A DNA stretch of 64,000 bases from Rhodococcus sp. 1163 (GTDB lineage: Bacteria > Actinomycetota > Actinomycetes > Mycobacteriales > Mycobacteriaceae): positions 1 to 64,000 of the forward strand of contig NZ_MKKX01000003.1 in NCBI RefSeq assembly GCF_002091985.1, read 5' to 3'. Positions 1-64,000 of the stretch are shown piece after piece. The notes below the pieces were generated by a model. That model worked only from the letters and a program-made list of their open reading frames with translations. It did no database searches and was not told the origin of the DNA. The translations under genes and the position numbers were made by a program. Position 1 is the first letter of the stretch, and every line of letters begins with the position of its first letter.

Positions 1-410
1 GGCGTTCGCGCTGTGGGGAGGGCCGCCTCAAGTGCTGCGAATGGACAACGGACCGGAGTTCATATCGCATGTGCTGCAACAGTTCTGCCGGAATCGAATC
101 GGAATCTCGTACATCCCGCCGGGCACACCATGGAACAACGGCCACATCGAATCCTTCAACAACCGACTACGAAAGGAATGCCTCAACCGCAATCACTGGA
201 CCAGCCTGCTCGAAGCGAGGGTCGTGATCGAAGACTTCAAAGACGACCACAACAATCGCCACCGGCACTCGTCCCTGGGCTACCTGACACCCGCCGAGTA
301 CGCTGCCCAATGCACCCACACGCACCAACCCGAGGGCTGCGAGATCGACTGACAACAATCACACCGTGGCTCTAGAACGCGGTGGTCCGACTATCGGGGA
401 CCTGCCACAG
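1..410 (+). mobile_element. Right end of an IS3 family insertion sequence
   Basis: The transposase stops at 352. The next 58 bases, up to the GGACCTGCCACA at 399-410, look like the terminal inverted repeat of many actinobacterial IS3 elements. The exact end is inferred from general familiarity with such ends; the left end and any target duplication lie outside the window. Confidence 0.5.
2..352 (+). CDS. IS3 family transposase (OrfB), C-terminal part, cut by window edge
   Basis: The reading frame is open from the first bases of the window and ends at a TGA at 350-352. It carries the end of an rve/DDE integrase core: MDNGPEF holds the second catalytic Asp, and a block ending in GHIESFNNRLRKECLN holds the catalytic Glu. 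The usual IS3 tail HSSLGYLTPAEYA follows. The protein would cut and join the ends of the IS. The N-terminal part and OrfA lie outside the window, so it cannot be told whether the whole element is intact. The family call is safe; the subgroup is not assigned. Confidence 0.9.
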   Translation, partial: AFALWGGPPQVLRMDNGPEFISHVLQQFCRNRIGISYIPPGTPWNNGHIESFNNRLRKECLNRNHWTSLLEARVVIEDFKDDHNNRHRHSSLGYLTPAEYAAQCTHTHQPEGCEID

Positions 411-440
411 GGCTTGCGCGAAACCTTCCCGTCGGTCTGG

Positions 441-446
441 TAGATA
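441..446 (+). promoter_or_regulatory. Candidate -10 box of a leaderless promoter
   Basis: TAGATA lies six bases before the ATG at 453 and there is no purine-rich ribosome-binding site between them. This fits a leaderless transcript, which is common in actinobacteria. A TTGCGC at 414-419 could be the -35 but the spacing of 21 is long. It sits at the inferred IS3 end, so the IS may have contributed to this promoter. Confidence 0.3.
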
Positions 447-452
447 TGTGCG

Positions 453-1835
453 ATGACGACTCCCGCGGGTTGGTATCCGGATCCAGCAGGTCTGCCCCAT
501 CATCGTTGGTGGGACGGTTTTCAGTGGACGTCGGCGACCCAGGCGAGCGATCCGGTTTCGCCGGCGCCTCCGAACTCTGTTCTGGCGGGCGACACTCGTA
601 GGTCGGTGTCGTTGTTCAATGGAAAGCGACGGGCGCAAGAACTGCAGGAGCAGGTCGATCGACTGTCTGCCGTGGTGGAACGGGCAGGACTTGGCCGGGT
701 CGTCAGCGCTGATGCTGAACTGGCACGTATCCTGGAGGAAGTGTCAGCGCTCCGCGGTGAGCGCACGGCGTTGGCGGATCAGATCCGCGCTGCGCGTGAA
801 GAACTCGTCGAGACGAAGGCGCAACAGGACTTGCAGTCGGTCGGTTACTACGCGTACCACCATCCGGCGGAGACATCGATTCAACTCAAGGACGAGCTTC
901 TCCGGGTGCAGTCCGAGATCAAGGAGCGGATCAGAACGAAGGCCGCGATCTGGGCGACGACGAACTTTACCTTCAACAATTCGACTGCGCAGGGCCGGAA
1001 GTTTGTGACCGAGATGTGGCGGATCATGTTGCGCGCCTACAACGCCGAAGCAGAGAACTGTGTGAAGACAGTCAAAGCCGGCAATCTCGCAGCTGCGAGC
1101 CAGCGTCTGATGAAAGCTGCGGAGCAGATCGCGAAGCAGGGGCAGATGATCGATCTCCGGGTCACCGACGGCTACCACCGGCTCCGAGTGCGGGAGCTGG
1201 AACTGGCAGCGGATGTGCACATGAAGGTGCAGGAGGAAAAAGCTGCCGAGCGGGAGCGCCGCGAGGAACTACGCGAGCAACGCAAGGTGCAGCAAGAGTT
1301 GCAGGCGGCGCGGGCGAAGATCGAGAAGGAGCTCGCTCATTACAGCAACGCTGTCGCTGCCCTGGTCGCGAGTGGGGATGTCGAGGGTGCGGAACGGCTG
1401 CGGGTCAAGCTCGCTGACGCGCAGCGTGCGCTCGATGATGTCGATTATCGGGCCGCGAATATTCGGGCTGGGCATGTGTACGTGATCTCGAACATGGGTG
1501 CGTTCGGGATCAACATGGTCAAGATCGGAATGACGCGCCGGTTGGAGCCGATGGACCGGGTGCGTGAGCTCGGTGATGCGTCGGTTCCGTTCCGGTTCGA
1601 TGTGCATGCTCTGTTTTTCGCGGACGATGCCGTGTCGGTGGAAGCGGAACTCCATAGGGTTTTCGCGGATCGGCGGGTGAACCAGGTCAATCAACGGCGT
1701 GAATTCTTCTATGCGAATCCAACCGAAGTGCTCGAGGCTTTGCGTCGGAATGTCGGAGAAGTCATCTCCTTCACCGAGGAGCCGGAAGCGGAGGAGTACT
1801 TGGTGAGTATCGGAAAGAAGTCGGGGTCGTTCTGA
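453..1835 (+). CDS. DUF2510-DUF4041-GIY-YIG (T5orf172) nuclease-like protein
   Basis: A 460-residue protein with three parts. Residues 4-30 are a DUF2510 module (GWYPDPAG and paired Trp residues), found at the N-terminus of many actinobacterial proteins. A long charged, coiled-coil-rich middle corresponds to DUF4041, roughly residues 60-335. Residues about 345-435 are a T5orf172/MUG113 domain of the GIY-YIG superfamily: VYVISN, then MVKIGMTRR with the conserved Arg, then EAELHRVF with the metal-site Glu, then RREFF. This domain suggests DNA cleavage. It stands alone between an IS3 end and an att-like site. Related proteins are frequent on phages and islands; a role in defence or phage biology is inference only. 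Confidence 0.8.
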   Translation: MTTPAGWYPDPAGLPHHRWWDGFQWTSATQASDPVSPAPPNSVLAGDTRRSVSLFNGKRRAQELQEQVDRLSAVVERAGLGRVVSADAELARILEEVSALRGERTALADQIRAAREELVETKAQQDLQSVGYYAYHHPAETSIQLKDELLRVQSEIKERIRTKAAIWATTNFTFNNSTAQGRKFVTEMWRIMLRAYNAEAENCVKTVKAGNLAAASQRLMKAAEQIAKQGQMIDLRVTDGYHRLRVRELELAADVHMKVQEEKAAERERREELREQRKVQQELQAARAKIEKELAHYSNAVAALVASGDVEGAERLRVKLADAQRALDDVDYRAANIRAGHVYVISNMGAFGINMVKIGMTRRLEPMDRVRELGDASVPFRFDVHALFFADDAVSVEAELHRVFADRRVNQVNQRREFFYANPTEVLEALRRNVGEVISFTEEPEAEEYLVSIGKKSGSF

Positions 1836-2016
1836 ACCGATGCGGCCGTCACTGCTCATGCGTCGTTTGGGAGTCGAAAATAGAGAATGGGACGTTGCCG
1901 ACGACGGCTTTAGGAACGACGGACCAAAAGGGTTTCACGTTAGCTCCGAATCGAAGAGACTTACGTCGCAGGGCGATAGCTAGCGGAATAGGGGGAGGCG
2001 ATGATCGCGGTTTGTC

Positions 2017-2530
2017 GGTGTCACAGGATCCGCTGCCGCTCTCCTATGTAGTGTGATCGCTTGTCCGTTGCGTCCCACCGCGGTCCGTAGTCGTTCAGAG
2101 CAGTTCGTAGCGTTCGACAAGGGCGCAGTTCGGTGTCACGAGGGTGTCACAGGTCGGTACGTTCGGGGATGGATGGGTTCGGTCGGTGATGTACGAAAAC
2201 TGTTGTGAACGAACAAATATCGAGCCCAGTGGAGTTCAGGTGAATCCACTTCTAGGGACTTAAAATCCGCACAGTGTCGGTTCGTGTCCGACTGGGGGCA
2301 CCAGAGTTCATATGGATCCAGAATCTTGGACCAGAACAGCGCTTTTCGGGTGGCAGCGTGGATGCTGGTGGTCTTCTACGGATCTGAGTGGACAACCGAG
2401 ACAGCGGATTTCGGATCCGCGTATTCGAGGTCGACGACCCTGGCCACTTCGCCGTATTTCACCAGGTCAGGGCAAGATTGACATGCGCAAGCAGGCTAGC
2501 AGCGGAGCCTCGGTGTCACACGGTTGTCAC
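2017..2530 (+). repeat. Five dispersed GGTGTCAC direct repeats
   Basis: GGTGTCAC occurs at 2017-2024, 2132-2139, 2143-2150 and 2512-2519. A variant with one extra T (GGTTGTCAC) is at 2522-2530. All are in the same orientation, and the close copies form two pairs with a period of about 11 bases, one helical turn. The pairs lie on both sides of the tRNA-like fragment at 2256-2303. This layout resembles arm-type binding sites of tyrosine integrases. That reading is inference; no integrase gene is present. Confidence 0.5.
2256..2303 (+). other. tRNA 3'-half-like sequence, candidate attachment site
   Basis: From 2256 the sequence reads as an anticodon region (GGACTTAAAATCC), then a perfect 5-bp T-arm (GTCGG at 2276-2280, loop TTCGTGT, CCGAC at 2288-2292), then a TGGGGGC acceptor strand, discriminator A and CCA (2301-2303). 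No matching 5' half is found upstream, where the acceptor strand should read GCCCCCA. The loop would give anticodon UAA (Leu), but the variable arm is too short for a leucine tRNA. A displaced or att copy of a tRNA 3' end is the simplest reading. An encoded functional tRNA is unlikely. Confidence 0.6.
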
Positions 2531-3018
2531 AACTACGCGCGTGCGAGTCCGCGGGAGTTCATCTTGAGCCGCCACCGTCTTCGATATTTGCTTAAAAATA
2601 CTTTGCGGCAGGAAATCTCGTAGGCATTTCGGCTGCCCACTGGCAATTAGGTGCTCATCCCCCCAGATCCTGGAGATTGGCGACGAAAATTGCATCTACC
2701 GCACCATCGCCTCGAAAACCCAAGTTCAGCACAGTTTTCGCTCTGAAACTTGGCGGTGGCGTCCGCTAGGCTGCCGATATGGACAGCCGACCAGGAGAAC
2801 AACTATGATCTGCGCGGCCAGCACCGCTCCGGTTCCCACTGTGGGGCGTTGCCAACTTGGTTGGAGTACAGTACATTTCGGGTGCAGCAGGGCATCACGC
2901 GGGGAGGCAGAGCAGGCAGCGAGGGTCTGTTCGGTGACTTGATCCCATACCCGGGTTCGGATGGCTGCTTCGGTGCGGCGAGTCGGTGGCGGTCAGCGGG
3001 TCGTGCATCCCATGCCGC

Positions 3019-4536
3019 TTAGACTATGTATCCGGTGTGACGGATGGGCTCGACTGCGCCGGTCCGTCGGCCACCGGCAACCCGCAACCCCGCCAGTAAC
3101 GCGTTGCGTAGCTCACGCGGGTCAATGACATCGTCGTAGGTGAGCATCCCGGCAGCCCGCCACGGTCCCGATGCCTCGTTGTCGACCAACTCTCGGCGCG
3201 TTCGGTCATCATCGCGGGCAGTGCGGCCACCGACTTCTGCAGGAATCCCACCGAGCGTGACGCCTGGGAACGCGAGGTTCAAAGTTTGGTTGTCGTACGG
3301 GTTCATGCCCATCACGGAGCTGCCGAACCCGAAAGCTTTGCGAACCGTGACGTGGAACTTGGGCACCTGAAGACGGTGCTGGGCAGCGAACATTCGGCTA
3401 CCGGCGCGCAGAATGCCCGCTCGTTCGGAGGCGCTGCCCGCCATGACTCCGGGGTTGTCGGCAAGGAAGATCACCGGCAGGTGGAACGCGCCGACCATCT
3501 CTATGAACCGGGCAGCTTTGTTCGCGGCACCGACGTCTATCGACCCAGCCAGGACCTTCGGCTGATTTGCCACGATCGCGACCGCATGGCCACCGATTCG
3601 GCCCAGTGCGGTGATGATCGACGTGGCGTGCGTCGGCTGAATTTCCAACAGTGTGTCCGCGTCGACGAGCAGTTCGAGTGCCGCGACCATGTCGTAGGGG
3701 CGCTTCGCGTTCGGGGGGATGAGATCGAGCAGGTTGTCGAGGCTGCGCTCGTCAACGTCGCAATTGCCCTCGGCAGGGCCCGCATGCGGTGGCAGTCCCC
3801 ATGCATTGGTGGGAAAGTACGACAGATATCGTCGGGCCAAGGCCAATGCCGCTGAGTCCGTCGAAGCCACGTTGTGGGCTACGCCGCTGGTGTCTACGGC
3901 GACCTTCGGGCCGCCGAGCGAGTTCTTGTCGATCTGCTCTCCGGTCGAGGCTGCCACTAGCGGGGGTCCGGCGGTGAAGAGTGCACCGTGTCCGGCGACC
4001 ATGACCACGAAATCCGACAATGGTGCCGTGAGTGCGCCGTGGCCGGCGGACGGCCCGGTCACGATCGCGACGGTCGGTACCAGCCCGGACAGCTCCGCGT
4101 GTAGCTGGAGGTCGTTGGGTGACGGCGGATGCGGTTGCAGCGCATTGGTGGCGCGGTGGCCGGCACCTTCGAGCATCATGATCAGCGGGACTCGTTCCTG
4201 TTTAGCAAGTCCGGCCAACCGCGCGCGTTTCGCTGCGGCCGCAAGTCCGATCGAGCCGCCGGCCACGGTGAAATCCTCGGCGCCGACAAGTACCGGACGG
4301 CCGTCGATCACTCCGCTGCCGGCGATGAACGCATCCGCCGGGACCTCGCCGGCCAACTGGCCGAGTTCGGTGAAGGTTCCGGAATCGACCACTGAGCGCA
4401 CCCGATCGCGGGCATCCCGGCGGCCCGTCGAGCGATACTTGTCAACCTTGGCTGGGCCGCCCATTGCGGCCCCACGTCCCCGACGATCGTCGAGGTCGGT
4501 CAGTAGAGCTTTCCAGTCGTCACGGTTTTCGGACAT
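3019..4536 (-). CDS. Acyl-CoA carboxylase, carboxyltransferase (beta) subunit
   Basis: A 505-residue carboxyltransferase of the AccD/PccB crotonase-like fold, the subunit that moves CO2 from biotin to an acyl-CoA. Both CT halves are present. The first oxyanion segment reads LEGAGHR instead of the usual DSGGAR, and the second reads KAFGFGSSVMGM, so this is a divergent branch. The ATG follows directly after the TGA of the upstream ligase gene, which indicates translational coupling. No biotin carboxylase/BCCP subunit is nearby, so it must borrow one or do something different. The substrate is unknown. Confidence 0.85.
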   Translation of the reverse strand: MSENRDDWKALLTDLDDRRGRGAAMGGPAKVDKYRSTGRRDARDRVRSVVDSGTFTELGQLAGEVPADAFIAGSGVIDGRPVLVGAEDFTVAGGSIGLAAAAKRARLAGLAKQERVPLIMMLEGAGHRATNALQPHPPSPNDLQLHAELSGLVPTVAIVTGPSAGHGALTAPLSDFVVMVAGHGALFTAGPPLVAASTGEQIDKNSLGGPKVAVDTSGVAHNVASTDSAALALARRYLSYFPTNAWGLPPHAGPAEGNCDVDERSLDNLLDLIPPNAKRPYDMVAALELLVDADTLLEIQPTHATSIITALGRIGGHAVAIVANQPKVLAGSIDVGAANKAARFIEMVGAFHLPVIFLADNPGVMAGSASERAGILRAGSRMFAAQHRLQVPKFHVTVRKAFGFGSSVMGMNPYDNQTLNLAFPGVTLGGIPAEVGGRTARDDDRTRRELVDNEASGPWRAAGMLTYDDVIDPRELRNALLAGLRVAGGRRTGAVEPIRHTGYIV

Positions 4537-6192
4537 TCAGAACACCACTTTCTTTCGCATCAATTTTCCGGTTGCGTTGCGCGGCAACGGATCTGTAGTG
4601 ACACTCCACCGCGAAGGTATTTTGAAATAGGCAATCCGGTCCGCGCAAAATACGCGCAGTTGCACTTCGTCGACCGTCGTTCCCGGATGAGTCACGACAA
4701 CCGCAACGACTTCTTGTCCGAGGTCCTCGTGCGGATTGCCGAGAACGCAGCACTCGGCAACTGCCGGGTGGTCCTCCAGGCACTGCTCGACCGCCACCGG
4801 ATAGACGTTTTCCCCTCCTCGGATGATCAAGTCGGACCGGCGTGTAGTCAGTCGCAGTAGACCGTTTTCGATGACACCGATATCGCCTGTGCGCAACCAC
4901 CGCCCCGGGGCGATCGCGTCGGCAGTGGCATCGGGGTTCTCCCAATAACTGTGCATCACCAGCGGGCTGCGTACGTAGATTTCGCCTTCATCGCCGTCTG
5001 GAAGCCTTTCACCCATCGGATCGCGAATCTCGAGTGTCACCGACGGGATGGGTCGACCCACTGTCGTCGGGTCTCGTTCGAGGTCATCGGTCAGCGCAAG
5101 GGTGATGCCTGTGCTGGTTTCTGTGAGGCCGTAGCTGTTCACCAGGGCTCGTCGCGCAAATAAGAATCGCGCACGCAACTGCGTGAGGAGGCCAGCCGAG
5201 GACGGCGCCGATCCGAGTGAGAATGCGCTCAGTGACGAGAGGTCGTACCGTTCGGAGTCGGTGAGCTGAAGGAGTCGGCTAGCCATCGTGGGTACCGCAC
5301 CCCAGTTGGTGATGCGTTCACGTTCGATCAACTCGAGCACGCGACTCGCATCGAAGGCGCCTTGATAGGTAACCACAGTGTCACCGGTCACGAGTCGTGG
5401 AACTGCGAGGTTGTGCAATCCGGAGATGTGGAACAACGGATTGATCAACAGGTGACGCTTCGGCGCTCGCACAACAGGTTCCGAGGATTCCGACACAGCG
5501 GCTGCAACGGCCTCACCGTAGCTGAAGTAGTCGATCACGGCGATGAGATTTCGCTGTGAATGCACGACCCCCTTCGGCATACCCGTCGATCCGCTGGTGA
5601 AGACGATCACGGCGGGATCATCCTCATGCACGTCCGTGTGTGGAGGCTGCGCACCGACGTGGGCTGCTGCAAGCCTGGGAATGTCGTTCTCGAAGCTGAG
5701 CGTCGGGACTTCGAGGGTGATGTTCTCGAGCAACGCCATGCGTTTGGCATCGGCGACGACAAGAGAGGGTCGGGTGAGCGCGATTCCGTCGTCGAGTTCC
5801 CGAGCCACCCACCAGGAGTTCAGTCCTACGCACACGGCTCCGAGACATTGACTCGCCCAGAAGGTAAGCACCCACTCTGGAGTGTTCGCGCCGGCGATCG
5901 CGATCCGGTCGCCGCGGCGTATGCCATAGTGCTCTGACAGTTCGATGGCGAGCGAGGCGACCAGGGCGACGTGTTCGGCGAAAGTGATGCGGCGATCGCC
6001 GTGCACCAAGTATTCGCGGTCCCCGAACTTTCCTGACTCACCCAACAGCGCGCCGACGGATTTTGTTCGATTTCTCATCACGTGCATGACGGCGCCCAGC
6101 ACGTCTTCCTCAACGAGCTCGAATGCGCCTTTCGGACCGAGAAGGCGCTCTGCCGCCAGTGCGGCCTGCGTCTGGACTGGTGCCACGGGCAT
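4537..6192 (-). CDS. Class I adenylate-forming acyl-CoA ligase
   Basis: A 551-residue AMP-binding enzyme expected to activate a carboxylic acid with ATP and load it on CoA. Visible motifs are the P-loop FTSGSTGMPKGVV near residues 198-210, YGLTETS near 355, the hinge region WLRTGDIG, and the C-terminal catalytic Lys in ATGKLMRKK. An AGAGGAA sits before the ATG. It is the first gene of a two-gene operon with the carboxyltransferase and is divergent from a TetR regulator. Together they suggest activation then carboxylation of an unknown acid, with the regulator sensing the acid or its CoA ester. Substrate is not predictable by eye. Confidence 0.88.
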   Translation of the reverse strand: MPVAPVQTQAALAAERLLGPKGAFELVEEDVLGAVMHVMRNRTKSVGALLGESGKFGDREYLVHGDRRITFAEHVALVASLAIELSEHYGIRRGDRIAIAGANTPEWVLTFWASQCLGAVCVGLNSWWVARELDDGIALTRPSLVVADAKRMALLENITLEVPTLSFENDIPRLAAAHVGAQPPHTDVHEDDPAVIVFTSGSTGMPKGVVHSQRNLIAVIDYFSYGEAVAAAVSESSEPVVRAPKRHLLINPLFHISGLHNLAVPRLVTGDTVVTYQGAFDASRVLELIERERITNWGAVPTMASRLLQLTDSERYDLSSLSAFSLGSAPSSAGLLTQLRARFLFARRALVNSYGLTETSTGITLALTDDLERDPTTVGRPIPSVTLEIRDPMGERLPDGDEGEIYVRSPLVMHSYWENPDATADAIAPGRWLRTGDIGVIENGLLRLTTRRSDLIIRGGENVYPVAVEQCLEDHPAVAECCVLGNPHEDLGQEVVAVVVTHPGTTVDEVQLRVFCADRIAYFKIPSRWSVTTDPLPRNATGKLMRKKVVF

Positions 6193-6272
6193 TGGGGTTC
6201 CTCTCGATGGCCAAAGTTCGACGGACCACCACTCGCTCGAAGGGTTAGTTGGGTCACAGTCGCGACGATGCG

Positions 6273-6292
6273 TTAATATACACGTATATTAA
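6273..6292. promoter_or_regulatory. Near-perfect palindrome, likely TetR operator
   Basis: TTAATATAC and its exact reverse complement GTATATTAA flank two bases. The site lies between the divergent ligase (start 6192) and TetR gene (start 6327), in a locally A+T-rich patch. The neighbouring TetR protein is the obvious ligand, repressing both directions. Confidence 0.7.
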
Positions 6293-6326
6293 TTTTGGTC
6301 AAGGCCTTCGTTGCTACGCTCGCGAT

Positions 6327-7019
6327 GTGAAGAAGGCAGATCAGTCGCGCCCAGCGCGCAAGCGTGGTGCCCCTCCGAAGGCCGAGCGCGTCGCAACGAG
6401 TGAAATCCTTGCGAGTGCAACTGAAATCGTCGTTGAGGACGGCTCCGAATCGCTGTCGATCCGGCGGTTGGCCGATCGGATCGGGATCTCGCCGATGGCG
6501 GTGTACAACCATTTTTCGTCGAAGGACGAGCTTCTGGGCGCTGTCATCGACGGGCTCATTGCCGCCATCCCCGCCGAGTATTCCCAAGCTGAAGATTGGG
6601 AGGGCAGCTTGCGTACCTTCGCGAGAACTATCCGAGTCGTAGCTCTCGAATCGCCTGAATGGATTCGGATTCTCCTGCAGACACGCACAACGTCCGCCGG
6701 ACTCGACCGGATGGAGGCGACGCTACGTACGCTGCAGCAAAAGGGTCTCCCGGCCCAATATTCGGTCGCGGCATACAACGCTATTTACGTGTTCGCGTTC
6801 GGCTATGCGAATCTGGACGCGGCGCGAACCCGTCGAGCAGATGTGGCCCAAGACAGCTTTTGGTCCACAAACTTTTCCGGGCTGTCACCCACTAGATATC
6901 CGACACTCACCGCATCCGCACCCGAACTCGACAGCATCTCAGCGACCGTGGAATTCGAACGCGCCCTCGACAGGTTGATCAATTCTTTGGTCGCGGAGTA
7001 TTCCCGGCCCACAACCTGA
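6327..7019 (+). CDS. TetR family transcriptional regulator
   Basis: About 230 residues from a GTG at 6327, chosen because the longer in-frame start at 6249 would run through the palindromic operator. The N-terminal TetR helix-turn-helix is clear (residues about 20-65, with SIRRLADRIGISPMAVYNHF). The C-terminal half is a variable ligand-binding domain. There is no good ribosome-binding site; a TACGCT at 6315-6320 could be the -10 of a leaderless message. It is divergent from the ligase-carboxyltransferase operon and probably controls it and itself. Confidence 0.85.
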   Translation: MKKADQSRPARKRGAPPKAERVATSEILASATEIVVEDGSESLSIRRLADRIGISPMAVYNHFSSKDELLGAVIDGLIAAIPAEYSQAEDWEGSLRTFARTIRVVALESPEWIRILLQTRTTSAGLDRMEATLRTLQQKGLPAQYSVAAYNAIYVFAFGYANLDAARTRRADVAQDSFWSTNFSGLSPTRYPTLTASAPELDSISATVEFERALDRLINSLVAEYSRPTT

Positions 7020-7130
7020 TTGGGGACAAAAAATAGACATCGAACGGAACTCTCGAGTTGTCGAGATCGCCTGATCTGGAATGATCCAGTCCTGTCGACG
7101 TAGGCAATCTCAACTGATTGTTGCAACACA

Positions 7131-7620
7131 GTGCCACGACGTGTCGTCCTGAATCGCGCAGAAGTAGCCGCTGAGTTCCATGCCATGCGAGATTCGGGTG
7201 CTTCAGTGATCCAGGCATCCACCGCTTGCCGGCGTCAGCCGCACCACCGGCAAGCGGTGGATAGATCAGAAGGCCGGAATCGTCCGCGGGGCCAAACGGG
7301 CCCGGCCCGAACCCAGCGGACGATTCCTCTCGCAAGCCGAACGAGAGGAAATCGCGATCGGCACCGCGATGGGACTAACCCAAACCGACATCGCCGACCT
7401 GATCGGACGTCACAAATCCGTCGTCTCCCGCGAACTCAAACGCAACACCAACCTCGGCGGCACCTACCGATCAGTGTCCGCACACCAGCGAGCGGACACA
7501 CGCGCCCGCCGACCCAAGGCCGCGAAACTCGCCGACCGCAACAGTGAGCTCCGCACCGAAGTGGTCAGTCGACTCCGCAAAAAGTGTTCAACACAACGGA
7601 TCTCGCCGACACTGAATTAA
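7131..7620 (+). pseudogene. IS30 family transposase, frameshifted and truncated
   Basis: The first frame starts with a GTG at 7131 (VAAEFHAMRDSGASVIQAS) and then needs a frame change near 7227-7232. It continues in another frame (RTTGKRWIDQKAG) and runs to the IS30 helix-turn-helix MGLTQTDIADLIGRHKSVVS at 7369 onward. It stops at 7620 after about 160 residues, where family members are usually over 330, so the DDE domain is missing. It is a dead remnant. Confidence 0.8.
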
Positions 7621-7665
7621 TGATGTCAGATGTGGCGAAGCCGAGTAACTGAATTCCGGTCCGGT

Positions 7666-8074
7666 TCATACTTCAGCGAAAGTTGCACGGACCGATATCG
7701 CAGTGGTCTGCAACGCTCGGAACGTCGCACCGACCAGCTTTGCAAGATAGGGATTCTCGGCAAAAGTGCGCGCCTGTGCGTAGACATCGTCGTCGGCGTC
7801 GAATTCTGCTGTCCGTCCGCCACGCCTCTCCTACCCAGAGGGCCACCGTGGAATCAGCTGTGATGTTCGCGCCCCAGCCCGAGCGGGTGCCGTGTTGGGA
7901 GATGAGCCACGCGCCGGCGTCGTCGAACGATGCGGAGATCGGTACTCGACGGGTCTTTCCGGTCTTTCGGCCAGTGGTCTCGTTGTCGGTCATGATCGCT
8001 ACACGCACTCCGAGTCTAGTGAGCATTGCGACCGCTGGGTTCGCCAGATAGCGGCCGATCAGGCGCTCCCGAAG
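7666..8074 (-). pseudogene. Deazaflavin-dependent nitroreductase family gene, frameshifted
   Basis: On the minus strand the frame reads IGRYLANPAVAMLTRL, then TTGRKTGKTRRVPIS, then HGTRSGWGANI, typical of the F420-binding DUF385/Ddn family. Near 7808-7816 the frame breaks. The correct tail continues in another frame (TFAENPYLAKLVGATFRAL) to a TGA at 7666-7668. One extra base explains it. No start codon is seen in frame upstream, so the 5' end may also be lost. A sequencing error at the indel cannot be excluded. Confidence 0.7.
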
Positions 8075-8175
8075 GCACTTTCGCGCAGACGCAGACGCAG
8101 ACGCGATTGTATTGTTCGTCGATCTCCTACTGCGGAAGGCCCCGAGGCTGTTGCTCTCGGGTATTGTTCCGGCCG

Positions 8176-8334
8176 CTGATCTACGCCATGAAAGCCGCTT
8201 CGCTGGAAGGCTTTCAGCTCGCCTCGTACATCACAGTAGGTGCCTCGTTGGCGTGTGCACTTGCCGTCGGCTTCTTCTTGCCTTGGTCGCGGCCCGAAGG
8301 CGACGGTGTGCTGCTGGCATGGCGATCCAAGTAG
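8176..8334 (+). pseudogene. Tail of a major facilitator transporter
   Basis: The frame ending at 8334 reads LEGFQLASYITVGASLACAL and then a hydrophobic stretch ending LPWSRPE. This matches the last transmembrane helix and tail of DHA2-type MFS exporters. Nothing upstream in any frame supplies the rest of the transporter, so it is a fragment. The upstream limit is approximate. Confidence 0.5.
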
Positions 8335-8378
8335 TGAACCGCATCCTCGACTCTTTGGTAACGCCCAGGGCTAGGTGT

Positions 8379-8537
8379 GAGATCAACCCGGTCGGCTGAT
8401 GGAACGACCTGCACCGCGCGACGCGGGCGCTGGATCCCACCGGGAAGGGTAAGGCACGACGTGCAATGAGTTGAAAGCCAGCGCTCAATGCGTTCGCGAT
8501 CACCTTCGACAGACGCATCACCCCGAACGGTAACTAA
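8379..8537 (+). pseudogene. C-terminal remnant of an IS256 family transposase
   Basis: One frame reads WNDLHRATRALDPTGKGKAR and, after a TGA where the family has Trp, KPALNAFAITFDRRI before TAA at 8535-8537. This is the conserved C-terminus of Mutator/IS256 transposases. Two in-frame TGA codons and the missing catalytic core show it is dead. Confidence 0.65.
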
Positions 8538-8857
8538 CCGGCGCCAAGGTCGGACCCACCGTTAATCTGGCACTCCCTTCAAGCGAGGTCCTTGCGGGAT
8601 GCATGACGGTGTGGATCCCATTGCCCTTTGATCTCAGGCACAATCAAACATCCTGAAAGGACAGATCGGTCGATAGGCAGTCGGAAAGCGTGTCGGTGCG
8701 CGGTATCGCGACGCACACGGGGGTGAGCCCTGTTGCAACTCGGTTTCTTTGCTGGGCCGCATTGTGCTCTGCGTGATGGAGGGGACACCGCAGTCGGTGT
8801 TACTTTGGGTTACATTAAGATTTCGGTCATGAATGATTTCTCGGTAGGCGCTCTCGA
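8538..8857. other. Intergenic stretch without a recognisable gene
   Basis: About 320 bases between the IS256 remnant and the mce gene. No frame here has a recognisable product. The last 60 bases are less G+C rich and probably hold the promoter of the mce gene. Confidence 0.4.
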
Positions 8858-10216
8858 ATGATCGACTCTCCGTCGCTGCTCAAACGGCGCCTGCTTGGGC
8901 TCGCGTTGATGCTGATGATCATCTTGTTCGTGGGATGGTCGATCACCTCGTACAACAAGACGTTCAAGAAGGTCGTCAGTATCGATCTCGTGACCGATTC
9001 GGTCGGCAACGCCTTGCCGTCCAACGCAGACGTCAAGGTTCGTGGCCTCATCGTCGGTGAGGTGCGTTCGGCGTCCACCGAAGCCGGAGTCGTCACCGCA
9101 CATGTGGCGATCGATCCGGACAAGGCGGAGTTGATCCCGTCGAACACCACAGCTCGGCTGCTTCCGAAGACGTTGTTCGGTGAGCGGTACGTATCGCTGA
9201 TAGTCCCGCCAGGTGATACAGCGTCGCCGATTACCAACGGCACCGTGTTGAGGCAGGACGCCAGCGGCAATGCGATCGAGGTCGGGCAATTGCTCGACAA
9301 TCTGCTTCCGTTGCTCGAAGCGATTCCGCCGCAGGACCTGGCGAGTACGCTCGGTGCGTTGACGCAGGGGTTGAGCGGGCGCGGTGAACAGCTCGGCTTC
9401 ACGATCGACCGGCTGGAAAACATCTTCAAAGGCTTGAACACCGAACTCCCGAACATTCAGCAGGGTCTGCGTGGCCTCGCCGACTTCTCCGAGACCTATT
9501 CCGATGCGGCTCCGCAGCTGATCGACGCTCTCGACAATCTCAGCGTCACCGGAAACACGTTGGTAGAACAGCGTCCTGCGGTGGATACGTTGATTTCCTC
9601 GTTGACGTCGACCAGTTCGAGTACAGCCGATTTCCTCCAGGCCAACTCGTCGAATCTGATCAATATTGCTGCCGATTCGAGGGAGGCACTGGGATTGCTG
9701 GCAGAGTATTCGCCGTCGTTCGGATGCACATTCGCGCAGTTCGTTCCAATTGTGGCGCGCGCGCAGGAGGTCATCGGTGTCGGTGACGAATATCGAGGCA
9801 TCAACGTCTCGATGCCGTTGGTCAACCCTAGAGGAAAATATCTGCCCAATCAGGATGAACCCCGATTGTTCGACGACCGTGGACCGCACTGTTACACCCC
9901 GGCGGACACTGTCGCGGGAGAGTTCTTCCCCCAGTACCCGGGTGGTTCGGCGAACGACGGTTCCTACCAGGTTCCATCGAGAAATTCAGGGCCGCAGGAT
10001 GTTCCGGAGCTACCGTCCCCTCAGTACTCAGTAGTCCCCGAAGCAGCGAGGACAGGCGAGGTGACTGCCGCGAGTTACGAGGGTTCCGATTTCGAGCGCG
10101 ACACCCTGGCCGTGATCTACGGCCAGGCAGGGGGAGTGGCCCCGGATGAGATTCCCTCGTGGACGACGACTTTGGGAGCACCGGCATTGAGGGGGAATCA
10201 AGTGTCTGTGAGGTGA
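8858..10216 (+). CDS. Orphan MCE family protein (MceA-like)
   Basis: A 452-residue protein with one N-terminal transmembrane segment (about residues 12-30) followed by an MlaD/MCE domain (about 38-115; VDVKVRG-like NADVKVRGLIVGEV). A helical, coiled MCE C-terminal region follows, and a Pro/Ser-rich tail. Such proteins form hexameric periplasmic lipid channels driven by YrbE permeases and an ATPase. Here no yrbE gene and none of the other five mce genes is present, and the neighbourhood is full of remnants. It may be the survivor of a decayed operon or may join subunits encoded elsewhere. A GGTAGG upstream is a weak ribosome-binding site. Confidence 0.85.
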   Translation: MIDSPSLLKRRLLGLALMLMIILFVGWSITSYNKTFKKVVSIDLVTDSVGNALPSNADVKVRGLIVGEVRSASTEAGVVTAHVAIDPDKAELIPSNTTARLLPKTLFGERYVSLIVPPGDTASPITNGTVLRQDASGNAIEVGQLLDNLLPLLEAIPPQDLASTLGALTQGLSGRGEQLGFTIDRLENIFKGLNTELPNIQQGLRGLADFSETYSDAAPQLIDALDNLSVTGNTLVEQRPAVDTLISSLTSTSSSTADFLQANSSNLINIAADSREALGLLAEYSPSFGCTFAQFVPIVARAQEVIGVGDEYRGINVSMPLVNPRGKYLPNQDEPRLFDDRGPHCYTPADTVAGEFFPQYPGGSANDGSYQVPSRNSGPQDVPELPSPQYSVVPEAARTGEVTAASYEGSDFERDTLAVIYGQAGGVAPDEIPSWTTTLGAPALRGNQVSVR

Positions 10217-10995
10217 GCGGAATGCCCATCGCCAGAGGTGAAGGCGGGAAGCAAACAGACGATACAAACTTTACTTCGGCATCTCGGGCGCCCTATTTCG
10301 CGACAGGATCGGCGATATGATCGCGCCTGCCGTCGCCGTCATTGCTCAGATATGAGAGCCGATATCGATCGAGCCACCGGAACCGTCCTGGGCGCGGTGG
10401 ATCGGTTGGGCGCGTCGCCTCGCCGGCCCCCTGACCGGCGCCGCGGCGACGAAGCGTGATCGTCCATCACCTGCTCCTTGCGCAGGCCACGCAACGCCTC
10501 GATCCGCTGGTTGGGTACAAATACTCGCTCGGTCAGTGACAGGTCCCAGTTGCTGCCGCGGACGTCGGGTTGCAGACGACGTGACCGCTCCAGCAGGTAG
10601 ATGACGGGGCCCGTGCGATCGAGATCGAGTGCACGGAGAGCAGCCCCCACCAGCGAGTTTGCTGGTTCGGCCCGCAACACCGGGCAGGGCAAGCTGCGGA
10701 ACTCGAAGGATTGCACGCCGGTGTCTTGCCGTGAGGCCGGTTTATGGACTGGTTGACTTGTTCGCCGGGTGTGCCGGTACCGTCGATGATCTGGTTTCAG
10801 AAAATTTCGGACTTTCTGCCAGCGACTGCAGCTCTGATCGCTGCGCCACTTACGCCCTGTTCGATCAATCCTAGATCACAGCTGGGATGACAGGGTGGAC
10901 AACGCGTTGCGTCACAGAGGGGAGTTCGGTCTGCTGATCACCGAGCGGATGGAAAGCTCGAAGCCCGCAAGTAGCTCGAGCCTTCCCGTCGCCAG
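10217..10995. other. Gene-poor stretch after the mce gene
   Basis: About 780 bases with no recognised gene. The expected next mce gene (mceB) is absent. The only frame with coding character is the minus-strand one at 10339-10716, listed separately with low confidence. Confidence 0.45.
10339..10716 (-). CDS. Possible hypothetical protein or gene fragment
   Basis: A 125-residue minus-strand frame whose first 90 codons have the strong third-position G/C preference of real genes here. It includes SLVGAALRALDLDRTGPVIY and a segment rich in Arg/Leu. The last 35 residues are low-complexity Arg/Ser/Pro and look non-coding. I do not recognise a family. It may be the remnant of a longer gene, in keeping with the decayed surroundings. 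Confidence 0.25.
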   Translation of the reverse strand: MQSFEFRSLPCPVLRAEPANSLVGAALRALDLDRTGPVIYLLERSRRLQPDVRGSNWDLSLTERVFVPNQRIEALRGLRKEQVMDDHASSPRRRSGGRRGDAPNRSTAPRTVPVARSISALISEQ

Positions 10996-11226
10996 TTAGG
11001 GGAAGAAGGCAATCGGCGGAGTTCCAGTGCCGCACGCCGTGTTTCCGATGGCGGCGGATCCGCACTGAGTGAAGGCGGCCAGGACAGTCGACCAGGCAGG
11101 AAGTGCACCATAGAACGGCCCGCCCATTTCGGCACTGCCGGTGCCTATCGGTGCTGCGATGGCTGCGGCGGGAGAGCCGAGCGCAACCGCTCCGGTGATG
11201 AGGAATACTGCGGCGAATCTTTCCAT
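10996..11226 (-). CDS. Small secreted protein
   Basis: 76 residues starting at an ATG. The first 25 form a clear signal peptide: one Arg, a hydrophobic core and an Ala-rich AAAIAAP cleavage region. The mature part is about 50 residues with two Cys (CGSAAIGNTAC) that could form a disulphide, and a hydrophobic end. No family recognised. It resembles the many short, exported, single-disulphide proteins of mycolata with unknown roles. Confidence 0.55.
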   Translation of the reverse strand: MERFAAVFLITGAVALGSPAAAIAAPIGTGSAEMGGPFYGALPAWSTVLAAFTQCGSAAIGNTACGTGTPPIAFFP

Positions 11227-11488
11227 GTGAATAACCGATCGATTGGCGGATCACGCGACCCGATGCGCAGGCTATCTCACCATTCTCGCAGTTGGTGGAT
11301 GACGCACGAGAAGCCCGCTACACGCAGCTATGCCCGTGATGATCACGCCCGGTCTGCCGAAGTTCCCAATGAGCCAATCGATTTCGCTCTCTCGCGACAG
11401 TGGAATGAACTTGGCTGGCCTGGGTCAAGGGTTGCCAAAGGGGGCGTCTGATCGAGAACGTGCAGCAGGCAAGGATGCTGGTGCCGCT

Positions 11489-11878
11489 CTACTCGAATGT
11501 CCAGGGAGCCAACACCACCAGCCACCCGTCCGGGTCCTCGAACAACACGGCACCGCGGTCCGTCCAATATGGGTTGGCGGCTACAACCGGGGTCTGACCG
11601 TGATCGGCGAAACGCTTGCATGCGGCCGCCAAGGCTTCCGGTCCACTGAGGTAGAGAACCAGCTGATTCTCAGGGTTCCGCTCAGGAATACGTGGAGATT
11701 CGCCGAACTGCAGTAACTCCATGTGAACGGGGGCGCCCGGCAAACCGAATACGACTCCGTCGTATCCGCTGTGATTTCGCCACTGCGCCAGAACCCGTAG
11801 TCCGACAATGTCGCGGTAGAAAACGAGTACCTCTTCGTAGTTGGCGGTGGGACGCGCAAAATCGAACTGCGCCGACAT
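11489..11878 (-). CDS. VOC (glyoxalase/bleomycin-resistance) family protein
   Basis: 129 residues from the ATG at 11878; the longer in-frame start would run over the divergent reductase gene. It has the paired beta-alpha-beta-beta-beta modules of the VOC fold: FYRDIVGLRV near residue 20, MELLQF near 53-58 and the typical end FEDPDGWLVVL. The Glu residues in MELLQF and FEDPDGW could help bind a metal. The substrate cannot be predicted. It is divergent from the RibD-type reductase, 159 bases apart. Confidence 0.8.
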   Translation of the reverse strand: MSAQFDFARPTANYEEVLVFYRDIVGLRVLAQWRNHSGYDGVVFGLPGAPVHMELLQFGESPRIPERNPENQLVLYLSGPEALAAACKRFADHGQTPVVAANPYWTDRGAVLFEDPDGWLVVLAPWTFE

Positions 11879-12037
11879 CAAGATGAGCGGGCCAGGGCGG
11901 AGCCATTTGCGTACTATCCCACGGGTCGTTGGCGAGCACAGGGGCAAACGATTTTCAGGCTGCGATGAAGAGTCGGTTGAGAACTGGCGATGTGCGGATC
12001 CCGATGAGTTTTGCCCGCCGGTGCAGTCTTCAGTTGC

Positions 12038-12598
12038 ATGGGAAAACTCAGCTATAGCTTCAACGTATCGGTGGATGGGTATATCGCCGACGCCCAAGGC
12101 AGCATCGACTGGTCCGATCCGAGCGAAGAACTGCATCAATACTGGAACGATCTCGAGCGGGAGACTGCCTTGTCGTTCTATGGGCGGCGGCTCTACGAAT
12201 TGATGTCCGCGTTCTGGCCGACCGCCGACAAGTCCCCGGACGCTAGCCCGACTATCGTCGACTTCGCCCACATCTGGTGCAACATGCCCAAGGTCGTGTT
12301 CTCGCGCACCCTGGAGTCCGTCGACTGGAACTCTCGCCTCGAACGCGGCGACCCGGTCGAGGTGGTGAGGAAGCTGAAAGCCGAAACCGACGGCAGGTTG
12401 GAGGTGGCCGGCGCGACCCTGGCTGCACCTATCGTGCAGGCGGGACTGGTGGACGAGTACCGGATCGTGATCTCGCCCATCGCAGTCGGCGGCGGAATAC
12501 CGTTCTTTCCGACCCTGCCGTCCTGGATCTCGCTGCGACTGGTGGAGAACCGCACCTTCCCCGGAGGCGCGGTCTTGCTGCGCTACGAGGCGAAGTAG
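12038..12598 (+). CDS. RibD C-terminal/dihydrofolate reductase family protein
   Basis: 186 residues from the ATG at 12038. An upstream TTG at 12011 is also in frame, but the family begins with a strand like KLSYSFNVSVDGYIAD. Landmarks are SVDGYIAD near residue 10, a FYGRRLYELM segment near 50, VVFSRTL near 90, and AGATLAAPIVQAGLVDEY with IAVGGGIPFF. This is the NADPH-dependent reductase fold seen in many stand-alone actinobacterial proteins. The true substrate of these stand-alone members is unknown. Confidence 0.82.
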   Translation: MGKLSYSFNVSVDGYIADAQGSIDWSDPSEELHQYWNDLERETALSFYGRRLYELMSAFWPTADKSPDASPTIVDFAHIWCNMPKVVFSRTLESVDWNSRLERGDPVEVVRKLKAETDGRLEVAGATLAAPIVQAGLVDEYRIVISPIAVGGGIPFFPTLPSWISLRLVENRTFPGGAVLLRYEAK

Positions 12599-12733
12599 CT
12601 GAAAACTCCGTCGTCATCGGGTGAACCGTGCGACAACCGATCTGGCCCGCGACCCGGAACTCCTTCATCGGGAGTGGTTGAATCGTCTCCAATGCTGGGT
12701 GGATCCGTCCGCCCTGAATCGAGAGGTCGCATC

Positions 12734-13762
12734 ATGCATGTTGGCGTTGACAGCTTCGTCTCCTCTGTGACAGATCCGACGGACGGTCGGGTGATCGGGC
12801 CGGCCGAGCGGATGGGGCACCTGCTGGAAGAAATCGCCCTTGCTGACCAGGTCGGGCTGTACTCGTTTGGGATCGGCGAGCATCACCGCAGCGAGTACTA
12901 CGACTCGGCACCGTCGATCATTTTGGCCGCCGCGGCCGCTCGAACAGAACGGATCCGCCTCGGTAGTGCGGTCAAGGTGCTCAGCGCAGATGATCCTGTC
13001 CGGGTGTTCCAAGAGTTCGCCACTCTGGATCTGATTTCGAAGGGCCGGATCGACCTGGTCGTAGGACGCGGGTCCTTCACCGAGTCCTTTCCGCTGTTCG
13101 GGCTCGATTTCGCCGACTACGACTCTCTCTTTACCGAGAAGTTGGAACTATTACTGCAGATCCGCGACAACGTCGAGGTCACGTGGTCCGGTCGGCATCG
13201 CCCACCATTGGTCCAGCAGAGCATCTACCCCCGGCCGGTGCAGGATCCTTTGCCGATCTGGGTCGGCGTCGGTGGAACCCCTGAGTCGTTCGCGCGCGCA
13301 GGCATGCTGGGATTGCCTTTGATGATCGCGATCATCGGAGGTGAGCCGCGCCAGTTCGCCCCGCTCGTAGACCTGTACCGACGCGCAGGAGCCCAGGCCG
13401 GTCATGCCCCGGAGAAGCTGCAGGTGGGGCTGCACGTATTCGGCTTCGTCGCCGAGACCACGAAGGTGGCAGCAGACACAATTTTCCCCGGCTGGAACGA
13501 AATGTTCACCAAAATCTCCCGAGAGCGCGGTTTCGCCCGGCCGACCCGCCAGCAGTTCGACGCCACATCCGGGCCCGACGGTGCCTTCTTCATGGGAGAC
13601 CCGCAGACGGTGGCCGAAAAGATCCTGCGGGTCGGGGAACAGTTGGGCGGCGTCGACCGGTTGTCGCTGCAGATGACGAACCCGCGGCTCGCCCATGGTG
13701 ACTTGCTCCGCGGGATCGAGTTACTCGGCACCGAGGTCGCCCCTCTGGTGGCGAAAGCCTGA
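12734..13762 (+). CDS. LLM class flavin-dependent oxidoreductase
   Basis: 342 residues from the ATG at 12734, preceded by GAGAGG with a seven-base spacer, which decides this start over an in-frame ATG 60 bases upstream. It has the luciferase-like TIM-barrel pattern: FGIGEHHRSEYYDSAP near residues 45-60, RIRLGSAVKVLSADDP near 75-90, GRGSFTESFPLFG near 115, and a C-terminal FMGDPQTVAEKI. The enzyme probably uses FMN (or F420) to oxidise or reduce an unknown organic substrate. Confidence 0.88.
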   Translation: MHVGVDSFVSSVTDPTDGRVIGPAERMGHLLEEIALADQVGLYSFGIGEHHRSEYYDSAPSIILAAAAARTERIRLGSAVKVLSADDPVRVFQEFATLDLISKGRIDLVVGRGSFTESFPLFGLDFADYDSLFTEKLELLLQIRDNVEVTWSGRHRPPLVQQSIYPRPVQDPLPIWVGVGGTPESFARAGMLGLPLMIAIIGGEPRQFAPLVDLYRRAGAQAGHAPEKLQVGLHVFGFVAETTKVAADTIFPGWNEMFTKISRERGFARPTRQQFDATSGPDGAFFMGDPQTVAEKILRVGEQLGGVDRLSLQMTNPRLAHGDLLRGIELLGTEVAPLVAKA

Positions 13763-13778
13763 CTTTCCGGGCCACACA

Positions 13779-14444
13779 TCACTGATCGCGCTGATGTCGG
13801 GCGGACGCGTCGGCGAGGGTGGCGCGGACTTCGTCGTCGGTGGTTTGCTCGAATTGTGTGTACGACGCTCCCACCCCGAAGAACCGGGCAGGTGTGGAGA
13901 CGCACACGAACTCGTCGACCAATTCTTGGAACAGACCGCGGCTCGACGCCGGAGCCACGGGAACGGCCGCAACGACGTGGGTGGCGCCGTAGCGATGCAC
14001 AACCTCGAGCGCCACTCGCATGGTTGCTCCGGTAGCGACACCATCGTCGACGAGGATCACCGACCTCCCGTCGATCCGAGCAGGCGGTGCGTTTCCGCGG
14101 TAGAGCTGTTCACGACGCTTCAGCTCGCGGGTTTCGTCGGCGACCACCTGTTGCAGCTCAAGCGATTTCACCTTCTCGAAGCGGATCACGTCTTCGTTGA
14201 TCACCATGGCTCCACCGCCGGCTATGGCTCCCATCGCCAGCTCGGGGTGCCTGGGTACGCCGAGCTTGCGGACGACGAGAACGTCCAACTGCGCGTGCAA
14301 TGCCGTAGCGACTTCGGCGGCGACCGGAACTCCGCCTCGCGGCAAGGCGAGCACCAGCACGTCGTCGGGGAACTCATTGGGGTCGAGGAGGACCGACAAC
14401 GCCTGCCCGGCGTCGGCTCGGTCGCGGAACGTTCTCGTCCCCAT
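13779..14444 (-). CDS. Phosphoribosyltransferase family protein
   Basis: 221 residues. LALPRGGVPVAAEVA near residue 32 and the PRPP loop SVILVDDGVATGATM near 128-142 define a type I PRTase fold, of the stand-alone group common in actinobacteria and often found near stress genes. The base or other acceptor is unknown. It lies 62 bases downstream of the fadD gene on the same strand. Confidence 0.85.
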   Translation of the reverse strand: MGTRTFRDRADAGQALSVLLDPNEFPDDVLVLALPRGGVPVAAEVATALHAQLDVLVVRKLGVPRHPELAMGAIAGGGAMVINEDVIRFEKVKSLELQQVVADETRELKRREQLYRGNAPPARIDGRSVILVDDGVATGATMRVALEVVHRYGATHVVAAVPVAPASSRGLFQELVDEFVCVSTPARFFGVGASYTQFEQTTDDEVRATLADASARHQRDQ

Positions 14445-14506
14445 GCCGAACAGTTACCCACGGCATCGAGGCACAAACGCGTCGTACCCGCGGTTCTTTC
14501 CGGCGT

Positions 14507-16132
14507 TCAGGCCGTGGACTTCCTGAGCTCGAATTTCAGTATCTTGCCCGTCGGCGTACGGGGGAGGTCCAGTGGAAAAACGATCTCGTCGGGGACTTTG
14601 AACTTCGCGAGACGGCCGCGGGTGTACTCGATCAATTCTTCGGCGCTGACGTCGGCATCCTTCTTCTTGATCACGAATGCTTTGGGGCGTTCTCCCCACT
14701 TCGGGTGCGGGACGCCGATGACGGCGGCTTCCAGAACCGCTGGGTGGGACATGAGGGCTTGCTCGATCTCCACGGTCGAAATGTTCTCGCCGCCCGAAAT
14801 GACGATGTCCTTGGCGCGATCTTTGACCTGGATGTAGCCGTCCGGGTGCATTACCCCGAGGTCGCCGCTGTGGAACCAGCCGCCCGCGAACGCTTCCGCT
14901 GTGGCTTTCGGATCCCGGTAATAACCGAGCATGACGTTGTTGCCACGAAGGACGATTTCACCCATCGTCTGTCCGTCGGCCGCGACGTCGTTCATTTCGG
15001 GATCGACGACGCGTGCGTCCTCGGCTTGAATCATCCCGACGCCCTGTCTGGACATCAGCTCGGCGCGCTCGTCGGACTTCAGGTCGCGCCAATCGTCCTG
15101 AACTTCGCAGATCGTGTACGGCCCGTAGACCTCGGTCAGCCCGTACACGTGGACGACGGTGATTCCGAGTCCTTCGAGTTTGGCGATGATGCTCGGCGCT
15201 GGTGGCGCTCCGGCGGTGGTGATGTGCAGGGCGTCCACGTGATGTGCTTGGGGTGCTTCGGCGATGGTCGAACAGACAACCGGCGCGCCGCACAGGTGCG
15301 TGACGCCGACATTGTCGATGGCATCCCACACTGCGTCGGCGCGAACCGCGCGCAGACAGACGTGGGTCGCGGCGGCCTGAGTGACGGCCCAGGGTGTGCA
15401 CCATCCGTTGCAATGAAACATCGGGAGGGTCCACAGATACTTGGTCGAGCCGGTGAAACCGTTGTGGAACGTCTCGCCGAGCGAATTGAGGTAGGCGCCA
15501 CGATGGGTGTACATCACGCCCTTGGGCTTGCCTGTGGTTCCGGAGGTGTAATTGATTGCTATGACTTGCTGTTCGTCCTCTACGCCCCACACCAACGGCG
15601 GTGCATCGACCAGGTTGCCGGCCTCGGCGAGAAGGTCTGAATACTGCCCGGTGACAACACCTTCCGGAACGGTGGGGGGAGCGATCGTGGAGTCGGGGAT
15701 CTCGATTATTTCCTGCAGCGACGGCACTGCAGCGATGGCACCGGAGGCGGATCCGACCAACTCCGAATCGACGAACAAGATCTTGGTGCCGGAGTGGTCG
15801 AGGATGTAGTCGAGTTCGCTGCCTGTCAGGCGCGAGTTGAGTGCAACGAGGACGCCACCTGCCAGGGGAACGGCGAAGTGCGCAAACAGCATTTCCGGGG
15901 TGTTGGGACTGAGGTATGCGATGCGGTCGCCGGGCTCGATGCGGCTCGACAGGACGCGGGCGAGACGGTCGACCTCGTCACCGAATTGTTTGTAGGTATA
16001 GCGGCGGTCGCCGTGAATCACAGCCACCCGATTCGGGAATACGCTCGCCGAACGAGCCAAGAAACGCAACGGGCTCAACGGTGTGTTGTTGGCGGACGAC
16101 AGTTCGGTGGACGACAGTGTCGAATCGAGCAT
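14507..16132 (-). CDS. Fatty-acid-CoA ligase (FadD-type AMP-binding enzyme)
   Basis: 541 residues with the full adenylate-forming pattern: INYTSGTTGKPKGVMYTH near residue 193-210, VYGLTEVYGPYTICE near 318, WFHSGDLGVMHPDGYIQVKDR near 420, and the catalytic Lys in PTGKILKFELRK at the end. It converts a medium- or long-chain acid to its CoA ester; the WTLPMFHCNGWC segment is typical of this subgroup. It stands upstream of the phosphoribosyltransferase and is divergent from the universal stress protein. Confidence 0.9.
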   Translation of the reverse strand: MLDSTLSSTELSSANNTPLSPLRFLARSASVFPNRVAVIHGDRRYTYKQFGDEVDRLARVLSSRIEPGDRIAYLSPNTPEMLFAHFAVPLAGGVLVALNSRLTGSELDYILDHSGTKILFVDSELVGSASGAIAAVPSLQEIIEIPDSTIAPPTVPEGVVTGQYSDLLAEAGNLVDAPPLVWGVEDEQQVIAINYTSGTTGKPKGVMYTHRGAYLNSLGETFHNGFTGSTKYLWTLPMFHCNGWCTPWAVTQAAATHVCLRAVRADAVWDAIDNVGVTHLCGAPVVCSTIAEAPQAHHVDALHITTAGAPPAPSIIAKLEGLGITVVHVYGLTEVYGPYTICEVQDDWRDLKSDERAELMSRQGVGMIQAEDARVVDPEMNDVAADGQTMGEIVLRGNNVMLGYYRDPKATAEAFAGGWFHSGDLGVMHPDGYIQVKDRAKDIVISGGENISTVEIEQALMSHPAVLEAAVIGVPHPKWGERPKAFVIKKKDADVSAEELIEYTRGRLAKFKVPDEIVFPLDLPRTPTGKILKFELRKSTA

Positions 16133-16218
16133 CGGGTGAGACCTTTCGAAAAGCGATAGTCTTTCTGACGCGCACTACAGGTTACCGTTGACGCTATCCA
16201 CAGCAGGGAGAACGCCGC

Positions 16219-16236
16219 TACCCCCGAAAGTGGGTA
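16219..16236. promoter_or_regulatory. Short inverted repeat upstream of the stress gene
   Basis: TACCC and GGGTA flank eight bases in the 265-base divergent gap between fadD and the universal stress gene. It could be a regulator site. It does not match the DevR/DosR dimer consensus well, although the gene pair it precedes is in the DosR regulon in mycobacteria. Confidence 0.25.
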
Positions 16237-16397
16237 TTGGGCGGTGTACAAGAGGGATCGTGAAATCCGTCGTCGACGGTTTCCGCAACGCCGATACATC
16301 AAAGGACTTTGTGCTCTCGTCTGCGTAACTCACCCGTGCAATCGTGGTGATCATAGGCGGTGAGTCGCCGCACCCTTTTATCTGTCGGGAGGCTGAC

Positions 16398-17282
16398 ATG
16401 GTCTTGGCGAATCATCAGGAAATCGTTGTCGGAGTTGATGGTTCACCCACCAGTATGGCCGCGGCTCTGTGGGCCGCAGCCATGGCGGACCGTTTGGATT
16501 CTCCGCTGCACATCGCGTGCGCGGTGCAGGAACCGACGTTCTACATGGCCGAGTCCGTCATGGTGATACCCGAGGAAGTGTGGGAGCAGCAGCGTCGTAC
16601 CGCCGAGGAGATTGTCGACGAGGCAGCGAAAGCCATCCTCGAGCGACATCCGTACCTCAGCGTGGCCACACATGTCGACGCTGTGCCGCCCGCTGAAATG
16701 CTGGTCGACCTGTCGGCTTCGGCACGGTTGATGGTGGTCGGTAGCTCCGGGACAGGCCTTGTGCTGTCGACTTTGCTGGGAAGCACCGCCAAGGTGGTGG
16801 CCGACACGGCAGCGTGCCCTGTCGTCGTGTGGCGTGAAGGTACTGGAGACCCGAACTCGCCGATCGTGGTCGGAATCGACGGCAGCGCCACGAGTGCCGC
16901 TGCGATAGCGATGGCCTTCGAAATAGCCTCGCGGCTGGAGGTGCCACTCATTGCTGCGCATGTGTGGAGTGCTGCATCCCAGGCGGGAGGCGTCACATTG
17001 CCGCTCCTCATCGACTGGGCGGCCATCGAAAAGGAGGAGTCGGTCCTCCTCGCCGAAAGCCTCGCGGGGTGGGTGGCGAAGTACCCGGACGTCGTAGTCG
17101 AACGTGTTCTCCGACAGAGCAACCCCGCGCACACTCTCGTCGACCTGTCCGAGCACGCCCAACTCGTTGTGGTGGGAAGCAGAGGACGAGGTCCGGTGCG
17201 AAGCGCCCTACTGGGATCTACCAGTAGCAATCTCACACACCACGCGCGCTGCCCAGTCATGATCTGCCGCGTGCACTCGTGA
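16398..17282 (+). CDS. Tandem universal stress protein
   Basis: 294 residues from the ATG at 16398, preceded by CGGGAGG with a five-base spacer; this decides against an in-frame GTG at 16344. Two Usp domains follow each other (about 1-147 and 153-294). Both keep the ATP-binding G-x2-G-x9-G(S/T) pattern, in GSSGTGLVLSTLLGSTA and GSRGRGPVRSALLGSTS. It is most like mycobacterial Rv2005c-type proteins. As in M. tuberculosis it precedes a HAD-GH65 fusion gene, supporting a shared dormancy or energy-stress role. Confidence 0.9.
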   Translation: MVLANHQEIVVGVDGSPTSMAAALWAAAMADRLDSPLHIACAVQEPTFYMAESVMVIPEEVWEQQRRTAEEIVDEAAKAILERHPYLSVATHVDAVPPAEMLVDLSASARLMVVGSSGTGLVLSTLLGSTAKVVADTAACPVVVWREGTGDPNSPIVVGIDGSATSAAAIAMAFEIASRLEVPLIAAHVWSAASQAGGVTLPLLIDWAAIEKEESVLLAESLAGWVAKYPDVVVERVLRQSNPAHTLVDLSEHAQLVVVGSRGRGPVRSALLGSTSSNLTHHARCPVMICRVHS

Positions 17283-17378
17283 AACCTCGTGGTGCATCTC
17301 CGTTGGTATTCCGCGCGGAAAAAGCAGGCACCCCATAGAGTTCCGCATGGCGACCGTCGATTCGGGCATCGAGTCGCC

Positions 17379-20300
17379 GTGAGAATCCAGGGACGCCGGA
17401 TCGATGCTGTGTTGTTCGATCTGGACGGGGTCGTCACCGACACGGCCGGGATTCACGAGCGGGCATGGAAAAGCATGTTCGACGCAGTGCTCGCTGCGGC
17501 TGGACAGGGGGATCGCCCGTTCACGCACGAGGACTACCGGGTCTATATCGATGGGCGGGATCGACTCGATGCTGTTCGCGGATTCACGCGCGCACGTGGT
17601 CTGGCTCTCCCCGAGACTCACAACCCCGAGACTCCCCACAGTGATATGGCACTGGGGAGCATTCGCGCGTTGGCTGATCGAAAGAATGAAGACTATCTCC
17701 GCACGTTGACCTCCGAAGGTGTTCGTACGATTCCTGGAACGATCGATGTGCTTCGTCAACTGCGGCTTGCAGGCATTCCGACAGCAGTGGTGTCGGCCAG
17801 CAGGAACGCGGGGGAGGTGATGGCCCTTGCCGGCGTCGGGGGACTGTTCGATGTGCGGGTCGACGGCACCGATGCACTGCGTCGAGGCCTGGCAGGTAAG
17901 CCCGCGCCGGACTTGTTTCTCGAAGCAGCCCGCAGGCTCGGAGTTGCACCCGAGTTTTCTGCCGTCGTGGAGGATGCGGTGGCCGGTATTCAAGGCGCGC
18001 AAGCCGGAAAGTTCGGACTGATCATCGGACTTCAACGGGCATCTGCGGCAGTCGAGTTGGATGCGGAGGTGGTTGTCGGCGATCTCACTGAACTCGATAT
18101 CGACATCGGTTCGGACAGTCCCGCTGAATACAACGGTGCTTGTGAGTTGTGTTCCACCGACGCGGAATCGAAGTGGGTGTTGCATTACCGCGGCGCGATA
18201 GCCTCGAATGAGGGAATCCGTGAGAGCCTCTGCACCCTGGGGAATGGATACTTCGCGACCCGTGGTGCCCTGCCCGAGACAAGCGCCGACGGCGTGCACT
18301 ACCCGGGTACGTATCTCGCCGGATGCTACAACAGACTCACCTCGACGATCAGCGGCGTCGACTACGAGGACGAATCAATTGTCAATTGGCCGAACTGGCT
18401 GGGCACCACATTCAATATCGACGACGGTGAATGGCTCAGCAGCGACAAGCATCTTCTGCAACACCACCACATCGCCTTGGATATGAGAGAAGGCGTTCTT
18501 CGACGCGAAAGCCTCCTCGAAGATTCGCAAGGACGTCGCACCTGGCTTCGGCAGATACGGTTCGTGTCCATGGCATCGCCGCACCTGGCGGCGCTCGATA
18601 CCAGACTCGAGCCGGAGAACTACACCGGAACGATCACCGTGCGCGCGACCTTGGACGGCGATGTCACCAACGGCAACGTAGCCGAGTTTCGTGCTTTGAA
18701 CAACGCTCACCTGACTGAATGCGAAACAGGTTCTGCGGCAAAGAATCAGGTATGGCTCCAGGCGCATACTCGGCAATCGCGGATCGCACTCACGCTCGCT
18801 GCCCGAATGGATTCTGCCGCTCCAGTCCTCGGCGCAACCAGCACCCCGACGAGCGTCTTTCAGGAAACCTCGGCTGACGTCACACAAGCCGTCGGCGTGC
18901 AAGTAGCATCGATCGTCGCACTGTATTGCTCCCGTGATCGAGCCATCTCCGATCCGCTCAGCGCTGCACTGTCGTGCCTCGACGAATCGGGATCTTTCCC
19001 CGCGCTTCTCGACGACCACCGACGGCAATGGAAACGGTTGTGGCATCGATACGATCTCGAGGTCGAATGCTCCGACGACGAGACCGTCCGAGCGGTTCGA
19101 CTTCAGCTCTTTCATGTCGTCCAGTGCCTGTCTCCGCACACTGTGGATCTCGACGTCGGGATTCCGGCGCGCGGCCTTCATGGGGAGGCCTATCGCGGGC
19201 ACATTTTCTGGGACGAGTTGTTCGTACTGCCGCTACTGAATCTGCGCATTCCAGAGTTGTCGAGATCTCTGTTGCTCTATCGCTATCGACGACTGTCCGA
19301 GGCGAAGCGCCGGGCACGTGAAATCGGCTGTAGCGGTGCCTTGTTCCCGTGGCAGAGTGGCAGCGACGGTCGCGAGGAGACGCCGCACGTGCTGTTCAAT
19401 CCACGATCAGGACGATGGATGCCCGATCACTCCAATCGGCAATTCCATGTCGGTTTGTCGGTTGCCTACAACGCGTGGCACTACTGGGAAGTGACAGCAG
19501 ACTTCGGTTTCCTGGCCTCGTACGGAGCCGAGATGTTGGTCGAAAATGCACGATTCTGGACCAGCCTTGCAGTGTGGGACGCCGACGACGATCGGTTCGA
19601 TATTCGGGGCGTCATGGGACCCGACGAATTCCACGATGGATACCCCGGTCATCCCGGTGAGGGAATCGACAATTCGACCTACGTGAACGTGATGGCCTCG
19701 TGGAGCATTCGACGCGCGCTGGACGCTTATGCAATCGTCGGGCGTGACGGCGGTGTCGGCCTGTGGACTGGGCTCGATGTCAGCTCGTCGGAACTTCACG
19801 CATGGCACAACCTGGCATGCAGGCTGCGCGTGGAGTTTCTCGACAACGGATTGCTTGCACAATTTCATGGGTACGGGGAACTCCGCGAACTCGACCTCGA
19901 TGACTACCGACAACGGTACGGAAACATCGGCCGGCTCGATCTGATCCTCGAAGCCGAGAATGATTCCTGCGCTCACTACAAGGTGTCCAAGCAGGCCGAT
20001 GTTCTGATGCTGCTGTACCTGTTCACCGCGGAGGAGCTCACCGAACTGCTTTCGGGGATGGGGTACGACTTCGAGCCGAGCACGATTCCGGCAACCGTCG
20101 ACTACTACCTTGCTCGAACGACCCATGGTTCGACTTTGAGCAGAGTCGCGCACTCCTGGGTGCTCGCACGAGGTAACCGTCGAGACTCCTGGGACATGCT
20201 GCGGGAGTCGTGCACGGCCGATCTTGCCGACAGTCAACAGGGAACGACCCGGGAGGGAATCCACCTGGGCGCAATGGCGGGCAGTGTGGACATCCTGCAG

Positions 20301-20573
20301 CGCTGCTATACCGGAATCGAAGTGCGAGGCGACACCCTGAGGCTCCATCCGCAATTGCCGATCGAGCTGCAATCACTCGAACTCGATCTCCGCTATCGCG
20401 ACCACTGGGTTCATATTCGGTGCGACGGTGCAGCGACCACTGTCACGACGAACCCCAGCAGTGCACCGGCGATTCGGATCAGCATCGACGGGCATGAATT
20501 TGTGATGAACGGTGGTGAATCGGTTTCTACCACTGCCGCCCTCATCTCGGAAACAGCGAAAGCTGTGACGTGA
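17379..20573 (+). CDS. HAD hydrolase-GH65 glycoside phosphorylase fusion (Rv2006/OtsB1-like)
   Basis: About 1064 residues from the GTG at 17379; a GTG at 17289 would add 30 residues without family support. Residues 1-230 are a beta-phosphoglucomutase-type HAD domain: DLDGVVTDTAG, VSASRN, then VVEDAVAGIQGAQAG. The rest is a full GH65 enzyme with N-terminal beta-sandwich, (alpha/alpha)6 barrel and C-terminal sheet. Its MGPDEFHDGYP carries the catalytic Glu near residue 750. GH65 enzymes phosphorolyse trehalose, kojibiose or maltose to beta-glucose-1-phosphate, which the HAD part could isomerise to glucose-6-phosphate. The OtsB1 (trehalose phosphatase) name given to the mycobacterial relative does not fit this architecture. 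Confidence 0.88.
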   Translation: MRIQGRRIDAVLFDLDGVVTDTAGIHERAWKSMFDAVLAAAGQGDRPFTHEDYRVYIDGRDRLDAVRGFTRARGLALPETHNPETPHSDMALGSIRALADRKNEDYLRTLTSEGVRTIPGTIDVLRQLRLAGIPTAVVSASRNAGEVMALAGVGGLFDVRVDGTDALRRGLAGKPAPDLFLEAARRLGVAPEFSAVVEDAVAGIQGAQAGKFGLIIGLQRASAAVELDAEVVVGDLTELDIDIGSDSPAEYNGACELCSTDAESKWVLHYRGAIASNEGIRESLCTLGNGYFATRGALPETSADGVHYPGTYLAGCYNRLTSTISGVDYEDESIVNWPNWLGTTFNIDDGEWLSSDKHLLQHHHIALDMREGVLRRESLLEDSQGRRTWLRQIRFVSMASPHLAALDTRLEPENYTGTITVRATLDGDVTNGNVAEFRALNNAHLTECETGSAAKNQVWLQAHTRQSRIALTLAARMDSAAPVLGATSTPTSVFQETSADVTQAVGVQVASIVALYCSRDRAISDPLSAALSCLDESGSFPALLDDHRRQWKRLWHRYDLEVECSDDETVRAVRLQLFHVVQCLSPHTVDLDVGIPARGLHGEAYRGHIFWDELFVLPLLNLRIPELSRSLLLYRYRRLSEAKRRAREIGCSGALFPWQSGSDGREETPHVLFNPRSGRWMPDHSNRQFHVGLSVAYNAWHYWEVTADFGFLASYGAEMLVENARFWTSLAVWDADDDRFDIRGVMGPDEFHDGYPGHPGEGIDNSTYVNVMASWSIRRALDAYAIVGRDGGVGLWTGLDVSSSELHAWHNLACRLRVEFLDNGLLAQFHGYGELRELDLDDYRQRYGNIGRLDLILEAENDSCAHYKVSKQADVLMLLYLFTAEELTELLSGMGYDFEPSTIPATVDYYLARTTHGSTLSRVAHSWVLARGNRRDSWDMLRESCTADLADSQQGTTREGIHLGAMAGSVDILQRCYTGIEVRGDTLRLHPQLPIELQSLELDLRYRDHWVHIRCDGAATTVTTNPSSAPAIRISIDGHEFVMNGGESVSTTAALISETAKAVT

Positions 20574-20700
20574 AGTGCTCTGGCCAATCTACGTCTGCGA
20601 AGCAACCCCAAGCTTTTCTCCGCGGATGCTGCTCTAAGGTAGGTGTTGGTCCGCGTATGCGCATTGGCGGACTATGAACAAGCCTATCGAGGGAGCGAAA

Positions 20701-21513
20701 GTGAAGAAGAGTTACGGGCGACTCGGAACAGTCCTCGCCATGTCTGCATTACTGGCTGCGGGCTGCTCGAGTGGTGGTGGTGATTCCACGGCGCCGGAGT
20801 CTGGATCCACTGCTTCAGATCCGGCAGGGCAGGACATCAGCGGTGACCTCACCGTCTTCGCAGCAGCGTCGCTGAAGGCGACCTTCACTCAACTCGGCAC
20901 CATGTTCGAAGCAGCCCATCCCGGGGCCGACGTTGCGTTCAACTTTGCCGGTTCCTCGGATCTGGTCACGCAGTTGACGCAGGGCGCACCGGGAGACGTT
21001 TTTGCTTCCGCGGATACCGCAAACATGACCAAGGCGCTCGATGCGAACCTGATCTCCGGCGACCCCGAGAACTTCGCGACGAACACGCTGATCATCGTCA
21101 CCCCGCCCGGGAATCCGAAGGGCATCGCTTCCTTCGCCGACCTCGCAGACAAGGACAACAAAGTTGTCGTCTGTGCACCTCAGGTGCCATGTGGCGCTGC
21201 GACTACGAAGGTGGAGAAGGCGACCGGAGTAGACATTGCCCCGGTGAGCGAGGAGTCGTCCGTCACCGACGTCCTCGGCAAGGTCACCTCCGGTCAGGCC
21301 GACGCAGGTCTGGTCTACGTGACCGACGCGTCGGGCGCGGGTGAGAAGGTCACCTCGGTCGCCTTCGAAGAGTCGTCCGGTGCAGTCAACACGTACCCGA
21401 TTGCGGTGCTGTCGGATTCGCAGAACAGTGCGGCGGCGAAGGCGTTCGAAGCCCTGGTCATGAGCGCCGAGGGGCAAGAGGTTTTGGCTGACGCTGGATT
21501 CGCTGCGCCCTGA
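20701..21513 (+). CDS. modA: Molybdate ABC transporter substrate-binding lipoprotein
   Basis: 270 residues from the GTG at 20701, preceded by GAGGGAG with a five-base spacer. A lipoprotein signal with lipobox LAAGC lies near residues 17-21, followed by a Ser/Gly-rich tether. The ModA-type periplasmic-binding fold shows LTVFAAASLKATFTQLG, NFAGSSDLVTQ and GAPGDVFASAD, the oxyanion-contact segments. It should capture molybdate or tungstate outside the membrane. The modB permease and modC ATPase genes are not next to it, so the rest of the transporter is elsewhere or missing. Confidence 0.9.
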   Translation: MKKSYGRLGTVLAMSALLAAGCSSGGGDSTAPESGSTASDPAGQDISGDLTVFAAASLKATFTQLGTMFEAAHPGADVAFNFAGSSDLVTQLTQGAPGDVFASADTANMTKALDANLISGDPENFATNTLIIVTPPGNPKGIASFADLADKDNKVVVCAPQVPCGAATTKVEKATGVDIAPVSEESSVTDVLGKVTSGQADAGLVYVTDASGAGEKVTSVAFEESSGAVNTYPIAVLSDSQNSAAAKAFEALVMSAEGQEVLADAGFAAP

Positions 21514-21659
21514 CGACAGTGAGATCGCAAGCAATCGAGACTACAGTCGCGCGGGTGACCTACTCCGGTAAGACACGTGCTTGAATATTGGTAGTGGGGT
21601 AGTTCACTCGAAGGTGTGTCCGGTTCGAAAAGCAATGGTAGCGAAGGGTAGACCCCGAG

Positions 21660-22307
21660 ATGACGAGTAGCGGCGTGCGTTCAGCGCGCACGGCGGGGAC
21701 GCGTGAGTCGATCTTGCTGATGGCAGAACGACTGTATGCCGAGCATGGACTTCATTCGGTGTCCAACAGGCAGGTGAGCGAGGCTGCGGGGCAAGGCAAC
21801 AACGCGGCGGTCGGATACCACTTCGGTACGAAGGCGGACCTCGTACGCGCGATCGTCGAACGCCACTCGGGCGTGATCGAGGAGAATCGGACCACGCTCG
21901 TGCTTCGAAACGGGGATTCGGAAAGGCTTCGAGATTGGGTCTCGTGCCTCATCGCGCCGTACACCGATCACTTGGCGACGTTGGGCCAACCCAGCTGGTA
22001 TGCACGATGCGCAGTCCAAATCATGACCGATCCGACGCTGCGGCCACTGATGTACGAAACGGCAGGGGTTTCTTCCTCGTTGAGGAAGACCCTCGTCGGC
22101 CTTCATCGATGCCTACCGGATCTGCCGGCTGAGGTGCGCCGAGCGCGTAGTGACATGGCCCGAAATATGATGATGCATATCTGCGCCGAGAAAGAACTCG
22201 AATTCGCACAGCATCCCGAGCGTCCACCGAACTGGGCCGACTGCGGAACCGATCTGATCGACGCCACGGTGGGCATCTGGCAGGCCCCGGTATCGCCGCG
22301 ACGCTGA
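21660..22307 (+). CDS. TetR family transcriptional regulator
   Basis: 215 residues with an N-terminal TetR DNA-binding domain (residues about 13-60; SNRQVSEAAGQGNNAAVGYHF in place of the usual tyrosine-rich helix end) and a helical ligand domain. The recognition region with GNNAAVGYHFG is of the type seen in regulators of flavin monooxygenases and small-molecule catabolism. It lies 96 bases upstream of the EthA-like monooxygenase, in the same direction, and probably regulates it. In mycobacteria ethR is divergent from ethA instead. Confidence 0.85.
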   Translation: MTSSGVRSARTAGTRESILLMAERLYAEHGLHSVSNRQVSEAAGQGNNAAVGYHFGTKADLVRAIVERHSGVIEENRTTLVLRNGDSERLRDWVSCLIAPYTDHLATLGQPSWYARCAVQIMTDPTLRPLMYETAGVSSSLRKTLVGLHRCLPDLPAEVRRARSDMARNMMMHICAEKELEFAQHPERPPNWADCGTDLIDATVGIWQAPVSPRR

Positions 22308-22403
22308 CAGAATGAAAAGCGACACGTCGAAGTTCCCGGATCCGGGGGAGCCCGAACCACACGATGGAGTTCTTGCCATGACTATGCTCGCGAACATTTC
22401 CTG

Positions 22404-23849
22404 ATGACCACGACAGTCGACGTCCTCATCATCGGCGCAGGCCTGTCCGGAATCGGTGCCGCGCATCATCTTCGGTCCACCCTGCCACACAAGAGCTATG
22501 CCGTTCTCGAGAGTCGTGGGGCGATCGGCGGAACGTGGGATCTGTTCAGGTATCCGGGGATTCGATCCGACTCGGACATGTACACCCTCGGCTACAACTT
22601 TCGCCCCTGGGTGGGCGACAAATCCATCGCCGACGGCGCATCCATCCGCGAGTACATCGAGGACACGGCGCGTGAAGCGGGTATCGACCGACACATTCGG
22701 TTTCATCACACAGTGGTGTCGGCCGAATGGTCCACTGCGACCTCGACATGGACGGTCGAGGCGAAGGTGGGTGAATCAGGCGAAGTTGCCGTGTTCACCG
22801 CCTCGTTCTTGATGTGTTGCAGCGGATACTACGACTACAGCAAGGGGTTCACGCCGGATTTCGAGGGCCTCGAAGACTTCGGCGGAACCGTCGTGCATCC
22901 GCAGTTGTGGCCGGAGGATTTGGACTACGCCGGCAAGAAGATCGTCGTGATCGGTAGCGGTGCCACGGCTATCACCCTGGCGCCGACCCTTGCCCGTGAC
23001 GCCGAGCACGTGACGCTGCTCCAGCGCTCACCCAGCTACATCATGTCGTTGCCGTCGAAGGATCCGATTGCGCTGGCGTTGCGCAAGTACTTGCCGTCAC
23101 GTGTGGCCTATGGGGTCACTCGAATGAAGAACGCCGTCACCTCGATCGGGATGTACGTGCTGTGTCAGCGCTACCCGAATTTCATGAAGGGACGGATTCG
23201 CAAGCTTCAGGAGGGCTGGTTGCCCGAAGGCTACGATCTCGACACCCACTTCACACCGAAATACGATCCCTGGGATCAACGGCTCTGCCTCGTTCCCGAC
23301 AGTGATCTGTTCACGGCCATCGGAGAGGGAAAGGTAGACGTCGTCACCGACCACATCGAGCGCTTCACCGAGAACGGGATCGCGCTGACGTCCGGGGAGA
23401 ATCTCGACGCCGACATCGTCATCACTGCGACGGGTCTCAATCTCGTCGCCCTCGGCAACGTCGCCCTGCGGGTCGACGGCAAGCAGATCGACATCACCGA
23501 GTCGATGGCCTACAAGGGCATGATGCTCACCGATGTGCCGAACTTCGCCTTCGTCATCGGGTACACCAATGCCTCCTGGACGCTCAAGGCCGATCTGGTG
23601 TGCGACTACATCGTGCGGCTCCTCGCACACATGGACGCCAACGGCTACCGGGAGGTCCGCCTCGAACGTGATGCAACCGTCGGGGAGGAACCGTTTCTGG
23701 ATTTCGCTGCCGGCTACGTTCTGCGTTCGGTCGACACCTTTCCCAAGCAAGGTTCGGTTGCACCGTGGCGCCTGCGGATGAACTATTTCAGAGACCTTCC
23801 CTCGTTGCGTTACGGCACACTCGTCGACGACAACATGCGAATGCGCTGA
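22404..23849 (+). CDS. EthA-type flavin monooxygenase (Baeyer-Villiger)
   Basis: 481 residues closely resembling mycobacterial EthA along its whole length. The FAD Rossmann motif is IIGAGLSGIGAAHHL near residue 9. GGTWDLFRYPGIRSDSDMYT follows. The Baeyer-Villiger fingerprint appears as FGGTVVHPQLWPED. The NADPH motif is VVIGSGATAITLAP. The enzyme inserts oxygen next to a carbonyl or oxidises sulphur; EthA activates the prodrug ethionamide. The natural substrate is not known. An upstream TetR gene completes an ethR/ethA-like pair. Confidence 0.88.
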   Translation: MTTTVDVLIIGAGLSGIGAAHHLRSTLPHKSYAVLESRGAIGGTWDLFRYPGIRSDSDMYTLGYNFRPWVGDKSIADGASIREYIEDTAREAGIDRHIRFHHTVVSAEWSTATSTWTVEAKVGESGEVAVFTASFLMCCSGYYDYSKGFTPDFEGLEDFGGTVVHPQLWPEDLDYAGKKIVVIGSGATAITLAPTLARDAEHVTLLQRSPSYIMSLPSKDPIALALRKYLPSRVAYGVTRMKNAVTSIGMYVLCQRYPNFMKGRIRKLQEGWLPEGYDLDTHFTPKYDPWDQRLCLVPDSDLFTAIGEGKVDVVTDHIERFTENGIALTSGENLDADIVITATGLNLVALGNVALRVDGKQIDITESMAYKGMMLTDVPNFAFVIGYTNASWTLKADLVCDYIVRLLAHMDANGYREVRLERDATVGEEPFLDFAAGYVLRSVDTFPKQGSVAPWRLRMNYFRDLPSLRYGTLVDDNMRMR

Positions 23850-24042
23850 CTGGTGATTCGTCACCGATCTCACCGGTGCGATCGGTGAGGTAACACGAAG
23901 CCGATACCGCGCGATTGGTATTCGAACGTTACTCGAGCTGCGGCATTTCGATTGGATAGCCAAGCTGTGACCTGGAAGCATTCAATTGTGTCTGCCGGGC
24001 CGAGTACGTGCCCCGAATCGGTGTGTGGAAGTGGAGCGTGTG

Positions 24043-25239
24043 ATGAGGTTCTCTCGCGGAATTGGGACCGCCGCGGTCTCGATGTTGACTGCAACTATCG
24101 TCCTGTCCGGATGCACGACGTCGAACACAGGTTCGACGGACGCACTCGCTCCGATCGACTCCAACCCGATTGCCGAACTCATGAAGCCCAAGGTGAGCTC
24201 CAGCGTGGCCGATGGTGCAGTCGGATTCTCTCCCGCAGATCCGGTGACCGTCTCTGTCGCCGACGGCAAGCTCGCGAACGTCACGGTGATGGATTCGGAC
24301 GGCGTGCCGATCGAAGGCGTCCTTTCTGCCGACGGCCTGACCTGGTCCAACACCGAGCAGCTCCAGTACAGCAGCCGTTATCGCGTGCAAGCAGATGCGT
24401 ACGGAATCGGTGGTGCGACCCGCACGGTCAACAACTTCACGACCAATCAGCCCGGCAACTTCACCAAGGCATACGTATTGCCGAACGAGGGTGCGGTCGT
24501 CGGAATCGGTCAGCCCGTCGCGGTGCAGTTCGACGAGCCGATCGCCGACAAGCTCGCTGCGCAGAACGCCATCCAAGTCACGACGACGCCTCCCGTCGAA
24601 GGCGCGTTCTATTGGGTCAACAGCAAAGAGGTTCGGTGGCGTCCGCAGAACTACTGGGCGTCCGGCACTCGCATCGATGTCGCCGTCAACGTCTTCGGCC
24701 GTGATCTCGGTGACGGCATCTACGGCCAGGAGAACTCGTCGACGTCGTTCACGATCGGTGACGCCGTGGTCGCGACCGCAGACGACAACACCAAGCAGGT
24801 CACTTTCTCGGTCAACGGACAGAACGTCATGACGATGCCCACCTCGATGGGGAAGGACAGTACCCCCACCGACAACGGCGTTTACATCATCGGCGACCGA
24901 TTCGATCACCTGGTCATGGACTCGTCGACCTATGGAGTGCCGGTGAATTCGTCTTCCGGTTACCGCACGCCCGTCGACTGGGCGACCCGTATGTCCTACA
25001 GCGGTATCTTCTTCCACTCTGCGCCCTGGTCAGTGGGCCAACAGGGGAGCTCCAACACCAGTCACGGTTGCCTCAACCTCAGTCCCGCGAACGCGAAGTG
25101 GGTCTACGACAACACCAAGCGTGGAGACATCGTCGTCGTGCAGAACACGCTCGGCGGCACACTGTCCGGTACCGACGGGCTCGGCGACTGGAACATCCCC
25201 TGGGGTGACTGGAAGGCCGGCAACGCCAACTCCATGTGA
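24043..25239 (+). CDS. L,D-transpeptidase lipoprotein (YkuD family)
   Basis: 398 residues from the ATG at 24043, which has GGAG seven bases ahead. A lipobox VLSGC places the lipidated Cys at residue 24. Two Ig-like domains (about 45-135 and 140-250) precede the YkuD catalytic domain, whose [14 protein letters not shown] holds the catalytic Cys and His. The layout is that of mycobacterial LdtMt2/LdtMt5-type enzymes, which make 3-3 peptidoglycan cross-links outside the membrane. It is convergent with an M23 endopeptidase gene. Confidence 0.92.
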
Positions 25240-25280
25240 CAGGGGCGCCCTTGACCAGGCGTCACCCCCACCCGATGGGC

Positions 25281-26024
25281 TCAGCGTGCATCCAGGCTTT
25301 GGTACCTCGCTGGATCTACTCCCAGCGTTTTCAGGTAGCCGACCGGTTCGATGCTCGAGCCGTTGTTTCTGACCTCGTAATGAAGATGGGGTCCGGTCGA
25401 GTTACCGGTGCTGCCGACCTCACCGATCTGATCGCCGGGCGCAACGGTGTCGCCGACGCCGACGTTCATCGCGGATTGATGCCCGTAATAGGTCACCGTG
25501 TTTCCGCTCTTGACCCGCACGAGATTGCCGTAACCGTCTCCCGCGTCACCTGCTTGTTCGACGGTTCCGCCGTTCACGGCGTAGATCGGGGTGCCCGACG
25601 GGGCAGCGAAGTCCACACCCTGGTGGAATTGGCCACCGTTGCCGGTCGGGTTGTTCCTGCTGCCGTAGTTGGAAGAGAGTTCGTAGCTGCGCGCGGGCAA
25701 TGGCAGCATCGCCCCGCCCAAGCCGACCGACGGCGGCGCGAGAACGACTTCAGGAGCGGACGGCGTGCTCGCATCGGGTGCGGGCCCGAAGTCGGAATCG
25801 AGAATCACCGCAGCGACCTCGTTGATCAGCACGCCGGTGGCGTCGAGGACGGCTGAGAGGATTGCTGCTCGCTGCTGAGCGTCGGGTTGAGGGATGGGGA
25901 GTACAGGCAGGTCGATGGTCGGCTGCGCCGTGGCCACGGCCGGATCGATCAGACCTGCGGAACCGATGCACAACGCCGCCGACAACACCGAACCCGCGAT
26001 CGCTCTGTGAACTTTTCGACCCAC
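25281..26024 (-). CDS. M23 family metallopeptidase, secreted
   Basis: 247 residues from a GTG preceded by TAGGAGG. The signal peptide (residues about 1-33) ends near AVATAQP. A Pro-rich and helical spacer leads to the LytM/M23 domain. Its zinc ligands lie in FHQGVDFAAPSG (His and Asp) and GPHLHYEV (His), so the active site is complete. It should cut peptide bonds in the cell wall. It faces the L,D-transpeptidase gene tail to tail with 41 bases between, so wall synthesis and cleavage genes sit together. Confidence 0.9.
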   Translation of the reverse strand: MGRKVHRAIAGSVLSAALCIGSAGLIDPAVATAQPTIDLPVLPIPQPDAQQRAAILSAVLDATGVLINEVAAVILDSDFGPAPDASTPSAPEVVLAPPSVGLGGAMLPLPARSYELSSNYGSRNNPTGNGGQFHQGVDFAAPSGTPIYAVNGGTVEQAGDAGDGYGNLVRVKSGNTVTYYGHQSAMNVGVGDTVAPGDQIGEVGSTGNSTGPHLHYEVRNNGSSIEPVGYLKTLGVDPARYQSLDAR

Positions 26025-26339
26025 TGCAACTGCCTCCTAGTCTCTGCCCGGCTGGTATTCCCTGATGGGCTTCGAACGACGGGTGGCGCGTTTCGGGGGC
26101 GCGTCGAATCAACGGTGCAAGTCACAGCTTTCACGTTGGTACTTTTCTTCCCCAAAAGTGCCATTTGCAACCGTACGTCACATGAACCCCATGCGACACT
26201 CGAAAGTTGAATTACAACAACGTAATTCGCTACTCGTTCGATGCACTTCCGCCGCGACTTCGTGACGTGCGCCGAGAGCAGGGGTGCAGAACGCACAAGA
26301 AAGCCGGCCTCCGTGTGGAGACCGGCTTTCTTGCTTCTA
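26025..26339. other. Leader/promoter region upstream of the M23 gene
   Basis: The 315 bases between the M23 start and tRNA-His contain the tRNA terminator (listed) and the presumed promoter and leader of the M23 gene on the minus strand. I looked for a c-di-AMP riboswitch, frequent before wall hydrolases in actinobacteria, but did not find a convincing one. Confidence 0.4.
26300..26329 (-). terminator. Hairpin terminator after tRNA-His
   Basis: AAAGCCGGCCTCC and GGAGACCGGCTTT pair around a four-base loop, with a single internal mismatch. On the minus strand it lies 11 bases beyond the tRNA 3' end and is followed by TTCTTGT. It is symmetric enough to work in both directions. Confidence 0.8.
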
Positions 26340-26415
26340 TGGGGTGAGTGACGGGACTCGAACCCGCGACACCCAGGATCACAACCTGGTGCTCTACCAG
26401 CTGAACTACACCCAC
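26340..26415 (-). tRNA. tRNA-His (anticodon GTG)
   Basis: The minus strand folds into a full cloverleaf. The acceptor strands GTGGGTG/CACTCAC carry one G-T pair, and the anticodon stem CCAGG/CCTGG has loop TTGTGAT with anticodon GTG at 26382-26380. The T-arm contains GGGTTCGAGTCCC. The discriminator is C, and a G at 26416 supplies the histidine-specific G-1. CCA is encoded (26342-26340). Confidence 0.97.
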
Positions 26416-26501
26416 CATAGCTACCGGACCGAACCCTCGCGGGTTCTGTTTCAGCAGCGATGACAATACTAGCGGTTCGAATCGTTGGTTGCCAATCGGT
26501 A

Positions 26502-27104
26502 TCAGGACTGCGTGTCGAGTCCCTCTACAACTGCAGCAATATCGCTGGTAGAGGGCCCAGGAGGCGCCACGAACACGGTCTGGCGGTAGTACTTCAGTTC
26601 CTTGATGGACTCTTCGATGTCTGCCAACGCGCGGTGGGCCAGACCTTTGGTCGGCTGACCGAAGTAGATGCGCGGGTACCACCGACGGGCGAGTTCCTTT
26701 ATAGAACTGACATCGATCATTCGGTAGTGGAGGTAGGTATCGAGGTCACCCATATCGCGTGCGATGAAGCCGCGATCGGTGCCGATCGAATTTCCGGCCA
26801 AGGGCACTGTCCCGGCAACGGGGACATGCTCGCGGATGTACGCGAGTACCTGACGCTGCGCCTCTTCCAGCGTGACCGAAGATGCACGCACCTCCTCGGT
26901 CAATCCGGATTTGGCATGCATCTTCTTCACCACGTCCGGCATCCCGGCCAGCGCGTCGTCGTCGGCATGAATGACGATGTCGACACCGTCGCCCAGTACG
27001 TTCAATTCGCTGTCGGTGACGAGCGCCGCAATCTCGATGAGCTTGTCCTTCGACAAGTCCAGCCCGGTCATTTCACAATCGATCCACACAAGTTTGTCCT
27101 GCAC
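26502..27104 (-). CDS. orn: Oligoribonuclease
   Basis: 200 residues from the GTG at 27104 (reading [14 protein letters not shown]). It is a DEDDh 3'-5' exonuclease that degrades the last di- and short oligoribonucleotides, including pGpG from c-di-GMP turnover. The acidic motif [10 protein letters not shown] opens the protein. The second Asp lies near [10 protein letters not shown], and the last pair is in [14 protein letters not shown] (His and Asp). Divergent from the HerA-like ATPase gene; the same pairing is found in mycobacteria (Rv2511/Rv2510c). Confidence 0.95.
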
Positions 27105-27191
27105 CAGACACACCCTAGTGCGGGCCTCGTCACCACTAAGGTTTGCGGTGGTGATCAACTGCGAGATGAGCTGTGTCAAGGAGGACGGAAG

Positions 27192-28934
27192 ATGACGGTC
27201 GATCCGAATTCGGCGGGCGGTGGGTTGCCGTCGACGCCTGCAGAGAAGGCGAAGGCAGCCAAAGCCGTCGCACTCGAAGCAGCCCGAATCGCTCGCGAGG
27301 CTGCCGCAGCAGCGGATGCCGCCGAAAAGGAAGCGATCGACGCGGAGGCAGCAGCAGGCGCGACCGGGACATCCCCGTCGGGGGGCGTGACCTCCTCGAT
27401 CGCGGCGGGCTACGCATCGCACGGCGCAGTGCTCGAGCTGGGATCGGTGATGCTCGACGGCGTCAGCGACCCGTCCGCTCGCATCGCGATTCCTCTGGCG
27501 ACACTCAATCGTCATGGCCTTGTCGCCGGCGCCACGGGTACCGGCAAGACGAAGACCCTTCAGGGCATCGCCGAACAGCTCTCCGCCGCGGGAGTTCCAG
27601 TGGTGATGGCCGACGTGAAAGGTGATCTCTCGGGATTGTCGGCACCGGGAGCAGACAACGAGAAGATACGCAGCCGTGCCGTCGACTGCGGGGAATCGGA
27701 CTGGATACCCACCGGCTACCCCGTGGAGTTCCTCTCCCTCGGAACCGGTGGCATCGGTGTCCCGGTCCGTGCAACGATCACAGCTTTCGGGCCGATCTTG
27801 CTCAGTAAAGTGCTGGAACTGAACAAGACTCAGGAGTCCACCCTGGGGCTCATTTTTCACTGGGCCGACAAACAGGGGTTGGCGCTGCTCGATCTCAAGG
27901 ATCTGCGATCGGTCATCACACACCTCACCTCGGCCGAAGGCAAGGCCGATCTGAAGGGCATCGGTGGAGTCTCGACGGCGACTGCCGGAGTCATCCTGCG
28001 CGAGCTCGTCAATCTCGAGGCCGACGGCGGCGACACCTTCTTCGGTGAACCCGAACTTCAGACCGAGGACCTGCTGCGTGTCGACGGCGACGGCAAAGGG
28101 ATTGTGACCCTGTTCGAACTGGGTGCCCAGGCGTCGCGACCGGTCATGTTCTCCACATTTTTGATGTGGGTTCTCGCCGACTTGTTCCAGACGTTGCCCG
28201 AAGTGGGGGACATCGACAAGCCCAAACTGGTCTTTATTTTCGACGAGGCGCACCTGCTGTTTGCCGACGCGTCCAAGGCGTTCCTCGAACAGGTCGAACA
28301 GACCGTCAAGCTGATCAGATCCAAGGGTGTCGGCGTGATCTTCTGCACCCAACTACCGACGGACATTCCCAACGAGGTCCTGTCTCAGCTCGGGGCACGA
28401 ATTCAGCATGCGTTGCGCGCGTTCACACCAGACGATCAGAAGGCTTTGAACAAGACTGTCCGGACCTATCCCACCACCGACGTCTACGACCTCGAGAAGG
28501 CCCTCACTTCACTCGGTACCGGCGAAGCGATTGTGACTGTGCTTTCCGAGAAAGGTGCCCCGACGCCGGTGGCATGGACAAAGATTCGTCCACCGCGTTC
28601 ACTGATGGACACTATCGGCAACGACGCGATCTCGGCCTCCGCCGCAGCCAGCACGCTGAGCTCGAAATACGGTGCGACGATCGACCGCGACTCCGCCTAC
28701 GAACGCTTGCAAGCGCGCGTGTCCGACGCCCCGAACACGGACCCGGTCCTGGACATACCGCCGCTCCCGGTGGACCTACCGGACTTGCCGCGCGTGGAAC
28801 CGCAAGGGCCGTCGGCTGCCGAGCGCATCATGGACAATCCGGCGGTGAAGAGCTTCCTACGATCTGCGGCGTCCGCGGCAGGCCGCGAGATATCGCGGAG
28901 CATCTTCGGTACCGGGCGGCGGCGTAAGCGCTGA
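27192..28934 (+). CDS. HerA-like ATPase (DUF853)
   Basis: 580 residues from the ATG at 27192, with AAGGAGG at 27178-27184. An Ala/Glu-rich helical N-terminus (residues 15-60) leads to a HerA/FtsK-like P-loop ATPase. Walker A is [13 protein letters not shown] and Walker B is [20 protein letters not shown] and an Arg finger region follow. The family is widespread but its role is poorly known; a DNA-translocating or repair function is assumed by analogy to HerA. The Rv2510c counterpart is likewise flanked by orn and a CmrA-type reductase. Confidence 0.85.
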
Positions 28935-28962
28935 CGTCCGGCATCGTTGTCGGCGCTGCCCT

Positions 28963-29766
28963 CTACCCGCCGAGCTTCTTGTAGAAGCCTCCGATGATCG
29001 GAGCGGAAATAGCACGAGGGCTGTATTGGCCTGCAACGGACATGGCCTTGCTGAGGACTCCCGGCACTACGCGCATTTTGTTCGTGGCGAGCGAATCGAG
29101 CGACAACTTCGCGGTGTAGGTGCTGTCGATCCACAGGAAATCCGGGACGAGCTTGTCGACGATGGACGCGTCGGCGGGATCGGGTGTTTCGGTGCGGACG
29201 GGTCCGGGGGCCAGAAGCGTGACGTGCACTCCGCTGTCCTTGAGTTCGAGGCGCAGGGATTCGGAGAACGTGTTGACGAAGGCCTTCGAGGCCGCATAGG
29301 TGGCGTTGTTCGGTATTGCCATGTTGCCCGCGGCTGAACCGGTCATGAGAATCCCGCCGCTTCCGCGCGCGATCATTCCGGGCAGGACGGCGAGCGTAAG
29401 ATCATGCACCGCAACGGTGTTGAGCTCGACCTGATCGCGCTCGTACTGAGGGTCCAGCTGCGCAAGAGGGCCGAATGTCGCTATTCCTGCGTTGTTGCAC
29501 AGGATGCTGATCGGCCGTCCGGACAGCTCGGTCGACAGGGACGCACGAGCAACACGATCCGCGAGATCGACGACGCGAACCTCGACCGTCACGCCGTGAT
29601 CGGCGCGAAGTTTCGTTGCGAGGGCTTCGAGCAACTCACCCCGACGAGCAACGACGACAAGCGAGTGCCCTCGCCTCGCCAACTCGGTGGCCAGGGCCTC
29701 TCCGATTCCGGAGGAGGCGCCGGTGACGACGGCGCGGGCATCAGGGGAAGGACTGGGCAGGCTCAC
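28963..29766 (-). CDS. cmrA: Short-chain reductase, CmrA-type (mycolate ketone reductase)
   Basis: 267 residues of the classical SDR fold: TGASSGIG at 15-22 for NADPH, NNAG near 90, and the catalytic Tyr-Lys in YAASKAF near 163. In mycobacteria, Rv2509 in this position reduces the beta-keto group of newly condensed mycolates, the last step of mycolic acid synthesis. The assignment rests on conserved order (orn, HerA-like ATPase, this gene) and on family resemblance. It sits 36 bases after fadH on the same strand and could be cotranscribed with it. Confidence 0.75.
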   Translation of the reverse strand: MSLPSPSPDARAVVTGASSGIGEALATELARRGHSLVVVARRGELLEALATKLRADHGVTVEVRVVDLADRVARASLSTELSGRPISILCNNAGIATFGPLAQLDPQYERDQVELNTVAVHDLTLAVLPGMIARGSGGILMTGSAAGNMAIPNNATYAASKAFVNTFSESLRLELKDSGVHVTLLAPGPVRTETPDPADASIVDKLVPDFLWIDSTYTAKLSLDSLATNKMRVVPGVLSKAMSVAGQYSPRAISAPIIGGFYKKLGG

Positions 29767-29802
29767 GGTGAGACAGGCTAGCGCAGCGACGTCCTCGCCC
29801 GA

Positions 29803-32363
<2,561 letters not shown>

Positions 32364-32391
32364 GCAGCAAAGTATGTATGCAACGAAGTGC

Positions 32392-32411
32392 TTATGCAAC
32401 TAGGTGCATAA
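32392..32411. promoter_or_regulatory. Palindromic operator for the PadR regulator
   Basis: TTATGCA and TGCATAA flank six bases. TATGCAAC occurs here (32393-32400) and again at 32377-32384, a direct copy one and a half helical turns away. The site lies 29 to 48 bases before the PadR start, as expected for autoregulation, and could also affect the divergent transporter gene starting at 32495. Confidence 0.65.
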
Positions 32412-32494
32412 CGGGCGCTCTCGGTCGGAAGTCGCACGTCGACTCGATACCCGAGTGGGACGCCCGACGAGGATTGCTCGCCTAGGCTTCCGCT

Positions 32495-33817
32495 ATGAGT
32501 GAACAGGCGAATGCCGCCGTCGTCGGCGTCGCGACGACCCAAAAGCAGGTATTCGCCTGGGGGATATGGGATTGGGGATCGGCCGCGTTCAATGCCGTGA
32601 TCCTGACCTTCGTGTTCTCGGTCTACCTGACCGACGCGGTCGGCGATGACTTGCCGGGTTCCATTTCGGCGACGTCGTGGTTCAGTTGGTCGATCGGCCT
32701 GGCTGGGGTCGTCATTGCCGTCCTGGCCCCGATCTCCGGGCAGCGGTTCGACGCCCGAGGGCGAAGAAAGCGGTCCCTCGGAATCCTGACAGGTCTGACC
32801 GTCCTCAGCATGGTGGGCCTGTTCTTCGTGAAGGACGACTACCACTATCTGTGGCTCGGTTTGGTACTGCTGGCTTTCGGTTCGATTCTCTTCGAACTTG
32901 CCAGCGTTCCGTACAACTCGATGCTTCGCCAGGTCTCGACGCCGCAGAACATCGGCCGGGTCTCCGGATTCGGTTGGTCCATGGGTTATTTCGGTGGCAT
33001 CGTGCTGCTGCTGATCTGCTACTTCGGTTTCATCACCGGCGACGGAGACACTCGAGGACTGTTCGGTCTGACGACCGACGGCGGGCTGAACATCCGTTTC
33101 GTTGCCCTTCTTGCGGCCGTATGGTTCGCCGTATCGGCCATTCCGGTTTTCCTGGCGGTGCCGGAACTGCCGCCGACGGGTGCAGATCCGGACGCCGCCA
33201 AGGCAGGAATTGCCGAGTCCTACAAGGTGCTGTTTCGGGATCTCGGCGAACTGTGGACGGTGGATCGGCGCAGTGTCTATTTTCTTGCCGCAAGTGCGTT
33301 GTTCCGGGACGGTCTGGCCGGGGTCTTCACCTTCGGTGCGGTTCTCGCAGTGAGCGTGTACGGCATCGGGACGGCCGATGTGTTGTTGTTCGGCGTCGCG
33401 GCCAACGTGGTCGCCGGACTCGGGGCGATCAGTGCTGGACGGTTCGACGACAGGGTAGGCCCGAAAACGGTCATCGTCGTCTCGCTCGCGTCGATGATCT
33501 TCGCGGGCGTCGTGCTGCTCTTCGTGTCCGGGCCATTGATGTTCTGGGTTTTCGGTCTCGTCCTGTGCCTGTTCGTCGGACCAGCGCAGTCTTCCTCCCG
33601 CACATACCTGGCGCGACTGGCCCCGCCAGGGCGGGAAGGACAATTCTTCGGCCTCTACGCTACGACGGGCCGAGCAGTGTCGTTCCTTGCGCCGACCTTG
33701 TTCGGACTCTTCGTATGGCTATTCGACTCGGACCGTGCGGGGATCGGTGGTCTGCTCGTGGTTCTCGCGCTCGGCCTCGGGGCGCTACTGGCAGTGAAGG
33801 CGCCGGACAAGGTCTAA
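32495..33817 (+). CDS. UMF1/Atg22-type major facilitator transporter
   Basis: 440 residues with about 12 hydrophobic segments. WGIWDWGSAAFNAVI at residue 22 onward, RFDARGRRK between helices 2 and 3, and LASVPYNSML in helix 4 mark the UMF1 (Atg22-like) group. These are presumed permeases; amino acids are one proposed substrate. Divergent from the PadR operon. Its stop overlaps the stop of the convergent hydrolase by four bases. Confidence 0.85.
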   Translation: MSEQANAAVVGVATTQKQVFAWGIWDWGSAAFNAVILTFVFSVYLTDAVGDDLPGSISATSWFSWSIGLAGVVIAVLAPISGQRFDARGRRKRSLGILTGLTVLSMVGLFFVKDDYHYLWLGLVLLAFGSILFELASVPYNSMLRQVSTPQNIGRVSGFGWSMGYFGGIVLLLICYFGFITGDGDTRGLFGLTTDGGLNIRFVALLAAVWFAVSAIPVFLAVPELPPTGADPDAAKAGIAESYKVLFRDLGELWTVDRRSVYFLAASALFRDGLAGVFTFGAVLAVSVYGIGTADVLLFGVAANVVAGLGAISAGRFDDRVGPKTVIVVSLASMIFAGVVLLFVSGPLMFWVFGLVLCLFVGPAQSSSRTYLARLAPPGREGQFFGLYATTGRAVSFLAPTLFGLFVWLFDSDRAGIGGLLVVLALGLGALLAVKAPDKV

Positions 33818-34638
33818 CTAGAGACGATGCGTGCACGGATCTCGTCCGCGAGCCGCTCGGGAGCTTCCTCGGGTACCCAGTGCGAGATGCCGTCCAGTTC
33901 GACGAAGGTGTAGTCGGCGTCGACGAACTCTGCGCAACGTTCCGCCGCGGCGCGGCCGATCGCAGAATCGTGATTGCTCCACACATATGTGGTGGGGACC
34001 TGGACGGATTCGAGACGACCGAAGTCGCTCGTCATCGCGCGGTACCAATTGAGGGCTGCAGTCAGAGCGCCCGGTCCGCTGAGGTGCTCGACATAGCTGT
34101 CGACAGCACAGCTGCTGCCGAACATGGCACGCAATCGAGCGGCGTCGTGCTCCAGGAGTACTTGTTCGGCTTTTCCCTCGATGCGAAGCAATTGCATATA
34201 GCTCGAGCGCGCCTTCTGATCCTCGTCTTCGCGCAGAGCCCAACCGAACGCGGCCGTGTGCGGCACCGAGACCGCAGTGAGGGAACGTACGCGCTCGGGA
34301 TGTCGGGCGGCCAGCTGCCATGCCACGGCCGCACCCCAGTCGTGGCCGACGATGTGTGCCGACTCGAGATCGACCGCGTCGAGCAACCCGAGAACATCGG
34401 CGACAAGTTTGTCCGAGGTGTATTCCGCGACATCCGACGGCCTCGCTCCGGGGGAGTACCCGCGCTGGTCGGGGGCGAGTGTCCGGATGCCAGCGGTGTG
34501 CAGGCGAGGGGTTACCTCTTTCCAGGAGAGCGATGACTGCGGAAACCCATGCAGCAGGACGACAGGTGTTCCATCGTCGGGACCCTCGACCCGGACGTCG
34601 AAGACGAGGTCGTCGATCGTGATGGTCTCCATGGTCAT
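33814..34638 (-). CDS. Alpha/beta hydrolase (epoxide hydrolase-like)
   Basis: 274 residues from the ATG at 34638, which has GGAAGG ahead and overlaps the stop of the upstream TetR gene as ATGA. It shows LLHGFPQSSLSWK (oxyanion HG), DQRGYSPGARP, VGHDWGAAVAWQLAA with the Asp nucleophile, and GISHWVPEEAPE with the catalytic His. The Asp nucleophile in GHDWG fits epoxide hydrolases or haloalkane dehalogenases rather than esterases. Substrate unknown. Confidence 0.82.
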   Translation of the reverse strand: MTMETITIDDLVFDVRVEGPDDGTPVVLLHGFPQSSLSWKEVTPRLHTAGIRTLAPDQRGYSPGARPSDVAEYTSDKLVADVLGLLDAVDLESAHIVGHDWGAAVAWQLAARHPERVRSLTAVSVPHTAAFGWALREDEDQKARSSYMQLLRIEGKAEQVLLEHDAARLRAMFGSSCAVDSYVEHLSGPGALTAALNWYRAMTSDFGRLESVQVPTTYVWSNHDSAIGRAAAERCAEFVDADYTFVELDGISHWVPEEAPERLADEIRARIVSS

Positions 34639-35357
34639 CGGTTTCCTTCCGCTCGGTGTCGCGGATTCCACGATCCCATGCCGAGCACGATGAGCCGGAC
34701 TTGCTGCTCGGTGCGGCGCACCAGTTCTTGTTCTTTCTGGCTGCCTGGGCGGTCGATCTCCAACAGGCCTACCGTCGCGGTCAACATAGTGGAGACGATA
34801 AGGTCCGCGGCCATCTCCAAGTCGGCAACATCCCAGGTCGAAAGACCTGGCATGCGGGCGAGGTCGACGGTCAGCTCGCTGACGAACATCCGCAGTTCGG
34901 TCGCGAATGCTTGTCGTACTGCGGTGACGCCGCCGTATCGTTCGCGCGAGAGGAACCGGAACTGCTCCTCGTGGCTGCGCATCTGCCTAACCAGGATCGC
35001 GAACGACTCGGCCGCATTCTTGACGCTCGGATCCTTCCGCGCATCGCGCAACATCTGTCGCAGCATTCGCATCGAATCCTCTACCAGGGCGACACCCAAA
35101 TCGTCCATCGATGCGAAGTGGCGATAGAACGCAGTCGGAACGATCCCCGCAGATCGAGCAACCTCACGCAGACTCACGCTTGCGAAGGAGCGATCTCTCA
35201 GCAGTTCGAGAGTGCCGTCCATGAGCGCCTGCTTGGTGCGTTCCTTGCGTTCGGCTCGGGTGCCCGGTTCCGTCACGGGTTCGAGTTTATGACTGTCCAC
35301 TGAGCGAGTACTCCCGGTCCTGAGCTCGACTGGCGCGGTAGCTGTGATGTACGTCAT
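34635..35357 (-). CDS. TetR family regulator next to the desaturase operon
   Basis: 240 residues; a shorter start at a GTG in VDSHKLEP is possible. The DNA-binding domain (about 35-85) includes ASVSLREVARSAGIVPTAFY, and RERTKQALMDGTLELL before it is typical of fatty-acid regulators such as FabR/DesT. The gene is divergent from the ferredoxin reductase-desaturase operon and shares a palindrome with it, so it probably represses desaturation in response to acyl-CoA. This is inference by family and position. Confidence 0.8.
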   Translation of the reverse strand: MTYITATAPVELRTGSTRSVDSHKLEPVTEPGTRAERKERTKQALMDGTLELLRDRSFASVSLREVARSAGIVPTAFYRHFASMDDLGVALVEDSMRMLRQMLRDARKDPSVKNAAESFAILVRQMRSHEEQFRFLSRERYGGVTAVRQAFATELRMFVSELTVDLARMPGLSTWDVADLEMAADLIVSTMLTATVGLLEIDRPGSQKEQELVRRTEQQVRLIVLGMGSWNPRHRAEGNR

Positions 35358-35362
35358 ATCTT

Positions 35363-35384
35363 TGACGGTTTGTTCGTGCCGTCA
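35363..35384. promoter_or_regulatory. Inverted repeat between TetR gene and desaturase operon
   Basis: TGACGG and CCGTCA flank ten bases immediately upstream of the TetR start (35357) and about 100 bases before the divergent reductase. It is the best candidate operator in the shared gap. Further TGACG-like half sites lie at 35388-35396. Confidence 0.55.
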
Positions 35385-35486
35385 CATTGACGTTGACAGC
35401 TCGGGGTGCGGATCTGCCACACTGATTCTAGTGCACAGCCGTACACTGAAACGGTTCCGCCGTTTCGACCGCTATCGGGAGGCGAG

Positions 35487-36599
35487 ATGACACTTCATCA
35501 GAAATCGCGAAGACCGCGACTGCCGGGCACCTTCTCTCTGTTGTCCTTGTTCGAGGCGATGGCGACACCGCACGCCCTCGATCGCTATCTCGAACTGGTC
35601 GACCCGATGACCACGGTCCGCGATCTTCGAGCTGAAATCACCGCGGTACATCGCTCCACCCGTGACACAGTGACCTTGACGATGCGCCCGACGCAGCAAT
35701 GGCGTGGGTTCGAGGCAGGTCAATTCGTGCAGGTCGGGGTCGTCATCGACGGTGTCCGCCACACTCGCTGCTACTCGCCGAGCTGCTCCCAGTATCGCGA
35801 TGACGGTCGAATCGAACTGACTGTGAAGGCGCATCCGGAGGGGCTGGTTTCCCAGTATCTGCATTCGAACGCGCGTGAGGGGCTGGTTGTCAGTCTTTCT
35901 CAGGCGGACGGGACATTTCATCTCCCGCGGCCTCGGCCGGCCGGCGTGCTTCTCATCAGCGGCGGCAGCGGAATCACCCCCGTGCTGTCGATGTTGAGGA
36001 CGCTGCTGGACGAGGGGTACAGCGGCGACCTCACCTTTTTGCACTACGCGTACACCGAAAGCGACGTCTCTCATCGACGTGAACTCGACGCCATTGCAGC
36101 AGCACACGAGAACATTGGCATCGTGTTCGCTTACACCGATCAGGAGCAAGGCGGCGATCTGAACGGCTTCTTCGGCGCCGAGCACCTCAGATCCGCCGCA
36201 CCGTGGTACGCCGGCGCCGAGACGTACATGTGCGGCCCGCCCGGACTGATGCGTGGCGTCGAAAACGTGTATGCCGACCTGGGTCTCACCGAACGCCTCC
36301 ACCTCGAAGAATTTGCGCCACCCTTGGCCGTCGTCACCGGCGACGTCGGAGGCGAGGTGTCCTTCACCGAGAGCGGCAAGGTCGGTGACAACTCCGGTCT
36401 GACACTGCTCGAGCAGGCCGAAGAGGTGGGCCTGACCCCCGCATACGGATGTCGGATGGGGATTTGCTTCACCTGCACCTCGGTCAAGACATCCGGATGT
36501 ACCCAGAACATCAAAACCGGTGAGACGGACAGTGAACCGGACAAGAAGATCCAGCTGTGCGTCTCGGTGCCAGTCGGTGATGTCGCCATCGAGATCTGA
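35487..36599 (+). CDS. Ferredoxin reductase of the acyl-CoA desaturase system (Rv3230c-like)
   Basis: 370 residues from the ATG at 35487 (preceded by GGGAGGCGAG). An FAD/NADPH reductase module (about 45-270; RCYSPSCSQ, ISGGSGITPVLSM, MCGPPGLM) is followed by a C-terminal plant-type 2Fe-2S ferredoxin domain. Its ligands are in CRMGICFTCTS and a distal Cys near QLCVSVP. It passes electrons from NADPH to the diiron desaturase encoded next. In M. tuberculosis the same pair (Rv3230c, DesA3) makes oleoyl-CoA. Confidence 0.9.
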   Translation: MTLHQKSRRPRLPGTFSLLSLFEAMATPHALDRYLELVDPMTTVRDLRAEITAVHRSTRDTVTLTMRPTQQWRGFEAGQFVQVGVVIDGVRHTRCYSPSCSQYRDDGRIELTVKAHPEGLVSQYLHSNAREGLVVSLSQADGTFHLPRPRPAGVLLISGGSGITPVLSMLRTLLDEGYSGDLTFLHYAYTESDVSHRRELDAIAAAHENIGIVFAYTDQEQGGDLNGFFGAEHLRSAAPWYAGAETYMCGPPGLMRGVENVYADLGLTERLHLEEFAPPLAVVTGDVGGEVSFTESGKVGDNSGLTLLEQAEEVGLTPAYGCRMGICFTCTSVKTSGCTQNIKTGETDSEPDKKIQLCVSVPVGDVAIEI

Positions 36600-36650
36600 G
36601 CTGTTCACCGCGCATGCCGCTACACATCGATCCGAAACGGAGAGTGTTCA

Positions 36651-37835
36651 ATGTTCGGAATTCCATCACCATCGTTGTCCCTGTTGCCATTCATGAGTAC
36701 TTCGGACTCGCCCCACCAGCAACCCGTGCCCACAACGCTCTCCTACGCACAAGTCCAAGAGCTCGGCCGCGAGCTGGACGAGATGCGAGCTCGCACCGTC
36801 GCGAAGCTCGGTAGCGAGGACCGGGAGTACATCTACAAGGTCATCAAGGCGCAGCGCGGGCTCGAAATCACTGGCCGCGCCCTGATGTATCTACCGTTCC
36901 TGCCGCCGGCATGGCTGGCCGGAGTCGGTGCACTGGGGCTGTCGAAGATTCTCGACAACATGGAGATCGGGCACAACGTCATGCACGGTCAGTACGACTG
37001 GATGCGTGAGCCGGAGTTCAACTCACAGGTCTTCGAATGGGACACGGTATGCCCGGCCGATCAGTGGAAGCACTCGCACAACTACATGCACCACACCTTC
37101 ACCAATATCGTCGGCAAGGACCGCGATATCGGATACAGCCTGCTTCGCATGGACGAGGGGCAGAAGTGGAATCCGTACTATCTCGGTAACCCGGTGTATG
37201 CGTTCTTCCTGATGCTGCTCTTCGAATGGGGCGTGATGCTCCACGATCTGGAGATCGAGAACGTTGTCCAGGGCAAGCGCAAGTGGCACGACGTCAAGCC
37301 CTTGCTTGCGGGCATGTGGCGTAAAGCGGGCAAACAGGTCCTCAAGGACTACGTCATCTTCCCAGCGCTGAGCGGGCCATTCTTTGCCTCCACGGTCGTG
37401 GGCAACCTCGGGGCGAACCTGATGCGGAACCTGTGGACCTACTCGATCATCTTCTGTGGACACTTTCCCACCGGGGTACAGACCTTCACCGAGGACGAGA
37501 CGTCCGACGAGTCGCAGGGTGAGTGGTACGTCCGTCAGATGCTCGGGTCCGCGAACATCGAGGGCAGTCCGCTGTTCCACATCATGTCCGGCAATCTGTC
37601 GCACCAGATCGAGCACCACCTTTTCCCCGATCTACCTGCGCACCGATACCCGGAGTTGGCCCCGGAGGTCGAAGCGCTCTGCGAAAAGTACGGACTCCCG
37701 TACAACTCCGGTGGGTTCTTCAACCAGATCGGGTCCGTCTGGGGCAAGATTTTCAAGCTCGCTCTGCCCAATTCACTCACCGGTTCGAAACCGACAGTCG
37801 GTGTTATCGTCGAGCGCAAGAAGGTCGCTGCATAG
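36651..37835 (+). CDS. desA3: Stearoyl-CoA delta-9 desaturase, DesA3-like
   Basis: 394 residues from the ATG at 36651, which has GGAGAG seven bases ahead; the ATG at 36693 lacks one. It is a membrane fatty-acid desaturase with three His boxes: GHNVMHGQYD, KHSHNYMHHTF and LSHQIEHHLFP. Two hydrophobic hairpins (about 70-105 and 185-280) anchor it in the membrane. It inserts a double bond in acyl-CoA, using the reductase encoded just upstream. A small gene overlaps its stop codon. Confidence 0.9.
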   Translation: MFGIPSPSLSLLPFMSTSDSPHQQPVPTTLSYAQVQELGRELDEMRARTVAKLGSEDREYIYKVIKAQRGLEITGRALMYLPFLPPAWLAGVGALGLSKILDNMEIGHNVMHGQYDWMREPEFNSQVFEWDTVCPADQWKHSHNYMHHTFTNIVGKDRDIGYSLLRMDEGQKWNPYYLGNPVYAFFLMLLFEWGVMLHDLEIENVVQGKRKWHDVKPLLAGMWRKAGKQVLKDYVIFPALSGPFFASTVVGNLGANLMRNLWTYSIIFCGHFPTGVQTFTEDETSDESQGEWYVRQMLGSANIEGSPLFHIMSGNLSHQIEHHLFPDLPAHRYPELAPEVEALCEKYGLPYNSGGFFNQIGSVWGKIFKLALPNSLTGSKPTVGVIVERKKVAA

Positions 37836-38104
37836 TGACCGGAGTCGAATCTCGACCGAATCAGGGGTGGCCAGAGGTGGTAGGGAAGTTCGAGCGCAAC
37901 AAGGACACAGTTCAAGAATTGACGGAGTCCGCAGCCACGCACGTCGGCAAGATCGCGGTCATCATCGCCGGGGCAGTGCGCGATGTGACTCGCGAGATCG
38001 GCGACTGGGTATCCGACGGTGTCGAAATGCGTGAGGCTGCACGCAAGGCCCGAGATGATTCACCGGGCGGCACCGTCATCAACGGAGAGTTCGAGAGCCG
38101 CTGA
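37835..38104 (+). CDS. Small protein coupled to the desaturase
   Basis: 89 residues from a GTG whose first base is the last base of the desaturase stop (TAGTG), so translation is likely coupled. The sequence is charged at both ends with a weakly amphipathic or hydrophobic segment (GKIAVIIAGAVRDVTREIGDW, about 38-58). There are no Cys and no recognised domain. Its position suggests an accessory role in the desaturase system, for example a membrane-attached stabiliser. The end overlaps the convergent transporter gene by 26 bases. Confidence 0.7.
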   Translation: MTGVESRPNQGWPEVVGKFERNKDTVQELTESAATHVGKIAVIIAGAVRDVTREIGDWVSDGVEMREAARKARDDSPGGTVINGEFESR

Positions 38105-39701
38105 GGGTCGCCTCCCTACGTGAGACCTGAAGTACACGTAGGGAGGCGACCAGGCCGAAGACGAGGAATACGAGCGCGGCAAACAATGCCCACTGAGTCG
38201 CGGAAGCGAAAGCCTCGGACAACTGCCGGACGATCTCGTCGGGAGCGTGGCTTTCGCGCAATCCGCTGATCGCGCCACCCGCGGATTCTCGAGTGGCATC
38301 GGCGAACTTCTCCGCCGGACCTTCGATCCCGCCGAGATAGTGGGCCAGCCCCACCGACAGCACGGCGCCGACTACCGCAGAACCGAGCGCCGAGCCAACT
38401 TGCCGGACGGTGCTCTGCGTGGCAGAACCTTGCCCCGACAGGTCCACCGGGATATCGGCCAGGACGGTGCTGGTGAGTTGCGCGGATGCCAGGCCGAGGC
38501 CCACGCCGTAGATCACCAGCACAGCTCCGATCGTGACGGGGGAGGTGTCTGCGCTGAGGACCACAGCGAGGACCAGCACGCCGATGATCTCGAGCGCGAC
38601 GCCGACAACGACCGTGCCGGCCGCGCCGATCAGGGCAGCCAGGTGCCGTGCCATGGTGCCGGAGAGAAATGCGCCGGCTGCCATTGTCGCGAGTACGAAC
38701 CCCGCTCCGAGGGTGCCGAGACCGATGGCGTTGATAAGGAACAGTGGCAGCGCGAAGATCAGGCCGAACTCGCCGACCGCAATCATCATCGCGGCTACGT
38801 TCCCCCAGCTGAAGGTGGGGGTGAAGAAGATGTGCAGATCCAGCAGCGCCGACCGAGCGACCCTGGCACGGTGTCGTTCCCAGAAGACGAACAGCGTCAG
38901 CGCGACGGCGGCTACGAGCAACAAGACCGGCACGATCGAGATGGGCTTGTCCGTCGACCATGTCATGCCGAAAAGACTCAGGTCTTGGATGGGCTGCCAC
39001 CAACCGAGGGAACTGCCTTCGATTATCGCGAAGACCAGCGCACCGAAACCGATCGCGCTGAGCAACAGCCCATCCATGTCGAAGCCGGGGCGGTTGTCAC
39101 TGGAGCGGGTCTCTGGGACGACGACCACCGCCGCGATTATCAAGACAACGCCGATGGGGACGTTGACGTAGAAGATCCATTGCCAGCTGAACGTGCTGGT
39201 GAGCCAGCCTCCGAGCAGCGGACCGATTGCGGCGGCGCCGGCCATGACCGCACCCCAGACACCGAACGCGGCGGCCCGATCCTTGCCTCGAAAAGTCGCG
39301 TTGACCGTAGAAAGTGTGGATGGAAGTATGCACGCTCCGCCGACGCCCTGAAGTGCACGCGCTGAGATGAGCATCTCCGCGCTGCCGGACTTCGCGGCCC
39401 ACAAGCTGCCGGCCAGAAACAGAGCGATACCGACGATAAAAATGTTGCGCCTGCCCAGGCGGTCACCAAGATTGCCGGTGGTCAGCAGTAGTGCGGCGAA
39501 CACAATCGAGTAGAGCGAGTTCACCCACTGTGCGTCGGTGATATTCAGGCCCAGGTCGTCGATGATCGTCGGGAGGGAGACTGCGACGATCGTGCCGTCC
39601 ATGACGACCATCGCCAGGCCCAACGCGAGGACGACGAGCCCCCACCACTTCGATACGCGTGGAGCAGCAGGCGCCGCAACGGCCGTTTCGCTTTTCTTCA
39701 C
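38079..39701 (-). CDS. DHA2-type (EmrB/QacA) drug exporter
   Basis: 540 residues with 14 predicted transmembrane segments. MDGTIVAVSLPTI (motif D1) lies in helix 1, GDRLGRRNIF in the loop between helices 2 and 3, and ALQGVGGACILPSTLS in helix 4. It exports drugs or metabolites using the proton gradient. On the minus strand it follows the CEOS-type dehydrogenase by 136 bases. The last 24 codons overlap a strong hairpin and the small desaturase-linked gene. Substrate unknown. Confidence 0.9.
   Translation of the reverse strand: MKKSETAVAAPAAPRVSKWWGLVVLALGLAMVVMDGTIVAVSLPTIIDDLGLNITDAQWVNSLYSIVFAALLLTTGNLGDRLGRRNIFIVGIALFLAGSLWAAKSGSAEMLISARALQGVGGACILPSTLSTVNATFRGKDRAAAFGVWGAVMAGAAAIGPLLGGWLTSTFSWQWIFYVNVPIGVVLIIAAVVVVPETRSSDNRPGFDMDGLLLSAIGFGALVFAIIEGSSLGWWQPIQDLSLFGMTWSTDKPISIVPVLLLVAAVALTLFVFWERHRARVARSALLDLHIFFTPTFSWGNVAAMMIAVGEFGLIFALPLFLINAIGLGTLGAGFVLATMAAGAFLSGTMARHLAALIGAAGTVVVGVALEIIGVLVLAVVLSADTSPVTIGAVLVIYGVGLGLASAQLTSTVLADIPVDLSGQGSATQSTVRQVGSALGSAVVGAVLSVGLAHYLGGIEGPAEKFADATRESAGGAISGLRESHAPDEIVRQLSEAFASATQWALFAALVFLVFGLVASLRVLQVSRREATLSGSRTLR
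38106..38151. terminator. 17-bp perfect hairpin between convergent genes
   Basis: Arms at 38106-38122 and 38135-38151 are exact reverse complements, 17 bp long, around a 12-base loop. It starts two bases after the stop of the small plus-strand gene and can terminate it. For the minus strand it lies inside the last codons of the exporter, upstream of that gene's stop, so it cannot be an ordinary terminator there unless the reading frame is to be ended late. Confidence 0.7.
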
Positions 39702-39837
39702 GGTGTCACACTATGTCTCGCAGCAATAGCCGCGCATCAACCGAAAGTTGTAACCCTGACGCGCGTTCGACGTGGTTGGGGCTCGACACCACGACCACAC
39801 CTCCCGCGCATCGGTCCGCGAAGATCGCGGGAAAAGG

Positions 39838-40980
39838 CTACACAGCGGGGTGTGGGTACTCCGGACTGCGATGTTGGAACGCAAGGATGTTGGGGTTGGC
39901 AATTACGCCCTCGCGAATCTCGATTGCCTTCCTTATCGTTTCGTCACTGTCCCACGACGTCGGCCCGTCCAAGACGATACGAAGATAGGGGAGAAGCGAT
40001 TCGCTGACTTCCCAGGTAGCAGAGTCCCAAAGATAAGACGGACTGTGGTCGACTGCGTAGTACCGGACGTTGTCGCCGACGGTGAACATGGGTTCGGTGA
40101 ACGATGTCGGCCGGGCCCATTCGAACCCCATTCCCTCGTCGCACGACACGTCGACAACGAGCGTTCCCGGATTGATCGACGGTAAGTCGTCGTTCATCAG
40201 GAATGTCAACGGCGCGTTGGTGTCCTGCAGTACGCAGTTGACGATGATGTCGTGATCGCCGAGGAACCCGGACAGTGGCACCCTGCCGGTTTCGGTCAGG
40301 GCGCGGCTGCGGCGCGGATTGTTGCCGTCCAAGTCGAAATTGACGATGCGTGCGGAATGAATGGGTGAACTGACAGCGGTTACTCCGCGCTGGGTGAGGA
40401 CGTCCACATCGTGAATGCCATGCGCGTTGAGTGCCGTGACAGCGCCGCGAGCAGTTGCTCCGAAACCTATGACTGCGGCGCGAAGTCGGCGGCCGTAGTC
40501 CCCGGTGACCCCGACGAGCTGCATCGCATGAAGGACGGAGCAGTATCCGGCGAGCTCATTGTTCTTGTGGAAGACGTGAAGGTTGAACCAACCCTCCGAG
40601 GTCCAATGATTCATCGCCTCGAACGCGATGAGGGTGAGCTTCCGATCGATAGCGATCTGCGTCAACTTCTCGTCCTGCACGCAGTGCGGCCACCCCCATA
40701 GAACTTGACCGTGTCGCAGCGTCTCGAGGTCCTCGGCAAGTGGCTTGGGGAGCAGAATCACGTCGCATTCGGCGACGAGTTCTTCACGAGTACGAATGCC
40801 TGCGACGAGAGTGTCGAGATGGGCGTCGGAGATTCCGAACGGCTCGCCGTACCCAGCCTCGAAGTACATTCGAGCTCTGAGGTCGGCGGCGATGCGATCG
40901 AGGTGGAGTGGGTGGATCGGAAGTCGGCGTTCGTTCGGCTTACTCGACCGTGACGTGACGCCGAGGGTGAGCTGGTGCAC
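39838..40980 (-). CDS. N5-(carboxyethyl)ornithine synthase-like dehydrogenase
   Basis: 380 residues of the alanine dehydrogenase/transhydrogenase superfamily. The N-terminal substrate domain has KPNERRLPIHP and LLPKPLAEDL. The NAD(P) domain has AAVIGFGATARGAVTALNAHG near residue 172 and VVDVSCDEGMGFEWA. The closest named group is CEOS, which reductively joins pyruvate to ornithine or lysine side chains. Whether that is the reaction here is not certain. An inverted repeat lies just upstream and an exporter gene downstream. Confidence 0.78.
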   Translation of the reverse strand: MHQLTLGVTSRSSKPNERRLPIHPLHLDRIAADLRARMYFEAGYGEPFGISDAHLDTLVAGIRTREELVAECDVILLPKPLAEDLETLRHGQVLWGWPHCVQDEKLTQIAIDRKLTLIAFEAMNHWTSEGWFNLHVFHKNNELAGYCSVLHAMQLVGVTGDYGRRLRAAVIGFGATARGAVTALNAHGIHDVDVLTQRGVTAVSSPIHSARIVNFDLDGNNPRRSRALTETGRVPLSGFLGDHDIIVNCVLQDTNAPLTFLMNDDLPSINPGTLVVDVSCDEGMGFEWARPTSFTEPMFTVGDNVRYYAVDHSPSYLWDSATWEVSESLLPYLRIVLDGPTSWDSDETIRKAIEIREGVIANPNILAFQHRSPEYPHPAV

Positions 40981-40992
40981 TGTGGCCCCTTC

Positions 40993-41010
40993 GGTTGACC
41001 TCAGTCAACC
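40993..41010. promoter_or_regulatory. Perfect inverted repeat upstream of the CEOS-like gene
   Basis: GGTTGAC and GTCAACC flank four bases, 13 to 30 bases upstream of the CEOS-like start. The TTGAC...GTCAA form is typical of operators for Lrp- or GntR-type regulators. It could instead act as a short terminator for tRNA-Arg, whose 3' end is at 41043, since both run on the minus strand. Confidence 0.5.
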
Positions 41011-41042
41011 ACAATCCGACATGCTCACTCCGCGTCTGAAAG

Positions 41043-41115
41043 TGCCCCCGGCAGGATTCGAACCTGCGACCAATGGATTAGAAGGCCATTGCTCTATCCC
41101 CTGAGCTACGGAGGC
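41043..41115 (-). tRNA. tRNA-Arg (anticodon TCT)
   Basis: The minus strand folds as a cloverleaf. Acceptor strands are GCCTCCG/CGGGGGC, the D-arm is GCTC/GAGC, and the anticodon loop is CTTCTAA with anticodon TCT at 41082-41080. The T-arm contains GCAGGTTCGAATCCTGC and the discriminator is A. The anticodon stem has one C-T mismatch next to the loop. CCA is not encoded. Confidence 0.95.
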
Positions 41116-41297
41116 GTGGCGCGGACAGCGGAAAAGGCATCCGTCCGAGCACGGTGCATGAGTCTACATTCCGTGTAGCAACGTGATCCGCATGGAGGGG
41201 TTTGCCTCGTGGTGCAGGCCACACGATCTACGACGGCTCGTAGGAGTTGCGGGCGCTGGCTTTCCCGCCGCGGCATGGACCTCCTACTCTGGAGGGC

Positions 41298-43367
41298 ATG
41301 GCAGCACCGGAAGTGGATCGGACCGAAACCTCGAGCACGGCTGGAGCCGACGCTGATAGTGGGGCCAGGTCCAAAGATTCCCCGGGGTCGGCGACGACGT
41401 CCGTGTTCGTTGCCGCAGGCGCGATAGCCGGCATTGTCGCGGCGCTGGTGGTGACCCTGTCTGCATCGGACGCGTTGGTCCTGCTCGGCATCCCGGATCC
41501 AGGCCCGGCCACGGTCTACGGACTTCCTGCGGTACGCGCGATCGGTGAGGTCGCTGTGTCCATTGCCATCGGCTCCTTCTTGCTCGCGGCGTTCTTGGTT
41601 CCGCCGCAGAAGAACGGGGTGCTCGACGTCGGTGGCTATCGGGCGGTCCGCACTGGATCTGTGGCAGCGATCGTCTGGGCCGCGTGCGCACTGGTGCTCG
41701 TTCCGCTGACCCTGTCCGATACTTCGGGTCAACCGTTCACCACGGCGATCCAACCGAGCAACCTGTGGGTCGCGCTCGAACAGGTCGAGATCGCCAGTGC
41801 ATGGCGCTGGACGGCGATCCTGGCGGTGCTCCTGGCAATCGCATCGCGGGCAGTGTTGAAGTGGTCGTGGACACCGCTACTTCTCGTGTTTGCGCTCGGT
41901 ACGTTGATGCCGATCGCTGCCACCGGCCATTCGTCTTCGGGCGGATCGCACGACTATGCAACCAACAGCCTGATCCTGCATCTCGTTGCGGCGACGCTCT
42001 GGGCGGGCGGACTTTTCGCAGTATTGACTCACGCACGGCGTAAGGGCGCGCACACCGACGTCGCGACTCGAAGGTTCTCGACGATCGCAACCGTGTGTTT
42101 CGTGGTGATGGCCGTCAGTGGTGTCATCAACGCACTCGTTCGAGTATCGGTCTCGAACCTGTTCGATTCGACGTACGGCCTGCTGGTCCTCGGGAAGATC
42201 ACGGCGTTGACGGTGCTTGGATTCTTCGGGTGGATCCAGCGGCGTAGGTCGCTTCCCGCTCTGGCTGCCGATCCCGAGTCTCGTGGAGCGCTCATCCGAT
42301 TCGCGGGCGGTGAGGTACTCGTCTTCGCTGCGACGATCGGCCTTGCCGTCGGACTCGGTCGCACACCTCCGCCTGCGGACATCGATCCGAATCTTTCGCT
42401 TACCGAGGCCGCGCTGGGTTACAACCTGGGCGGACCACCGACCTTCGCGCGTCTGGCATTCGACTGGCGATTCGATCTGATCTTCGGTACCGCGTCGATA
42501 CTGCTCGCCGTGATGTATCTGCTCGGCGTCCGTCGGCTGCGGAAACGAGGAGACACGTGGCCGATGGGCCGCACTGTTGCGTTCATGCTCGGCTGCCTGA
42601 CCTTGTTGATCGCAACGTCTTCCGGGGTCGGCAAGTACTCGTCTGCGGTATTCAGTGTGCACATGGGTGGGCACATGGCGCTGTCGATGCTTGCCCCGGT
42701 TCTGCTGGCGCTCGGTGGCGCGCTGACACTGGCGTTACGCGCTCTGCCGGCAGCAGGGAAAAACGGAATTCCTGGGTTGCGGGAATGGCTGTTGATCGGT
42801 CTGCACAGCAAAGTCTCCCGATTCCTCACCCAACCGATAGTTGCCGCAGTGCTGTTCGTCGGCGGCTTCTACGTGCTCTACCTAGGTGGGATCTTCGGTG
42901 CTGTCCTCGACAACCACACAGCTCACTTGTTGATGAACGCACACTTCATCCTCAGCGGCTACCTCTTCTACTGGGTGGTCATCGGAGTCGATCCGTCGCC
43001 GAGGCCGATTCAACCCATCACCAAGCTCGCGATGGTGTTCGGGTCGCTGCCGTTCCACGCGTTCTTCGGTGTGGCGCTGATGAGCCAGGCCACGGTGATG
43101 GGTGGCTGGTTCTACCGCTCCCTCGGACTCGACTGGAACGCAGATCTGCTCGGCGACCAGCAATTGGGCGGCGGCATAGCCTGGGCGACGGGCGAAATAC
43201 CGCTCGTCCTCGTCATGCTCTCGCTGCTCATCCAGTGGTCCCGCAGTGACACCCGAAACGCGACGCGTTCCGATCGTGCCGCCGAACGCGATCACGACGC
43301 CGATCTGGCGGCCCACAACGCCATGTTCGCCGAGCTCGCGAAGCGTGATCGCGAAAGCGGACTCTGA
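41298..43367 (+). CDS. CopD-CtaG fusion, copper import/cytochrome oxidase assembly
   Basis: 689 residues from the ATG at 41298 with GGAGG just ahead. About 15 hydrophobic segments. The first half (about 40-340) is a CopD-type copper permease with SSGGSHDYATNSLILHLVAATLWAGGLF. The second half (about 380-640) is a Caa3_CtaG domain with VHMGGHMALSMLAP and NAHFILSGYLFYW, rich in conserved His and Met for copper. Mycobacterial Rv0102 has the same fusion. It probably delivers copper to the aa3 oxidase. Confidence 0.9.
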   Translation: MAAPEVDRTETSSTAGADADSGARSKDSPGSATTSVFVAAGAIAGIVAALVVTLSASDALVLLGIPDPGPATVYGLPAVRAIGEVAVSIAIGSFLLAAFLVPPQKNGVLDVGGYRAVRTGSVAAIVWAACALVLVPLTLSDTSGQPFTTAIQPSNLWVALEQVEIASAWRWTAILAVLLAIASRAVLKWSWTPLLLVFALGTLMPIAATGHSSSGGSHDYATNSLILHLVAATLWAGGLFAVLTHARRKGAHTDVATRRFSTIATVCFVVMAVSGVINALVRVSVSNLFDSTYGLLVLGKITALTVLGFFGWIQRRRSLPALAADPESRGALIRFAGGEVLVFAATIGLAVGLGRTPPPADIDPNLSLTEAALGYNLGGPPTFARLAFDWRFDLIFGTASILLAVMYLLGVRRLRKRGDTWPMGRTVAFMLGCLTLLIATSSGVGKYSSAVFSVHMGGHMALSMLAPVLLALGGALTLALRALPAAGKNGIPGLREWLLIGLHSKVSRFLTQPIVAAVLFVGGFYVLYLGGIFGAVLDNHTAHLLMNAHFILSGYLFYWVVIGVDPSPRPIQPITKLAMVFGSLPFHAFFGVALMSQATVMGGWFYRSLGLDWNADLLGDQQLGGGIAWATGEIPLVLVMLSLLIQWSRSDTRNATRSDRAAERDHDADLAAHNAMFAELAKRDRESGL

Positions 43368-43379
43368 TTTTTCTCGAGC

Positions 43380-43805
43380 TCACCAGGCCGCGGTGATCTT
43401 GTCGAGGATCCGAGCCAACTGCTCGCGTTCTTCGGCATCGAGCGTGTCGAACAGTTCGGTGGCGACAGCCCGACGTGCGGAGTCGATCGCGCCGAGCTGG
43501 GTGCGCCCGGAGTCTGTCAAAGAGACCAGTACGGCGCGTCGGTCCTGCGGGTCCGGTTCACGGATCACCAGCGCCGCGGCTTCGAGCGAGTCGACGATGT
43601 CCGTCGCCGAGCGTGCCACGATGCGCAACCGGTCGGCGAGAGCGCGTAAGCGCATCGGCTGCCCTTCGCGGGCAAGGACGTGAAGGGCGCGAGATTGCGA
43701 CGGATTCAGACCGAACGGCTCGAGCGCATTCATGTGGGTGTGGCGTATCCGCCGTGCGACTGCCATGAACGAATCGGCGATGGTCGGGCTGTCTCCCGTA
43801 GGCAT
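43380..43805 (-). CDS. MarR family regulator
   Basis: 141 residues with a winged helix. LRALADRLRIVARSATDIVDSLE is the recognition region near residues 55-78, and the wing is REPDPQDRRAVLVSLTDSGR. The gene is divergent from an ABC exporter gene 82 bases away, with a 15-base palindrome between, so it very likely represses the exporter until a ligand binds. Confidence 0.92.
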   Translation of the reverse strand: MPTGDSPTIADSFMAVARRIRHTHMNALEPFGLNPSQSRALHVLAREGQPMRLRALADRLRIVARSATDIVDSLEAAALVIREPDPQDRRAVLVSLTDSGRTQLGAIDSARRAVATELFDTLDAEEREQLARILDKITAAW

Positions 43806-43832
43806 GACCGAAGCATAGCCTCATTGCCGACA

Positions 43833-43847
43833 ACCTCATAATGAGGT
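43833..43847. promoter_or_regulatory. MarR operator
   Basis: ACCTCAT and ATGAGGT are perfect arms around a single base, between the divergent MarR gene (start 43805) and ABC exporter (start 43888). A further half site, TAGCCTCAT, lies at 43816-43824. Size and position fit a MarR dimer site. Confidence 0.7.
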
Positions 43848-43887
43848 AGCCTCTGCATTATGTCGTTCATCGAACCTGGAGGTCTTC

Positions 43888-45708
43888 TTGGTACGCCCAC
43901 TCACGAAATCTGCGGTAACCGCTCCTGACACCGGGCCGCTCACCGATCCAGCCCCCGTCGGCCGCGTGCTCGCACTCTTCCGTCCCTACCGAGCACGTAT
44001 CGCTGTCGTCACCGCGATCATCGTCTTCAGTGCAGTCATCGCACTGGCCTCACCTCTACTTCTCCGCGAATTGCTCGACCATGCCATTCCTGATCGCGAC
44101 GTCACCCTCGTCACGCTGATCGCCGTCGGCATGATCGCAGTCGCCATCGTCACCAACACGCTCGGCGTCGTGCAGACCTGGATGTCCAACGGCGTCGGCC
44201 AGAAGCTCATGCACGACCTGCGTGTCTCCGTCTACGCACATTTGCAGAAGCAGTCACTCGGCTTCTTCGCCCGTACCCGCACCGGCGAAGTGCAGTCTCG
44301 GATCGCCAACGACATCGGTGGAATGCAATCCGTTGTCACCAATACCGCGACGTCGATAGCCCAGAACGCCACCACCGTGGCAGCGACCGTCGTCGCACTA
44401 TTTCTCCTCGACTGGCGTCTGGCGCTGTTTTCGCTGGTGATCCTGCCCGTCTTCGTCCGAATAGCACGTCGTATCGGCAACGAGCGCCGAAAGATCTCGG
44501 TCACCAGACAGAGACTGCTCGGAGAACTCTCCGTGCAGATCGAAGAATCCCTGTCTGTCAGTGGCATTCTGCTCGGCAAGACCACCGGATCCGCGCACGT
44601 GCTGACCGATCGGTTCGCCAGCCGGTCCGACGAAGTCGCCGATGTCGAACTCAAAGCGATGATGGCCGGTAAATGGCGAATGGCCAGCATGCAGATCAGC
44701 TTCGCGATCATGCCCGCCCTCGTGTACTGGTTCGCCGGCGTGACCATTGGAAACGGAAGCGCACTGACCGTGGGCACGCTCGTCGCGTTCACCACGTTGC
44801 AGACCCAACTCTTCCGACCGACCATGCAGCTGCTCGGCACGGGTGTCGAAGTGCAGAGCTCGTTGGCGTTGTTCGGCCGGGTATTCGAGTATCTCGACCT
44901 GCCGATCGACATCGCCGAACCGAAGGACCCCAAGGTTCTGTCGAGACAGGACGTACGCGGCGACGTCGCATTCGACCATGTGAGCTTCTCCTACACCGAG
45001 GCCTCACAGCCGACATTGACCGACATCGACGTCGAGGTCCCAGCAGGGAGCACATTGGCCCTGGTCGGATCGACAGGCTCGGGTAAAACCACACTCGGGT
45101 ACCTCGCTGCGAGGCTTCACGACCCGACGTCCGGACGGATCACCATCGACGGCGTCGACCTTCGGGATCTGCAGACCACGACCGTGGCCGAACTCGTCGG
45201 CGTCGTATCGCAGGAGACGTACCTGTTCCATGCGTCGATCCGCGAGAATCTCCGGTTCGCCAAACCTGAGGCAACCGATGCCGAGATCGAACACGCGGCC
45301 CGGATAGCCCAGATCCACGACTTCATCACCGCACTGGACGAGGGATACGACACGCTGGTGGGGGAGCGTGGATACCGATTCTCCGGTGGGGAGAAGCAGC
45401 GACTCGCCATCGCCAGGACCGTCCTGCGCAACCCGCCGATTCTCGTACTCGACGAGGCGACCAGCGCGCTCGACACTCGGACCGAGCGTGCGCTACAAGA
45501 CGCCCTCGACGAACTCATGGCGGGACGCACCACGATCCTCATCGCGCACCGGCTCTCGACCGTACGATCCGCGGACCGCATCGCAGTTCTCGGCAGCGGT
45601 CGAATCCTCGAATCCGGTACCCACGACGAGCTGATGGCATCGGAGAGTCACTATGCCGAACTCGTCCACGCATCGAAAGCCGCGAACTCGGAGCAAATTG
45701 CGGCGTAA
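43888..45708 (+). CDS. ABC exporter, fused permease-ATPase (ABCB type)
   Basis: 606 residues from a TTG with GGAGG five bases ahead. Six transmembrane segments lie in about 35-330. The nucleotide-binding domain has Walker A VGSTGSGKTTLGYL, Q-loop VSQETYLF, signature FSGGEKQRLAIA, Walker B ILVLDEATSALD and the switch His in LIAHRLSTV. It works as a homodimer or with a partner not seen here, exporting a drug or lipid. Control by the divergent MarR is likely. Confidence 0.93.
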   Translation: MVRPLTKSAVTAPDTGPLTDPAPVGRVLALFRPYRARIAVVTAIIVFSAVIALASPLLLRELLDHAIPDRDVTLVTLIAVGMIAVAIVTNTLGVVQTWMSNGVGQKLMHDLRVSVYAHLQKQSLGFFARTRTGEVQSRIANDIGGMQSVVTNTATSIAQNATTVAATVVALFLLDWRLALFSLVILPVFVRIARRIGNERRKISVTRQRLLGELSVQIEESLSVSGILLGKTTGSAHVLTDRFASRSDEVADVELKAMMAGKWRMASMQISFAIMPALVYWFAGVTIGNGSALTVGTLVAFTTLQTQLFRPTMQLLGTGVEVQSSLALFGRVFEYLDLPIDIAEPKDPKVLSRQDVRGDVAFDHVSFSYTEASQPTLTDIDVEVPAGSTLALVGSTGSGKTTLGYLAARLHDPTSGRITIDGVDLRDLQTTTVAELVGVVSQETYLFHASIRENLRFAKPEATDAEIEHAARIAQIHDFITALDEGYDTLVGERGYRFSGGEKQRLAIARTVLRNPPILVLDEATSALDTRTERALQDALDELMAGRTTILIAHRLSTVRSADRIAVLGSGRILESGTHDELMASESHYAELVHASKAANSEQIAA

Positions 45709-45746
45709 CCCGTCCGCGACCCCCGACTGCGAAGGCGAGGAATGCA

Positions 45747-46373
45747 TTGTTTTTCACTGTGGAACGTCGCGTCGACGCCCTGATCGAGGTCAAACGATCG
45801 AAATTCCTCGCGGTGGTCGAACGCGCAGCGTCGGAAGAAGCAGCGCGAGCAGTGATCGCTACAGCCCGTTCGGCCAATCCTGTTGCTCGACATCACTGTT
45901 CGGCATTCATCGTCGGTGACGTGCCGGGCAATCTGATCCTTCGGACGAACGACGACGGGGAACCGAGCGGTACTGCGGGTGGCCCGATGCTCGACGTCCT
46001 CCTCGGGCGTGAGATGACCAATGTCGTTGCCGTCGTGACTCGTTGGTTCGGTGGCGTCAAACTCGGCACCGGCGGGCTGGCCCGGGCCTACGGAGATGCG
46101 GTCACGCACGCACTCGAGAACGCCCGACTCCTGCGGCGCGAGCGCCGTGAACTGTTGCAGGTCCAACTGGACTACACAGAGGTCGGCCGAGTCGAATCGG
46201 AACTTCGGGTGCGGGGCATCGGCATCGTGTCCATCGACTATCGCTCTCGCGCGGTGATGACGGTTCAAGTCGAGGACGTCGACGCCGTGATCGGCATGCT
46301 GGCCGGGCTGACCGGCGGAACGGCCCGTCCCGAGGTCGTCGGGCACACATATGCAGAGTCCGCGCTCCTCTAA
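45747..46373 (+). CDS. YigZ/IMPACT family protein
   Basis: 208 residues from a TTG (GGCGAGG upstream). The N-terminal UPF0029 domain reads VKRSKFLAVVERA, then NDDGEPSGTAGGPMLDVL, then VTRWFGGVKLGTGGLARAYG, all hallmark segments. The C-terminal 70 residues form the DUF1949 ferredoxin-like domain. The bacterial role is unclear; the eukaryotic relative IMPACT acts on translation control. It follows the ABC exporter by 38 bases. Confidence 0.9.
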   Translation: MFFTVERRVDALIEVKRSKFLAVVERAASEEAARAVIATARSANPVARHHCSAFIVGDVPGNLILRTNDDGEPSGTAGGPMLDVLLGREMTNVVAVVTRWFGGVKLGTGGLARAYGDAVTHALENARLLRRERRELLQVQLDYTEVGRVESELRVRGIGIVSIDYRSRAVMTVQVEDVDAVIGMLAGLTGGTARPEVVGHTYAESALL

Positions 46374-46567
46374 CACGCTCGACCGACACACTGACGCCCG
46401 AAACCCCGTCGTAAACGGCTGTTGTCCACAACCCGGGCACCTATCCACAGATGTCGATTCCCACCACATTTCGCCCGCAGCTCACGGCAAAGTCGGTGTC
46501 CTCGGATCGGCGCCCGCCGAACCGGATCGTCGAACAGACAGATGACCGAACAGCAAGGGGACGGACG

Positions 46568-47053
46568 ATGTACGAGGCGCAATGTGCGGTTGTAGGGACA
46601 GTCATCACCAATCCGATCAAGAGACAGACAGCGTCCGGTGACGAAGTACTGAACTTCCGGATGGCCAGCAATGTGCGACGGCAGGACCGAGCTACCGGTG
46701 AATGGGGCGACGGCGGCACGCTCTATCTCGGTGTCACCTGCTGGCGACGGCTCGTCAAGGGCGTCGGCGGATCGCTGATGAAGGGCGACCCGGTGGTGGC
46801 CTACGGACAGCTCAGGACGAACGAATACACCACCCGAGACGGCGCCGAACGGTCCGACCTCGAGATGACGGCCAGCGCCGTCGGCCCTGACCTCGCCCGC
46901 TGCATCGTCACGATCGAGCGCGCACGACCCGTGGCGGTACCGCAGGAGGAACCGGACGAGACACACGACGAAGGAATCGACACCTTCGACGAGCACGAAG
47001 ACCTCGACGAAGATGCCGTTTCCGAGCCGATCGAACACGCCGCGGCGGTGTAG
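46568..47053 (+). CDS. ssb: Single-stranded DNA-binding protein (second SSB, Rv2478c-like)
   Basis: 161 residues from the ATG at 46568 (AAGGGG upstream). An OB-fold domain (about 1-110; VVGTVITNPIKRQTASGDEVLNFRM, CWRRLVKGVGGSLMKGDPVVAYGQ) is followed by an acidic tail. The tail lacks the usual DDDIPF tip, ending in EHAAAV, so it may not recruit SSB partners. It matches the SsbB-type paralogue that in mycobacteria lies next to ettA. Confidence 0.88.
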   Translation: MYEAQCAVVGTVITNPIKRQTASGDEVLNFRMASNVRRQDRATGEWGDGGTLYLGVTCWRRLVKGVGGSLMKGDPVVAYGQLRTNEYTTRDGAERSDLEMTASAVGPDLARCIVTIERARPVAVPQEEPDETHDEGIDTFDEHEDLDEDAVSEPIEHAAAV

Positions 47054-47067
47054 CCGAACATCACCCG

Positions 47068-47102
47068 TGTCGGGCCCGAGCGAAACCCATTCGGGCCCGA
47101 CA
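47068..47102. terminator. 12-bp GC-rich hairpin after ssb
   Basis: TGTCGGGCCCGA and TCGGGCCCGACA are perfect complements around an 11-base loop, 15 bases after the ssb stop. There is no run of T after it, as is usual in actinobacteria. Confidence 0.7.
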
Positions 47103-47130
47103 GTTCGTCGTCGATCGCTATCGTTACCGC

Positions 47131-48315
47131 ATGCGGACCGACACACGAGCGTGGACGCGACTGGTATTTCCTATGTTGCTCTCGATCCTGCTGGGCATCG
47201 GCGCCGGGGGAGTCGCAACTGCGGACCCGGGGAGGACACAGAATATCGTCGACACCGCGCCGGGAACGGTGGACTTCGTTCAGCCGCTCGCCGCGGAAGC
47301 CGGGCTGCCCGGCACAGCCCGAGCCCACCTCCTCACCTACTGGACCATGGGGCCGACGGGTGCGCCCGCGCTCAGTTCAGGAACCGTGTTCGTACCGAAC
47401 GGTCGAGCCCCCGCTGGTGGATGGCCGGTCATCTCGTGGGCACACGGAACCGTCGGTGTCGGAGATCGCTGCGCGCCGTCGCGCAATCCGTATGAGGGCC
47501 GCCAGCTGCAGTATCTGAGCCACTGGATCTCCGAGGGATATGCCGTCGTTGCAACCGACTACGCGGGCCTGGGTACCCCCGGGCCGCACGCCTACCTCGA
47601 GAAGACATCGGCCGCACGCAGCGTCATCGACATCGTTCGTGCAGCACGGTCCGTCGAATCGGCACTGTCGGATCGATGGTTGGCGATCGGGCAGTCCCAG
47701 GGCGGCCACGCAGTACTGCAAGCCGCTCATATCGCGACGAGTTATGCGCCCGAACTCGACTATCGCGGAGTCGTGGCCACGGGAGCGCCGTCGAACCTCG
47801 AGTATGCGTTTCAAGTCGGTGGGCCGTGGATTCCGGACCTCGGTTTGGACGGGTTGAACGTGTTCGCCGCTTACGTCCTCGCGGGGCTACGTGAATCGAG
47901 GCCCGATCTCGATGTCGACAGCTACCTGACGGACTTCGGGCGCTCCGAAGTAGACAACGTCGAGGCGAACTGCCCGGGGGACCTGCGGCTGCACCACGCA
48001 TCAGTGGGTGCGATGCTCTCGCGTCCGGTGGCGGGAACCGAGATGTTCGACGCTTTGTCGGAGTATCTCTCGGTACCGGTCGAAGGCTACGACAGGCCGA
48101 TCTTCCTCGCTCAGGGACTGATCGACACCATGGTGCCTTCCCCGCTGTCGGTTCCACTGGTCGCCGGACTCATCGCGCACGGCGAGGACGTCACGTACGT
48201 TCCGTACCTGTATTCGGGCGGTGAATTCGTCGGCCACGAAGGGTCGATGATCGCCTCCATGATCGACTCGACGCCTTTCGTGCACCGTCTGCTCGACCAT
48301 GCACGAATGGGCTAG
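47131..48315 (+). CDS. Secreted lipase family protein (LIP/PF03583)
   Basis: 394 residues. A signal peptide (residues 1-31, cleaved near VATADP) precedes an alpha/beta hydrolase. The active-site triad can be read as Ser in AIGQSQGGHA, Asp in GLIDTMVP and His in FVGHEGS. SWAHGT supplies the oxyanion region. Secretory lipases of this family act on short-chain lipids outside the cell. In mycobacteria ssb and ettA are direct neighbours; here this gene lies between them, so it is an insertion. Confidence 0.87.
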   Translation: MRTDTRAWTRLVFPMLLSILLGIGAGGVATADPGRTQNIVDTAPGTVDFVQPLAAEAGLPGTARAHLLTYWTMGPTGAPALSSGTVFVPNGRAPAGGWPVISWAHGTVGVGDRCAPSRNPYEGRQLQYLSHWISEGYAVVATDYAGLGTPGPHAYLEKTSAARSVIDIVRAARSVESALSDRWLAIGQSQGGHAVLQAAHIATSYAPELDYRGVVATGAPSNLEYAFQVGGPWIPDLGLDGLNVFAAYVLAGLRESRPDLDVDSYLTDFGRSEVDNVEANCPGDLRLHHASVGAMLSRPVAGTEMFDALSEYLSVPVEGYDRPIFLAQGLIDTMVPSPLSVPLVAGLIAHGEDVTYVPYLYSGGEFVGHEGSMIASMIDSTPFVHRLLDHARMG

Positions 48316-48373
48316 CTTCCTCTCGGATCGGGCGATGGTGCCCAGACCCGTTCGCACCGATAGGCTTGCGCAC

Positions 48374-50053
<1,680 letters not shown>

Positions 50054-50056
50054 CGC

Positions 50057-50491
50057 TTGTCCGGGAAAACCTTCGAGTACAACCTTCAGGTTCGCTGGAG
50101 CGACTCGGATCGACTCGGGCACGTCAACAACACGCGATTCGTCGAATATCTGCAAGAAGCCCGCGCGCACTTCCTCACTGAGTGCATGCAGGCTGCGGAA
50201 GGGGCGCGGGGAGGGTCGGTCGTGAGGAAACTTACGGTCGACTTCCTGCGCCCGATCTTCGACGACTCTGGGCCGTTGCAGATCGAGGTGTCGATCTCCC
50301 GTATCGGCCGAACCTCTTTCGCCATTCGGCATCTCGTTCGTGACGTCGAGGGCGCCCTGTGTGCCGATGCGGAAGCTGTCATGGTCATGTTCGACCTGAA
50401 GGAACAGGCTCCACGTCCGATAACGGATCGGGAGCGGGCCGTATTCAGCGACTACCTCGACGCGCCCGAAGATCGGTTCGAATCCGAGTAG
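50057..50491 (+). CDS. Hotdog-fold acyl-CoA thioesterase (4HBT)
   Basis: 144 residues from a TTG three bases after the ettA stop, with AAGGGA inside the ettA end. The single hotdog domain shows VRWSDSDRLGHVNNTRFVEY, with the Asp of the 4-hydroxybenzoyl-CoA thioesterase group, and KLTVDFLRPI. It should hydrolyse an acyl-CoA. A second hotdog gene with the same motif follows the glutamate dehydrogenase at 55521. Confidence 0.87.
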   Translation: MSGKTFEYNLQVRWSDSDRLGHVNNTRFVEYLQEARAHFLTECMQAAEGARGGSVVRKLTVDFLRPIFDDSGPLQIEVSISRIGRTSFAIRHLVRDVEGALCADAEAVMVMFDLKEQAPRPITDRERAVFSDYLDAPEDRFESE

Positions 50492-50610
50492 GTCACTCCG
50501 AATCCGATTAGCCCACAAGGGCACCGCCTCGACTTGTTCCCCGATAGGCTCGTGTTGCGGGGCGGCTGTACGGCCGCGCCGGCGATCCTCACAAGGGAGT
50601 GGTTCAACAC

Positions 50611-53600
50611 ATGCCTGACGCGGCGGGAACAACGGACATCGACTGGTCGAGCGGACTGCCCGCAGAGTTGGTGACTACCTTGTCCGAAGTGAAGGCAGTT
50701 TATTTCGCGCACGTCGACACCGATGAGCGCACCGGCCCCGCTGCCGAGGCCGAGGACGCGATCGTCCGTATGCATCTGCAGTTGGCGGCGTGCAGAACTC
50801 CCGGGGACGCGAAGATTCGCCTGCACCGCGTCGGCGGGGACGCTACGGGCCGAGCAATTGGGCCTTCGTTGCAGATCGTGACCGACGACATGCCTCTGCT
50901 GGTCGAATCAGTTATGTCGCGACTGTCTCGACTCGATGTCGACGTCACCGACATGGTCCACCCCATAGTGGGTGTCGTCAGAGACAACGATGGAAATCTG
51001 ATCCGTGTGGGACCAGCCAACGACAGTGTCGGCGGGGCCCAGCGGGAGTCCTGGATGCACATTGCGCTGCATCAATCGACGCCCGGCGCTCTTCTCGACG
51101 TGCTGGAGGACGAGATCGCCGTCGTTCTCGACGACGTCCGTGTGGTCATCGCCGACACCGAAGCGATGCGTGGGCTTCAAGCTTCGGTGGCCCGTACCCT
51201 CGCCGACTCGGCCGAAGGGCATGACGACGAACGCTCAACCGAGCTTCGAGACGCAGCGAATCTGCTCGGATGGTTGGCCGAAGGTCACTACACACTGCTC
51301 GGCTATCGCCGCTACGACGTGCAACCAGCGCCGGACGGATCGCTGCTGACCCGGTCCGTCTCCGGGAGTGGACTTGGGGTGTTGCGTCAGGATCATGCGC
51401 TGGATCGGGAGTCGCCCGATATCAGTGAACGTACCGACCTTCTGACTCTCACACAGGGTTCGAGCCCGGCGACGGTGCATCGCGCCGTGTACCCGTACTT
51501 CGTCACGGTGATGGATCGTTCGGCTCCAGAGCTCGGCGAGCATCGCTTCATGGGTGTCTTCACCGTGACGGCGTTGCACGAGAGCGTGCTCGACATTCCC
51601 GTCATCGAGCGCCGCGTGCGTTCGATCATCGACCGGGCCGGCTACGATCTCGACTCGTACTCCGGCCAAGCGATGCTCGAAGTGTTGCAATCGATGCCGC
51701 GATCGGAGCTGTTCGCCTCCGGCACGGAAGCGCTGTTCGAGAATGCGACTGCGGTGCTCGCTATCGGACGTCGCCGCAAGGTCAAGGTATTTCTACGTGA
51801 GGACTCCAACTGCGCTTTCGTTTCGGCGTTGGTCTACCTTCCGCGTGATCGCTACACGACGAGAGTTCGCCTGGCCGTTCAAGATTGCCTGTTGCGCGAA
51901 CTCGTGGGCTCGGGCATCGACTACACCGCGCGAGTCACCGAGTCCGATATGGCCCTGTTGCACGTCACTATTCGGCGCGAGGATCGGAACCAGGTCGGCA
52001 CTGATCTCTCTCGAGACAATGTTGCTCGTATCGAGTCACTTCTCACCGAGACGATCAAGACGTGGGAGGACGGGCTTGCGCAAGCGATCCTGGACGACAC
52101 CAGTGTCGACGCTATCTCGGCAAGTCGGTACACCGATTCGTTCCCAGAGGCCTACAAGCAGGATTTCGGGCCCGAACGTGCCGTGTTCGATATCGCGCGG
52201 CTCGAATCTCTTACTGACGGATCGATCGACATGCAGCTCTATCGCAACTCCGATTCCGCAGTCGGAAGCTGGCGGTTCAGTTTGTATATCGGTGGGCGTG
52301 GTGTCTCGTTGAGTCAGGTCTTGCCGATCCTGCAGAGTCTCGGAGTCGAGGTCGACGACGAGCGTCCGTACCCGATCGGTCGTCCGGATGAACTGCAATG
52401 CTGGATATACGATTTCGGAGTCTCTGCCTCGCGAGAGATGCTGCGTGCAGCGATCGACAGTGATTTGGACTCCGACCTTCCGAGCGCAGGAGCGCTCGAT
52501 GAAGAAAGCCGGGTGCAGCTGAGATTCACAGACGCATTCACTGCGGTGTGGAACGGAAAGGCCGAGGCAGACCGATTCAACGAACTCGTCATGCGCGCTG
52601 GACTGAACTGGCGGCAGGCGTACATCCTGCGTGCGTATGCAAAGTACCTGCGGCAGGCCAACTTTCCTTACAGTCAGTTCAATATCGAGGGTGTTCTACT
52701 CTCTCATCCGCGGACCGCGCTCTTGCTGGTGACATTGTTCGAGTCTCAATTCGACCCCGAAGGTGCTGCAGAGGAACAGTCAACCGAACTCGACAAAGAA
52801 TTGCGGGTACTCATCGATCAGGTGGTGAGTCTCGACGCCGACCGGATCCTCCGTGGAATCTTCGAATTGATCCGTGCGACAGTGCGAACCAATTTCTACG
52901 TAGTCGATTCCGTCGGCGCACCACGCGAATTTCTGTCCCTCAAGTTCGATCCTCGCTTCATTGCCGAGCTGCCGAAACCGAAGCCGAGGTTCGAAATCTT
53001 CGTGTACTCCCCGAGAGTCGAGGGTGTACATCTGCGATTCGGCGCGGTGGCCCGTGGGGGGCTTCGCTGGTCCGATCGACGTGAAGATTATCGCACCGAA
53101 GTGCTTGGACTGGCCAAGGCACAGATGGTGAAGAACGCTGTCATCGTGCCGGTCGGCGCCAAAGGTGGCTTCGTCGTCAAGCGCCCGCCGGTAGCGACTG
53201 GAGATGCGGCCACGGACCGGACAGCGACGACCGAGGAGGGGCGGGCGTGCTATCGGCTGTTCATCGCCGGTCTACTCGATGTGACCGACAATCTCGATCG
53301 GGCGACGGGCGCAGTTCTTCCGCCGGACCGCGTCGTACGTCGCGACGGTGACGACACGTACCTCGTGGTGGCAGCGGACAAGGGGACCGCCTCGTTCTCC
53401 GATCTTGCGAATGCGGTTGCCGGTGAGTACGACTTCTGGCTCGGGGACGCGTTCGCGTCGGGCGGATCGGCAGGCTACGACCACAAGGCGATGGGCATCA
53501 CCGCACGGGGCGCATGGGAAAGCGTCAAACGTCATTTCCGAGAAATCGGCATCGATACGCAGACAGAGGATTTCACGGTCGTCGGCATCGGAGACATGAG

Positions 53601-55467
53601 CGGTGACGTGTTCGGAAACGGCATGCTGCTCAGCAAACACATCGGCCTGCTCGCCGCGTTCGATCATCGACACATCTTTCTCGACCCAAACCCGGATCGC
53701 GCGGCCGCATTCGCCGAACGTGCCCGACTGTTCGACCTTCCTCGATCGTCCTGGGCCGATTACGATTCGGCACTGATCAGCGACGGCGGTGGCGTGTGGG
53801 AACGTACGGTCAAGTCGGTGCCGGTCAGTCCTGCGGCCCGCGTGGCTCTCGGCCTCGACGAGTCGACAACCGAATTGGCGCCACCGGACCTGATCCGCGC
53901 AATCCTGAAAGCTCCCGCAGACCTGCTGTGGAACGGTGGAATCGGCACCTACATCAAGGCATCCACCGAGTCGAACTCCGATGTCGGTGACAAGTCCAAC
54001 GACGCAATCCGGGTGGACGGTAGCGCGATCAGGGCCACCATCGTCGGTGAGGGCGGCAATCTCGGGGCAACCTCGCTCGGACGCATCGAGTACGACATCG
54101 CCGGTGGCCGGATCAACACCGACGCGGTGGACAACTCGGCAGGCGTCGATTGTTCCGATCATGAGGTCAACATCAAGATTCTTCTCGATTCGGCTATCGC
54201 CGACGGCACCCTCGACCCCGCCGACCGCGACGACCTGCTGGCGTCCATGACCGAGGAGGTGAGCAGGCTGGTGCTGTGGGACAACATCATGCAGAACGAG
54301 CTTCTCGGAACCTCCCGCTCGGATGCGCCTGCGCTGCTCACGGTGCACCGACGTGTCATCGAGGACCTCGAGGTGCGCAGCGGATTGGATCGCGAACTCG
54401 AGGTACTGCCGTCGGATATCGACATTCGAAAGCGTGCGCAGGACGGGCGAGGTCTGACCTCGCCCGAGCTCGCAACGTTGATGGCCCACGTCAAGCTGGT
54501 CCTGGAGAGCGATCTGCTTGCCAGTGAATTGCCGGACAGTGACGTGTTCGCGCCGAGGCTGCCCAAGTATTTTCCGGAGCCGTTACGTGAGAAGTACTCC
54601 AACGCGATTACCTCTCATCCGCTGCGGCGCCAACTGGTGGCGACGACGTTGACCAACGAGACCGTCGACCGGGGAGGGATCAGTTTCGTCTATCGACTTG
54701 CCGAGGACACCGGGGCGAACGGTACCGATGCGGTGCGCGCATTCGCCGCCGCGACGGAGATCTTCGACCTCGAGGAGCTCTGGCAGGAGATTCGTTCGGC
54801 CGACATGTCGACTGCATCGTCCGATGAACTGCTGCTCGAATCCAGACGCGTGCTGGACCGCGTTGCCAGGTGGCTGCTCATCAACCGGCCCCAGCCACTT
54901 GCCGTCGGTGCCGAGATCAGCAGGTATGCCTCCAAGGTCCGTTCCCTGAGGAGCCGGGTAGCTGGTTGGATCGACGGGCACCAGGTGCGGGATCTGAACG
55001 ATCGAGTGGCGGATTCGGTCGAACGGGGCACACCGAAGGAATTGGCGAATTCGGTCTATCAACTGCTGGACGTGTTCTGTTTGCTCGACATCATCGATGT
55101 CGCCGACATCACCGAACACGACCTTTCCGAAGTCGCGGAGTTGTACTACGCGTTGGATGCGCACATCGGCATCGATTGGCTGCTGACGTCGGTGTCGAAA
55201 CTGCCACGTGGCGATCGCTGGCATTCGTTGGCCCGGTTGGCCTTACGCGACGATTTCTACTCCTCACTGCGAGCGATCACCAAAGAGGTCGTACTGGGTG
55301 GAGAGCCGCACGAGAGCGCTGCCGAGAAGATCGCAGAATGGGAGGCGATGAATTCATCCAGGCTGACCCGGACACGAACAGCGCTTGCCGAGATCGCGGA
55401 CTCGGGCACGCTGGATCTTGCCTCACTGTCGGTGGCAGCCCGTCAGGTTCGCAGCATGGTTCCCTGA
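50611..55467 (+). CDS. gdh: NAD-specific glutamate dehydrogenase, 180-kDa class
   Basis: 1618 residues from the ATG at 50611 (AAGGGAG upstream; a GTG at 50599 is also possible). The giant class has an N-terminal regulatory region with ACT-like domains (about 50-560), helical motifs, and the catalytic core. Core landmarks are VEGVHLRFGAVARGGLRWSD, VPVGAKGGFVVKRP with catalytic Lys residues, and the NAD domain near VVGIGDMSGDVFGNGML. It converts glutamate to 2-oxoglutarate and ammonia. Mycobacterial Rv2476c has the same place after ettA and is controlled by GarA. Confidence 0.96.
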   Translation: MPDAAGTTDIDWSSGLPAELVTTLSEVKAVYFAHVDTDERTGPAAEAEDAIVRMHLQLAACRTPGDAKIRLHRVGGDATGRAIGPSLQIVTDDMPLLVESVMSRLSRLDVDVTDMVHPIVGVVRDNDGNLIRVGPANDSVGGAQRESWMHIALHQSTPGALLDVLEDEIAVVLDDVRVVIADTEAMRGLQASVARTLADSAEGHDDERSTELRDAANLLGWLAEGHYTLLGYRRYDVQPAPDGSLLTRSVSGSGLGVLRQDHALDRESPDISERTDLLTLTQGSSPATVHRAVYPYFVTVMDRSAPELGEHRFMGVFTVTALHESVLDIPVIERRVRSIIDRAGYDLDSYSGQAMLEVLQSMPRSELFASGTEALFENATAVLAIGRRRKVKVFLREDSNCAFVSALVYLPRDRYTTRVRLAVQDCLLRELVGSGIDYTARVTESDMALLHVTIRREDRNQVGTDLSRDNVARIESLLTETIKTWEDGLAQAILDDTSVDAISASRYTDSFPEAYKQDFGPERAVFDIARLESLTDGSIDMQLYRNSDSAVGSWRFSLYIGGRGVSLSQVLPILQSLGVEVDDERPYPIGRPDELQCWIYDFGVSASREMLRAAIDSDLDSDLPSAGALDEESRVQLRFTDAFTAVWNGKAEADRFNELVMRAGLNWRQAYILRAYAKYLRQANFPYSQFNIEGVLLSHPRTALLLVTLFESQFDPEGAAEEQSTELDKELRVLIDQVVSLDADRILRGIFELIRATVRTNFYVVDSVGAPREFLSLKFDPRFIAELPKPKPRFEIFVYSPRVEGVHLRFGAVARGGLRWSDRREDYRTEVLGLAKAQMVKNAVIVPVGAKGGFVVKRPPVATGDAATDRTATTEEGRACYRLFIAGLLDVTDNLDRATGAVLPPDRVVRRDGDDTYLVVAADKGTASFSDLANAVAGEYDFWLGDAFASGGSAGYDHKAMGITARGAWESVKRHFREIGIDTQTEDFTVVGIGDMSGDVFGNGMLLSKHIGLLAAFDHRHIFLDPNPDRAAAFAERARLFDLPRSSWADYDSALISDGGGVWERTVKSVPVSPAARVALGLDESTTELAPPDLIRAILKAPADLLWNGGIGTYIKASTESNSDVGDKSNDAIRVDGSAIRATIVGEGGNLGATSLGRIEYDIAGGRINTDAVDNSAGVDCSDHEVNIKILLDSAIADGTLDPADRDDLLASMTEEVSRLVLWDNIMQNELLGTSRSDAPALLTVHRRVIEDLEVRSGLDRELEVLPSDIDIRKRAQDGRGLTSPELATLMAHVKLVLESDLLASELPDSDVFAPRLPKYFPEPLREKYSNAITSHPLRRQLVATTLTNETVDRGGISFVYRLAEDTGANGTDAVRAFAAATEIFDLEELWQEIRSADMSTASSDELLLESRRVLDRVARWLLINRPQPLAVGAEISRYASKVRSLRSRVAGWIDGHQVRDLNDRVADSVERGTPKELANSVYQLLDVFCLLDIIDVADITEHDLSEVAELYYALDAHIGIDWLLTSVSKLPRGDRWHSLARLALRDDFYSSLRAITKEVVLGGEPHESAAEKIAEWEAMNSSRLTRTRTALAEIADSGTLDLASLSVAARQVRSMVP

Positions 55468-55520
55468 GCGTTACCGATCGTCCCTGAAACCAGACACCGA
55501 TACAAGAGAGAGAAACCGAC

Positions 55521-55985
55521 TTGACTGTGCCCAAGAATCATCTGTCGAACGAGCTGGAACCCAAGCAACGAATCGGGTTCCACACCAGCGTCGAGGTTCG
55601 TTGGTCGGATATGGATGCCTACCAACACATCAACCATGCCCGCATGGTGACGCTCCTCGAGGAGGCACGTATTCCGTGGCTGCTGGTCGACGGTAAACCT
55701 ACGGCAAACCTGCGTCACGGTGCTGTCATTGCGGACTTGCATGTTCGATACCGGGGTCAACTACGTCACGAGGACGGCCCGCTGGACGTGTTCATGTGGG
55801 TGGACAAGGTCCGAGCGGTGGATTTCGTTGCAGGTTACGAGGTTCGGGCGAAGGGCAAGTCTCTCGACACACCCGCCGCGATCGTTGCGTCGACGCAAAT
55901 AGCGGCATTCGACATGGATACTCAGGGGCTGCGGAGATTCACAGCCGAAGAGCGGACGTATCTGGAGAGCTGGCAACGTGTTTGA
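55521..55985 (+). CDS. Second hotdog-fold acyl-CoA thioesterase (4HBT, Rv2475c-like)
   Basis: 154 residues from a TTG with GAGAGAGAAA ahead. VEVRWSDMDAYQHINHARMV and RGQLRHEDGPLDV are typical of 4HBT/FadM-like enzymes. It shares the motif of the gene at 50057, so the two look like paralogues around the glutamate dehydrogenase. The end overlaps the next gene by eight bases. Confidence 0.88.
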   Translation: MTVPKNHLSNELEPKQRIGFHTSVEVRWSDMDAYQHINHARMVTLLEEARIPWLLVDGKPTANLRHGAVIADLHVRYRGQLRHEDGPLDVFMWVDKVRAVDFVAGYEVRAKGKSLDTPAAIVASTQIAAFDMDTQGLRRFTAEERTYLESWQRV

Positions 55986-56664
55986 GCGTGTCCTCACTAT
56001 TCCTGATCCCGTCGAACGCAAGAACCTCGTAGCCTTCCTGGAGAAGGCGGTTCGGCTCGACGAGGCTGCTGTCGTTCGTATGAGAACCCGTGCCGGCGGC
56101 CGTGTATCAGTATGGGCTGCAACCGGATTCGATGCACTCGCGGTGAGGGTCATCACGGGAACGATCGTGCCCGACGACACCTCGGCCGCTGCCGATCAAC
56201 TCGTTGCTGCCCTGGAATCGGCATCCGACGGGGTAGTGGATCCTGGCTTCTCGATGGACTCGGCCTGGCGCGGTGCACTGCCCCCGGACAGCGGTTTTCA
56301 GCATGTGGACGACGTTCCGGCACGCGTCCTGATCGACCTTGCTCAGCGGGGTGCAGCCCTGGCCAAGGAGCACGGGAGCAGTCACGGTCCACCGGTATCG
56401 CTCCTGGACCAGGAAGTACTGCACGTCGACGGCCCGGGCGGTGATGTGTCGATCGCTATGCGTACGGTGTTCGCTCTTACCGCAATGGGTTTCGTTCCCC
56501 ATGCGGGTGTGGAACCGTTGACCGTCGACGTCGACCTCACCAGTATCGACGTCGACGAGCTCGTGCGCGTGCGGACCACCAAGGTGTGGTTGCGTCTCGA
56601 TGCACGCTACGGATCGGTCTTCTGTAGACGCGGGAATCCGTTGTCGCTCAGCGTCGAACGCTGA
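55978..56664 (+). CDS. Conserved hypothetical protein (Rv2474c-like position)
   Basis: 228 residues from a GTG that overlaps the thioesterase stop by eight bases, so they are likely translated together. No known catalytic motif is seen. The sequence is rich in Asp and Val. VEPLTVDVDLTSIDVDELVR near the end is a beta-rich pattern, and there is one Cys near the C-terminus. By place it corresponds to the uncharacterised mycobacterial gene next to the Rv2475c thioesterase. I cannot assign a function. Confidence 0.75.
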   Translation: MFERVLTIPDPVERKNLVAFLEKAVRLDEAAVVRMRTRAGGRVSVWAATGFDALAVRVITGTIVPDDTSAAADQLVAALESASDGVVDPGFSMDSAWRGALPPDSGFQHVDDVPARVLIDLAQRGAALAKEHGSSHGPPVSLLDQEVLHVDGPGGDVSIAMRTVFALTAMGFVPHAGVEPLTVDVDLTSIDVDELVRVRTTKVWLRLDARYGSVFCRRGNPLSLSVER

Positions 56665-56666
56665 CT

Positions 56667-56700
56667 TCTGACGGATCAGCCCATTACCAGCGCCGTCAGA
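56667..56700. terminator. Weak hairpin between convergent genes
   Basis: TCTGACGG and CCGTCAGA pair over an 18-base loop between the hypothetical gene (end 56664) and aglA (end 56696). The long loop makes it a poor terminator; it is the only structure in the 31-base gap. Confidence 0.35.
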
Positions 56701-58279
56701 CGAGCCACGCAGCGGCATCGGCGGGGAGCTGGCCGTCGACGAGCGGCGCGCTCGACATCAGCAGCTCACCGGGTGGAAGTGGAATGGCGGCATCGGTCGC
56801 ATTGAGGGCGCAGATGAGTCCTCCTTGCCGGCGGAACGCGAGGCAGCCGGGAGGGCTCCCGTACCAATCGACTCCGCTTCCAGAGAATTCGGGTCGCAGC
56901 TCACGAAGCTCGAATGCTGTCCGGTAGAAGTTGAGCATCGAATCGACGTCTTCCAACTGTTCCTCGACGGTCAACGGCGCCCAATCGGGTGGAATGGGCA
57001 GCCACGTATCCGAGGAGGTGCTGAAACCGAACGGGGGCGCCGGGGACTCCCAGGGCAACGGCACGCGGCAACCGTCGCGGCCCCGTTCTGCATGCCCGGA
57101 GCGTTCCCAGACGGGATCTTGAAGAACATCTTCCGGTAGGACGGCGTTCGGTAATCCGAGTTCGGATCCGTTGTAGACGAACACCGTTCCGGGGAGTGCC
57201 AACTCCAGGAGCAGCATCGCCCGGGCTCGCCCTGTCCCTCGGATTCCGCCGCCGTATCGGGTCACTTCGCGCTCGATGTCGTGGTTGGACAGCGTCCACG
57301 TAGGTGTTCCGTCGACTCGGGCGACCGCGGCGAGCGAGTTGGTGACGGCATCGCGAATTGTTGCGGCATCGAAATCGGCCTCGGCCAAGCGGAAGTTGAA
57401 TCCGAGATGCAGTTCGTCCGGTCGGAGGTAGTCGCCGAACCTTTCGTTGTCCTGGACCCAGATCTCCCCGATAGTGACCCTGTTCGGGTATTCGTCCATC
57501 ACTTTGCGGATGCCGCGGTGAATCTCGTGGACACCCTCGTTGTTGAATCGAGGATCGTCGTCGTCGTTCTTCATCAGGGTGTTCAACTCGAGGTTCATGT
57601 CGTGCAATTCGGCAGGCTTGGCCATACCGTGCGCGACATCGATGCGGAAACCGTCGACACCTCTATCGAGCCAGAACCGCAGCGTCTTCGCCAGGTCTTC
57701 GGCCACTTCAGGATTCGTCCAGTTCAGGTCCGGTTGCTCGGGCGCGAAGATGTGGAGATACCACTGCTCCGGACGCCCGTCCGAATCGGTGACGCGAGTC
57801 CACGCCGAACCGCCGAAGATGCTGGGCCAGTTGTTCGGCGGCTCGGAGCCGTCCCCTTTACCGTCGCGAAAGATGTAGCGAGCACGCTCAGGGCTTCCCG
57901 GCGTGGACTCGAGGGCTGCAATGAACCAGGGATGCTGATCGCTGGTGTGATTCGGCACCAAATCCATCGTGACCTTGATATCGCGAACGTGTGCTTCTTC
58001 GATGAGCGCGTCCATGACGGCCAAGTCGCCGAACAGGGGATCGATATCTCGTGGATCGGAGACGTCGTAACCGTGGTCGGCCATCGGGGAACGCATGACC
58101 GGGCTGAGCCACAACGCGTCGACACCCAACAGTTCCAGGTACCCGAGTTTTTCCCTGATGCCACCGAGATCACCCACTCCATCACCGTTGGAGTCGGCGA
58201 ACGATCGTGGGTAGATCTGGTAGAAGATCGCGTCCTTCCACCAAGTTTCTTCGGGCGCGTGGAGCGTCGGATCGTTCAC
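56696..58279 (-). CDS. aglA: Alpha-glucosidase, GH13 family
   Basis: 527 residues from a GTG at 58279 (VNDPTLHAPEETWWKD); longer frames have no family support. The barrel begins with FYQIYPRSFADSNGDGVGDL. Catalytic residues are the Asp nucleophile in DGFRIDVAHG, the Glu acid in TIGEIWVQD and the Asp in LSNHDIER. It should hydrolyse maltose, maltooligosaccharides or trehalose-like glucosides in the cytoplasm. The same gene lies beside glbO in mycobacteria (Rv2471). An inverted repeat sits right at the start. Confidence 0.88.
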   Translation of the reverse strand: MNDPTLHAPEETWWKDAIFYQIYPRSFADSNGDGVGDLGGIREKLGYLELLGVDALWLSPVMRSPMADHGYDVSDPRDIDPLFGDLAVMDALIEEAHVRDIKVTMDLVPNHTSDQHPWFIAALESTPGSPERARYIFRDGKGDGSEPPNNWPSIFGGSAWTRVTDSDGRPEQWYLHIFAPEQPDLNWTNPEVAEDLAKTLRFWLDRGVDGFRIDVAHGMAKPAELHDMNLELNTLMKNDDDDPRFNNEGVHEIHRGIRKVMDEYPNRVTIGEIWVQDNERFGDYLRPDELHLGFNFRLAEADFDAATIRDAVTNSLAAVARVDGTPTWTLSNHDIEREVTRYGGGIRGTGRARAMLLLELALPGTVFVYNGSELGLPNAVLPEDVLQDPVWERSGHAERGRDGCRVPLPWESPAPPFGFSTSSDTWLPIPPDWAPLTVEEQLEDVDSMLNFYRTAFELRELRPEFSGSGVDWYGSPPGCLAFRRQGGLICALNATDAAIPLPPGELLMSSAPLVDGQLPADAAAWLV

Positions 58280-58282
58280 AAC

Positions 58283-58296
58283 TGGCAAGTGTGCCA
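58283..58296. promoter_or_regulatory. Inverted repeat at the aglA start
   Basis: TGGCA and TGCCA flank four bases, four to seventeen bases before the aglA start codon. It could be an operator blocking transcription or translation of the gene. No regulator gene is adjacent. Confidence 0.35.
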
Positions 58297-58440
58297 AACG
58301 AAACCCATTCGTCTCGACCCAGGGAGTGCGATTGGCACGATATCGCAGACCGGAAGCCCGGTTTTCGTGCTCAAACAGTCCTGTTGTCCGAAATGTGCGG
58401 TATCTTTCCACCCAGCCGCAATAAAGGAGAGCTCCCCGTA

Positions 58441-58908
58441 ATGACCGAACTGGCTATCGAGGCCGTGCGTTTGAGTGAAGTTCAGTTGAACGCCAGCCCG
58501 ATCAACCCGGACTGGATCCTTCACGGCGAGCCCGTCGCGCGGTCCGCGGAGTGGACCCGCACACTCGATGGGACTACCACCTTCAATGTCTGGGATTGCA
58601 CTGCCGGCCGATTCAATTGGTACTTTCACGTCGATGAGATCGTGCACATCATGGACGGATCGGTCACGGTCTCTGCGGAAGGTTCTCCACCACGGACGCT
58701 CGTTGCCGGGGACGCGGCACTGTTCCGCGCGGGTACGTGGTCGGAGTGGCACGTATCGGACTACGTCCGAAAGCACGCGATTCTGCGCAGTAGTCTGCCT
58801 GCTTCGGTCGCCCGCGCACTCGGGTTGGCACGCAACCTGCGCGGGGCATTGCGCAAGGTCTCGGGGCTCGGACGCGGAGAAAGCGCTCCGATCCCACGAG
58901 GCCTGTAA
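58441..58908 (+). CDS. Cupin domain protein
   Basis: 155 residues from an ATG with AAAGGAGAG ahead. The Cupin_3-type barrel spans about 45-115: FNVWDCTAGRFNWYFHVDEIVHIMDGSV, VAGDAALFRAGTWSEWHV. The metal-binding positions keep His and Glu in FHVDEIVHI and a later His in SEWHV. It lacks a known partner. The last 40 residues are basic. Convergent with glbO, with five bases between the stops. Confidence 0.8.
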   Translation: MTELAIEAVRLSEVQLNASPINPDWILHGEPVARSAEWTRTLDGTTTFNVWDCTAGRFNWYFHVDEIVHIMDGSVTVSAEGSPPRTLVAGDAALFRAGTWSEWHVSDYVRKHAILRSSLPASVARALGLARNLRGALRKVSGLGRGESAPIPRGL

Positions 58909-58913
58909 CCGGC

Positions 58914-59309
58914 TCAGAGTGCCGAGTTGACCATGGAGTTCGCTGCCATCTCCATGTAGTCCACCAACTGTGTTCGGTGCGGGTCATCGAGAACGCTGGA
59001 GTCGATCGAAGCAATGGCAATGTGCATGCACCGCAACCAAGCATCGCGCTCGATCGGACCGATCTCGAACCCCGCGTGCCGCATGCGTAGCCGCGGATGG
59101 CCACGCTCGTCCGAATAGGTGCGAGGGCCGCCCCAGTACTGCTCGAGGAACATACGCATTCGGCGCTCCGCCGGGCCGAGATCCTCTTCCGGGTACAGCG
59201 GCCGGACGATCTCGTCGCGCGACACCTCGTCATAGAACACGGCGACGAGTGTTTCGAATGTCGCCGCGCCGCCGACAGCGTCGTAGAACGTCTGCTGCGG
59301 TTCGGTCAT
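58914..59309 (-). CDS. glbO: Group II truncated haemoglobin
   Basis: 131 residues from the ATG at 59309, chosen over an upstream in-frame ATG by family length. It closely follows mycobacterial Glb[19 protein letters not shown]-like [25 protein letters not shown], the proximal His in [12 protein letters not shown], and [17 protein letters not shown] with the G8 Trp. It binds haem and O2 and is linked to oxygen and redox handling at the membrane. Confidence 0.95.
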
Positions 59310-59360
59310 GGTTGCTCTTTCTCTACTCATACGGTGTGCGGGTCTAGGTCACCAGTATCT

Positions 59361-60335
59361 CTATACGGTCATGTCGGACTGCATGCCGCCCTGCCGCCCT
59401 TGCGGGTACGGGGCTTTCACGCCCGCGTCGTCGAATGCCTGCAGGATTTCTCGATGCACCCGCCGCTGAACCGCCCACTGACGACCGGGACGAGTTTTGA
59501 CGGTGATTCGAATGGTCACCGTGTCCGCGCTTACCGCGTTCACCCCGAGCATTTCGGGTGCACCGAGTAAGTCGTCCTCGAAATCACCGGATGCAACGAC
59601 GGCCAGCGTCGCCCTTTCGGCGACTGCGCACGCCTCGTCCAGGTTCGCAGTGTGCGCGACGGGGAGGTCGAGGACGGCGACCGCGAAACCTTGACTCATG
59701 TTTCCCACCCGCAGAACCTCACCGTTTCGGCAGTACCAGACGGTGCCGTTGATATCGCGGACGGTGGTCACACGCAGTCCGACACTCTCGACGGTTCCGG
59801 TCGCTTCACCGAGATCGACGATGTCACCGACACCGTACTGATCTTCGAGGAGCATGAATATTCCCGACAGAAAGTCTCGGACCAGGTTTTGCGCGCCGAA
59901 GCCGAGGGCGACCCCGACGATTCCTGCCGAGGCTATGAACGGTGTGACGTTGATACCGATAACGTCGAGCGCCGACAGAACGAACCACGCCAGAATGACG
60001 ACGGACACACCGGACTTGAGAACCGAACCGATCGTCTTGGCTCGTTGCCTACGGCGCTCGGCCAGAATCGAACTCTTGAGCGTGGTCGGAGCCCTCTCTC
60101 GCAGCGGGCGTAGCACCAACGGGCCCCTGCCCGATTCGCTGGCGGTGCGGTGAGTGAACCGATCGATCAGCTTGTGCAGCACGATCCGAAGCACGATGGC
60201 AAGCACCAGATATCCGAGGACCTGCAGGGGCCTGTGCATCAGCCAATCACGGCTTGTCTCGGTCAATTCGACTGCTCGCAAGTCGATCGCGGACGCTGCG
60301 ATGTCGGGGCGTGGAAGAGAATTGATTACAGACAC
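59361..60335 (-). CDS. MscS-type mechanosensitive ion channel
   Basis: 324 residues from a GTG at 60335. Transmembrane segments lie at about 35-55, 110-130 and 135-155. The pore helix is GVALGFGAQNLVRDFLSGIF, and YGVGDIVDLGEATGTVESVGLR begins the cytoplasmic beta domain. It opens under membrane tension to release solutes. TAGACT six bases before the GTG may be the -10 of a leaderless message. Confidence 0.9.
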   Translation of the reverse strand: MSVINSLPRPDIAASAIDLRAVELTETSRDWLMHRPLQVLGYLVLAIVLRIVLHKLIDRFTHRTASESGRGPLVLRPLRERAPTTLKSSILAERRRQRAKTIGSVLKSGVSVVILAWFVLSALDVIGINVTPFIASAGIVGVALGFGAQNLVRDFLSGIFMLLEDQYGVGDIVDLGEATGTVESVGLRVTTVRDINGTVWYCRNGEVLRVGNMSQGFAVAVLDLPVAHTANLDEACAVAERATLAVVASGDFEDDLLGAPEMLGVNAVSADTVTIRITVKTRPGRQWAVQRRVHREILQAFDDAGVKAPYPQGRQGGMQSDMTV

Positions 60336-60526
60336 CCGAAGAGTCTACGGACGTTGTGAGATCTCGCCACCGTGCAGCGAACAGGCAACGAATCCCCTCG
60401 AAATTCACCTCGAGGCCACGTTGTTCGTGGACAAAAGGGGTGTGCATGCCGCTCTATTCGTGTTCCACTGTCTTTCGTGTTCCACGCAAGCCATGCGCGG
60501 GCGCTGACTCTCCCTGGAGAACACAC

Positions 60527-61189
60527 ATGAAGAAGAAGCAACATCGTCACCGACAACTCCAGCCCAGCGATGACCACCACCCTGCAGACCAGCGGGAACG
60601 GGCATCCGGGGCGCCCGAATTGCAGTTGGTTTCATCCGAAGAAAGAGATGTAGGCGAGGACAGCCTTCCCGCCTGGGTCAAGCGCCGAGTTCTCCTTCTC
60701 AATGCCACATTCGAGCCGCTTACCGCGCTGCCGATGCGTCGAGCCGTGGTTCTTCTCGTCTGTGACAAAGCAGACGTCATCCATGACGATCCAACTGGAC
60801 CGTTCATCAGATCTGCCGATTTTTCGGTGCAGGTGCCCTCCGTCATCCGCCTACGGACATACGTCCGAGTTGCGTATCGAGCCCGCGTGCCGATGACGCG
60901 TGCCGCATTGATGCATCGTGATCGCTTCCGATGCGCGTATTGCGGATCCAAGGCCGAAACCGTCGACCACGTGATTCCTCGCAGCCGCGGGGGAGAACAC
61001 TCCTGGGAGAATTGCGTCGCGTGCTGCGCGCCGTGCAACCACCGCAAGGCCGACAAAATGCTCGGTGAGCTGGGGTGGACACTCCGAGCGCAACTCGTTC
61101 CGCCCAAGGGGCCGCATTGGCGGTTGTTGGCAGGTAACAAGGAACTCGACCCAGCGTGGCTTGCCTACTTGGGCGAGGGCGCGGCCTGA
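60527..61189 (+). CDS. HNH endonuclease domain protein
   Basis: 220 residues from the ATG at 60527 (GGAGA upstream). The N-terminal 50 residues are basic and charged. The middle (RRVLLLNATFEPLTALPMRRAVVLL) is the conserved lead-in of this family. The HNH nuclease follows: CAYCGSKAETVDHVIPRSRGG, then ENCVACCAPCNHRKADK. It holds the paired Cys zinc site and the DH catalytic pair. It is a housekeeping HNH family seen across actinobacteria near pepN; its target is not known. Confidence 0.9.
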   Translation: MKKKQHRHRQLQPSDDHHPADQRERASGAPELQLVSSEERDVGEDSLPAWVKRRVLLLNATFEPLTALPMRRAVVLLVCDKADVIHDDPTGPFIRSADFSVQVPSVIRLRTYVRVAYRARVPMTRAALMHRDRFRCAYCGSKAETVDHVIPRSRGGEHSWENCVACCAPCNHRKADKMLGELGWTLRAQLVPPKGPHWRLLAGNKELDPAWLAYLGEGAA

Positions 61190-61251
61190 CACTCGACACC
61201 GAAGGAACCCGGCGTCGACCTGCAGGGAAAAGTCGACTACCGTCTTGTCCT

Positions 61252-61503
61252 GTGAGCATTCTGGAGACTCTGCTGATATTCGGGGTGATTCCGATCGCGA
61301 TTGTCGGAATCGTCGGCGCGTTGTCTTTCCTGGCGAAAAGGCAGCCCGGCTTGGACATCACGCCCTACCGCCTGTCCGACACGTGGGTAAATGGCTCAGT
61401 GCTGTGGAGCGCAACGGACGAGGTGACGCCACACGGCGGTCACGGCTCGCACGCCGCCGCTACAGCTGACTCGATCGGAGGTTCGGCAAGTGGCAAGTGG
61501 TGA
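61252..61503 (+). CDS. ctaJ: aa3-type cytochrome oxidase subunit CtaJ
   Basis: 83 residues from the GTG at 61252. One transmembrane helix (about 4-27; LLIFGVIPIAIVGIVGALSFL) and a polar tail match the small CtaJ subunit of the mycobacterial bc1-aa3 supercomplex. That gene also lies between the HNH protein and a DUF5130 gene. The call rests on size, topology and location. The GTG of the next gene lies 14 bases inside its end. Confidence 0.7.
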   Translation: MSILETLLIFGVIPIAIVGIVGALSFLAKRQPGLDITPYRLSDTWVNGSVLWSATDEVTPHGGHGSHAAATADSIGGSASGKW

Positions 61504-61981
61504 ATTGACTCGTACGGATGTCGCTGTCACGGATGGCAGTGTCGACAACCTGCCCTACGGTTCGGCACGGACGTCCAGCGGCCGCATTTCTGCGGTCCAC
61601 CATTTCGGTGACCCGAACCCGAACCAGCTTCCCTTCGCAACTCAGGACCTCGTCGCAATCGACGACGCGCTGACCGAGGCCACTCGCGCAACCCAGATCC
61701 GATTCAACATCTATATCGGAGACTTGGGCGAGGATGCGGCCGCAGGCGCGGACGCAGTCTTCCCACGTACCCCCGATGCAGTTCGGTCACTGCTCATCGC
61801 AGTCGATCCCATCCGCAAGGCTATCGAGATACGTACCGGTCGTCGCGTATCGGATCGGGCCACCGATCGAGTCGCACAGCTCGGAATCACTGCAGCGGTC
61901 GGCCCCTTCCGTGAAGGCAATCTTATCGACGGTCTCGTCAGCTCGGTGCGCGTCATGAGTGCAGCCATCGTCAGCCCGTAA
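61490..61981 (+). CDS. DUF5130 family protein
   Basis: 163 residues from a GTG overlapping the ctaJ end. LRFNIYIGDLG-like QIRFNIYIGDLGEDA, followed by AVDPIRKAIEIRTGRRVSDR and VSSVRVMSAAIVSP at the end, is typical of this conserved actinobacterial family (Rv2468c). Function unknown; the pattern resembles a TPM/phosphatase-like fold. Coupled to ctaJ, so a role near the oxidase is possible. Confidence 0.8.
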   Translation: MASGELTRTDVAVTDGSVDNLPYGSARTSSGRISAVHHFGDPNPNQLPFATQDLVAIDDALTEATRATQIRFNIYIGDLGEDAAAGADAVFPRTPDAVRSLLIAVDPIRKAIEIRTGRRVSDRATDRVAQLGITAAVGPFREGNLIDGLVSSVRVMSAAIVSP

Positions 61982-62014
61982 TACTGAGCAGGCCAGCCTG
62001 GTTTTCCGCCTCGA

Positions 62015-62063
62015 AACACATGTGCCGTTCGATCGAATCAGTCGATCGAACGGCACATGTGTT
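62015..62063. terminator. Bidirectional terminator with a 22-bp perfect stem
   Basis: The arms at 62015-62036 and 62042-62063 are exact reverse complements around a five-base loop. The structure lies between the convergent DUF5130 and pepN genes. It is long enough to terminate both strands. Confidence 0.85.
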
Positions 62064-62079
62064 CGTTGTCAGGTCTTCG

Positions 62080-64000
62080 TTACCGGGCGTCGAACTCCCG
62101 CGCGGCGAGTGAACGCACGATTCCTGCGCGTCCCTCGATCACCAACCGGTGGAGGGCAGGTGGCAGGTCCCCGCCCAAGAATCGATCCGCTGCCGCGACA
62201 GATTCGGCACTGATGGACCACGACGGGTACAGCCCGATGACCACAGTCTGGGCAACCTCGCTCGACCGACGTGCCCACACATCACTGATCGCTCCGAAGT
62301 AGCGGTCCACGTACGGTGCGAGCAATTCCGACTGATCGGGTCCGGCGAAACCGCCGATGATCGAGCGCGCGGTGATGTTCGGGACCGTGTCGTCGTCGAC
62401 AACTGTTGCCCAGGCCTGTTCTTTGACTGCACTGTCGGGCCGAACAGCGCGCGCTGCAGCGGCCGAGCGGGCGCCCGCTGCGGTGTTGTCACGTGCCGCC
62501 TCGGCATCGATGACCGGGGATTCGAGACCGGCGTTGTCGATAGCGCCAGCGCCGGCCAGAGCAGAAATCAAGCGCCAGCGGAGGTCGGTGTCGATCTCGA
62601 GCCCGTCGAGGCCTTGCCCGCTCACATCGCCGTCGAGAAGTGCCTGCACGAGAACGACGTGGCGCTCGGACAGCGAAGAACCCGTCAGTGAGTTGACGAA
62701 CGCCAGCTGGTGATCGGAACCGGCGTCAGCGGCGCGGGCGAGCTCGAGTACCAAGTCGGCGAATTCCGGCTGACCATGTTCTTTCGCCCACACTGGGTCC
62801 GCGTAGCTGTTGATCGCGGTCTGAGCTTGCAACAACAACCGCTGCACGACGCCGACCTCGGTCTCGGCGGAAATGCCGCGCTGGACGAGTGCGAAGAAGT
62901 CGCGAGCCTTCAGTTCGGCTGAGCGTGTCATCTCCCACGCCGCCGACCAGGCCAAGGTCCGGGGGAGTGGTTCGGAGATATCGCCGATGCGCGCGATCAG
63001 TGTCGCCAAGGACTCGGAATCGAGACGGACCGAGCAGTACGTGAGGTCGTCGTCGTTGACGAGCACGATCTTGCCCCGTGACACGCCGATCAGGCTCGGG
63101 ACATCGGTGCGTTCGGCCGCATCCAAGTCGAGCTCGACGCGGTCGGTTCGGACCAGCTTTCCGTCGACATCGTCGTAGATCCCTACCGCGATGCGGTGGA
63201 TTCGGCGCTCACCGGCACCGGGAGCGGCACCGCTCTGCACGACTGCGAATCGAGTGAACTTGCCGTCGGCATCGACGTCGAAGTCGGGGCTCAGCGTGTT
63301 CAACCCGGTGGTACGCAGCCACTGGTTGCCCCAGTCCGACAAGTCGCGGCCCGAGGACTTCTCGAGCGCAGCCAGAAGGTCGGCGAAGGTGGCGTTTGCG
63401 AATGCGTGGTCGACGAAATAGCTGCGGAGACCGGCGAGAAATTCCTCCTTGCCCACGTAGGCAACCAGCTGCTTGAGGACGCTTGCGCCCTTGGCGTAGG
63501 TGATGCCGTCGAAATTGACCTCGACCGCGGCGAGGTCGGGGATATCCGCCGCGATCGGGTGTGTGGACGGCAACTGGTCCTGGCGGTACGCCCATGCCTT
63601 CTCGACGTTGGCGAACGTCGTCCATGCATTCGTGTACTCGGTCGCCTCGGTCTGGCACAACACCGATGCGAAGGTCGCGAATGATTCGTTGAGCCAGAGG
63701 TCATCCCACCACGTCATGGTCACGAGGTCGCCGAACCACATGTGGGCCATCTCGTGCAGGATCGTCTCCGAGCGACGCTCGTAGGAGTAGCGGGTGACCT
63801 TGGAACGAAAGACGTAGTCCTCGAGGAACGTCACGGCCCCTGCGTTCTCCATCGCGCCGGCATTGAATTCCGGAACGAACAGCTGGTCGTACTTGCCGAA
63901 CGCATACGGAGTGCCGAAGTTCGCGTGATAGAAGCCGAAACCCTGCTTGGTTTCGGTGAACAGTCGCTCGACGTCCAGGTGCTCGGCAAGCGAGGCACGG
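62080..64000 (-). CDS. pepN: Aminopeptidase N, N-terminal end cut by the window edge
   Basis: About 640 residues of an M1 zinc aminopeptidase; the start lies beyond the window. Visible are the substrate-anchoring AGAMEN loop, the zinc site HEMAHMWFGD with the second ligand Glu in NESFATFASV, and the catalytic Tyr region further on. The C-terminal ERAP1-like domain (roughly the last 330 residues) is complete to the TAG/TGA stop at 62080. It releases N-terminal residues from peptides in the cytoplasm. The neighbouring HNH, ctaJ and DUF5130 genes match mycobacteria. Confidence 0.96.
   Translation of the reverse strand, partial: RASLAEHLDVERLFTETKQGFGFYHANFGTPYAFGKYDQLFVPEFNAGAMENAGAVTFLEDYVFRSKVTRYSYERRSETILHEMAHMWFGDLVTMTWWDDLWLNESFATFASVLCQTEATEYTNAWTTFANVEKAWAYRQDQLPSTHPIAADIPDLAAVEVNFDGITYAKGASVLKQLVAYVGKEEFLAGLRSYFVDHAFANATFADLLAALEKSSGRDLSDWGNQWLRTTGLNTLSPDFDVDADGKFTRFAVVQSGAAPGAGERRIHRIAVGIYDDVDGKLVRTDRVELDLDAAERTDVPSLIGVSRGKIVLVNDDDLTYCSVRLDSESLATLIARIGDISEPLPRTLAWSAAWEMTRSAELKARDFFALVQRGISAETEVGVVQRLLLQAQTAINSYADPVWAKEHGQPEFADLVLELARAADAGSDHQLAFVNSLTGSSLSERHVVLVQALLDGDVSGQGLDGLEIDTDLRWRLISALAGAGAIDNAGLESPVIDAEAARDNTAAGARSAAAARAVRPDSAVKEQAWATVVDDDTVPNITARSIIGGFAGPDQSELLAPYVDRYFGAISDVWARRSSEVAQTVVIGLYPSWSISAESVAAADRFLGGDLPPALHRLVIEGRAGIVRSLAAREFDAR

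Follow-up and report, generated by a model that had tools for sequence, protein, structure and literature searches.

A tRNA-derived site with two arms in Rhodococcus sp. 1163: probable joint of two islands in a displaced tandem array

The window analysed here, the whole stretch of 64,000 nucleotides (G000:C3:1-64000) from a genome of 4.46 Mb in 43 contigs, carries the 3' half of a tRNA between pairs of short repeats. This raises the question of what kind of element the site belongs to and how it came to lie away from the tRNA gene. We propose, with a probability of about 80%, that it is the joint of two islands in a displaced fragment of a tRNA-anchored tandem array in bacteria related to Rhodococcus fascians. 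Genomes, contigs and fetched stretches are designated below by G, C and L numbers, with G000 being the genome of the window.

Anatomy of the site

The features concerned, by position in the window, are:

1..352, plus strand: 3' part of a transposase gene with an integrase-core domain (rve), cut by the contig start (Pfam PF13683 rve_3, E 4e-25)
453..1835, plus strand: gene for a putative PD-Lambda-1 type defence protein (DUF2510, DUF4041, T5orf172), cargo of the left unit (PADLOC E 4.9e-105; Pfam)
2017..2024, plus strand: outer left single arm-like site, recurring at -237/-238 in 8 of 17 aligned sites (window included)
2132..2150, plus strand: left arm pair GGTGTCACGAGGGTGTCAC with an 11-base period, its -123/-112 offset found also in most non-tRNA sites
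2256..2303, plus strand: core, the 3' 48 bases of a tRNA called tRNA-Leu(UAA), 96% to the intact gene G000:C33:273818-273894
2304..2421, plus strand: conserved right flank of the core, forming the head of the right unit; over about 118 bases it is 80-87% alike to the corresponding heads in most listed relatives
2512..2530, plus strand: right arm pair GGTGTCACACGGTTGTCAC; other sites have right pairs at +240 to +257
2683..2801, plus strand: unit-head remnant, matching the stretch that, in other units, lies just before or at the start of a gene for a XerC-like recombinase
3019..4536, minus strand: carboxyltransferase, probable cargo of the right unit (Pfam PF01039, E 1.5e-89)
4537..6192, minus strand: acyl-CoA synthetase, probable cargo of the right unit (Pfam PF00501, E 1.5e-73)
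6249..7019, plus strand: TetR-type regulator, probable cargo of the right unit (Pfam PF00440, PF02909)
7369..7620, plus strand: transposase fragment (HTH_38; Pfam PF13936), near which the right unit ends without an attachment site

The core at 2256-2303 comprises the anticodon loop, a complementary T stem, the acceptor strand and CCA, and the 5' half is absent. The initial annotation had described it as a tRNA 3' half without its 5' half, and these 48 bases proved to be just that; ARAGORN and Rfam call no tRNA here, in line with the low score it had predicted. The intact tRNA gene that was expected to share this 3' half was found at G000:C33:273818-273894 (96%), its T loop reading TTCGAGT and that of the core TTCGTGT. 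It heads a 9.6 kb unit with a broken integrase, followed by a second core copy. This target gene was called tRNA-Leu(UAA), yet its variable loop is short and over 51 bases it resembles the tRNA-Lys gene at 80%; the unit behind it also encodes a 1241-residue protein (stretch L017, 6753-10478) for which neither Pfam nor PADLOC gave a match at E 0.001. On another contig of the same genome (G000:C28, stretch L062, 3744-3920), an equal arm pair (GGTGTCACGAGCGTGTCACATGTCGGTACG) precedes a different tRNA 3' end (...GGGGGCTCCA) that looks like tRNA-Thr(UGU), suggesting that related elements may use other tRNA genes.

TGTCAC-type sites lie at -238 and -123/-112 to the left of the core and at +257/+268 to its right. 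Copies of GGTGTCAC occupy 2017-2024, 2132-2139, 2143-2150 and 2512-2519, and the partner of the last copy, at 2523-2530, reads GTTGTCAC. Repeat pairs with an 11-base period on both sides, plus one more copy upstream, had been claimed for this site; all of them are present, but the right pair is imperfect because of its second member, GTTGTCAC. The outer left copy reaches 0.44 at a fixed ungapped offset, i.e. it is not conserved. The octamer GGTGTCAC occurs seven times in the window (3.04 expected), a number reached by five of 100 shuffles and unremarkable alone; the 11-base-spaced pair, with up to two mismatches allowed, occurs twice (0.07 expected), as it does in one of 100 shuffles. To the right of the arms, the remnant at 2683-2801 (about 119 bases) is 74-80% alike to stretches at equal distance from the core in G009.2, G009.3 and G036.2, and the XerC-like recombinase gene itself is absent from the window beside it.

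A site of the same architecture occurs in the Rhodococcus phage REQ2, in which a core copy (89% over 45 bases) lies 35 bases from the end of the annotated integrase gene, with TTGTCAC arm pairs around it at -112/-101 and +93/+103. The REQ2 integrase is 49% identical to a 400-residue integrase that G016 encodes in the unit directly following the tRNA. Given this equal layout and the recurrence of arms and core described below, the window site is identified by its sequence as attachment-site DNA of a lambda-type tyrosine integrase, which bears out the earlier proposal of core plus arm pairs from a tyrosine-integrase element. It is presumably such an integrase that binds the arms.

Recurrence of the site in tandem arrays

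A DNA search with window positions 1840-2720 against one genome per species gave matches in 36 of the 37 genus genomes, with many hits in each genome, lying on one strand of a single contig, part of them corresponding to the tRNA itself or to tRNA-Lys only. In the stretches fetched from 30 of the 37 genomes, 91 core copies were mapped. By pattern, 28 of them possess the tRNA 5' half, and these carry the strict right pair in 15 cases and the left pair in none. The left pair accompanies 42 of the 63 copies scored as having no 5' half, and both pairs accompany 16 (window included); the 63 include two tRNA copies missed by the 5'-half pattern, in G001 (confirmed by ARAGORN) and G019:C58, neither of which has a left pair. 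These two account for part of the 21 copies wanting the left pair, and others among them are visibly degraded. This corresponds to the pattern expected for tandem insertion, namely a first site with the tRNA and a right arm, junctions with both arms and a last site with the left arm only.

Around the core, 19 genomes have the left pair and 10 have both pairs, at 16 sites in all, and shuffled flanks produced the left pair in 15 of 18,200 trials. Over 36 ungapped sites, conservation is 94% in the left arm block, 79% in the arm-core spacer, 56% in the region outside and 94% in the core. At six sites the right pair lies at +105/106 instead of +207 to +257; four of these (C33, G004, G016 and G027) lead into a unit with a G016-type integrase, one (G003) leads to no such integrase and the contig ends at the last (G006). 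Chance resemblance, or an ordinary tRNA pseudogene, could be entertained from the octamer count, which alone is within reach of chance, but the rarity of the spaced pair, the fixed geometry in 19 genomes and the layout of phage REQ2 make the probability of such an origin negligible, and we consider it ruled out. Likewise, the repeats were not found scattered at random, and a tRNA gene with the common 3' half exists, the opposite of the two outcomes that the initial annotation had named as fatal to its reading.

The exact left-arm pattern of the module was found in 18 stretches of a collection of 84,980 species, all titled Rhodococcus or Rhodococcoides (G000 possibly left out). In a sample of 301 genomes of the family, with two candidate places scored in each, the core (tRNA) was matched in 187 genomes, and the arm-containing matches outside the genus were G172 and G255 among the matches listed. 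No match to the site was obtained in 72,556 plasmid records, on which ground a plasmid origin was rejected, and a viral source was set aside likewise because the exact left-arm pattern was absent from viral contigs.

Core copies are arranged in tandem downstream of the tRNA gene, on a single strand per array and about 2-62 kb apart. Such tandem single-strand arrays were seen in G015, G009, G022, G023 and G027; in G015, for example, the tRNA lies at 2,407,516 and the sites behind it at 2397480, 2369917, 2353277, 2331792, 2287205 and 2277510, all on the minus strand. In the relatives, 38 units are bounded by successive mapped sites, with a median length of 13.5 kb and a range of 2.1-61.6 kb; a single end of each neighbouring unit is present in the window. 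In the near-empty site of G028 a conserved flank gene lies about 140 bases from the tRNA. The same distance is about 108 kb in G010, 194 kb in G027, 200 kb in G022, 216 kb in G015 and 266 kb in G023, these distances being resolved into units only in part and that of G010 containing no mapped junction. As far as sequence can tell, both the anatomy of the site and the existence of the arrays are thus well founded.

On insertion, the tRNA-end target would be left repaired and a 48-base copy of the core placed at the far end, so that new units would stack behind the tRNA. Each joint would then read as the left arm of one unit, the core and the right arm of the next. Excision would join the two ends of a unit into a complete attP, and the unit would therefore be movable in principle by an integrase made elsewhere, even if it had none of its own. 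The fragment in the window would accordingly consist of the end of the PD-Lambda-1 unit and the start of the carboxylase/acyl-CoA synthetase unit, their outer ends lost.

The initial annotation had regarded arms on both sides as odd for a simple attL or attR, an objection that did not survive: 15 other sites have both arms by the strict pattern, and 13 of these belong to mapped arrays or have further sites next to them on their contig. It had suggested a free-standing attP of a decayed element. In that scenario the circular form of a single element, with its attP re-formed, was captured at the present locus by a transposable element or by homologous recombination. In sequence, a two-unit junction is indistinguishable from the attP of a single circular unit, such that the site fits the latter too, and C3 carries no integrase and has transposase remnants on both sides of the site. 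However, all 15 other strict two-armed sites come from multi-site genomes, most from mapped arrays, and the module was found in none of the plasmid records or viral contigs searched, rendering a captured circle improbable. Because two-armed sites recur as junctions of tandem units, a lone decayed attP was set aside as first choice and a displaced piece of a tandem array is the likelier source.

Displacement of the window site

The separation of the site from the tRNA gene, also claimed before, was borne out. Synteny with the four nearest relatives resumes to the right at 8175 (G028), 10850 (G032), 11486 (G020) and 11504 (G029), and no core copies were found at the syntenic place in the stretches fetched from them. 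In G028, a genome of 4.73 Mb, the place syntenic to the window is at about 3.97 Mb and the tRNA at 1.09 Mb, and in G000 a single contig, C33, spans the tRNA region without a break. The displaced piece extends from the cut transposase gene at the contig start, which has relatives (88%) within the units of G010, to near the transposase fragment at 7369-7620. The left unit cannot be followed since C3 breaks off on that side within the transposase; the chromosomal flank presumed to lie to the left, C13, terminates next to a further long frame resembling a transposase, and the right unit has no far attachment site. Hence the site is displaced, given that its locus is not the tRNA locus and that transposase remnants bound it.

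Alternatively, insertion at a secondary, non-tRNA attachment site may have seeded a new array at the window locus. A precedent is provided by a second array locus without the tRNA 5' half, common to G010 (G010:C1:721943-755578) and G027 (G027:C1:4810079-4826662, read as 4826662-4810079), in which the left flank is 92.6% alike up to the core, showing that arrays can start elsewhere too. Nevertheless, that locus does not match the window's, the seed end would have to fall outside the contig, to the left of its first base, and a transposase fragment interrupts the right end, and we regard such seeding as unlikely. It was probably transposable elements, rather than a secondary-site insertion, that brought the array fragment to the window locus.

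Cargo and movement of the units, and comparison with known systems

Genes in the arrays were called with a codon-score script of our own, not a standard gene finder. Relatives of the gene at 453-1835 occur in array units of G004, G023, G031 and G011, and in broken form in G015, G036 and G027. One minimal unit of 3.4 kb (G004:C7:1753577-1756932) has a PD-Lambda-1-type gene, 57% to that of the window, which adjoins the left-arm end as it does in the window. No close copy of the carboxyltransferase gene was found at the corresponding place in the relatives. A cargo scan covered 194 unit proteins (99 from G015, 95 from G022 and G023), with genes below 90 residues or crossing a fetch boundary left out. 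The commonest Pfam families were TetR regulators, short-chain dehydrogenases, enoyl-CoA hydratases, hydrolases, MCE proteins, AMP-binding enzymes and transporters, and no conjugation module was present among the 25 families listed of 127 and 135 for these proteins. PADLOC matches, which denote predicted systems only, included Thoeris, a CBASS cyclase, Hachiman and PD-Lambda-1 in G022/G023, and PD-Lambda-1 and DrmD in G015. As predicted from these matches, the units carry catabolic and defensive genes, and the carboxyltransferase, acyl-CoA synthetase and TetR genes on the right of the window fit the catabolic type.

Several units are shared between species. One common to G016 and G022 is 98.5% alike over 21.5 kb, versus 90.9% for the chromosomal flank, and one common to G021 and G023 is 97.9% alike over 13.9 kb, versus 91.4%; G009 and G022 have four pieces in common at 95-98%, again versus 91.4%. 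The unit common to G015 and G023 (92% versus 90.4%) may be inherited, as it is hardly closer than the flank. Positions differ as well, with the G022 and G021 copies adjoining the tRNA and the G016 and G023 copies not adjoining it. Shared units that are closer than their host chromosomes imply recent movement; like the displaced locus, this sharing between species is read from DNA comparison. In a test of co-variation, junction halves and unit ends gave nearly the same values (rho 0.318, p 0.029, n=25 versus rho 0.316, p 0.029, n=26) and could not be told apart.

Regarding the recombinase, the earlier call for an integrase search led to 12 PF00589 matches genome-wide, none of them on C3, and no cognate integrase adjoins the window site. 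Five of the 12 lie together on one small contig (G000:C14, 60.9 kb). Among bounded units, five of 37 have a PF00589 match, one of these below the cut-off. Relatives of the G016 integrase are encoded in the first unit after the tRNA in G004 (68%), G027 (69%) and G018 (47%), as a fragment in the C33 unit of G000 (83%), and at the start of G036:C4 (83%), a contig with an unproven connection to the one that bears the tRNA. A second recombinase gene, XerC-like and in most cases broken, heads six of 34 units, at about +490 in several; it lies at similar distance from the core in stretches L057 (3064-4251), L097, L134, L136 and L083, and has relatives in 402 plasmid records, 111 of them from Rhodococcus. 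It shows no blastp similarity to the lambda-type integrase (E 0.54) and no arm-like pairs lie near its intact copy on C14, for which reasons it was not taken as the arm-site enzyme. Serine recombinases (PF00239) offered no lead as the missing enzyme, with none found within the mapped arrays of G015, G022, G023 and G021 and one in the first unit of G009.

The units might instead be ordinary integrase-bearing elements whose integrase genes decayed in place, leaving cis-mobilizable remains that have ceased to move. The broken XerC-like pieces at unit heads and the broken lambda-type integrase in C33 are as such decay would have it, and we rate this explanation only a little below an even chance. 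It has to contend with the closeness of shared units relative to their host chromosomes, which implies movement in the recent past, and with arms that are still more conserved than the spacers. A more tentative proposal, against which we put the odds somewhat higher, is a genus-wide system resembling a giant integron: multi-gene, integrase-less catabolic and defence units with a split but complete two-armed attP would collect at a single tRNA gene, occasionally at second loci, and a lambda-type integrase from phage or from the rarer integrase-bearing units would act in trans to carry them from species to species. The stacking of units at a tRNA gene would explain how large catabolic and phage-defence blocks build up at one place in these soil- and plant-associated actinobacteria. 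The 500-base marker provides a handle with which islands may be cut into units, units traced across species and movement in trans by one integrase tested.

In several known systems islands accrete in a similar manner. The ssrA islands of Dehalococcoides (vcr-GI), as described in excerpts of PMC3146451, lie in tandem behind an RNA gene between direct repeats of its 3' end and carry catabolic cargo, some members having no integration module and being suggested to be cis-mobilizable; in all these respects the present arrays are alike, integrase-less members included. According to the same excerpts, vcr-GI uses a serine recombinase (CcrB-like) and, within 100 kb, an ssrA repeat of 20 bases, whereas the Rhodococcus arrays have a tRNA core flanked on either side by arm pairs, and a minority of their units encode a lambda-type tyrosine integrase. 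The streptococcal CIMEs accreted with ICEs/IMEs are likewise integrase-less islands with attachment sites and tandem integration, and in the portions of PMC7563491 drawn on here their composites hold two to three elements and their derivation from an ICE or IME is documented. The Rhodococcus arrays comprise up to six or more units with no conjugative parent identified. As in CIMEs, units are bounded by attachment sites (38 in the relatives) and generally have no integrase (PF00589 in five of 37, broken XerC-like pieces in six of 34), and of a derivation from ICE/IME the recombinase remnants are what is observed. Additive flexible genomic islands of Alteromonas and Methylophilaceae resemble them in the cassette-like gain and loss at a tRNA, the repeated tRNA ends and the metabolic and resistance cargo, and a two-sided arm module is not described in the excerpts of PMC5217437 and PMC10872708. 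The tycheposon definition excerpted from PMC10872708 asks for a tRNA border and an own tyrosine recombinase; here the tRNA border is present and a recombinase is found in a minority of units.

The site itself agrees with a lambda-type attachment site in its tRNA-3' core (96% over 48 bases) and flanking arm-type pairs. Actinobacteriophage attP sites, in the excerpted text of PMC10865867, similarly have a core made of the tRNA 3' half from the anticodon region and flanking pairs of putative arm sites, and phage REQ2 has a related integrase. Unlike a phage attP, the window site joins two cargo units, and no phage genes are seen adjoining. Tandem accretion of cis-mobilizable islands is thus known; among open-licence PubMed Central papers, the scope of the search, no printed description of the Rhodococcoides arrays was found. 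Integrons differ in having an integrase beside the array and single-gene attC cassettes: no PF00589 match lies inside the G015 array, the core is double-stranded tRNA DNA with arm sites, the median unit is 13.5 kb and no integron integrase was identified. In outline the arrays are nonetheless integron-like, in that units are stacked at one site and the recombinase possibly acts from elsewhere.
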